NCBI RefSeq assembly: GCF_040807025.1
Contig: NC_090968.1
Span: forward strand, 7,305,906-7,369,905
Source of the DNA: Struthio camelus
Lineage: Eukaryota > Chordata > Aves > Struthioniformes > Struthionidae
Length of the DNA stretch: 64,000 nt
Reading direction: 5' to 3'
The translations under genes were made by a program, and so were the position numbers. Positions 1-64,000 of the stretch are shown here, in pieces; position 1 is the stretch's first letter; every line of letters begins with the position of its first letter. Below the pieces are notes generated by a model, which was not told where the DNA came from, did no database searches, and worked only from the letters and a program-made list of their open reading frames with translations.

Positions 1-1884
1 CCGCCGTGCCTGCGTGCTCGCTCCCCGGCCCGGGCTGGGTTTGCTCGGCCTCCTTCCGCGGGCAGCGCTCTGCCGACGGACCCGAGGGCCTCGCGCCGGC
101 TGCCGGCTCTTGCCGGGGCTGGGGCAGCGCGAGCCCCGTCCCGTCCCGCACGAGGCTCCCGGCCGCCCGCCCGCCCGCCGGCACCCTGCTCACGCCGCTT
201 TTGTCGTCCTCATCCAGCGGGGCGAGGCGGCGGCTTACGCTTTTCCCGAGGTGCAGGCAAGACTGTTCAGAGTAACAAAAACCTGCATCAGAATTCAGGT
301 CTGGTATTGAAAGCTTCTGTCCTGCTTGTTTCTCGCTCGCTGGGTGTGAGCGAGCAGAGGCAGGACAGGCGGATTTGGGTTATAGTAGTTAGAAGAAGTG
401 TTAATATCTTGGGGGGGAAAAAGAAAAAAAAAGCTTTGCGTGCTCAAAGCACCGCAACACCATTGATGCAGCAGGATGTGGCCACGCTGGCGGCCCGCGA
501 CCTCCCGCCGGGCGCGCAGAGCCTCCCCGCAGGGCCGTCGTGCCGTGGCACCCTGAAGCACCGCGGCCGGGGTTAATGCAGCTCTCCGGGTTGCTGTGGA
601 AGATCTCTGCTGATGCTCTGGGTGGTATTGCGCTGTCTGTCTGCTACGTAATTTGCTGCTCTGACCAATCCATTAAAAAATAATTAAAAGCCAGGCAACC
701 CGACATGTAATCAATATTGAAGTTATAGGTGCAAATGACAGAAGCCACCACACTGAAGATTTGCAGCTCTCTGCTGTGCATTTATTCATTAATCATTTCT
801 CTGGAATGCTGCGAGGAGCTGCAGAGCTCTCAGGAGGTGTTTTGTCCTTTGCAAAACAGTCCTTTGCCTCTCAAAGGAGGAAAAGGTCGGTAGTTAACTG
901 AGGGTCCGGGAGGCTGTATTTGCTGCGGCCGCCCTCGGTGGGCCGAGCAGGCGTGGACGGGCTCGGCGCCCGCCGTGGTGATGGAGCTGGCACGCAGCCG
1001 CGGCGCGGGCGCAAGGCGGACGGCAGCTCTGGGCGCGGAGCCTTGCGCTGCCTCCTTCCTTTCGTGGCTGTGTCCTAGGAGCGCGCGGTTCTTGGCCCAG
1101 TTTGCGGATGAATAATGGATCATGTTCCCAGTTGTTTAGGAGTTGAGGTTCATAAATTATATCCCAAGTTATGTGAGATGGCAGGGTGTCCGGAGCACGG
1201 GAGACTAGAGGAGACGGCTTTTATCTTCTTTCCAGTGCTGCTGTCAAGAATAGATGGGCCATGTGGCACCTCCGTTTGCCTGCACCAGGCCCAGCTGGCG
1301 CGAGGGTGAGATTTGCGCTATTCAGAGCGGACAGAGCAGCTGCGGTTTATCCCGCGTGCAGGGCTGGCGGTGCCGCTGGTGCTCGCGGAGCGCCTCCTGC
1401 CCCACGTGAGCCAGCCCAGCTTGCAAAATGTAAAACAGCCCCTGCACCTTCCTGTCTTCGCAGCCCCCCAGGGGCCTGGGGAATCGCTGGGATGGCAGCT
1501 GCCGGGACAGATGCACAGGGCTGGGTTGCCACCAGAGGGAAGTGTTGGTTTCCACTCCTGGGAGTGCAGGAGAGGCTGACGGGGGTGCATCCCCCTCCGC
1601 GGCCCGTGCGAGGAGGGGGGCCGGGGTGCATCCCCCCCCGGTGCAAGGAGGGGAGCCAGGAGCCGGGGTGCATCCTCCCCCTCCTGGTGCAAGGAGGGGA
1701 GCCAGGGACCAGGATGCATCCCCCTCCCACATGGGGACAGGAGCCAGTGGGCAAGGAAGCTTTCAGGGGAGGAAGCGGGGGCACGTGGAGACTCCGCCAT
1801 GCACCCCTCTGTCCCCGCCAATCCGCACGTCCAGCCGCAGTGTGGATTCCAGGCAGCTGAAATGTTGTGTTTCCCTGTTTGTAG
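1..1884. other. TACC1 intron (partial), GC-rich at its left end
   Basis: The stretch before the first recognisable TACC1 exon is read as intron because the next exon starts in phase 1 with an acceptor. The first 250 bases are very CpG-rich. An AT-rich part lies around 650-800, and a four-unit degenerate tandem repeat lies near 1583-1760. I see no exon encoding the more N-terminal TACC1 regions here, so those exons should lie to the left of the window. Confidence 0.6.
1583..1760. repeat. Degenerate tandem repeat, about 40-46 bp unit, four copies
   Basis: The core GTGCATCCCCC recurs near 1586, 1626, 1668 and 1712, with AAGGAGGGGAGCCAGG between copies. The units vary in length because of C-run and G-run changes. 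The array lies in a TACC1 intron, about 120 bases upstream of the 1885 exon. It also keeps long reading frames open on the minus strand, which should not be taken as coding. Confidence 0.75.
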
Positions 1885-4800
1885 GCTTTGAGAAGGAGAC
1901 CTCCAAGCAGCTGGAGAAGGACGGCCCTGGCCTCTTCCCCGTGAGTGCCCCTTCCCTTTCCCCTGCCGTTGCCCGCGGGGGCCCGGGGCGCCCTGTCCGC
2001 AGTAAAGCCGCGGCCGGGGCTTGGCGCAGGCGCGGGGGCCGGGGGGGACGTGAGCAGCCCCGCGGGAGCGCTTGGCAGCGCGCAGGGACGTGGCTTGAGC
2101 GGCCGAGCGAGGAGACAGAGGAAAGCGGTGCGAGACGGGTGCTGGCTGGCGTGAAGCGGCGCCCAGGGGATGCCGCTGGCGGTCGGTGCTCCCGCCGCCT
2201 GCGCCTTTTAGCAGGGGTCCTCGAGCGCTGCTTTCGGGAAGCCGCTTGACAGCAGAGACGGGGGGATTAAGGAAAACCGCCTGGCTCCACAGTCCGGCAT
2301 CCGCGTGGGCTGCGGGGTGCAACCCCGGCGAGCGGCCCCGGGACCCTGCGCCGGCGCTGCAGCGCAGCACCGCTGCCCGCTTAGCTCGCCCGCCCCGGCC
2401 GCTCCGGGGGCACGCAGATGACAGCGGGATTAGCAGCATCAGCACAATTAGCTGCTCTGAGACAGATTTAACGACGCTAAGCCCCACAAGGGCATTCGGC
2501 ACAGCAAGCCTGTTGTTCGGGACGGCAGAGTGCTGAGGCTCGCTAAAAGCCAGGCTGGGCCAGCGTGTGCAGACCAGCCGCGGGCATCCCAAAGCGCTGG
2601 GGGTGGGATGGGGGGGGGGTTGAGAGGGTCTGGGAACGCTTCCCTGGTGTAGCAAATCAGCGTGCAGCTGGGATGCCGGGACGTGGATGCACCTGGACCT
2701 GGGATGCCGTCCTGCCGGGGGGGTGGCGCTTGCAGGGGGTCGGGGTGCGCGCCTGCTGCTGCAGGGCGCCGCGGGACCTGCTGCAGAAACCCGGCGGGGC
2801 TGAGCCTCGCCGGCGCGGGGCTGCTGCTGCGGACGCAGAGCCCTGGGGCTCGTGCGAACGCTGGTGCGGAGCGGGGCCTGTCTCGCTTGGGTCTGAGCGT
2901 AGCCGGAGCTGGGGGAGGAGGGGGGGCAGTGAGAAGTGCTTTTCGTTTCCAAAACACTGCAAAAACACTGACTAGCTCCTCGGTAGCACTTCTCTATTTA
3001 TGGCCTTGCAGGCGGTTACCAGGGAGATAGCTGTGAGGGGCTGTCGCTGGTGCTGGGACGGAGGAGGAGGAGGAGGAGGCGGTGGTGCAAGCCTCCCTTG
3101 GGAGGAAAGCCTTTCTGGGAGGCCTTCCCAGCTGGGGGACCCCCTCGAGAAAAGGGATGGGACCGGCATCGCGGCTGGACTGCTGCAACCTGCCCTGCGC
3201 CTGCTTTCTGCGGTCCCAGCTTTGGCGAGAGGGAGCTCAGCACTGGGAGAAGGCGGCACTAAGCAATGTGGGCGCCACTTTGTCCCTTGCAGGAACGCTT
3301 GTCACAGATGCTGGGGGGTGCCGGGGTCCTGTGTCGGCATCGCCGATCCCGGGGCGCTCCGGGAAGAGCCAGGCTCCGGCACGCACGGCCCGGCTGCGTG
3401 GTGGCCGTGGCCCCTGCTCCTGGCCATCGGGAGCGTGGTCCTGGGGCGAGAGCCTGCCTGCCTGGCCGGGGCCAGCCCGGCACCTGCTCGGCAGCCAGGA
3501 GAAATCGGCCCCCACCAGATCCCTGCTGAATTCGGGGCGATGAGCAGGGCTGAGCAAGTCTCTCTGCAGCTGCTGCCCGCAGTTCGGATGTGCCAGCTGC
3601 AGTGAAACCGCCACCTCGCCGGGAGGGGACCGAGGCAAGACCCGACCCCTCGCAGACCCTCCTGCGCGGCTCGCAGTCAGCAGAGCTCCTCGAGGCCGGG
3701 GCTGTTGTAAACTAACCACAAAAGCAAACGCAGGGCGGAGTGAGGGTGGTGTCAGGTGTGAGAGCATCCCGTTGGGATGCAAGCGCACGTGGAGGACGCT
3801 TGCATGCACAAAAGCACACGAACACCCCCTGCTTGGGCTTTGCACGTCCCGGCAGTGCCGCCTCCTCGTGTGGGTCTAGGGGCTGGCCCCCCTCACTCGC
3901 AGCAGGAGGTGGCCGAGGTCCGTGGGCAGCTCGTGTCCAGGTGTCCAGGAGGCGGCTATCCCTGCAGGTTAGGGCTCGGATCAGGTGCCTCAGATCATCA
4001 GCCTGCAGAGGTGATGAAAGAGGGGGGGAGGACACCCCAAACATGGGAAGCAGGATGAAAAGAAAGCCAGAGCAATGCTGCGTCCTTGATGGATAATTCT
4101 CCCCGCAGGGCAACCCTGGGCTGTGCTCGATGGAGAAAGCCCCTGCACCCATCACCAGCGTGGGCAGAAGCGAAAGTCCCCTGGACGGCATTTGCCTCAG
4201 TGAATCCGAGAAGACAGCGGTGCTCACGCTCATCAGGGAGGAGGTAAGGTCGAGCGGCCAGGGAGGTTGCACCCCGGCGCAACACCTGGCCTTGGGGCCC
4301 CTGGCCAACACCTCCCGGCCGTGGCGCGGGAGCTGGGGCTGCCTTGCAGGAGGTCTGGGCGCTGCTGCGGAGCACGTGGAGGGGGGATGCACCGGCTCCC
4401 TTCGCCGGGTCCAGCTCCCACGTGCCGCAGGCGTTCAGACACGGGTGAACCCAAGCGCCTTTGGGGGGCTGAGGGTTGAGGTACAGACTCGGAGCACATG
4501 CCGAGGGTCTTGTGTCTGCCACGACCTAGATAATCACCAAGGAGATAGAAGCAAACGAGTGGAAGAAGAAATACGAAGAGAGCCGGCAGGAGGTCCTGGA
4601 GATGAGGTAAAGACCTTCCTGTCCGGCGGGCAGACACCCACCTGCGGAGTGGGGCTGGACTGTGTGTTCCCGCGGGTTGAGCACCTCTCCCTCCTGCTGC
4701 GGGGCCCCTGGGCAGTTTGCTGGCAGCCGAGCTGTCCTCCAGGTGTCTGCCTGCAAAGCGCCACCTCTCACCTGCTGTTTTCTCCTTCCGTTCCAGGAAA

Positions 4801-7141
4801 ATTGTGGCTGAGTATGAGAAGACCATTGCCCAGATGATAGGTAAGGCCTCTGCCCTGCACCAGGGTGGACCTAGCACAAGGGTGTGCCTTGACCGGCGGT
4901 CGGGTCCCCACGTTGTCACTGTGTCCTATGTGCTATCCCTTCTCTGTTGCAGAGGATGAACAGAGGACGAACATGACATCGCAGAAGAACCTCCAGCAGC
5001 TCACGATGGAGAAGGACCAGGCCCTGGCAGACCTAAACTCTGTGGAGAGGTCCCTGTCGGACCTCTTTAGGAGATATGAAAACCTGAAGGGTGTCCTGGA
5101 AGGCTTTAAGAAGGTCCTTGCCTCTTGAGTTCCTCTTCCCTTTCCCAGTCCTGGTCCCAAGTGCAGGGTTCCCGGCAGCATGGCCTCACCTCGTCCCATG
5201 CAGTAACGCTGCGGCTCCCTTCAGTCCAATTGGTGCTTTGCTCATGCTCAGAGGACTGTTTATCTGCTTGCTTTCCTCTGTCGGTTTTTTGATACATGAG
5301 AAGAGGAGGCTTGTGAATGTCACAGGAAGTCAGTGGTGAGAGCTGGGCTCTCCGGAGAGCCCGTTCGTCTCCATATTCTTGCCACAGCATTCTCCTTTTA
5401 ACCTGCGAGAAGCCACATCCAAGGCAAGAGCGGATGCCAGGGCAATGCACCCTTAAAAGCACTGGCTCCGTTTGCACAAGGGGTTTCCATGCTGCCAGGC
5501 TGGATAAATGCTCCAGCATAAGTGAGAAACTGGGCCTATTTAAAGTTTTTCTCTGTTACATGCAGATGTAGCAGAGTAGCATCTCTGTGCTCAGTCCCCG
5601 TTCAGACGGATGTACCTTATTTTCCAGAATGAAGAAGCTTTGAAAAAGTGTGCTCAAGATTATTTAGCCCGGGTCAAGCAAGAAGAGCAGCGATATCAGG
5701 CCCTGAAAGTCCATGCAGAAGAAAAGTTAGACAAGTAAGCATCCCATTTCCATTGGGTATTTGAAAGGCAGGTTGGCCTTTTCTGGGTGCTGGTGGGAAG
5801 GAAGAGAAAAGGTGGCTTTTCATGCTTTCCTTTGGGGTCTATTTATAAAAGCATGGCAATGGCAAACCCTCAGAGAGACTCGTGTGCACAGCCCTGCCCA
5901 TCCGGCACTGGCGTCTGAGAAGTTGTGCGGCACTGGTCTCCATTTGCATTTCTGAGGTTAGAAGGCAAGAGCTTATTGACGTGAAAAGCTGCTGTTTATA
6001 ACCTCAGATGTGAGTTTAAATGGATATAATTAAGCTAGCACAAATCCCTGAATGGACTCTCTGCTCTTCTGCTTACCTTTTTTAATGGAGGCCCTGAGGT
6101 GCAGAGTCTGTTTGCAGTAGCTTAAAAAGTTCCCACATTTCAGTTGATCTCATGTTTCTTGTGTGCAAAGAGGGTAATGCAATTACCCTGGCTGAGCTGA
6201 TGTGCAGCAGCTCATGGTGACCTGCTCGTACATCTGAGCCAAGTGAATGAGGAGCTGGTTTAGGTTAGCCCTGAGAAAGCAGTTTCCATACCGGAGTTTG
6301 GAGTTGCCTAATCCAGCGTCATATGGAGTACAACTTTTCTGTACAGGGAAATGTTCCCTGGCTGCCTCCAAAGGCATAACCACTGTCTCTTTCTCTCCCA
6401 ACCCCACGAAGAGCCAACGAGGAGATCGCCCAGGTGCGCACAAAGGCCAAAGCTGAGAGCGCGGCACTGCACGCCGGGCTCCGCAAAGAGCAGATGAAGG
6501 TGGAGTCCCTGGAAAGAGCCCTTCATCAGAAGGTAAAGCTCCCACTGCTTTCTCTCTGGATTGCTGTGGTACCATTTGGCTGTCCTGAGCATCCCCTTGG
6601 TGCTGGAGGTGGTCTTCGGGTCTTTGTCCCAGAAGGTGCTTTTCTGTGTATGACTCTGTCCTCTTGCAAGGAGATGCAAGCTCTGCCCAGGCTCAGGCAA
6701 GGCTGCGTGCAGCCATGTGGCCTCCAGCGCTGGGCTGGCACGCGTTGAGCTGTCTTGGAGCACGGGCAGAGCTTGTCTACATGTGCCTGCTAATGGACGT
6801 GTGGGCTGAGCAACAGCAGAAGTGGGCAGCCAGAGGTGCGGGGGCCCTGTGCGACAAACGCAGCTGGATGTGTTAGGGGATGAGGAGACGTGATCCTGTG
6901 TTCCCCACAGCACCTGGTGCTGTATGGAGGAGCTGTGGCAGCGGCAGGCACAGGAGCCCAGCTGCACCTTCTGCTGGTGGAGCTTCGTGTGCTGACTCAG
7001 TGGCAGATGGACCTGGGCTTAATCCCCATCTGGTGCCGCGGCAGGGGTCCTCAAGGTCTGCTTTTCTTTCAGAACCAGGAGATTGAGGAGCTGACCAAGA
7101 TCTGCGATGAGCTGATAGCGAAGCTGGGAAGGACAGACTGA
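1885..7141 (+). CDS. TACC1: Transforming acidic coiled-coil protein 1, C-terminal exons (5' incomplete)
   Basis: TACC1 is a centrosome and microtubule-associated adaptor whose C-terminal TACC coiled coil binds partners such as ch-TOG/CKAP5. Eight exons are seen: 1885-1940, 4109-4243, 4530-4606, 4797-4840, 4953-5113, 5628-5734, 6412-6532 and 7073-7141 (TGA). All junctions are GT-AG and the phases join into 255 codons. Diagnostic segments include [69 protein letters not shown] and the C-terminus [17 protein letters not shown]. The GICLSES and [10 protein letters not shown] wording fits TACC1 rather than TACC2 or TACC3. About the last 210 residues are heptad-rich coiled coil. The first exon ([14 protein letters not shown]) matches the residues just upstream of the domain in TACC1. 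It begins in phase 1, so at least one earlier exon lies outside the window. The donor after 5113 (GTCCTT) is weak. PLEKHA2 downstream supports the assignment. Confidence 0.95.
3061..3083. repeat. GGA microsatellite
   Basis: A short run of GGA triplets lies in the TACC1 intron between exons 1885-1940 and 4109-4243. The rest of that intron (1941-4108) is GC-rich and I recognise nothing else in it. Confidence 0.7.
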
Positions 7142-9644
7142 GTCTCACCACCCCTCGTCCAGCACTGTGCACTTGGCCGCTTTTCTTGTACCTTCAAGCA
7201 CCTTGCCTTATTACCCAGGAATAACCCCCTTAGCAGAGAAGCACACGCGTGCAGCTGCCTGCCGCTTGGCTGCCGGACTCCGCAGCCTCACCTGCAACAC
7301 CGGCCCCCACGATGTCCCAGGCTCTGGTTATTTCCCAGGCTCGAGGGCCCCAACAGACGCTGGGGCTCGGCTCAGCTCTCCGCAGTCAGGCTGGACGCGT
7401 GCGTTCCCCGTGGGGCTGCCAGCCCCCCGGCCGGCCGCGCGGTCCGTCTGTGCCCTTCCCAGCAGTGCGGTGGCTTCCCGGGCTCCGGCCGCGGGAGCGG
7501 GCGCCAGCTGCGCTCGCACGAGATCCGCCACTGATTTTCTTTTCTCGCTAGATGGGCTCGACGGCGCGGTCGGTCCTGCCCTGAGACGCGGGCGAGGTCC
7601 CAGGCGCGATGCCGGGTCTGGCGCAGGCTGAGCAGCTCGTGCCGGGGAAGGAGCCCGGCATGGGATGTGCAGGGGGTGGAGAGGCAGCGCAGGCAGCACA
7701 GGGACCCCAGCGCCCACCGCCGCCCGGATCCCCTGGTGAGGTGGCCTGGCGGTAGGTAGGTTTTGGGGAGGGGGTGGTTTTTCACAGGGCAGACCCATGC
7801 CTCTAGCACACCAGTGAAGCACAGCACAGCACATCCCAATCCCTGGCCATGCTGGCCTCTAGGGAAGGAAGCCCACGTCTCTCCGCATTCGTGCACTTTA
7901 TTAGCATTGCGCTCGGGCTCTCTGCCGGCTTTTTCCAATCTGGCACGGTCCTCCTGCACATCCCGTTGCCCACAGGAGGGCAGAGACGGCTGCTTGGCCG
8001 TAGTCACTCCAAGCCTTCTCAAGGAGAGCAAGTTGAGTGCTGGGGACGTCTGCAGCCGGGGTGGTTTCCTCAGAGAAATGGGGAAGATCTTAGTTCTGGA
8101 GAGCTGGGACCCGTCCTTCCTCCCTGCGGCCGTTCTGCTGTTCACCCCTTGCACTTCCTGATATTTACTGATGTGGGGTTTCTAGTCTGCTTTAAAACGT
8201 GCAAAGCCAAGCCCCTTGCTGTTGGTCCCACAAGCTGCAGGGAGCTCAGTCCCCCACCGTAGCTGTTGCAGAAGGAAGGAAGTAAACCCCAAACTTCTTC
8301 ATGATTCTGCTGACCTAAAGGCTCCTAACCAGTACAGAAGGGCTGTAGTGATAGAGGATTCACTAGTATCACCTTGAATGCATAGTGGTGAAGTGTCAAA
8401 TAAGGGAAATATTTGCTGTTTTGACTGTTTCCTACCTAGCCTGGCTACAACTTTAGCAAACCTTTTTGCTGCTATCTTTTGGTAACAGAATCAAGCTGTT
8501 TTCTCTCTATTTTCTGTTCCCTGTGTTGAGCATGCAGTGCAAACATCTGTTGAAATCAGAGCCATATACCTGATAGATATTTTATTAGTTACATTATGTA
8601 TAGAGAGACTTTATTATACACTTAGGCAGCAAAGATGATGGCAGCCTGCCCCGGCACGCAGCACTTCTGGGACGGGTGCTCACGCTCCCGGTCGACGCGG
8701 CGGTGGGGCTGTTAGCGGTGCAGAGAGGGAGCCGGCGGCTGAGGCCGTTCGGAGGGGTGGATCTGCGGCTTTCTGCCCAATAGTCAGCTCCTTGCACAGC
8801 TGCCAGAAAAGAAAAAACTTTTCCCTTTTTCCTCCCTGCACATCCCTCCAATACACTGGTAGAAAAACTTCTATGAGATGATCTGTGAAGGCTGTTTCTG
8901 TCCAGGGAGTTAATGTGCCAACCGCAGCCCACTGGAGCATGACTCCCTTCGCTCCATTTCACCAGCATTTGGGACTTCTAGAATAGCATCGTTTTCTTCT
9001 TCTCTTATTCTCACACGTGTCCCACTCCAGAACAGCCTTCCTGGCCTTACGGTGAATGACCCGCTCTTGGCTGCTGTTAGCCAGGGCTTTTGCAGGTGAT
9101 GGTGACCGTAGCGAGCAGCGACCTCCAGAAGGTGCTGATCACGGGGTGTGCTGCCCCTCTGGACCTTCGGAGGGGCTCTGCAGTTAAATTAAAAACCCTG
9201 AGACCCATCTTTCTCTTGGGGATTTGGGTTTGTCCATTTGCGTCTTGTTCAGAAATTGGAAGGGAGAGCAGAGTTGCACAAGCTCTTGGGGCTCATAAAA
9301 AGTTAATGTGGGGTGGTTTCCAGTTTGTGAAGTTTTGATTTCACCTCTCTCAGCAGCTACCCAGAACTGTAACTTGCATATTATGAAGTAAATCCTCCAG
9401 TCTTCCCTCTGCTGCAAGAGGAGCAGTGTGAGAGGCAAGGCTGCCTGTGGAGAGCTGCTCCCACGGCAATAATCTGCTCTGGCAGCATCTTCCCACTTCT
9501 CCCTGCTGCCTGGTGTCTCGTGGTTGCACTTTCACTGCCTCTGTCGTCCGAATGCTGCTCTGTTTCTGTGCCTGTCAGCATGCACTTACAATCTGGGCAA
9601 AGAAGATTCCTAAGGAATGATTTATTAACTATAATATGGTTATA

Positions 9645-9692
9645 GTTACATATATATAAATATATATATAATGGTTATAGTTATATATAATA
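9645..9692. repeat. TA-rich microsatellite with duplicated flank
   Basis: Runs of ATATAT are flanked on both sides by copies of ATGGTTATAGTTA, as if a roughly 35-bp segment had been duplicated around the TA tract. It lies in the probable TACC1 3' UTR. Confidence 0.7.
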
Positions 9693-10458
9693 GAAGGCCT
9701 GTGTTTGTAACTTTAAATGGGCAAGACTGTTGCCTCTCGTGTGCTGCTTTCTGGCACGCAGAGCCGGGAGCAGAGCTGCGGCGAAGCCTGGCTCGGTTCC
9801 TGGAGCTCCTTCTCTGCGAGGCTACAAAGGCATGGCTCCATCTTTTGCTAATCAACAGCATTTGAAGAGGAGTGTGAAAGTCCCTGCTGTTCCCAGGTCA
9901 GGGAGCCAATTGCAGTCCTGCTGCAGAGTAATTTCCTCAAGTGTCTTGGGAACACAACGGTATTCACATGCTTCCCCCGTGTTCAAGCCAAGAAGTGTTA
10001 TCAGTGCAGGAAAACTTTGCAAATAGCCAGGCATTGAGAGCCGAGCATGGTTGTGTTCGTCTTCTCTTTCTGTCTCTCGCAGCAGAATTTCAATATCCGT
10101 TCCTAACAGTGGAGGGTGCCTGCCTGTAAAACCGTTAGCGTTGCTGTTTGCAAGTGTGTGTTTGCCCATAGATCTCTTGTCTACAATGAAGTGCCAATGA
10201 GTAACCATCCTCCCTGCAAATCCGCTTCCACCCTGTCCTTCCGGAGCGCCCTCCCTCATCGAGGTGGGAGGACTTCATCTTTGCATTGACTACTACCAGG
10301 ATTGCTTTGTACAATGTATGTAACTGCCATCGACATAAATTTTATATGTACGATAATTTCCCTTTTATATGTCAGGTAAATATTTGTAAGAGTTATACTC
10401 ACACAAATGAGATTATTATAATGATTACTAATATATTTTTTCCATGTTTCATTGCCTG

Positions 10459-10464
10459 AATAAA
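10459..10464 (+). terminator. TACC1: Polyadenylation signal AATAAA, probably TACC1
   Basis: A canonical AATAAA in AT-rich context is followed within 35 bases by T-rich sequence. It is the first clear canonical signal on the plus strand after the TACC1 stop. Confidence 0.55.
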
Positions 10465-10480
10465 AATTGTGTTTACCACT

Positions 10481-11412
10481 CTTGAAAGCTTCTTGGTATT
10501 TGTTAGAAGACTGGTGATGGATTTTTTTAGAGAAGTCGGTTTTGTCTTCTAGAAAGGACCTCATTCTGCCTCATTCTTATTAATAGGGTTGGTCATTCTT
10601 TTGATTTTGAAGAAGCATGATTAGCATCCATTCCTGAAATCTGCTTTTATGAACTCTGGAAGTCAGACCCGACACAAGTCTGAATGCCCTGATAATTTCT
10701 AGCATGCTTAAATGCTGTGCTTGGCAGATTTCCCTAAGCTGTGATGCAGCCGCCGGCGTGCCCCGTGCTCGGGGGAACAGCTTTCCGCGGGGAAGACGAG
10801 TGGAGAGCAGTGGCGGTACTCTGGGAAGCAGGCGCTGCTTTCAGCCCTGGCCTGACCCTGGTGCCTTTCGGGGCCTTGGGTAAACGTTCCTCAGCTTAGC
10901 TTCTCCCTCTGTGGCGACAGAGACCTTCCCCTGCCCGGCTGAGGGGCGCCAGAGCGAATAGGTGAGTATCGGGGTGGCGCGTGGTGCTCCCAGCCCCATG
11001 CATGCTTCCAGCCGGCCTCTTGCACTGGTTTGGGTGGGATGGATGCTTTGGAGGACTTTGCCCCAACTAAACTGCTGCAAACAGAAAGAAAGGGGTTTTT
11101 CTCTGCACAGAGCATATGGGCTTTATCAGGACCGCTGAGAGCTGCTGCAAGGGAACTTGTCCGGCGCCGGCTCCCGGCGCAGGAACCAGCAGGCGCGGAG
11201 CAGGGCTGCGCTCACGGCAGCCGGGGAACGGGCCGGCGCCGGCCGATGCCCTTGGGGCACCACGTCCCCTCCTGCCCTGCTAAGATGGCATTAGCCAGGG
11301 GCTGCATAAGTGTGTTATCCTCAGCCCACTGATCCAATCACTCCAGGAGATTAGCTGTAAGACCTTAATACAAAGCAGCGGCTGCGCGGCCCCGCTCCGC
11401 ACACTGCTGACC
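10481..11412. other. Intergenic spacer and Ly6-gene upstream region
   Basis: This short spacer separates the presumed TACC1 end from the Ly6-type gene. A CCAAT motif (in GATCCAATCAC) lies near 11332, and a weak TATA-like CTTAATACAAA lies near 11364, about 50 bases before the start codon. These are plausible core-promoter elements, inferred by position only. No coding sequence is recognised. Confidence 0.4.
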
Positions 11413-14400
11413 ATGCCCGCGCTGAAGACCCTGCTGGCCCTGGCCGTCGTCACGTCCCTGGCCGGAGACAGTAAGTGTCCTGCAGCCGGCGGCAGCGCAG
11501 GACGGGCCGCGGCTGCCGCGGGAGCTGCTGCTCGGCCGCCGCCTTCGCTGTGGGCGCCCGGTGGCTCGCGCGCCCCGTTGCAGCCCGGCGCGGCCCGGGC
11601 TGGCGGCGCTGCTCCCCGGGGCGGCTGGCGCTCGCTCCCCCCGGAGCGCGCACGTCCCCCTGCGCTTCCCTCCGCGGCTGGCACGATGTGCAGGCGCCCG
11701 CTGGCCGCGCCGCGCCGCCGCGGACTGCCCTGGCGCGAGCCAAGGTGGCAGCGAGGCCAGGGAAGAGCAGATTGCCGTTGCCGGCGCTGCCTTCGAGCTA
11801 AAGCTTGGTTCTTCACAGGCAGAATCGCAAAAAGGTTTCTTAGCCGGCCGGCCGGTGGTGCGGCTGCTCGGTGCCGTGGCGGGGAGTGGATTCGGGCTGC
11901 GATGAGTTCAGGCTCTCTGCACCAAGGGGGATACAAACCGTGACTTTGCTTTTAGCTAAGGGTAAAATCAGAGCTTGCACCGTGCTGCAATGAGCCGCAG
12001 AGGAGAACCGCAAAGGGCGAGTGATCGCCTTATAGACGTCGCTGTTCGCTCTGGATTAATAGCAGGCGCTCGCTGGCGTTGGGCTGTATAAATCTCAGTT
12101 TGGCCTGAGACATCGAGTTCCTCCTTTTCCTTGCGCTGAGTGCAGGCGCTCGTACCGCCCTGCAGGCCCGAGCGCGCTGCCCACGTAGCCGGGAACCGCT
12201 TGCCACGAGAGGGCTCTGCTCAGCCGGGAAAGCAAATACAAGTTTTACTCCCACGTGAAGTGGCAATTTACCCATCATGTGCTCTTCATAATTTCCTGGT
12301 TCAGGCTGAAGCAGGATCTTCTTCTTCTTCTTCTTCTTCTTTTTTTTTTTTTTTTGAGACGCTGTGTCTGTAGGTATTTCAAATACTGCTGTTATTTAAA
12401 GTCTATTTCTGTCACAAAATGATGACAACACTTTTACATTTGCTCAGCTGGTTCCCAAACTGCGCTGGGCCCTCTGGCAATTGTGCATTTTCCTCTGCGA
12501 AAGGGTCAAACCCTCTGCAAAAGGGTCTTATGTCTATTATCAGCTCTGACGCATACAGCGCCCGCAGGGGCCAGGAGCAGGTTATTATCTTGCATCCCTC
12601 CGGCCACCTGTGGGAGCCAGCTGGAAGATGAGGCTTTTGCTCCCCAACATTGCACCCGCCCTCATCCCCAGCACAGCGCCTGGGGGTGCCGCTTCGGTGC
12701 AAAGTGTTGCACGGGGGGAAGCCACATTAGTTCAGAATCACACAAATGCATGAAACCTGCTTCCACAGCCCAGTCGAAACCTCCCTCCTCCCCACCCCCA
12801 AATAATTATTCAGCAAAATGAAATTCTGCAGAGAAAGTCAAAGATCTATTTTTTTCTATTTTTTTTTTAATATTGTTTCTACCTATTTTTAACCTAAGGG
12901 AAATAACGGGAATCTCAGTTTCAGGAAGCTTTTGCAGAACCAGGACTCAGAAGACACAGCATGCACGCTTCAGCTTTCATCATTTTGAGTCATACTTGGA
13001 ACAGTTTTGCGTGCCTTTGTGCACCGGAGAGACCATGGAGGCCCGATCCCGAAGCCTGCTAATTGCCTCGGCCTTGCAGACGCCTGGCCCTGCTCTTCGG
13101 CTGCAAGCTGCCGACCGCCGCTAACCCTTTCCGCAGCGAGGAAGCGGTGCTGACGGGTGGGGGGGTCCCGAGCCCATCATTGCACACTCTGGCTCCCTGC
13201 CCGTGCGCTGGCAGTCACTAGCCTTGGGCTGCTGCTTCGGCGCCTCGCCAAGCCCAAAGAGCTCTCGGTGGGCTCGAGGACCACACGCCACCGCCGCGCT
13301 CACGCCTCCTCCGCCCTGTCTTCGTGCAGGTAAAGCGCTGAGATGCCACAAATGTGTTGCCTCCAACGAGAACGACTGCAACAAGCAAGGTTCCCACAGC
13401 TGCCCCCAGTACGCGGACGCCTGCTCCACCATCACTGCACCCAGTAAGTCCCCGCCGGGCTGGCGAAGCCATCGCCACTAGCGTCCCTCGCCAGCCTGGC
13501 CCGGAGCCGCGGGAGGGCTGCAGCCGGGGAGCTCTCCTGTGCTGGACCGCTGCACACGCGCTACCTGCTGCTGAGACGCATTGCCGGCTGCAAACTGAGG
13601 ACAAAAGGCAGCTTTGCAGGGAGCCTGCAAAAGGGGAAGTGACAGCGTCACTGAGGAAAGGCAGAGCGTCCCGGGGCCCGCGGGAATGTGCTAGCCCCCA
13701 GCACGGCACTGGAGGGCGGTGGGCGGCGCGGGACCGAGGGCCTGGGAAGGGAGCCAGGGGTTGGCCGCGGCGGAGAGGGCATCGCTCCTGCCCTGGAGCA
13801 TCAGCATCCTGTGTGCAGGCGGGAGGAGCTGGGGAGGCAGCCAGGGCTTGGTCTCAAACAGCCATTTAACCTCAAAGTGGCCGCAGGAGAGAAGCGGTGC
13901 TTCCCCAGGGGACTCAGGGCAGATGTTTGCTGCTGCTGGAGCAGGCGGTGGGGGGTACGGAGGGGCTCATGGCAGGGCTCCTTGCTGGGGGCTCCTCCAG
14001 CTTGGTAGAGCAAGTAGCAAAGCCTCCACGGCCCTTCGGTGCAGACCATGGCAGGGAAGGAGTACGGCCGGGCCGAGGGCTAGAGAAAGAGCCTCCTGCA
14101 CCTCTGCGCCTGCCTCTGCAAGGACCAGCCTTTGCTGGGGCAGGAGACCTGGAGCAAAGCCCCCAGGGCGTAACGCGTGCAAAGCATGGCTCTGCTTACC
14201 CGGGCCAGAGCCTCACTGGGGGCTCTCGCCCCCAGCCCAGCCCTCAGATAGGGCACATGGATTAGGCAGACTGTTGGTCCCCATTTAACGATGCATTTAA
14301 CTGAGCACCCTGGAGTAGTAGCTCCAGCAGCTAATTGCCCTCCCATTTACTGGGCTGGCAGTAAAAGACCAATGCCGCCTGACGTGCCTGCTAGGGGATC

Positions 14401-16007
14401 GCTTTTCTCAGGCCCAGCAGTGAGGCAGCAGTGCCAGCTCCATGGGAGGGCAAGCTGGATGCTGCAGGCTGGGTCCCACTGTGGAGTGGATGCAGCAGGC
14501 TGGGTCCCATCGTGGGCTGGATGCTGCAGGCTGGGTCCCATTGCAGGCTGGATGCCACAGGATGGGTCCCATCGCGGGCTGGATGCCGCAGGCTGGGTCC
14601 CATCACGGGCTGGATGCCGCAGGCTGGGTCCCATCGCGGGCTGGATGCCGCAGGCTGGGTTCCATCGCAGGCTCAGCCACGGTCTGCTGTCACCCTGCTG
14701 CAGCTCTGTTTCCCATCAGCGCACCAGATAAAGGCTTGCTGACGGGTGCTGAACTGCAGCTTTGGGAGCTACGAGGGAGTCCTTAGAGAGGGGTATAGTG
14801 AGAGCTGCAGGCAGGCCCAGAAGTAAATGAGATAAAGTCCCAGCGCTCCAGCTCAGCCTCGGGAGGATTCCTGCCCTGCGATTAGACAGCCCAAGCAGGG
14901 AGCTTGGATGCACGCTGGCTTGTGCAGAAACGTGTGTGATTTCATCAGCCCCCCGCTCTTTCAGAGTCAGCGGTGTGAAAGCAGCCCGAAAGCCGTGGGA
15001 GTGTCTGTAGGACACCTGAGGACAGCCAAGGGACATGGCCTCTCCTCCACGGAGAGGTTTCCTGTGCTGGAGCTTGGCCGTGCACACAGCTGACTGTGTT
15101 CCACTGGGCTTCATTATTATTTGGATCACAGGCCCCCCCCCCCAGGGTTCTGCATGTCAGGCATTTTTATAACTTATTCCAGGCAGAAAATGGCTGCTTT
15201 TGACCTGACTGGCTGATAGAAAGCAGTGGAAACAAAAACCAGCAAAGAAACAAAGTCAAGCCAGATTCCAAGATGTTTTGCTTTTTGTGCACTGGGATTT
15301 TTCCCACCTGTTTTTTTTCCAAGTTTTTGGTCTTCAGAGACAGGCTTTCAGTCTGAGATAAATTACAACATTTTTCTGGCATAAGGAAAGTCCTTCTTTG
15401 TGACATGCTGTTCTGATCCTCCAGAAATGCATTAACTCCCTCAGAGCCACCTTGCAGTTGCAGGACGGCAGCGCAGCCTGCGAGACCGAGCACAGATGGG
15501 GCCTGAAATCCAGCCCTCGCTCTGCCTCGGATGCGCTCTGTGTGCGGGTTTTTTGGCCCGGCTATCGGTATTTGCTCATTTCTTTCGCGGGGGGTTGCGC
15601 GATGTGCTCTGGGGCGGTGTGGAGCAATGCTGCTGCATGGACACCCTTCGGCCATCCGACCCGGGAGACCTTTTTCTTCCAGATCTGCAGCGTAACTGGG
15701 GCGCGAAGCTGCGGGTGCTCGCACGAAGCTCAAACGGAGACCCCAGCGCCGAGTCCCGCTGCCGAGGCCGTGCCTAACCACCCATGTGCATGTGCGTTTC
15801 CTTCCAGATAGCATCATCAAGTCCTGCTCCTACAAATCCTTCTGCGACCAGGCGCGGCGCGGCGGCTCTGGAGGGGCCACCCTGCAATGCTGCTTCAGCG
15901 ACGACTGCAACGGGCCGCAGCGGGGCCCGCGGAGCACTGGCGGCCACACGCTGCTGCCCCTGCCCGGCCTCCTCGCCCTGGCGCTGGCTGGCAACCTGCT
16001 GCTGTGA
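11413..16007 (+). CDS. Ly6/uPAR-domain GPI-anchored surface protein (three exons)
   Basis: Coding exons are 11413-11470, 13330-13443 and 15808-16007 (TGA), with GT-AG borders and matching phases, giving 123 residues. Exon 1 gives a signal peptide (MPALKTLLALAVVTSLAG). Exons 2-3 give a three-finger domain with ten cysteines, starting LRCHKC and ending LQCCFSDDCN, the CCxxDxCN signature of the family. The C-terminus after the domain is a short hydrophilic spacer (GPQRGPRSTGG) followed by a hydrophobic tail without a basic end, as expected for a GPI signal. One-domain, three-exon structure is typical of the LY6 family. I cannot assign an orthologue: LYPD2, LY6D and PSCA are all comparable in design. 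Partner and function are unknown. The gene lies between TACC1 and PLEKHA2, which are neighbours without a Ly6 gene in human. Confidence 0.87.
12318..12355. repeat. (CTT)n microsatellite followed by a poly-T run
   Basis: About eight CTT triplets pass into about 16 T residues in intron 1 of the Ly6-type gene. The rest of that intron (11471-13329) has a CpG-rich first 350 bases and otherwise nothing I recognise. Confidence 0.8.
14453..14672. repeat. 31-bp minisatellite, seven copies
   Basis: The GGATG of successive units places ATG at 14459, 14490, 14521, 14552, 14583, 14614 and 14645, an exact 31-bp spacing. Each unit carries GCAGGCTGGGTCCCAT with a few substitutions between copies. It lies in intron 2 of the Ly6-type gene and produces repeated tryptophan/glycine-rich reading frames on the plus strand that are not coding. 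Confidence 0.92.
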
Positions 16008-16224
16008 TGGGCGGCCGGCCAGCCGGCTGCGGCCCGCACAGTGCACGGGGGTCCCGGGGGCCCTGGCGCCGGCCCAGGTAGCTGCTAGCTGCAATAGCGT
16101 AGGGATAAGCGTGGTGAAAACCTGCTGCAGACAGCAGCCCGCTGGCTTGCCCGCGAGCTTGGTGCGCTGGAGTCGGAGTCCCGCTCTGCTAAAGCTCGGG
16201 AGAGGCCAAGCCACCCGCGAGTCA

Positions 16225-16230
16225 AATAAA
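16225..16230 (+). terminator. Polyadenylation signal AATAAA of the Ly6-type gene
   Basis: A canonical AATAAA lies 218 bases after the stop codon and is followed by a GT-rich stretch. This gives a compact 3' UTR of about 240 bases. Confidence 0.75.
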
Positions 16231-17879
16231 TGCTGCAGTTGAAAATCATGTTCGCAGCTACTGCTTTTCATTTGCAGGAAAACCATAGCCTGGCGAGATC
16301 ATAGGCCCTGGCGGAGCTGATGTGGCTTCCCCGTGCACCCTATTTGCAGGCGCGCTCACTTGGGCCACATCTGCCACGGGCAGCTCAGCAGCTTTGCCAG
16401 CTGCACTGAGCAGCCCCGAGCAGCAAGGGCCCGGGCACGGCTGGGGGCGGTGGGACCATCGCCCCTTCGCTGGTTCACTGCCATGCTACCTCGACAAATG
16501 TGCTTCCGGGCTGATTTATGCCAACTTGAGGTTCGTGTGTCAGCTGCGGGGAGTGGTTTCTTTCTTCCTGTGGCTGCGAAGATATGGGGCCTGGATAGAC
16601 TATAAATATATTTGGTGTGAAATATTGGCTGGGTCTGTGCTGTGCATTTCTTTGCCTTTTTTGACCAGAGGTCTTGTCCACCTGCCCCCCCGCCTGCAGC
16701 AGGAGCCGTCCCGAGCCCGGCAGCGCCGGCGAGCTGCGCGCCCCGGCGAGCAGGAGCAGCGCTGCCGGTGTCTGCAGTCGCTAGAGAGATTACAGTTTCT
16801 GGTGACTAATTCCTCCCCTGGCTATTAGAGCCATCGCTGGGCGATCTTGCTTTTCCTCTTTCCAGCGCGCTTTCCCTTTGAACCCCTAACGAAGGGGCGT
16901 GTCCTGCAGGTGGCTATTGTTATGAGCTGCTCTATTGTGATTATATGTAGAAGTCCTCCGGCAGCCTGCAGCCCCCTTGGGGCAGGTCTAACCTGGGTGC
17001 AGAGCCTGGCCTGCAGGACTTTGCAGTCCGCAGGGAAGAGCAGCGCCAGGCGCAGGTAAGGCAGAGGTGGGCCGTGCGGGGAGCAGGGCACGGTGCCGGC
17101 CGGGGAGCTTGACTACGTGCAAAGGGCAAAGCTCCTGGGCGCAGCTGAGTGCAGAAGGCACCTGTTGAGCACTGCAGGATCCTGTGCCAGGCAGCAACCA
17201 GGCCACCTTCCCAGCTATATTCAATATATGATGTTAATGAACATGAAAGCATCTTCACTGAGGCAGGCAAATGCCAGTGCTGTTTGCAGCAGTGGCAGAT
17301 CCAGTGTGGGGCAAGGTCCAAGGAATGATCAGTAGGACATGGAGAGGGTCCTCTCCTCCTGCACTCCTCAGCCCTGGCCAGCCAGCAGCAGTTTTGGGCT
17401 GCCCTGTGCATGAGGGCTCCTTGGGGTAGCAAGTCCCTGGGGTAACTGAGCACTGGGTGGGTCCTGCCAGCCCCGTGGTGTGCAGAGGGCAGGACTGGGA
17501 GGGGAGCACTGATGTGGGGCTTGTTTGATGGTCTGAGGCTGCTGGTATTCAAGTGAGCTCTGGTGGAGCTAAAGACACTTCAAGAGTACTTGATGCTGTT
17601 TTGTTTTGCAATGGAGCATGGTGGGAGTGTGTGAACAAGAACAAGGAGGAAAGAAAAGGGAAGGGTAAGGAAGGGGGTGGCTGGGAGCATGGAGAGGAGA
17701 GCAGGGATTGGACTGCAAGAAATGTAGTTCAGGGCAAGATAGCAAACTAACTGAGAGCCCTGCCACTGTTCCACTAGCAAAGCAATCTGCTAGGAGTTTC
17801 CCTTAGTCATAACACAAGAAAAAAGGGAACAGGTACTGAAACCAAAAAGGGCAAGTTCAAATAGAGAAAACAAATAATT

Positions 17880-18190
17880 CGGTGTACTTTGATCCAGCTA
17901 TGGAACTCACTGCTGCAGGATGCTACCGAAACAAATAACTTAGTGGGTTTTGAAGAAGGAGGGTCAAAAAGTCCTGGAGAATGTGGATATCCAGTCTCGT
18001 GAGAGTTAACACTAACAGAAATGTTGAAGAGGGACGCTCTTCTGCTCCAGAGTTTTGGACAGACTACTGCCTCTAGAGGTAAGGCACCCTTAAAAGCAGA
18101 TTATTCTATATCTCTTGTGGGGCCCATGCTCTTTCTCATGAGGCACAGAAAGGACATCTTCCCGAGATGGACTTGGGATGCTATAGGACC
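17880..18190 (+). mobile_element. Ancient CR1-type LINE 3'-end relic (tentative)
   Basis: The phrases TGGAACTCACTGCTGCAGGATG, then GGGTTTTGAAGAAGGA, then a later GAGATGGACTTGGGATGCTATAGGACC follow the order of phrases in the 3' end of old sauropsid CR1 elements. Similarity is by eye and strongly eroded. A repeat-library comparison would be needed to name a subfamily. Confidence 0.4.
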
Positions 18191-18984
18191 TCCGTACGCC
18201 CTGCAGACATAGATGTGCCCTGCTGATTCCCCCTGCCTAAAGTCTAGCACCCCCTCACAGCCTATTTGCTGCTAATTCAGGGGCTGTTCACACCCCCAGG
18301 CAGGCTACAGCAGCAAAATGTACTGGAAAAATATAGGAAGAGAACTAAAAGGCTTCCAAATAAAAATTAAGGAAGAGCTCCAGTGTGACTAGTTGCCATG
18401 TGACTGTGCCCGTAGAAAACAAAGCTGCCTCAGATCCAGGCTCTGGTGCAAGTCACAAGGTCTGCAGAAGATGCCCCAGTACAAAAATACTCTATGGAAC
18501 AGTTTAGTCCTTGCAAAAATAGGCAAGGAAGGAAAAAAAAGATAGCGCAGTTGGCAGGGGAAGTCTTGAGAGAGCTCCAGTGAGAAATGCCATTTCCGTC
18601 CTGCATGTAGAAATACCAGAAAGAGAAATCCATCTGAAAGTGCCAGCTGCTGAGAAGATGATGGTGTGAGCCTGCTCAGCAAAAGCACTGCATGTGCCCG
18701 CTCAGAGAGCGTCCCACTGCGCAGAGCCGGCAGGCAGGGAGCAGGTCTCTGCAGAGGCAGCGAGCACCGCAAGCAGCGGGGGGACACGCATGGCGCTGGT
18801 CGGGGGGCTACGGGTGGGCAACGGTAAGGCTGTGCTGAAACCTCCACATTGAAGCTCTGCATCTTACCTCTACTGCATTACACATGCATCTCAAAGCATG
18901 CATGTGCTTCTCTGTACTTACTGTAACACTGAGCGTATTTAGCATAGGAGTAAATATGGTTTTAAGTGGGTAAGTGCTAGAACA

Positions 18985-19105
18985 AGCTGATGGACTATCC
19001 ATCTTTGGAGACTTTTTCAAAGCTTTCCTGGACAAGACCCTGAACCTCGTCTAATGTAGAGGTCAGCCCTGCTTTGAGGCAGGAAGGTTGCCCTTCAAAC
19101 TTTTC
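18985..19105 (+). mobile_element. CR1 LINE 3'-end fragment
   Basis: The segment reads CATCTTTGGAGACTTTTTCAA, then TCCTGGACAAGACCCTGAAC, then CCTGCTTTGAGGCAGGAAGGTTG. These match in order the familiar 3' UTR of avian CR1 elements (CATCCTTGGAGATATTCAAA, then TGGACAAGGTCCTG, then CCCTGCTTGAGCAGGGGGGTTGGA). The terminal 8-bp CR1 repeats are not seen, so the end is lost or eroded. Confidence 0.6.
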
Positions 19106-22099
19106 TTATTATTCTAAGTATAACTCAGTACTGTGGCCTTCATTTCCATAACTGGTGGTTTTTCATGCTTCAGGTTTTGGTTCCCATCTTATAATACCTT
19201 CTAAAGCTAAAGCTCTAATTTCCCGACAGTGAGGGCTTGGCAGTTTTAAACTCTGCCCCTTCAGTATCCCCAGCTGGGCAAGGATGGGATCCATCTGTGT
19301 GTGGAGCATGGGCATTACAAGGGGTAAAGCACCAGCAGCCTTTAGGGATGTCTTCCTCATAAAGGGTACATGAGGAGCAATGCCAAAGTCCTGCTCTTAG
19401 TTGCAGACAGCCAAATGGGCTCCTGGGGTAGAGTCATCTTGGCTGTATCAGCTCACAATTGCACATGGCCCCGTCAGCAGCTCTCCGGGAGTGCTGGCAG
19501 CAGCAGCAGATGTGGAGGGAGGTCACCAGTTCTTCTCTCCTGATGTAATAAATGATGTGTTTTGGGCTGCAGTTTCTAGTAGGGTGTGTGGCTGGGCTAT
19601 TCCCCAGTGGGGAAACACAGGCAAGGCTGAAACCAAGAAGGGGACAGATGGGAGCAGGGAGGGAAGCCTGCTCCCCTGACATGTGGCCGTGGCCCACTGG
19701 CAGCAGTGAAGGGCCACAGCTGAGACTGCACAACTCCATGTTGCAGTGAATCGCACCAGAGATGTGCTTTGAATGAAGATAGATGGGGAAAACACCCCTG
19801 GGCAAGTCCAGTATGAACCCTCTGGATGAAATAGCCCCTTGTGCAAAATAGTGGGAAAATGCCACTTGCATGGTATCTGTGAATGGGATGCCCCAGGCTG
19901 TGCTGCCTCGACAGTGACACCCAGCACCCAGGATCGGTTTCGCCTGTGCTGGGAGAAAGTGTTTCAGGGCCAGATGCAGCTACAACATGGGCAGGAGAGA
20001 AAACAGGGACTTTCCAAGGGCGCAGCTTGCCTGTCACACCAGGGAGCCCACGCTGCCCTGAGCAGTGCTGACGAGAGACCCAGCGTTTCCTGCTCCCCAA
20101 ACCCACCCTGCATTTCTGCAGCAGCTTCCCTGAGCGGCACTTTTGCAGGATCTGTGGCCCAGGCTGGGCTGCTCATCTCCATTCAACAACACACTTGAGC
20201 ACATGCTTAACTGTGCACCTAAACCAGACCTTCCCTGCGTGCTTTATTATATTGCATTTGTGACGGGTTAGAGGCTGCTCTTTGCTGTGACAAACTGTGG
20301 TTTCATCTGCTCCTGCAGCGGTAACGTGGGCCCAAAACGCAGTCACACAGAAATGAGCACACGTGGTTTCACTAACAGCATTCGTGCAATCTTCTGTAAC
20401 ATGGAAGGGGAAAAAGCTTTGTTCTAAAAATGACCCAGGCCATAGGAAACGCTCAGGATTGAGGGAATGTGTTTATTTAACATTTCATACAACAAGCTCT
20501 GAACAGTATGCAATTGCTCTGGAAAAAAAAATCTTCAAATACATAGCACAGATTCTTCAAAACTAGAGTCTTCCCTTAAAATGAAAAAAAGGCAAGAAAA
20601 CCGCAGGCACGTCAGCAATAAGATGCACAGAGTTGGAGAAGGGGTTTATTATTTACATTGCCTAGGAACAGACAAAACTAATGACAATTTCTAGATGGGG
20701 GGGGGGGCCTCTGCAGAACTGATCCTCAAGTGGGTGACAGGAGTACCACCGAGTTTCTGTGGCCACTTCAGCCTGATAAGAGTAGTGAGATTTTACAGGG
20801 CCAGCCAAAGGACTAACTAGAGGCTAATTGGCACAACCGTGGGGCGTGCTGAGGGCACCAGGCAGGGCCTGCAAGCCATGTACAGGATCGGTTGCCTCCT
20901 GCCTTAAAATAAGGGGCAGCTCCCCTTTGGGCACAATGAGCAACGTCAACGGAAGCAGCGATGACCCTGATACCTTATCACAAAGGGCAACAGTGACTCA
21001 AACTACTTTCAATGGTCTGAAAACATCAAAACATCAATTATTCACCTCAAGCTTTCCTTTGCAACTTTCTTGCATGAGGAAGAACCACAGGTTTGTATTA
21101 GGAGTGGTGTTGAAGCACAGAAATCAATGTTTATGTGTTTCACTCCTCGCTCACCAGAGATGTGCCCTGGTGCAAGGGTGTCTGCAGCGTTTTTGGGGAC
21201 GCCACTCTGTTGTCTTGGGCACCCATCCTCTCATTCTCAACTACTATATTATAAAGCCGAGTTTGCTATTTTCAACTCAGAGACGTGCTGGGAGCTTGCT
21301 GAATCGCCCAAGTGCTTGTTCTTTCCCAGCAGAGTGCCACTATCAGTGCTTTGGTAGTTTTGATCTAAAAATCATCCTGTTCAATTTCTTTCTCTGCCTA
21401 CAGCTCAATTCCTGAAATTTGAAAGTCTGTCTGTGTGCACAAGCAGAAATTCAGCTGCATCTTCAGGCCAATGTGAAAACATGTAAGCACTCACAAACTT
21501 TCGTCTGGTGGAAAAAGCTCATGAGCATAGTTGGGCTGGCAGGATCTGGATCTAAGCTAGTAGGCAAAAATAGTGGTACTCGGTCTCAGTCGGATGTAGA
21601 TGCTAGGGAAGCTCAGGTTGTGATGCACGCTGCTTTTAAATCTGCTTTCTTCTATTTGCTTGTGATGTTTATGCTTTCGTTATGTGGCATAAGAAGCCCA
21701 TAAAAACTGGGGAAAGGTTTTATCAAGTAATAACGATGTCCCACAAGGTTTGGAAGCCCTGGGACTCGGAGTTTGTGTTAATTTGAGGCTAACTGAGCGC
21801 AGAACCACTGAAGCGTGCCTACCCTTAAAAACTTCTGCACGAGAATTAACGTGCTCCTTTGAGCATCTGACCTAGAAGCGCAGGCCCCGCTTGTCTCTCG
21901 CCCGAGGTGGGGCTCAGTCAGGGTCTCTGGTGTCAGGGCAGAGCGTTTCACGGGGCAGAAACGCAGCCCTTCGCTCCTGGGCCGTCCCAGCGGGCCGATG
22001 CTAGCGGGAAGGGGCGCTGGGAAGCCCTTTGCCGAAACTTCACGGTCAAAGAGCAAAAGCCGCCTGGAGAATGCCGGCTTCCTAAACGGCTTGGCATCG

Positions 22100-22760
22100 A
22101 TGTGGGTCGCTTTTGCCAGGAAAGGTCCGAGGCCGCGCTAGCAGCTCTGGCAGGCGCCTGCCGCGGCCAGGGCGCGGTGCTGGGGCCGGGCCCGCGCATC
22201 CCGCCGCAGGTGCGCGCCCGCCCGCCCTCGCATCCGGGGCCGGCTTTGCTAATGGGAGGCGTAATTAACCCGGAAAAAGGCGCCGGCGGAGGCAGGGCGC
22301 GGGCACACCCCCTGCGCCGCCCGGCCCTCCTGCGCGGCGCGGAGCGGAGCGGAGCCGCGCCGGCCGCCGCCCAGCCCGCTCCGCCGGCCGCGCGCGGGGG
22401 GCGCAGCCCAGGGACGCCGCGCGGTGAGTGGCCACGCGTGTCCGCGGCGCGGAGCCCGCGGGCGAGTGAGCGAGCGGCGCGGCCGGAGCCCGGGCTGCGC
22501 TCCGCGGCACCCCGGGGCTTTTCGCCGGGCCGGGCCCCTCCTTGCTGGGCTGGAAGGGCCGGGGGCGGGCGGGCAGCCGGCGACATCCCCCGGGGGCTCG
22601 GCCCTGGGAAGGAAAAGCCCTGGTGGGTTTGGTGCGCCGCTCCCGCGGTGGGGCAGAAACTCCTCTCGCAGCAGCTGGGAGCAGCGATGCCTCATCCGAC
22701 GGCGAGGGGCCTCCCGCCGTGCTGGGGTCTGCGGCGGTGCCTTGCGCTTCCGCACGGTAG
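22100..22760 (+). promoter_or_regulatory. PLEKHA2: CpG island with probable PLEKHA2 promoter and non-coding exon 1
   Basis: This is a dense CpG block with many GC boxes. A strong donor (GCG|GTGAGTG) closes a presumed non-coding first exon at 22423. The coding exon that starts at 27303 has an acceptor and only 23 bases before the ATG, so an upstream untranslated exon is required; this island is the best placed candidate on the same strand. The transcription start is not determined. Confidence 0.6.
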
Positions 22761-25085
22761 CGCTTGCAACCAGGGGGGAAAAACTGAGGGCAGCAAGGCC
22801 CGCTCCTGCCGGGGCGTCCTGCGTTTTTGGGTGCTCAGCACAGAGCCCCCGTGGGGAGATTTGTCCATGCTGAATGCATTGACCTCCGCCTTGGATCTGT
22901 GCCTTAAGGAGCTGCTAGCAAATGTGTGGGGAGGATTTGGGATCCTTGGTTCATTAGAGCTTGTTCCTCTGACGGTGTCTTTTTTATAGGGCGAGATGAG
23001 GAAATTTAACCTTGTTGTTTCCAGCCTGCCTTTCAACAGGTTAATTATTTCATTAAGGCCAATGTCTGGAATTAGCAGGCGTTAGTTGTTGGGCTCTTCC
23101 TACACCATCTCTGTCTCATGTGTCAGTCACCAGATAGACGTTGGGAGGGCGAATTCTGGAAACTCCTTTGCCAGGCCAGGTGAAAGGAAGTAGCGCTGGT
23201 TGTTGTTGCAGCTAGTGGTTGCACCAGGGATGTCTCATAGCTGCGTGGTGGGAGCTGAAATAGGGACGGTTGTCCTGCGTCCCAGGCAGCACGAGGCACC
23301 TGGGGCTGGCAGACTCAGACCTGAGGGAGGAGGAGGAGGTGTCGTGACTGTCTGCAGGAGCAGCAGGCTGTGTTGCACAGCGCGGCGCTGAGGGGATGCC
23401 TCCAGCCAGTGCTGCTGTGATTCTTTCACTATCTAGTCTATGCATTGCTTTGTCTTTCTGCTGTCAGATTTTCATGGATAATGCTCCTGTTGCTGCAGTT
23501 TTTCAATGAGTGCCAGGAGCAGGATAGAAAAGGGCATGGGCCGCTGCAATAGTGCAGTGCAGAACCGCCAGCCTGGGTGAACTTCCTGGAAAGTCTGGCT
23601 GTGTAACCGCACGTACAGCCTTTGAGCCAGTGCTAACTGCATAAAGGGGTCTGAATACCATTTGGATGACTCCCTCGATGTCCTGCTTCTTCCTGGTAAG
23701 CTGCCCCATTTTGGGTGAAATGCAACAGCCTAGCTGTATCTTGGAAGACAGGGGAGAGGGTGTTTGTCATCCTGTTTTGCTGTAAACCTGCCTCTGTAGC
23801 TTAATTGCTCATGTCATCTCATTAACTGAGCCAGAAGAGGTTTGTCTGTTCTTTTTTGGCGGGATATTATGACTGTTTTCACATCTGAAAATGCTGAGAA
23901 GACAGTCACTTCAGAAGCTAGGAAAGGGAAGAATCCTAGAAGCCCTGAGAACCTCGGCCTCTGATGCACTTCACTGCGAGATGACATAAGTTCATAAATG
24001 GGCTATAGTAATGAGATCCTAGGGGCCTACTTCAGTGCAATGCTTGGGAAATTCTTTAGGTTATTGTTGGACGGCAGATTAGCTTCCATGAATCAGATGC
24101 AGGCATCTCCCATAAATCGTAGCTTCATATGCTCAGTTCCATTATGATGTCCATAATGTTTCCCTAATGGATGTAATCTGAAGTTAAAGTGCCTTCCACG
24201 TTGCTAGGCCTTCAGGGATTCATTAGCACTTCTAAATGATTATGATTTTCTGTGAGGTCCTTCTTGCATTTAGTCTTTATTCTCTTCCTCAGTTTTAGTC
24301 TTGTGTCCTTCCTATAGCAAAGACAAGCCTGGATCTTGCATAAAAAGAATTGTGACTTTGAACGTAAAAGAACTGTATAAACAGTAAGCATTAATGCAAA
24401 AGTGAGCTTTTTCCAGCCCTCCTGGAGTTCCTTAGCGGGAGGACCAAATGCCTACATGCTGATGGAGCTGGAGATGCTATTTTTATCCTTTTCCTATGGA
24501 AGAGTGAAATTCTCAGTGGCTGCAAGGAGACAGACAGTTCATGTCCTGTAGGCAAGGGGCTATGATGAGAGAGGGAGCCTGTCTGGGAGGAGACCCAGCT
24601 CCGGAGGTGTGGCCCTACGCCCAGAGCAGAGTTAGGGAAGATTCCCGCTTTTGTGCCACTGGAGGAGAGCTCAGTCTGGAAGGCAGAGTTTGGAGTGATT
24701 GTTATCTCCTGTGCCCAATGATTTTGCATATCCAAGTGCAATCTGAGGTCGGCTTGCACAGAAGAGTTGAGCTGGTTTGAATACTTTCAGTCGAGCCTGT
24801 ATTAATTGAGGATGGCAAGGGGGAATTAAGGAGTCGCAGTATCTGTCCTGTGGCATCCAGCCCTGCAGCACAAGAGGAGCTGGGAGGACCCATCCCTGAA
24901 CTATCCACAAAAGCCAGCCAGATGTCATACCACACCTCAGTTCCTTTCTCATCCCTTTCATAAGCACAGATCTCTGCACTTTTATTAGCAGCAGGAAGAG
25001 GAGGTGATTTCTGAGGCCTGATCTGAGCTTACTGGTTCAGCTGAAGTTCTTGGGAATCTGCTTAATCTGTATCCTCTCCTCCCCT

Positions 25086-25111
25086 CCCCCCCCCCCCCCC
25101 AAAAAAAAAAA
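25086..25111. repeat. Poly-C tract joined to poly-A tract
   Basis: About 15 C residues are followed directly by 11 A residues in PLEKHA2 intron 1. The rest of the intron (22424-27302) is unique sequence, AT-rich around 23750-24400 and GC-rich at 25500-27100, with no recognised exon. Confidence 0.85.
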
Positions 25112-27307
25112 GAGTAAAGTAAGCTTCTCTTATGCAAAGTGCCTACAACCTTTGCATCAGGGCAAATGTGCTGTTTTAAAACAATCCCTCCTCCTGAAGT
25201 GATGATTTCTCTCTTAGCAAAGCCGTGACACCCCTGCCCAAAATGCTGATGCTAAAACTCAGAGATCCTAACAGCATAACAGTCGACTTGTTCTCTGTCA
25301 TCTCTACCTTGCAACTGCACCGCAGCTCTTGCATAACACCTGCCTCTCGGTGCCCCACTCCACTGCAGCTTTTCAGCTCAGAAATAGCATTTCCTCCTTT
25401 TCTGCATGAGATCTTTTATTTGTGCTGCCTCCTCTTGTGGCACCTGCCCCACCTCCTATTTGACCAGACAAACCAAACCAAGTCCAGCTTGCTCCCTTTC
25501 CGTAACCGCTGCCTTTGCCCTGCTGCGAGCCGTGGGGACGGGGGCTCCCTGCCTGGGCGAGGGGCGTGCTCCGCCGGCCCCGCACACGCGGGGGATGGCA
25601 AGGAGGGGATGGCAAGGCCGTGGAGCCCCCCGGCGAGGGGTCATCTCCATTGCACGAGGCGCTCAAGGGTTTGGCTCCCTGGCACTCGCAGCCTGCTCCC
25701 CCGCTCGCCTCGTGCCGGGGAGGTGTGAGCCGCTACCAAATTAAAGCAGTGGCAACATGCACCCGCTCCCACTGACTCAAAGGGGCCACCGCTGCCGTGG
25801 GGTCCCCCGGCGCCCACGAGGATGCGAGTATCGCCCGTTGGCTGCTGCCCTCCGCGGTGCTCTCCAGTCGGGCGCTGTCTTTCTGCCCGCTCTGGGCTGT
25901 CGCGCTCCCGTGTCCGCGCCGCAGCAGGCTCTGGCAGGGCACTTCTCCGAGCGGCCCCTCCTCGTGGAAGGGCTCCTGGTTCTGCAGAGGGAGGATTTTG
26001 GCTGCCCGGGAGGCCGGGGGTTGCAGCCTGGCGCTGCTCCTTTGCAGCCTGCTACGGCGGCAGAGGTGAGCTCTGCGGGCGAGGAGGGCAGCGCTGGAAG
26101 GTGATGAGCCTGGAGCACTTGGTGTCGTGGCTTTACCCCGCGGAGATTGGTCACTGTTTTCCCTGCTGACTCTGCATCCTGGCTGTGCATATTTTCTGCT
26201 GGAGTTGCAGATTGTTTTCCATTTCCTGGGAGTGTGCTGGACTCTCTCGAGCGCGCAGGCCATTTCGGGATTATTTTCTGCTGCTGGTTCCCAGGGGCCA
26301 AGTGCTTTGTTTCTCATGTCAGACCCTTGTCGCTTCCCTGTTCTGTCTGGCTGGGCTGCCCTCGGTCACGGGGCCGCTCTGAGCTGTTGAGCCCCCTGGA
26401 GGGGGTCCGGCGGGAGGCGAGCACCGCTGGGACGGGGCTGGGAGGTCCAGGTGGCCGTGGCGCGGGGACGGGCCTGCGGGAGAGGCTGGGAGAGCTGCCC
26501 GTGAGCCGCGCGGGCCGGCTGGCTGGCGGCGGCGGCTGCTCAGTGCGGTGCAGTGATTGAGTCCATCTGCAGTTTCCCGAAGCTCCCCAGTGCCCAAACT
26601 CCTGCAGTTCCTCAGCTGAGCTATTTCAGTTCTGTTCCCTTGCTTGCTTGATTTGTCGCCCTCCTGCACGCACCCAGGGCCTCGCGCTGGCACCCCCTTC
26701 TTGTCCCAAAAGCGTGCTTGGTGACCTCTGTGCTCATCCGGCAGCTTTTGCGCAGCGGGAGTACACGATGGCCGCGGTTTCGTTTTGCTTTTAACGTGTT
26801 AAGCCATGTGCGTTGGAGGCCTAGGAGAGGCAGCGGGAAGGCTGGATGGGAGTTTGGAGGCAGTGCAAGGAGGGGGACGTGCAGGCAGCTCCTCCGGCTG
26901 CCATGGGACGTGGTGCGGTGGGCCAGGAGCGGAGCCTCCGACCCCCTCTGCAGCCGCGCGTGCTCCGGGAGCCCTCCCCGCGGCGCGGTCCGCGGCTCTC
27001 GGCCAGGGAGCGGTGCACACCGCCGGGGAGGTGGGACGCGTCCGTGCGAATGCCTCGGGTTGCCGTGAGGGAAGCCGGCGAGGTGCTCGCTTGGATCCGC
27101 TCTAGCGGGTTCTCTCTTCCTTCTCCCTCTTGGCATCTTTCTGCCGCGCGCTCGAGTACGAGCTGAGCGCCTGAGCTGTCGCCCTGGTACTTCTGGTGCA
27201 AATGAATTGAAATGAGTGTAAATGCGGGAGCAGCTGGGGGGGAGCTGGGGTGGCTGCGGGGGCAGAGCACCCACCTCTCCCCTGCGATGTCTGTCTCCGC
27301 AGGGTGA

Positions 27308-42096
<14,789 letters not shown>

Positions 42097-45000
42097 TGCG
42101 GCGCAGAGCCACACCGTGGCTCCTCTCGCCGCCTCCTCTCCCGCCTGTAACGGGGCTCCCTGGTGCGAGCTGGGCACGGGGATGCTGTGGCTCCCGCGCG
42201 ACGGCCCGGGGGCCGGTTCGCTCATGGCACGTAGCACCCGGGCACGCAGGACTTTTGCCGTGCCGTGTCCTTAGCTCTCTGTGTTGTCTGGGCTGGAAAA
42301 GCTGGTCTCCTCAGTACTTCTGCTGATGTGTCTGCTCAGTGCTTTGGACCAAATTTATCCAGTTACCTTTATGGGGATGAAATTGGCCTGTTTCCTCCAC
42401 TGTAGCTCGCTCTTGTAATACAAGATTCAGCCAGACCCGCTTGCTTGATGTCCTTGCTCTTCCAGAAGGAAGCGAGGACTCATTTTCCTGATAGCCCCTA
42501 AGATTTTAGCCCTTTGGCGTCCCAGCAAGCCTGATAGAGGCTGGCTGCAGAAGCAATTTGCAACCGAGGTAGTTCTTTACATGTTTTGGAAAGCTGCTGC
42601 TGCACAGGGCGACCTTGCATGCGTTTTGTGCCTCCGTCGTTATTTCTTTATAAAGTGAGAAGCCTAAGGTCCCTGGCATTGCCTGGCAGAAGTGTGTCCT
42701 TTTCAGCAAATGCATAATTTCCCTGAAAAGGCAAACCTGGAGGACGCATAGCAGGAGATTTCAGAAGTGTGAAGGGAGAGTGAGGTGGCCTTGCTTGTTT
42801 TTAGCAGTAGAACATGTATCTCCCCTTTCATGCTGCTCGCTCTTCCCCAAACAGTCCGGATACAGAGCCAGGGAGACACACCACCACATTGCTGCATTCA
42901 CAAAAAGAAAAAGCACTGCAACTTCAATATTGACATCTTTTTTCTAGGAGACCAGCTCTTTACACTGCCTGACTAATGGTATATTAACAGATCTGTTTTC
43001 TTTTAATTAATTCTTTTTATATCTGTGGCCATTGTATCATGTTAAACTCTGGCAGACTCCATGGTCAGGAGCCTAGGAAAACTTTATTGGTACTTTTAAA
43101 ATGTGAGTCAAGGTTAGGACCACTTCTTGGCAGACTGCAAGTGTAACAGTGACTATAGGTAACAAGATTATTCTCAGGTATATTTTCAGTTTTGCACTGC
43201 ATACATTTGGGCACCAAAAATATTACATGCCTGAATGGTGAAGTGCTTTTAACAAGAAGTAATGAAAGCAGAGGATTTAAATGAAACTTGGAAGACTTGT
43301 CCAACCAACTTGCCTGTTACCTGACTTGAAATGAAAATGAGCAGAACTTTTTTAAGCAATGTGAACTTCTCATTTCCATAACCAAATAAGCTCATATATG
43401 AGGTGTGACAAACAGTGCATAGAAAATTCAAGTATTCCATAAGCAGAGAGTTGTCTGAAATCTTCACCCATAAAAGGTGTGTATAATATCTGGGATACTG
43501 AGAGATAGCACACCTTTGCTGTCCTTGCTCCCTGTGAGGGGTTTTAACGGTAGTTTATGTTGCTGTGACTCTGTGAAAGCTGCATCGAGCCTATCCAGGC
43601 ATACGTGCTGCTTCAGCCTTGCTTTGAGGGCTCTTGTTCAGGCCTGAACCTCACCCAGAATGAAAGGTTATGCCTACCTTTTGTTCTGAATTGAGCAGGT
43701 GCTCTCCCATGCTCACTTGAACCAAGCTGCCAGAATAAGGAGCGTGTGCTGGCATGTTGTGCGTGTACTGAGGAAAGTAGCATACACTCAGGTATAGAAA
43801 AGCCTTCACCCAGAATTGCGGTTAATTGAAAAAAACATAAGTGAAGGCATCCCTTACTTTAACGTACTGCAAAGTGCCCTGCAGATTCCAGGCATTCCTA
43901 GCTGCTCTGCCACGTGCGTGCCTGGAAACCGGTCCTTGGGGGCAGAAGGCAGGGGCTGGAATAGCAGCTCTCCTTGTTAGGTGCCTGTGCCCTGAGCGAG
44001 GCTAGAGGAGATGCCTGCAGGCTCAGGGATGCATGGGGCCCTGCTAGCACGCATGTGAGGTCTCTGAATAAGCTGGCATTGTCCCTGCTGGGGAGCTCAG
44101 ATGGACTTCCTTGTCCTGTGTCAGACATGGACATGCTCTTTGCCATCTCAAATCTATTCCGACTGATAAATGGAGGTGGCAGGTGTTGGAATTGCACTGC
44201 AGGCTTAGTAGCACATGGCGCCGTCTAGAGTTAACAAGGCTTTCCTTTATTGTGCGCTAGTTGTCCTTTTCTGTTATTACATGTTCTGTACTCTGCAAAA
44301 TCTGCTTAACATGCTCCCCAGAAGCAAAAAATCTGATTTGTTCCTGTCCTTTTCAGGTTTCCAGCTGTTTAACAACCACGCTTCAGCCTAGTTCGGACTC
44401 AGTCTGGGACTGAGCGGAGCTTTATCACGGTTGAGCTCCGAGGCATTGATTAGGCCTGATTCATCTCATAACGAGATTAAAACCTCATCTTCCTGCTTCA
44501 ATCTCTTTTGGTGTCTGAAGGACTGCTTATCCAGCCAAGCTCTGCTGGAAGTCTAGATAAAGAGATGTTGAAACGTGGCTCAGTGTGGTTGCTAAACGGG
44601 ATGGAAAGCCTGAACAGAGAGCTGTGGTGTCTTGGGTACAGACGGCTTTTGCAAGTTGCCTGTCTCTGGGATGGGTAAGGTTTGGGCCTTCTGCTAAGAG
44701 CTACACCTGGAGACAAGGCTCCAGAGAGGAATTTTATAGCTTTGCCATGCTCTGCGTTTTTTCCCCCCCTCATCTCTTCATGCCAGTCCTGTATCAAACA
44801 TGCTGCTGTTACAGAAATCATGTTTACAGCCAAGGAGTGACCTTGCAATGGAACAGAATTTTAAGATTGTTTTGCAGCCCTGGCCCATGCTCACATTTTC
44901 AAAGCCAAGATAAGGTCGGGGATGCGTTGCTCTAGGGAAGAGAGGACCCTTCTCGGATGCTGTAGTGATACCTGGAGAAGGTCGACAACGACATGACTAG

Positions 45001-46390
45001 ATTCAGTCTCAGCGTCATTGCGTTTTTTTTTGTGTTCACAGAAGCAGTTGACCAGCATATGATTTGATAGTGTTATGTTATCGGATTGCATTATTTTGCT
45101 TCCCCATGTTTCTGTTTAGTTCATGGAGAAGCAACGAAAGGTACACTTTAGATAGCCTGTGTAATATAGTAAATAAGGCCTCCCAAATTCTTAAGGTAAA
45201 AGTGGCTTAGTGTGGAGATGCTGGAAAAACCTTGAAACTATGAGAATGAGTGGGAATCAATGCAAATGGTACAGGGAGAATGTTAATATTTGTTATTTAA
45301 TTGTAGAAAACTAGGTTTTGCTATTGCTTTTCCTTTCCTTTTTGCTTTATTTGCACTAGTGTTTGAAATCTTTTTCTTTTGGCTGACCTGCTATTTGGCT
45401 AGTAAAATGTTCTGTTCCAAAAAACTTTTAACAATTTGGTATGACTATAAATCATAAAGTTAGAGCATTTAGTGATATCAGTGCTCTGACCTCATTTCTG
45501 GAAAACATGAAGTACATAGGGACTATGGTTAATTTGTGCTTGGCTTCAAAAACATGAAGTATTGAGTATTTTTGTTGCTTTATAATTGCAAAGTTTCCTC
45601 GGGCCTGGGATGGTAAAGCTGAAGCCTGTTGCACAACTATGGTTAATTATCCAGGAGGAGAAACTACAGTGGCTCCAGTGTTATTGCAACATTATTGTTT
45701 CTCTTCTTTCCACCCTCCCTGCATCTTCAGGACAGCATAAAGGCCTCAATGATAGCACAGGAGTGTGAGATTAAAACAAATGTGCTCAAAGTTGATCCAT
45801 ATTCCAAACCAATCCATAATGCCCTTTTGCAGGCATTACGTGCACCCCTGCTGTCTCTTGCAGAAGAGGAATTTCTCTCCCCTCCCTCCCCATCCTCAAA
45901 GGACCAGACAGTAATGCTAGCAGTGAACAGCCAGACCTCGATGGAGCTTTGCAGCGTTCTTTTAAAGGAACTGTTATCACTTGCACTGTGTGTTTGCATC
46001 GCAGTAATCTTGCTTATGGATGAATGCATAGCCCCAGTAGCTACCCCTGGGTCTTGCACAGGCCCTTCTGAGAGTGATTCACTATGAGTGATCCCTGCTT
46101 TTGTAGACAGATGAGTGTAGATTTAAGGTAACTTGTATGGAAAGAATGATGTGAGAAATGGGTTTGCTCTTTTATATGAAAACTCCAAAATGGCTCCAGC
46201 CATTTCCGTATGTACTGGCTATGTATTTCAAGTGCTCTTACAGACCAGGGTACCTCGCAGCGGGCGATGCTCCACCTAACTCTCGTGGTGTTAATTACCT
46301 GCATCCCACCCTTTTGCATGTAGATGCTGGCTGCCAGGAGATGAAACTCCTTTTTTCCCCTGTGTTTTTAAATAAAGAATGAAATCGAAG
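42097..46390 (+). other. PLEKHA2: Probable PLEKHA2 3' UTR
   Basis: After the TAA the sequence shifts from GC-rich to AT-rich, and I see no new exon or promoter before the first canonical AATAAA at 46371. A 3' UTR of about 4.3 kb is inferred. An ATTAAA near 44476 could give a shorter form. No recognised gene lies in the interval on either strand. Confidence 0.5.
46371..46376 (+). terminator. PLEKHA2: Polyadenylation signal AATAAA, probably PLEKHA2
   Basis: This canonical AATAAA follows a T-rich stretch and is the first such hexamer I see after the PLEKHA2 stop. Assignment is by position. Confidence 0.5.
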
Positions 46391-47624
46391 TAGCTTTTCC
46401 AGACAGTCTGTTGGCATTATGTGTTTTGGGTTGCAATTCCTCAGGGGGCTGAACGCTGCCTCTGCCAGGGGAACAGGGCACAGCAGCTGCAGCAGAGCCT
46501 CCGTACCCCTGATGCCAAGAAGCAGTGACCGTGCTCTCAAGAAACAGTGAAGAAAGACCATACTGTTTTTCAGGTGGGATCCAGAGGGGCCTGCTTTCAG
46601 GGCTGGGTTATGAACAGGCTGGGTTTTTACTGCGCAGCATTGTTTTCACCATCCTCTAGAGTAGCACTGGGTTGCTAATATAGCCCTATGTGATTTTGCC
46701 TAACTGTAGCGGGAGTGAATGAAGTACCTGTGTCCTAGGGCTCTGTAGGATAAATCAGGTGATTCTGTCCTGCCCCAAGGGAGGGCAGAAACCCTCTCCC
46801 AAAGCTGAGTGACGAGAATGGTCCTGGTAGGCCTTAATGATGGTACGTGGAGCTGCAAAAATAATTTCTGGCATCTTTTGTCTCATGCTGTGAGATTCTG
46901 ATTGAGTGTTGGAAAATGGTGAAAATCAAAGTGGGCCCTGCGATAAAGCAGCCACGTACAACTGCGGTCCGTCCAAGGGTGCTCTGGCCGAAGCGCAGCG
47001 AGCTCAGCAAAGCCTGGGTAAGCACAGATGGGCTCCCAGCTCTGCATCCGGCAGCTCCCAGAGGGGCAAGCAGCTGGCCGCCAGCCAGGTGGCTGACTGA
47101 TTTTTCCCAGAGATAAAGCACTGGGGGGCAAGGAGAGAATGAATGACCCTCAGTAATCTGATGGTCCCCAAAAACTTGCGTGCCTGAGACATGTGCACTG
47201 TCATGCCAGAATCCACAGGTGAGATCTTAGCCCTCGTTTGCTAAGGGTATGCCAAGGGCTTGTGAGGATGCGGCCTCTGCTTTGAAAATGTTTTTGATCT
47301 TATTTGCAGCTCTACTAGAAAACGAGGGGATAAATACTATAACTGGGTGAGAATTTGAGAACCGCTCTTTGCTCCTAGAGCATATATTTTGTAGAGGAAA
47401 CTGATATGCTGGAGTGAAAACTTTCCATCTCCAGGCAGTGTGTGTCCTCGGAGCCTGAGGTACAAGTTTAATTGCTGTTAAGAAGGTAGCTCCAGTGTTG
47501 TTTCTCTTGAGCTCTTCCATAGGTAAGAGTCCCCCAGTAAAACTCTTCATTTATACCTTTTTTTCTTTAAATATCACATTTTCCAGTAAGAGCTGGCCGA
47601 CCATGTTTCTTGTAAACTTTTGCA

Positions 47625-47670
47625 AAGTGTGCTATACTGAACCAGACCAAAGGAGGATCTTTTTATTTTT
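47625..47670 (-). mobile_element. Short CR1-like relic (tentative)
   Basis: GTGCTATACTGAACCAGACCAAAGGA resembles, inverted, the phrase found at the 3' end of old sauropsid CR1 elements (CATACTGGATCAGACCAAAGG). Only about 40 bases are recognisable. The surrounding 46391-48300 otherwise holds no identified gene. Confidence 0.35.
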
Positions 47671-48309
47671 TATTTTTTTTTAGGATTACTTGAATAAATT
47701 GATGACTAGACTGAGAAGAAGCCTGTAAAATCACCTTCCCTTTAGATTTGCCTAGGAAACTCCCCCAAGACCATTTGCAGCTAGGGGCATAAACACCATC
47801 TAAATTGAGATGGGAGTAAACTTCTCTGGGTTGTTGTTGGGAACTGTAAAACCATTCTACAGAAACACAGAAAGGCTTAGAAAGCTTCTCATATTTAAGT
47901 TGTGCCATTTGCCAAGAGAGCAAACACTGACTGCCAACACTGATTAGTAGAAGCATTCCTGTGCAATGTGGTGTAAAAGTTTTTGTTTTATTAAACAAGC
48001 TTTTGCAGAACTCAGGACTAGTAGTAATGTTTCTGTTACTTAAAAAAACAAGACAAACAAAAAAGTTTCCTGACGAGTTTCCAGTGCAAATACTGTAGTG
48101 ATGGTTTCTGAGAACTAGAAAGTAAAATCAGTAGGAAATGGAAAATTAGAAAGTGTAGTTGTCAAGTTTTCACTAAGCTAGGGCAGCTAAAATATTCCTA
48201 GCTCTTTTTGCTTTGGAAATTATAGCCCTGAAAATACAGGCATAATGTTAGTCACAGGGAATTCTCTTCAAAACATTGCTTGCAGCTCTTAGTTGCCATA
48301 CATAACAAT

Positions 48310-51300
48310 GAATTCAAACCAGTGAAACTTGCATTGTGCAGAACACCTTACTTGAACCAAGAAGTTCCTGTGTCTGGGATTCGTTATGTCGAAGGATGAC
48401 CTGACCCTCACCAGTGAGGACCAGTATGATACCAAAATCAAGGATGTTGACCACAAGCTGGACATAGCACTGATAAAAGTAGACCCTGATGTCAGTACGG
48501 CTGATCTTGCTGGATGTGATAGATAAACAAACACAAACCGTAAGTTTAAATGTAGAGCTAATATTCGGTAGGAAGGCCTCTTTCCGCCAAAGGAAGGCCA
48601 GAGGAGGCCTTGGGGGCCAGAGTCCCACCACCACCCGTTTTCACCTTCTGGTTTGTGTGGGCACCTGAAGAGAAGGCTTCTCTTCAGAAATTTCAGTAAC
48701 AGCGATCAAATAGTTCTTTTGCTTCCTCTCATGAAGTCTTCTCTCTTGCCTCTCTCTGCTCCCTTTCCCACTGTGAGTGACCAAAAATGAACTCCATGGG
48801 CTGGGCAGTTTGTTGCTGGCATGAGGAAAAGCACGAGACAAATGTTGCCCTTCTGCACAAAGGTAAGTCGTACACGTGGAGTGGGAACAAGCATCATTAA
48901 AAACAGAAACATGAAAATGACTATTTTTGAACCTGCTTTTAAAAGTCTAGCAAGTAACTCCCCCCTTCCCCAGGACGTTTTGTAAGACTGGTTTTCAAGC
49001 TAAGTTCCCCATTAAATTGAATCAGAAGTCTACTTAAAATGAGTGGGCACTCATTAAAAATGAATGTATTGCACTGAAAACATTAAGAGATGATTCACAC
49101 AGTACAGTGATGTACAATCACACCTGTAAGGGCAGCATGATAAAGATTCTTCTCCAACTATAAAGGGAAAGAATGGATAACGTTTCTGGCAGGTGTCTGA
49201 GAGTTCATAAATAATTTTTGGCATGTGTTTTAAATAGCAGAGAGAAGATGAACGTCAGGTGTCATGAACTTTAGTCCTACTGCATGATCAGGCAAGCTAT
49301 ATTGTGAACAGAAGTGCATTACTCTCACCTCGAGAGCATGAAGGGATTATTTTCAAAAGTTCTCCTCTAAAAACAGTGATACTGCGGTATGAAATAACAT
49401 GAGGAGACTGGACTTGCTGTTATCACAATTTGAAAATGTTTTGGGTGGTCTGAGCTGTCTGCTAGTTTACCTCGCATGTTTGTTAAACCAAATTTAACTC
49501 TTTCTCGTGATGTCTTGATGTTGCATCCCTACAGGAGCTATTCGCTCTCTTGTAGCGGGATTGGTTAGCTTTCAGAGAGCTCGTCCTCAAAGATTCAGAG
49601 AAAGCTGTGATCTGAAGGAGCCCTGCAGTGTAAAGATAGCTCCTCCTTTCTGAGTTCAGTGGCTGAACAGTAAATCCCTTGAACCTCAGAGGGCTTAGGA
49701 TTTTGTTTCAGCCTTGACTGTGCCACTTAGCTCCCGTACCAGAGCCCGTTGGCACCAACGATAGCTGGAGGGGTTGGGGTTTAGTGACTATGCAACCAGC
49801 CTCATTGCTCTGGCTTGTCCACAGACTGCTCTGCCTGAGCTGCTGCTGGGAAGCTCCTCCAGCCTCTGAGCTGGAGAGTTTGCCGTTGCGCTCAGCAGTC
49901 CTTTCTCCTTGCAAAACACCATAATGATGGGCATTGGGAGGAGCACACAGTGAGGGTGGTAAGGAGCTCGGCCTGAAGGTCTCAGATGTGGAGTATGCTC
50001 AGACAGATGTTGCTATCAATGTAAGATCAAACTCCAGACGCTTTCCCTGAGGGCTTGGGAACCACAGGCAGCACAGAGTTCTTCGGTCAGATTTAAGTGG
50101 GACTCCTCGCTGCCTAAAGAGTGATGCCCCAGAAATTCCCAGGTTCAGGCTGTGTGATCCACTCTGTAATTAGTAGCAATTGTCTCATGGGCGCCTTGCC
50201 TCTTTGCATTCAAGTCCACGCAGCAATCGCAGCAATACTGCACAGGGAAGTGGCATCCAGGAAGTGTCTGGTCTTAGCTCTTCTTGCTATAATTAAGCTT
50301 CTGAAATAGAGAGAGAACCAGCCACGCTGGCCTAACAACAAGGAGAGGGTTTATGGCTTAGTTTGAACTGCTGTGACACAAGTGGCTCCACAGTAACCAC
50401 AAACTTGTCTCTGCCTGTCACTGAGGGCTGGTGTGGCTCATGAGCAAAGGAGCGGGATCTGCTTTGTGCCCCTCTAATGGAGGAGTGTCATGCTTGCCTG
50501 TATTCCCTTACGTCCTGCAAACCTCTCAGCACTCGCTGTTTGGGGATGCTGTCTCTGATCAAAGACTAGCCCCAGACTCTGGCGAATCAGGTTTCTAATA
50601 AGATTAATACTCTTTTTGCGGTATGGAAGTTCAGGTGGTCCCTTGGTGAATTTGGTAAGTGTCTCTCTTTACTAGCCATCTTTTGACTATTTCTAAAAAG
50701 TCAGTTCCATCTAAAATTTACTACAGTGCATCTTGAGCAGGTTTTTATTGCCTCTGCTGTAGCCATTGATAGAATAAGGATAAAGAAGTGATGGCACGGT
50801 CACCTAAATTTAATCTTAACATGGCACGACCAGTTTCGCTCCTTCATTCACAATGAGAGATTTTCTACAAGAAGCAGCATGAAATTCTCTCCTCCCAAAT
50901 TATCTTTGACATTTTTTCTATTAGCTTTGTACACAAAGGGGATGATAGCAGTGAAGCTCACTTTATGTGAGAATATAATCAGATCTTATGCACATATAAT
51001 CTAACTCCTCACACAATATACAACTCTACAGAATCTAACAAAAATCTAAATTTCTGTATGCATTTGTTGTTAAGTGAAGAAAATAACTGCACTGAGCACA
51101 TTCTTTCCCAAATGCTGGGGAGCCCTTCTTTTAATTTCAGAGCAATTTAAAAACTATCAGCACCTATCATAGAACATTATTTAACTCCTGGAGAGATGCT
51201 TTTATATTGAGACTGAGGGGCAACTGTGAACTCATGGCAGATGGGTGTGAGAGAACAGGAGACTATTGTGTTTCATCTGTGGAAGGGATATATCAACAAG

Positions 51301-54300
51301 CCTCACAGGGAGCTATTCTAGCTTTGCAGGCTGATACTTATAATGCAAAGTGGACGATATGCAGGCAGGGCCAAACTTGCTAAAGGGCTTAGCACACCCC
51401 AGCTGCCACTGTGACACCCAAGGCCATGTTCTGACTTGAAACTGAAGCCCTTATAAAATATACAGCACAATCATCCAGTTTTTGGTGTATACAACTGTAC
51501 ATAAAAAACTTGCACTAAGCCTTGCTCATAAAAAGTTATGGCATAAATTAGTTATGCCTCTGAAAAGTACTCCCAAAGATGACAGCCTTACTGTAGGAGG
51601 GGTCTTTTAAATGACTGTTTCCTGAAAAAATTGGAATACATTTTTTGCTACTACAGATACATAGACTCAACAGCTCTTGAGCCTTTTAATCTAGACATCC
51701 TAACACAGTACTACCGATTCATTTCTGTCAACCCTCTTCTGTGGTCTCCATCAGCTACCAGTATGAAGTAGCTGAAATTTCCTTAGGATCCTGTACTGTC
51801 CAGAATTACACAACAGTGGGCTGATAGTAATTTTTACACAGTGATAAAACTCCTCTTTTCTTTTCTGTCTCATCTGTGAACTGATAGCCCATGGTAAGAA
51901 TTTCTCTGACCTGACCACTGGAGTTTCGTTCTGAAGTGATTCAAGGAACTGCTGCAGCAAGGTAGGAAGCTAAAAATGATGGCTCTGACATCGGTTTCCC
52001 TCATGGGTACTGCAGAGGTTTCTTCAAAGCGCCTTTTGCACTGTTTGGAAGGAAATATTATACAAAGGTTCACATCGCTGAATGGAGGGTGAATGTGCCT
52101 TGCATAAAGGATGTTGCAGCAACTGTTAGCGTGTTTCAAGTTGAGATTCACATTACCCTTACACCTTTACCGCAAAAAAGACACAGAATACTGTCAAACA
52201 CCAACTGACTTGAACATGCACTTATGAAAGCCTTGTTTTGCTTTCTGGAATTAGACAAAATTCCTTTCTGCTTTCAATGGGAGTATTACCTGAATATGAT
52301 CTGTGCCTTCTGTTAAGGTAGGATCTATCGTGATTTTAGTTGAGGCAGCCAACTTATAGGTGCAGCTGTAAAGCAAGTATGTTTCAAATGTGGCATGTAC
52401 TGTGTTACCAGTGTTGAGGTCAGAGGAGATATGGGAGAAGCAGAAAAATATGAAGTATCCAGGTATCAAGGTGGTTGAATTCTGATTATTTTAAGCCAGA
52501 ACAGAGAATGCTTTTGAAGCTTCCACGCAGTTTTGAATTAAAAAATTGGCAAGGAAGTTCTGATTCTGGTCTGGACAGACTGATATTGTGTACGGTGATG
52601 GTGGGGAAATGACAACTACTTTTGCCTTTCTGAATGTGAGAACAAGAGGAAAGATAGCAGACCAATACTCAAGAGTCCTCTTCCTCAGTTTAGTCAATGA
52701 CAATCTCATATATGGAAGGAATTTGAGGGCCTGCTGTTATCTGGCAGCTGCTAGGCTTAGAACATGGAGAGATGTTAATGAAGACGGGCTTACAGATATA
52801 GGATTTTTTTTTTCCATGATGGGCTTTTCAGCCCCATTGTTCCTAGTCTAAAGCGCATGGTAGCTCTATGAAGCAGACGTCCCACACACACTGCCTTGAG
52901 CCCAAAGCAAAGCTTCCAAATTCAGCTTGCTCGTGACCTAAATGGGACATAAATCCCATTCCCCAGAGAGGACTTCCTGCAAGAAACCACAAACCAAAAC
53001 TGGAATGGGCACAATTCCCTGACAATTTGAACCCCTTTGTAGTTCCATTGAAGACAGAAGTGGAAGTAATCCAGGTAGAAATTAGCCAAATGCAAACTGG
53101 AGAGTCCAGAATTTGCAGAACTGTGTGAAAACGGAAAGAGTAAGTTTGCTTTATTTTATGTCAAATGTTACTGGACTTTTACATATGCGGCTTTTATGTC
53201 TGCTTCTGGGTCTGCGTGACTTACTGTAGCTTCCTTTTCCCATTTTTATTCAACTCACTGAGTTTTCAAACTGCATCTGGTAGGGCTTCCTCTTTTGTAT
53301 ATGTGGCTGCTTGAAACTTCTACTCATTTCTGTACCGCGTGCGTTGTATATTGTACTCTGAAACAATGCTCTGTGCAGAGGGCTGACTAGCATGTGGACG
53401 TATGAGATGTGTGATTTACTCTTTGCGATTTACCCTTCTCCAAATCTACCCCCTTCCCAGCCCTTTGATGGCTTCTGTCCATTCCCTGCAGCTCATGGGT
53501 GGAACTAAAGCCTTCCATCACTAATGAGGCAAAGCTTGCATTTGGCACTTTTGTGTATTTGCCGTCAATTAACTGGGGCAGAAGCTTACGCATCAGGAGT
53601 AATCTTGTCACTGACATAAGGATGTGCAATATTCCCAGCTCTTCAGGTGCTGAGTTGATCTGCTTCATCTAAGAACATTACCAAAGTATGCAAGTAAAGC
53701 TAGCTGATAGAATAATTGTAAAACACAAACGGCTGTCGCTGAACGCTCCTGAGTTTTAGAGAACATGAATATCCAACAGCAGTGAAAAGGGATACAGCCT
53801 GCTGCCACAGGCATTATGATGAAATACCTTTTGAAAAACAAATGTTATCTAAGCAAAGATCATCAAAATAGATTTCAAATGTAGCTAAGGCTTGCACGAT
53901 CAGGAATCTTGCAATTCCTGAGGATCAACTTACAATTACTATAACTTAGTTTAGATGATTCAATTACAACTGTACCCAGTAGGTCACTGTGAAACTGCCA
54001 CACTGTGGCTGTAGAAAGTATTGGTTTTAGCTGTGCAGAAGTGGAAGATTTTCCCTTATCTGTTACAAAGTCTCTGGTTTCATTACAGTACTGGTATGAG
54101 AGACGGTGATGCAATTATTGCCATTAATGGGAAAACAGTCATTTCCACTGAGGATGCAAGTGAAGCCATTAAAAAAAAATAAGGTCCTTTCAGTTGTGGT
54201 TTGCCAAGGAAAGACAGATACCTTCTTGACTGTAATTCCAGATGAAATTGATGAAGAGCCTTCTTTCAGTAGAACTATTTTCACTCAGCTAAGTTGGACT

Positions 54301-54303
54301 TAA
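48310..54303 (+). pseudogene. HTRA4: Broken HTRA4 serine protease gene
   Basis: HTRA4 is a secreted trypsin-like protease with a C-terminal PDZ domain, and it lies between PLEKHA2 and TM2D2 in human. Collinear remnants are seen on the same strand. 48310-48495: KLALCRTPYLNQEVPVSG, then after a frame shift GFVMSKDDLTLT and TKIKDVDHKLDIALIKVDP. 50622-50654: YGSSGGPLVNL with an intact GTAAGT donor, covering the catalytic serine. About 51865-51961: LIAHGKNFSDLTTGVS, a shift, then SEVIQGTAAA ending at a GTAGGA donor. 54089-54303: TGMRDGDAIIAINGKTV, a shift at an A9 run, then VLSVVVCQGKTDTFLTVIPDEID (PDZ and end). Lesions: three frame breaks, an in-frame loss of about 16 residues covering the TNAHVV catalytic histidine, and a non-AG base before the serine exon. 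The catalytic aspartate (KLDIALIK) and serine survive. The signal peptide/IGFBP exon was not found. Confidence 0.82.
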
Positions 54304-55306
54304 GACAGTTAAATATTCAATCTTAAACTTAAATTTTTCACTACTACAACAGCAAAGAGTTAATAGACCCTAATTTTCAGAAAGCAGTGAGTACAAACCT
54401 CATATCATACCTCTTCATAACTATCCAAAGAACGAAGCAACATGAGAAATGACAGCAAGTTGGAAAAACATTTCACCTCAAGCATATAAGCAGAGAAATA
54501 GCTGGTGTACAGTAGCATCGAGCATCAACAGCAGCTGTCTTACGTAGGGATTATGAATTTTACAAGGTGTATTAGAGAGTAATAAGTCCCTTTTATGCCA
54601 TCAAACACTTCTATTTTACCTTTCTACACACTTTTAATGGCTACCTTTCAAATAGTAACTATCACATGTCTAATCTCTGCTGCGGTCTCTCTGTGGTCCC
54701 TCAGCTCAGGCTCTGTGACCTATTAGTTACATGCTGGCTCTGCAGACAGAACCACACGAAATGCCCTTAGCTATGGAGGGAAAGGGACAGGAAGAAGAAC
54801 ATGTAATTTTAACATGGCCCATGTACAACTTTGGAATAGTTGCAATGTCTGCCGATAATGCTTTCAGAACACTACCATGCTGCGGAAGATAACAAATGGA
54901 AACCAGCGCTTCCTTCATGAAGCTGGAGTTGCTGCTTTATTTGCTGTGCTGTGCCAGCCTGGAAAGAGTGGACATTTGTTCTCCAAAAGGATGCAGCCTA
55001 TACTAAACAATCTAATCCAGCTTCCCTGCTTTCAGTGGAGCTAGTGAATATCATCTTAAGCAAACGACTTAGAATTAGAGCTTATCATTTTGCCACAGAG
55101 GCTCTATAACACTGTTAAGTTACAGACCTTTTTAAAGGTTTGTTTAGTCTAGTAACACAAAACCACAGGCTAGTGGCCTGCCTTCCACCTCCAACTGCAT
55201 CTCTTATTTAGCTGCATGAAGTCTAATATTGAAAATACGTGAAGTCATATGCTCAAACCATTACAGAAACTAAGTTCAGTAACAGCTCTCTTTCCACACT
55301 TTAAGA
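54304..55306. other. Spacer between HTRA4 relic and TM2D2
   Basis: AT-rich unique sequence with no recognised gene or repeat on either strand. It separates the end of the HTRA4 relic from the presumed TM2D2 polyadenylation site; the two genes point towards each other. Confidence 0.5.
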
Positions 55307-55312
55307 TTTATT
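55307..55312 (-). terminator. TM2D2: Polyadenylation signal (AATAAA on minus), probably TM2D2
   Basis: TTTATT on the plus strand reads AATAAA on the minus strand, about 310 bases downstream of the TM2D2 stop. It is the nearest canonical signal in that direction apart from the hexamer overlapping the stop region. Confidence 0.5.
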
Positions 55313-55622
55313 TGTGGTTGCAAGGTCTAATTTTTACAGTGTTACCCGCTGAAGGGGAAAAATTCCCGATTATTTTAAGCAAGTAAGATGCACAGAAATG
55401 TTCAATAGGTAAATTAAATCCAAGATACGCACAGAAGAGTTAGCAAGAATAATTGCTCTGCAAATTAATATACAGCTTTGTAAATCCATATTTGTATATG
55501 GTAGAAGCCCCCAAGAGAAGTCTGTACCGATGCTACAGAACAGATGCAGAAGTCTGTCTCCAGTCCTGCAGAGACACTTTGCTTCCTTTGGGATCAGCTC
55601 TCAGAAGTTGCCTTCGCTCCTG

Positions 55623-56607
55623 TCAATAAACTGTGCACCAGTTGCTGCCATCACTAGGCATCAGCCCACCAGTAATGAGAAGAATCAGGTCAACAAACCA
55701 CCAGATGCCAAGTCCTCCGAGCGTCAGCAGCTTTCCCACGGCCGTCCCCGTGTGGCCCAGACAGAACCGATCCACTCCAAAGCAACCCAGGAAAAACGAG
55801 TAGAGTAAAGTGGTTATAAAATAGTGTCCAGTGTACCTACAAGTGATGCGTTGAGAAGATTGTCAAGCAGGGCCCGCGGACGGGGACGCCAACCCCGCAC
55901 CCCCAGGTGAGCGTTGCCCGCTGCAGCCCCGATCCTTGCAGCCTGGCTCCCTCCAGCGGGGGCGCCGAGGAAGCGCGGGCGCGGTGAAAGGACGCGGTGC
56001 CCGCGGGGGGGGGGGGGGCCGCGGCGCGCCCGGCCGAGGCGGCTCTTACTTGACGCAGGGCCTGCTGCCGCGCAGGAAGCTCCGCGGCTCGGCGCACTCG
56101 ATGCCGTCCAGCGCCCGGCACTGCACGCGCGTGTGCTCCACGTCGCCGTAGGCCTGGCCGCCGAGCTGCGCGGGGGGCGGCGGCGCCGTGAGGGGCTGCG
56201 CGGCGGCGGCGGCGGCGCCCCCCCCCCCCGTACCCACCTTCACGCAGCCGTGGCCCAGCTCCTGCTGCGCCGTGGCGTTCCCGCCGTGGTCCACGGGCTC
56301 CTCGCACTCCACGAACTCCTCGGGGCTGCGGGCGGCAGCGAGGCAGCCGGTGAGGCGGCGCCGGTCCCCCCCCCCCCCCCGCCTCCCGTCACCCCCCGGC
56401 CCCCGCTCACAGGTAGGTGCAGAGCACCAGCGGCGCCCGCGGGTCGCTGTAGGCCCAGGCGGGGGCGGCGGGCGGCGGCGCGGCCTCGGTGGCGTTGTGC
56501 TGGTGGCTCCGCGAGACGCCCTGCAGCAGCAGCAGGTTGGCGAGCAGCAGCGCGGCCTGCCCGCACAGCAGCGCGTAGCTCAGCGGCCAGCCGGGCCGCG
56601 GCGCCAT
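55623..56607 (-). CDS. TM2D2: TM2 domain-containing protein 2, complete
   Basis: Coding exons on the minus strand in order: 56607-56411, 56325-56238, 56165-56050 and 55836-55623 (TGA). All have GT-AG borders, and the total is 204 residues (human about 214). The protein has an N-terminal signal peptide ([28 protein letters not shown]). A luminal cysteine-rich part follows ([50 protein letters not shown]). The C-terminal TM2 domain has two membrane spans flanking the DRF motif ([11 protein letters not shown], residues 156-158), then [18 protein letters not shown] and the end [13 protein letters not shown] and HNAT are N-glycosylation sites. TM2D proteins are conserved in animals; the fly homologues (almondex, amaretto, biscotti) are linked to Notch signalling and phagocytosis. 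The last exon is nearly invariant, and the N-terminus is the most divergent part. The gene appears functional. Confidence 0.97.
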
Positions 56608-56940
56608 GGCGGCCGCCGCCGCTGCTAGGAAACGCCGCGGCCCACCCGCGCCGCCTAGGCCGCGCCGCCGCCGCCGCCCCGCGCGCAGCCAATGGCCGCG
56701 CCCGGCCTGCCGCGGGAGGCGGGACGCAGCGGCCCGCGGCCAATCGGAGCGAAGGCACGGTGGCGCAGCCGGGAGGCCAGGCGGAAACGCGCTGTAAGCG
56801 AGGAGGCGGTTGGCTGCTAGCTCGGCCGGCTAGCCAATGGGCGAAGACGAGGGGCGGGGCCAGGAAGCAGGGAGGGCTCTGCTGGGGTTTAAAGCGGCCG
56901 CGGTCGGCCGGTGGGTCCCGGGGCCGGTCGGTCGCGGTTA
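56608..56940 (-). promoter_or_regulatory. TM2D2: TM2D2 promoter with three CCAAT boxes
   Basis: This CpG-rich block upstream of the TM2D2 ATG carries three CCAAT motifs on the plus strand, at 56689-56693 (CAGCCAATGGC), 56740-56744 (GGCCAATCGGA) and 56834-56838 (TAGCCAATGGG). All fit the NF-Y consensus. Such multiple CCAAT boxes in a GC-rich, TATA-poor block are typical of bidirectional housekeeping promoters. In human this region drives both TM2D2 and ADAM9. Whether it fires rightwards here is not shown. Confidence 0.65.
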
Positions 56941-56942
56941 GC

Positions 56943-57173
56943 AGGGCCCGCCGTGAGGGCCCGCCGTGAGGGCCCGCCGTGAGGGCCCGCCGTGAGGGCC
57001 CGCCGTGAGGGCCCGCCGTGAGGGCCCGCCGTGAGGGCCCGCCGTGAGGGCCCGCCGTGAGGGCCCGCCGTGAGGGCCCGCCGTGAGGGCCCGCCGTGAG
57101 GGCCCGCCGTGAGGGCCCGCCGTGAGGGCCCGCCGTGAGGGCCCGCCGTGAGGGCCCGCCGTGAGGGCCCGCC
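56943..57173. repeat. 13-bp tandem array, 17 perfect copies plus 10 bases
   Basis: The unit AGGGCCCGCCGTG is repeated 17 times without a mismatch from 56943 to 57163, and a partial copy runs to 57173. Each unit holds the palindrome GGGCCC and, on the minus strand, a GGCGGG GC-box-like core. The unit has no stop codon in the minus-strand frames, so long repetitive glycine/arginine-rich frames arise there; they are not taken as coding. The array begins about 340 bases upstream of the TM2D2 ATG. Confidence 0.95.
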
Positions 57174-60100
57174 CCGCCCGGCAGCGGCCTGCTGGTGGCT
57201 CCCTCGGGCGAGGCCCAGCGCCCACGGGACCGGCCTGGCCCAGCGCAGAGTCGGTCCCGGTTCCCCGCGCAGGGCCCGCGGACGCGGCTCCCCTCCGGGG
57301 GCTCCCGCGCCGCTGCCCTGACGCCGGCCGAGGCCCCCTGCCCGGCTGGGGCGCTGAGGAGGTCTAGATGAGTTTGCTGCCTTGTGTGGTGGAGTTCGGG
57401 GCTCTTTTCCTGACCCATAGCAGAAGCAGGTTGGTCGGTTGGGGCGATGGCCAGCTGCCTTGCTAAGCCCCTCTTTAACGATTAAGGGGCTCGCAAGGGG
57501 CTTCAGTAATAGCTTCAAGGCCACATAGCGTATGGGGTTGGGGGCAGCAGGTTTAGGTTAGCTTAGTTTCCAGTGCTCAGGAACTTAGACTTTTCATTAT
57601 TCTGTCTGTGTAAAGCGTCTTTGCAATGAGCATAAAGCCCGTGCTTTAGGGCCTGGTGTTTCAGCGTTTACCATGTTAGTTTCTTGGAGTCTGCTGCGCA
57701 GTTCTCTCCCTTAGGTGCCATCCAGTAGCTGCGCTAGGAGCGCTTACAGTGGGTTGGAGCTTTGTAACGGAGGGAAGGAGAAGGCCGCCGCTCAGAGCTG
57801 CGAGGAGACAGCCCTGCCCTTTAGAGAACGTGGCGGCCCAGGAACGGGTACGTAGGCACGGCGCCGTGCCCTGTCCGCTGCGGGGCTGCTGCCCTGCCGA
57901 GGGGTTGCATGCCCAAAGGGAACCGTCGAAGGTGAGAGCAGGCCGTAGGGAAACCAGCCTGGGCAGTGCGGAGGTCGCAGCCCTGAGAAAGCTCAGGGAG
58001 CTCTGCAGCCAAGTGCCGCTTGAAGGCGGCATAGAGCCAGCAAGAGCGAAACTGTGTCTCTGTTCTTTTGAGCTCACCGAAGTGAGAGTTCAGAAGTATT
58101 TTGTAAATAAATGGGACTCTACCTCTTCAGCAGACCTCCCATTAATAGCAAAACAGGGAAGGGATTTCAAGAGTTTTCTAGCGCATCTCCCTACTCAGAG
58201 ACAGAATTAGTCCTGCTTAGGTAGTCAACTAGAAAAATTAATTTAACGTTCAGATGCAAAAATTGCACGTGTCTTGTAATCAAATAACACCTTTTTTTAT
58301 GAACTCTCACTACCCCTTGTGCAAAGTGGTTGGCATTGGGAAACCCCGTTGCCTAATCTTGGCCCTTTTCTATGCTCAAAGAGCTATAGAGGTCTAACTC
58401 TGAGCCAGATGGCACCCAGTGAGTAAGTGAAAAGGACAGTCAACGTGGCTATATAAAGGTAGGGAGTTGGAGACTTGGATCTTACTACTGACTTTCTGAA
58501 TCTGGACAAGCTGCTGCCTCTTTTCCACTGGGTTCCTCAAGCGGAAAAAAATAAATCTAGTTTAATGGCCCCATAGTGTCTTGAGGTCATCAGATTGAAA
58601 ATGCCAAGCACAGTTTGAGACAGGTCTGTGGCATTTGTTAATTCCTGCTGGAGGCCAGGCAAAACATGTAACTTGATAACAATGCATTTGGGAAATGGCC
58701 ATTACTGTTGTTTGTAGGTGCTAATCAGCCAGCAATCACTTGTGTAGCATTAACAAGTGTGTGCTTCAGAAGCCAGCTGGATTCTTGTTGGTGATGTCAG
58801 TGAAGTCCTGACTGCATCCAAAATCCTTAATCTGGCATATATACCGTGTTTATAAACAGACTCTGTGAAAATGGAATGTGGAGAGGATGTGGAAGCAACA
58901 GGGTTGAGGTTGGAAGGAGAATATGACACGTCTGATGTTGCTATTTAAAAAAAAAAAACTTTGTTATATATTTAGCTGGTTTAGGTTTGAGTCCTTATAA
59001 CCTGTCAGTCTGGTAAAAACGTGTATTCAGCGTTCACTGGAGAAGGACAGTAATGCTTAGCCCCCTCATGAGGATTTCTGAGAAATCTCTTCTTGCTGAT
59101 TCTGCAGCTTTGTTACAGGAGAATTGTGGAGGAAAAAAGAAAACAAACCTTACAAACAGCAGTTCTCCGTTTGGGGAATTCATTCCTTATCCTCTCCCCT
59201 CCCTGTTTGCTTGAGCACAATATGACTCACTAAACCACAGTGCTGCATTGTGTATCTTCCAGCCTCGCAAAGTCTCAGCAAACTCCATGAGTACCTGATT
59301 TATTCCTGATACATTTCACCATACTGCCCCGCATGTTACTTCATCCGTGTGACTTCCTTTAGAAAGCAGTCAAAACATCTTCTAAAGCACGTGAAGGAGA
59401 CTGACAGTGACGAAAAGGAGGAGATGCCTGTTTTCATAGGCTTTCTTTACCATTGCAGAGTAGATGTAAAGGCCCCAATTATTTGCAGTTCACTACATCT
59501 CTGGTCTCACTGTTTCTTCTTTATTGCACCTCTTGGGATATGGGGCTGGCATCTTGTGGTCCCGCCAGCTACCGTAGGCAAAAGACTTGAGTCCCTGTTC
59601 TGTCAAAGGATGTTGGAATGCTTGTTTTTGGAAAACACTAAATTCCCCCTGCCTTCCCTAGATGGCAGAGGTCCTGTCCAACATCTGCCACATAAGCTTG
59701 GTTTTAGCACAAGGTACTACTTTGCCCTAGGTGTCAGTAGTGGTTGCATCTTTTTGTCTCACCAGCCCATCATCTTCAGCAGGTCTGGCTGTGAAATCAC
59801 ATGGATTACTCTTGTAGTACCAATTTCTTGTGGAAATGAGATGTCCAACATGCATATTTGGTTTCTACATACGTACATTTTTTCTTAATAAATTTACCAC
59901 TTTGAGATATTTCCTGTTTCTGCTTTCCATAGCTATTTAAGAGAGTATCAGTCATATTCAAGTCTTCAAAGAGATGAAACATCCTGATTTTAATATCCAG
60001 TAATCTCCAGTGCTCTGGTGCGCAGTGAATTTTCTCATTTGGTCTTATTCTAGTCATAAAGTCTGTGCTGAAGACAACTAGTTGTATGAACTCCTAGTGC

Positions 60101-62930
60101 TTGCCTTTGAGATTTCATTTGTGATTTAAGACATCACGATAGTTCCAGGATTTTGTTGATTTGTTTCACCTGGTTCTTTCCTAAGAACATCTGCCATATC
60201 TGAGTGATAGCAGCTTTATATGGATCTGCTTATATGGGAATTTCAGGTGTATTTCAACTGATAATCAGATGAGCAATACTGCAGAGTGTTTGCTTCCAAA
60301 ATTGGCAGGTTCACGTTTGACCCAAAATGTATATTCAGAAGGTGTATCAGGTTTACTGGCTTGTTTCTGGTTTATTTTTGGAGTTTGAGGCTTTGACGTG
60401 TGTTGTCTTAAATTCCTTTTACTCCACAGCTGGAACAGTGCTGGTGAGTGGCAGGAGAGGTAAAAGGAGCTGGATATGGCTCTTGCTAAATGTGAATTTC
60501 ATGCCCCTCAGGCAGGAACCACTTATTCCTTGCATGATTCATGTTTAAGCATTATTTGTACACTGCACAAAGATATCCATGTTTGATCCATGGCATTAGC
60601 ATAATCCATTGGAAGCCTTATCCATCTTGGGTAACACCTAGCTTCTGGGAGTTATGTGTAACTTTCATATAGGTTGAAGACAAACTCTATCCCACATAAA
60701 GTTGTTTCTAACATCAGACAGGAATACCATCGTATGTCTCACCTGCAATGTTATGTAATTTAGTGTGTCCGCTTCCTATATAGCTTTATGGTTTGCTCCA
60801 TTAGGGTAGGTAAAAAAAAACCGCTCGTAAGATGGAACTGTTTCCCCCTTCCAACAGGAACAAAGTTATGTAGTTGCTGGAGTCTGGGAGGAAACCTGAT
60901 TAGCAGGTCATCTTCCTATAGCTCCTGGAAAAATGGATGTAGAGTTTTGGAACGCCCTGGGGCGAATGACCGTTTCCTCTTCAATTATTCACCAAAGTGA
61001 TAGCAATGAAAAATTCTTATATCTATTCAGAAAACAGATGGGCAAGGAGAAGGAGAAGACTTGTGCCACTTGCTTAGCCTGCCATGTGCTTATTAATGGC
61101 TTTTTCTATAAAATGTGCATTCAAAAGCAATTTCTAAAACATAGTAGGTGTCAATCAGACCCCTGTGTATGAGAACTTGGGTGTACATGAATGTTTCTTG
61201 CTAACAGCCCTCAAAGGGCACTAATGTTTAGTCGTCTGTTGTTTGCATTTGTGCTGATTAGATGTATGTGGCCTTTGGCATAAGTCTGGTTCTTTATCTG
61301 CAGTGAGATACTTTCACTGAATTGGTTTTGTTCAACACCAGCAGCCTATTAGGAAAAAGAGTGCAGATGTTCCAAAAAAAAAAAAAAAACACAAAAACAC
61401 ACCACCACAAACCCATAGTGTACTACAGTCAAAAACCAGAAAAGGTTATCAGTAAAACTTGATTTTCTTTATAAAGGCTCTTGTACTCTGCATATCACTG
61501 TAGCATGAGAGTGCTTTTCAATAACCTATTAAGTAACATGACTAATATGTCACATGTTGTTTATTTTGTCTGCTCCCAGAGGATGACATTTGTTCTCCAT
61601 GTACTGTTTTGGAAAGGTGTTTAATATGTTGCTATATGTTTATTAGAGGCAGGTCAAAGCAACGTGTATGACACCTAGAGCGGAAGGTGGTAAAGTTTGA
61701 GATGATCTTTCATTCCGGAAGGAGTTTATTTCTCTATTACTCACCTGTATCCTGTGATGCTACACAGTGGAGTGTTAATGTGAAGTTGCGTCTGCAGATG
61801 CTTCAAATTTGTAAAGCAGTTTTTGGAAGGAAAGGCCAGGAGAATATTTCGTCTCTGGTCTGTGCTGATACCAATTCTTCTCAGCAATTTTTTTCCTTAG
61901 GACTTGGAACGACAGGAACAGTAAAGCATCCTTTATTTCACAGTTGATTTTTCCTCTAAAACACTAGCGGCAAATCTTAGACCTAGATTCTTGCCAGCGT
62001 TTCTCACGTGAGGATGTACTGTTCAGATATTTCTCCTGAAATAACAGGGCTGTTGCTGAACTGTGGTGTTACTCCATGTGGTTGCAGTAAGCCCCAGCTT
62101 AACAGCCATCGCATGGGACTCTACTCTATTAAATTTCTCAGGTGTGGTCAGGGATGGTTGGTGTTAGACTGAAGTTCCTGCGGCGTTGCCATTGCTGTGG
62201 GTGGCAACCTGTGACTCTTGCTGATGTTCTGCATCTCCCACTGAAAACTCGCTCGTGTAAGCGTTTCTGAGCATCTTCTAGCCTGGGAGTTGCACAACTT
62301 CTTGTAGGGCTGTCCTTTAGTAAGTGTTTAGTCAGAACCCAAAGTTGCTGCAGTTGTTCTTGGCGTGTATGAGTGTCTTCAAGTAGGCAGCTTCATCTAG
62401 CACGACTTTGAGAATCGGTGTAAAATATTAGCATCTCCTCGTGCAGACTTTGTGATTGTTACCCAGCTGTTCAAGTGAGACACGCATCTTTTACATGTTG
62501 ATGTTGTGCATAATTGTCCTTTTCCCCAGCCCTTCATATTTCTTGAGGAATTTTTCTTGCGATCTGATTTGCAAGGTGATGGGCAGAGCTGTTTTCACAG
62601 GCAGCCTTTCTGAAGTTGTTGTATCCCTGCAGGTGCAGGATCGGAGCCGGGTGCCGTTCGGGACCCGTCTTTGCGCACCCTCCAGCTCCGTGGGTCTGCG
62701 GCCCTGATGGGAGCCTTGGCCGTGGCAGCCACGCTGCTATCCTGAAACACCTGCTTTCACGGGATCGAGACAAAGTGCTGCCGGCTGCTGCTGAAATAAG
62801 GTGAGAACGTAACCTAACGCCTCGGGGGGGGGGGGCAACAAAAAGTGGGGGACAGCAAACAAAAATAACCCGTAACGCCTCTGCTGGGTGTCTCCTAAAG
62901 CACGACGACCTGCAGGGTAAAAATGGCAGG
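57174..62930. other. Region between TM2D2 promoter and the putative ADAM9 start, no gene recognised
   Basis: The first 200 bases are GC-rich; from 57500 onwards the sequence is AT-richer and mostly unique. It contains a MIR-like SINE relic near 58455, a poly-A run at 61374-61389, and a 179-codon open frame at 59349-59888 (+) that I do not recognise. No splice-compatible coding exon of ADAM9 was identified. If the ADAM9 transcript starts near TM2D2, as in human, this would be an intron. Confidence 0.5.
58455..58625 (+). mobile_element. MIR-like SINE relic
   Basis: In order: GGAGACTTGGATCTTACTAC, TGACTTTCTGAATCTGGACAAG, CTGCCTCTTTTCCACTGGGTTCCTCAAG, then TCTTGAGGTCATCAGATTGAAAATG. This follows the amniote MIR plan: GGAGACTTGGGTTCTA, then TGTGTGACCTTGGGCAAG, CTCTCTGTGCCTCAGTTTCC, and CTTTGAGATCTACTGATGAAAAG. 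The tRNA head is lost. Confidence 0.6.
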
Positions 62931-63188
62931 TTTTTCCGAAGCAGACGTCGCCGCGGAGGTGGCTGTGCCGCTCGGGGGGAGCCGGGCGGCGGCGGCGGCC
63001 CCTTGTCCGTGGTGCTGCCGGGTCGGGCCGGGCCGGGCGGCTGCGCTGCGCTGCGCTGCGGGGGCGGCTCGGCGGCGGCGGCGGCGGCGGCTCCGCCCCG
63101 GGGCGGGGGGCGGCGCGGCCCGGCCGCGCAGGCTCCGGCTCCATAAGCCCGCGGGCCGGAGCCGAGCCAGGCGCCCGAGGCAGCGGCG
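62930..63188 (+). promoter_or_regulatory. ADAM9: CpG island upstream of the putative ADAM9 first coding exon
   Basis: Very dense CpG sequence with GGC/CGG triplet runs and a short GCTGC/GCGCT repeat lies immediately before the ATG. No convincing TATA box is present. It is read as a CpG-island promoter by position and composition. Confidence 0.5.
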
Positions 63189-63297
63189 ATGCGGAGCCGG
63201 AGCCGGAGCGCCATGGCCTGGGCGGCGGGCGGCTGCCTCTGCCTGCTGCTGCTGGCGGCGCCGGGCCGGCCGCAGGGCCCCCAGCAGCGCCGGCCGG
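63189..63297 (+). CDS. ADAM9: Signal-peptide exon, probably ADAM9 exon 1 (3' incomplete)
   Basis: ADAM9 is a membrane-anchored metalloprotease-disintegrin that sheds cell-surface proteins. Only its likely first coding exon is in the window. It encodes a signal peptide (MAWAAGGCLCLLLLAAPGRPQG) and ends QQRRP plus one base, at a strong GTGAGT donor. The mammalian ADAM9 first exon also encodes a signal peptide and ends at an R-P-G before a phase-1 junction, which fits. Two in-frame ATGs are present, 63189 and 63213; the second (GCGCCATGG) has the better initiation context. Identity rests on synteny (TM2D2 adjacent, head to head) and this junction. No pro-domain, protease or disintegrin exon is visible before 64000, so another secreted or membrane protein is possible. 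Confidence 0.6.
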
Positions 63298-64000
63298 GTG
63301 AGTGCGGCCGGGCCGGGCCGGGCCGGGCCGACGGGACCCCCCGCCTCCTCGGGGCGGCGCGGCCGGGCCCTGCGGCCTCGGGGAGCCCCTGCCCGGTCCT
63401 GCCCCATGGCCGAGGGGGCCCCTGGGGCCCGCTGATGGGTGGGGGGACCCCCCTGCCCTGCCCTGCCCTGCCCGGTCCTGCCCCATGGCCGTGGGGCCCG
63501 CTGATGGGTGGGGGGACCCCCCTGCCCGATCCTGCCCCGTCCTGCCCCATGGCCGTGGGGGCCCGCTGATGGGTGGGGGGACCCCCCTGCTCTTCCCCAT
63601 GGCCGTGGGGGCCCCCTGGGGCCAGCTAATGGGTGTGGGGACCCCCCTGCCCTGCCCCACAGCAGTGAGGGCCCCTGGGGCCAGCTAATGGGTGTGGGGA
63701 CCCCCCTGCTCTTCCCCATGGCCGTGAGGGCCCCTGGGGCCTGCTGATGGGTGTGGGGACCCCCTTGCCCTTCCCCTCCCCAGGGCTGCGAGGGCACGTC
63801 CTGGTCCCTGGGGCTGGCAGGCAGGGTCCGGGTCCCCCCCCTTCCCTTCCCCAGGGCAGCGGTGCGGGTCCAGCCTGGGGTCCCGGCCTCACCCCCTGCG
63901 ACGTGTAGGCTCTGGGGACGGGCAGGCTCTCCCCCTGTCAGGGCAGCCGCGCCGATGCTGCCCGTGCCGCCGTGGCCCGGGCGGTCACATCCTGCGCATG
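63298..64000 (+). other. ADAM9: Putative ADAM9 intron 1 (partial)
   Basis: GC-rich sequence after the GTGAGT donor, filled by the tandem repeat and then unremarkable GC-rich DNA to the window edge. No acceptor followed by recognisable coding sequence was found. Confidence 0.5.
63395..63790. repeat. Tandem repeat of about 50-80 bp units, roughly six copies
   Basis: CCCCATGGCCGTGGGGGCCC, GCTGATGGGTG(T/G)GGGGACCCCCCTGCC and variants alternate about six times. A short CCCTG pentamer expansion lies near 63460. It lies in the intron just after the putative ADAM9 first exon. Long open frames across it on both strands are repeat artefacts. Confidence 0.85.

Follow-up and report, generated by a model that had tools for sequence, protein, structure and literature searches.

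Does a functional HTRA4 gene survive at its ancestral place in the genome of Struthio camelus? The question is raised by the window, a stretch of 64,000 nt (C27:7305906-7369905) on C27 (8.0 Mb), in which a first-pass annotation had proposed that HTRA4 has decayed between intact neighbours. The human gene is described as lying at 8p11.22 and comprising nine exons that encode 476 amino acids, and the TNAHV motif is described as fully conserved among human HtrA1, 3, and 4 (PMC8509474). The analysis presented here supports the proposed decay: at a probability that we place near 93%, the C27 locus is what remains of HTRA4, a unitary pseudogene that decayed in place; HTRA4 itself is a trypsin-like protease that is secreted and carries a PDZ domain. 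It is a gene loss of the ordinary kind, and the decay is deeper than the first reading saw.

Exon remnants and their lesions

Six of the nine HTRA exons are recognizable on the forward strand between 47435 and 54302, where their order and intron phases match those of the genome's own HTRA1 and HTRA3 (Table 1). The exon map was drawn from MAFFT alignments of the window with the exons of these two paralogs, exon 5 being aligned without an HTRA3 row. Exons 3, 4, 5, and 9 are secure; exons 2 and 8 are probable only. All five HTRA peptides quoted in the first-pass annotation are present on this strand in the order it gave. Its list of pieces was thus real but incomplete, exon 4 and the probable exon 2 having been missed, and its locus start at 48310 has to be moved upstream to about 47435.

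Table 1. Coordinates within the window of the HTRA4 remnant and its neighbours.
Feature	Coordinates	Strand	Evidence
TACC-family C-terminal exons (TACC1 by position)	4807..7129	+	Pfam TACC_C, two open frames: 7e-16, 1.1e-14
PLEKHA2 PH-domain exon pieces, open	29881..41299	+	pieces only, whole gene not assembled
HTRA4 exon 2 remnant (probable)	47435..47522	+	alignment, shuffles, tblastn
HTRA4 exon 3 remnant	48342..48490	+	tblastn, alignment, shuffles
HTRA4 exon 4 remnant	49825..50020	+	tblastn E 2e-14 with human HTRA1 fragment; alignment; shuffles
HTRA4 exon 5 remnant YGSSGGPLVNL	50622..50654	+	tblastn, alignment, shuffles
Expected exon 6-exon 7 interval, neither detected	50655..51867	+	exon DNA queries at chance level
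HTRA4 exon 8 remnant (probable)	51868..51961	+	alignment, shuffles
HTRA4 exon 9 (PDZ) remnant	54089..54302	+	tblastn, alignment, shuffles; PDZ_6 3.2e-06
TM2D2, four exon pieces, all open	55626..56607	-	Pfam TM2 8.8e-18 on last exon

To control for chance matches, the interval in which each exon is expected was dinucleotide-shuffled 100 times, with the genome's own HTRA1 exons as queries. Further controls comprised 200 local-composition shuffles for exons 2 and 8, and tblastn searches over 42.2-55.6 kb compared with 60 shuffles. The observed scores of exons 3, 4, 5, and 9 were reached by none of the 100 dinucleotide shuffles. For exon 2, the HTRA1 score was reached by 0/100 dinucleotide and 3/200 local-composition shuffles, and the tblastn match by 1/60 shuffles with HTRA1 and 7/60 with HTRA3; the HTRA3 exon 2 DNA query was at chance (84/100). 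The HTRA1 score of exon 8 was reached by 6/100 dinucleotide and 5/200 local-composition shuffles, tblastn gave nothing above chance for this exon, and the HTRA3 exon 8 query matched another spot at chance level (41/100). Exons 2 and 8, whose scores are only moderately above chance, are included chiefly on the agreement of their position, strand, and splice phase. When the pieces of exons 3 to 5 were joined (with stops written as X) and compared with the Protein Data Bank, 94 distinct sequences matched at E <=0.001; among the best 60 of these 94, the closest were human HTRA1 (8.5e-40), HTRA3 (4.8e-34), and HTRA2 (2.4e-27). The joined reading of exons 4 and 5 scores 25.4 bits against Trypsin_2, just under the Pfam cut-off of 27.6, and the exon 9 frame scores 27.2 bits against PDZ_6, where the cut-off is 27.

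Stops and frame breaks leave no open frame through all exons. Exon 2 retains its acceptor and donor and has deletions of 11 nt and 1 nt, with a TAA at 47479, 3' of the first deletion. In exon 3, an 8-nt deletion breaks the frame, the donor reads gtcagt, and a 48-nt deletion removes the TNAHVV block with the catalytic His (TNAHV is accordingly absent in the HtrA motif test); the earlier report of an in-frame loss of about 16 residues including this block is borne out by the alignment. Exon 4 keeps both splice sites and contains in-frame TGA codons at 49867 and 49951 as well as a 1-nt insertion. Exon 5 is open and has kept its donor; its acceptor is GG rather than AG, and the GNSGGPL motif has become GSSGGPL, with the catalytic Ser itself retained. 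Exon 8 has kept its donor, its acceptor is TG rather than AG, and 2 nt are deleted. Exon 9 retains its acceptor and carries a 1-nt insertion in the run of nine A residues at 54171-54179, its stop being shifted downstream; this frame break could be a sequencing error. The count of three frame breaks first given is too low: in the alignment, indels of a length not divisible by three affect exons 2, 3, 4, 8, and 9, and the acceptors of exons 5 and 8 are altered besides.

The remaining exons were sought between and upstream of these remnants. Exon 1 (the N-terminal IGFBP/Kazal exon) was not detected in 42300-47434, where the best match was no better than controls. One long gapped candidate at 46769-47277 beat 100/100 simple shuffles and was reached by 12/100 local-composition shuffles; its reverse complement scored higher (222 vs 196), which indicates a composition effect, and the candidate was rejected. 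Between 42.5 and 55.5 kb, the GC content of no 500-base stretch exceeds 0.53, in contrast to the GC-rich exon 1 of the genome's own HTRA1. HTRA4 thus seems to have lost its promoter and first exon. DNA queries with exon 6 of HTRA1, HTRA2, and HTRA3 were at chance in the interval between exons 5 and 8 (62-96/100 shuffles), as were those with exon 7 of HTRA1 and HTRA3 (28-91/100), and tblastn with exon 7 was at chance level over 42.2-55.6 kb. The best tblastn match to exon 6 over this range, at 47786-47827 (18.9 bits; reached by 2/60 shuffles with HTRA1 and 3/60 with HTRA3) lies 5' of exon 3, out of order, and is taken as chance. No repeats of at least 25 nt were reported in 42200-55600.

Judged from these lesions, an active protease from the locus would be impossible, because exon 3 lacks the His block, exon 4 contains stops, two acceptors are lost, and exons 1, 6, and 7 went undetected. 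Some splice donors and acceptors do persist, as would suit a locus that no longer codes for protein but is retained for a non-coding transcript or an enhancer; against this, the window holds no Rfam family at gathering score, which is weak evidence, and we regard such a retained role as quite improbable. Less probable still in our estimation is a working HTRA4 broken by assembly or base-calling errors. Homopolymer-type errors are common in long-read assemblies, and one frame break sits in the A9 run, but the two in-frame TGA codons, the two altered acceptors, the deletions of 8, 11, and 48 nt, and the three undetected exons are not homopolymer errors; conserved residues are eroded too, and the adjoining TM2D2 has four open exon pieces.

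Neighbouring genes and the identity of the locus

A TACC1-like gene and PLEKHA2 lie upstream of the remnant and TM2D2 lies downstream, which is the place of HTRA4 in human, where it stands beside PLEKHA2 and TM2D2. All inspected exons of these neighbours are open, in keeping with the initial claim of decay between intact genes. A third TACC frame matches TACC_C at 0.015, under the cut-off. The PLEKHA2 pieces taken singly give Pfam PH matches that are all under the curated cut-off; joined, their best solved relative is TAPP1 (1eaz, 1.5e-20). On C7, a PLEKHA gene lies upstream of HTRA1 and in the same orientation; its matched pieces share 58-77% identity with the PLEKHA of the window. This C7 relative, identified as PLEKHA1, is nearer to the TAPP1 (PLEKHA1) structure 1eaz when alignments are compared by eye, and the gene in the window is therefore taken to be PLEKHA2. 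The middle frame of TM2D2 has no Pfam match. In human, ADAM9 follows as the next gene; the ADAM-type motif HExxHNxGxxHD does not occur in the window or in 20 kb beyond it, and ADAM9 is unconfirmed as the next gene here. The presence of PLEKHA2 in the window and of PLEKHA1 by HTRA1 on C7 fits the pairing of Plekha1-Plekha2, Tacc2-Tacc1, and Htra1-Htra4 described in PMC8983885.

Tandem arrays also occur in the window. Just upstream of the TM2D2 start (minus strand), a perfect 13-bp unit is repeated 17.8 times at 56943-57173 (100% matches). Arrays of a 31-bp unit (7.1 copies, 14454-14673) and of 59- to 69-bp units with a 119-bp period as well (63387-63776) lie farther out.

Own-genome searches with exon 4 of the window and of HTRA1, in a genome of 1.45 Gb in 262 contigs, located HTRA exons at four loci: C27, C7 (minus strand), C4 at 75.3 Mb, and C4 at 87.7 Mb. 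Exon 4 is free of stops at three of the four. Its identity to human HTRA1 is 94% at C7, 87.5% at C4 75.3 Mb, and 71% at C4 87.7 Mb, and these loci were assigned to HTRA1, HTRA3, and HTRA2, respectively, the latter two on similarity. All nine exons of HTRA1 were read and are open; HTRA3 was read for the most part and HTRA2 in part, and the integrity of both refers to those parts. A weak match on C10 (E 0.85) contains one TGA. No fifth HTRA locus appeared among the best-scoring candidates. An intact HTRA4 elsewhere in the genome, which the first-pass annotation had named as grounds for abandoning its reading, was likewise sought, and none was present among those candidates; a functional copy may lie in unassembled sequence. 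Because a decayed HTRA4 is in place, the other three loci are HTRA1, HTRA2, and HTRA3, and no further HTRA4-like copy was seen among the best candidates, the designation of unitary pseudogene stands.

Two further Trypsin_2 matches, on C11 and C1, were set aside as other serine proteases; each is a single open frame with GASGSGVY and without GNSGG. The frames span 1312-2415 of the C11 extract (L004) and 1312-2472 of the C1 extract (L005), with lengths of 367 and 386 amino acids, and we take them to resemble the PRSS23/PRSS35 type.

Paralogs were compared over 183 positions drawn from the tail of exon 3 and from exons 4, 5, 8, and 9. The window is identical to the genome's own HTRA1 at 100/180 residues, to HTRA2 at 84/180, and to HTRA3 at 80/180. 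HtrA1 and HtrA4 are reported to be closest to each other, and the elephant shark to have members of all four HtrA families (PMC5823240). The nearness of HTRA1 to the window fits the first of these reports and supports the identity as HTRA4. The name accordingly follows from the neighbourhood, from elimination, and from closeness to HTRA1, the comparison being with the genome's own HTRA1, HTRA2, and HTRA3. The remnant resembles human HTRA4 in its PLEKHA2/TM2D2 neighbourhood, in a nine-exon HTRA structure like that of the genome's own HTRA1, and in a PDZ-coding last exon, whereas it differs in lacking the His block and exons 1, 6, and 7, in the stops of exon 4, and in the altered GNSGG. It shares exon boundaries and phases with the HTRA1 of C7, whose exons, in contrast, are open and which adjoins PLEKHA1. 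If the true HTRA4 were absent or located elsewhere and the remnant were a decayed duplicate of HTRA1 or of some other HTRA, this would account for HTRA1 being the nearest own paralog; such a reading is scarcely credible, as the locus adjoins PLEKHA2 rather than PLEKHA1, the identity to HTRA1 is too distant for a recent copy, introns kept at HTRA positions disfavour a retrocopy, and the own-genome searches gave no further HTRA locus among their best candidates.

Age and tolerance of the loss

Decay of HTRA4 in place is also visible in its conserved residues. The genome's own HTRA1, HTRA2, and HTRA3 share 83 identical residues over the compared blocks; 63 of these are retained in the window, and stop codons account for two of the 20 changes. 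At positions identical in a given pair of functional paralogs, the remaining paralog retains 83/99, 83/119, and 83/99 residues, as against 67, 75, and 69, respectively, for the window. The ratio of differences at third codon positions to those at first and second positions carries little weight either way: it is 1.11 between the window and HTRA1 (compared with 1.62 for HTRA3-HTRA1 and 1.29 for HTRA2-HTRA1). If all 20 changes postdate inactivation, they amount to an estimated 0.1 change per non-synonymous site. With an avian neutral rate near 2e-9 per year, the time since inactivation would have an upper limit of some tens of millions of years, which is a rough bound and not a date.

An ancestral HTRA4 would have been inherited in place and then have lost its function, after which nonsense, frameshift, and splice lesions would accumulate and exons be lost. 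The loss was probably tolerated, possibly through the persistence of HTRA1 and HTRA3, which are likewise secreted; it is plausibly neutral, these two perhaps covering for HTRA4. Htra4-null mice are described as having normal placentas and normal fertility, and abundant placental expression of HTRA4 as likely specific to humans or primates (PMC8509474); a loss is thus tolerable and not very surprising. The knockout is likewise given as normal and fertile in PMC5496872, with the remark that no report was made on subtle defects of the placenta. Set against this, work in human cell lines has tied HTRA4 to trophoblast invasion and fusion (PMC8509474, PMC11988414). A link between the fate of the gene and egg-laying finds no support in the present results.

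It is conceivable, though on balance doubtful, that HTRA4 disappeared from a wide clade of birds tens of millions of years ago, so that the sole secreted HTRAs there are HTRA1 and HTRA3. If so, primates would have recruited HTRA4 to its placental use late, the gene being dispensable to other amniotes, and a loss common to birds would offer a natural knockout for the pre-placental role of HTRA4 and for compensation by HTRA1 and HTRA3. The wider interest of the loss hinges on the number of birds that share it; in its own right, it is a well-anchored case in which a small protease family, studied in human pre-eclampsia, has lost a member. Literature on HTRA4 with birds, lizards, gene loss, and pseudogenes describes no avian HTRA4 loss in its titles and the beginnings of its abstracts, supplements excluded. 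The term "htra" is absent from the main text of a zebra finch protease survey (PMC2865498) and from that of PMC4290089. A comparable case in another gene is STK33, likewise an avian unitary pseudogene, which is described as such in neognath birds and whose loss has been traced over bird groups (PMC4509753).
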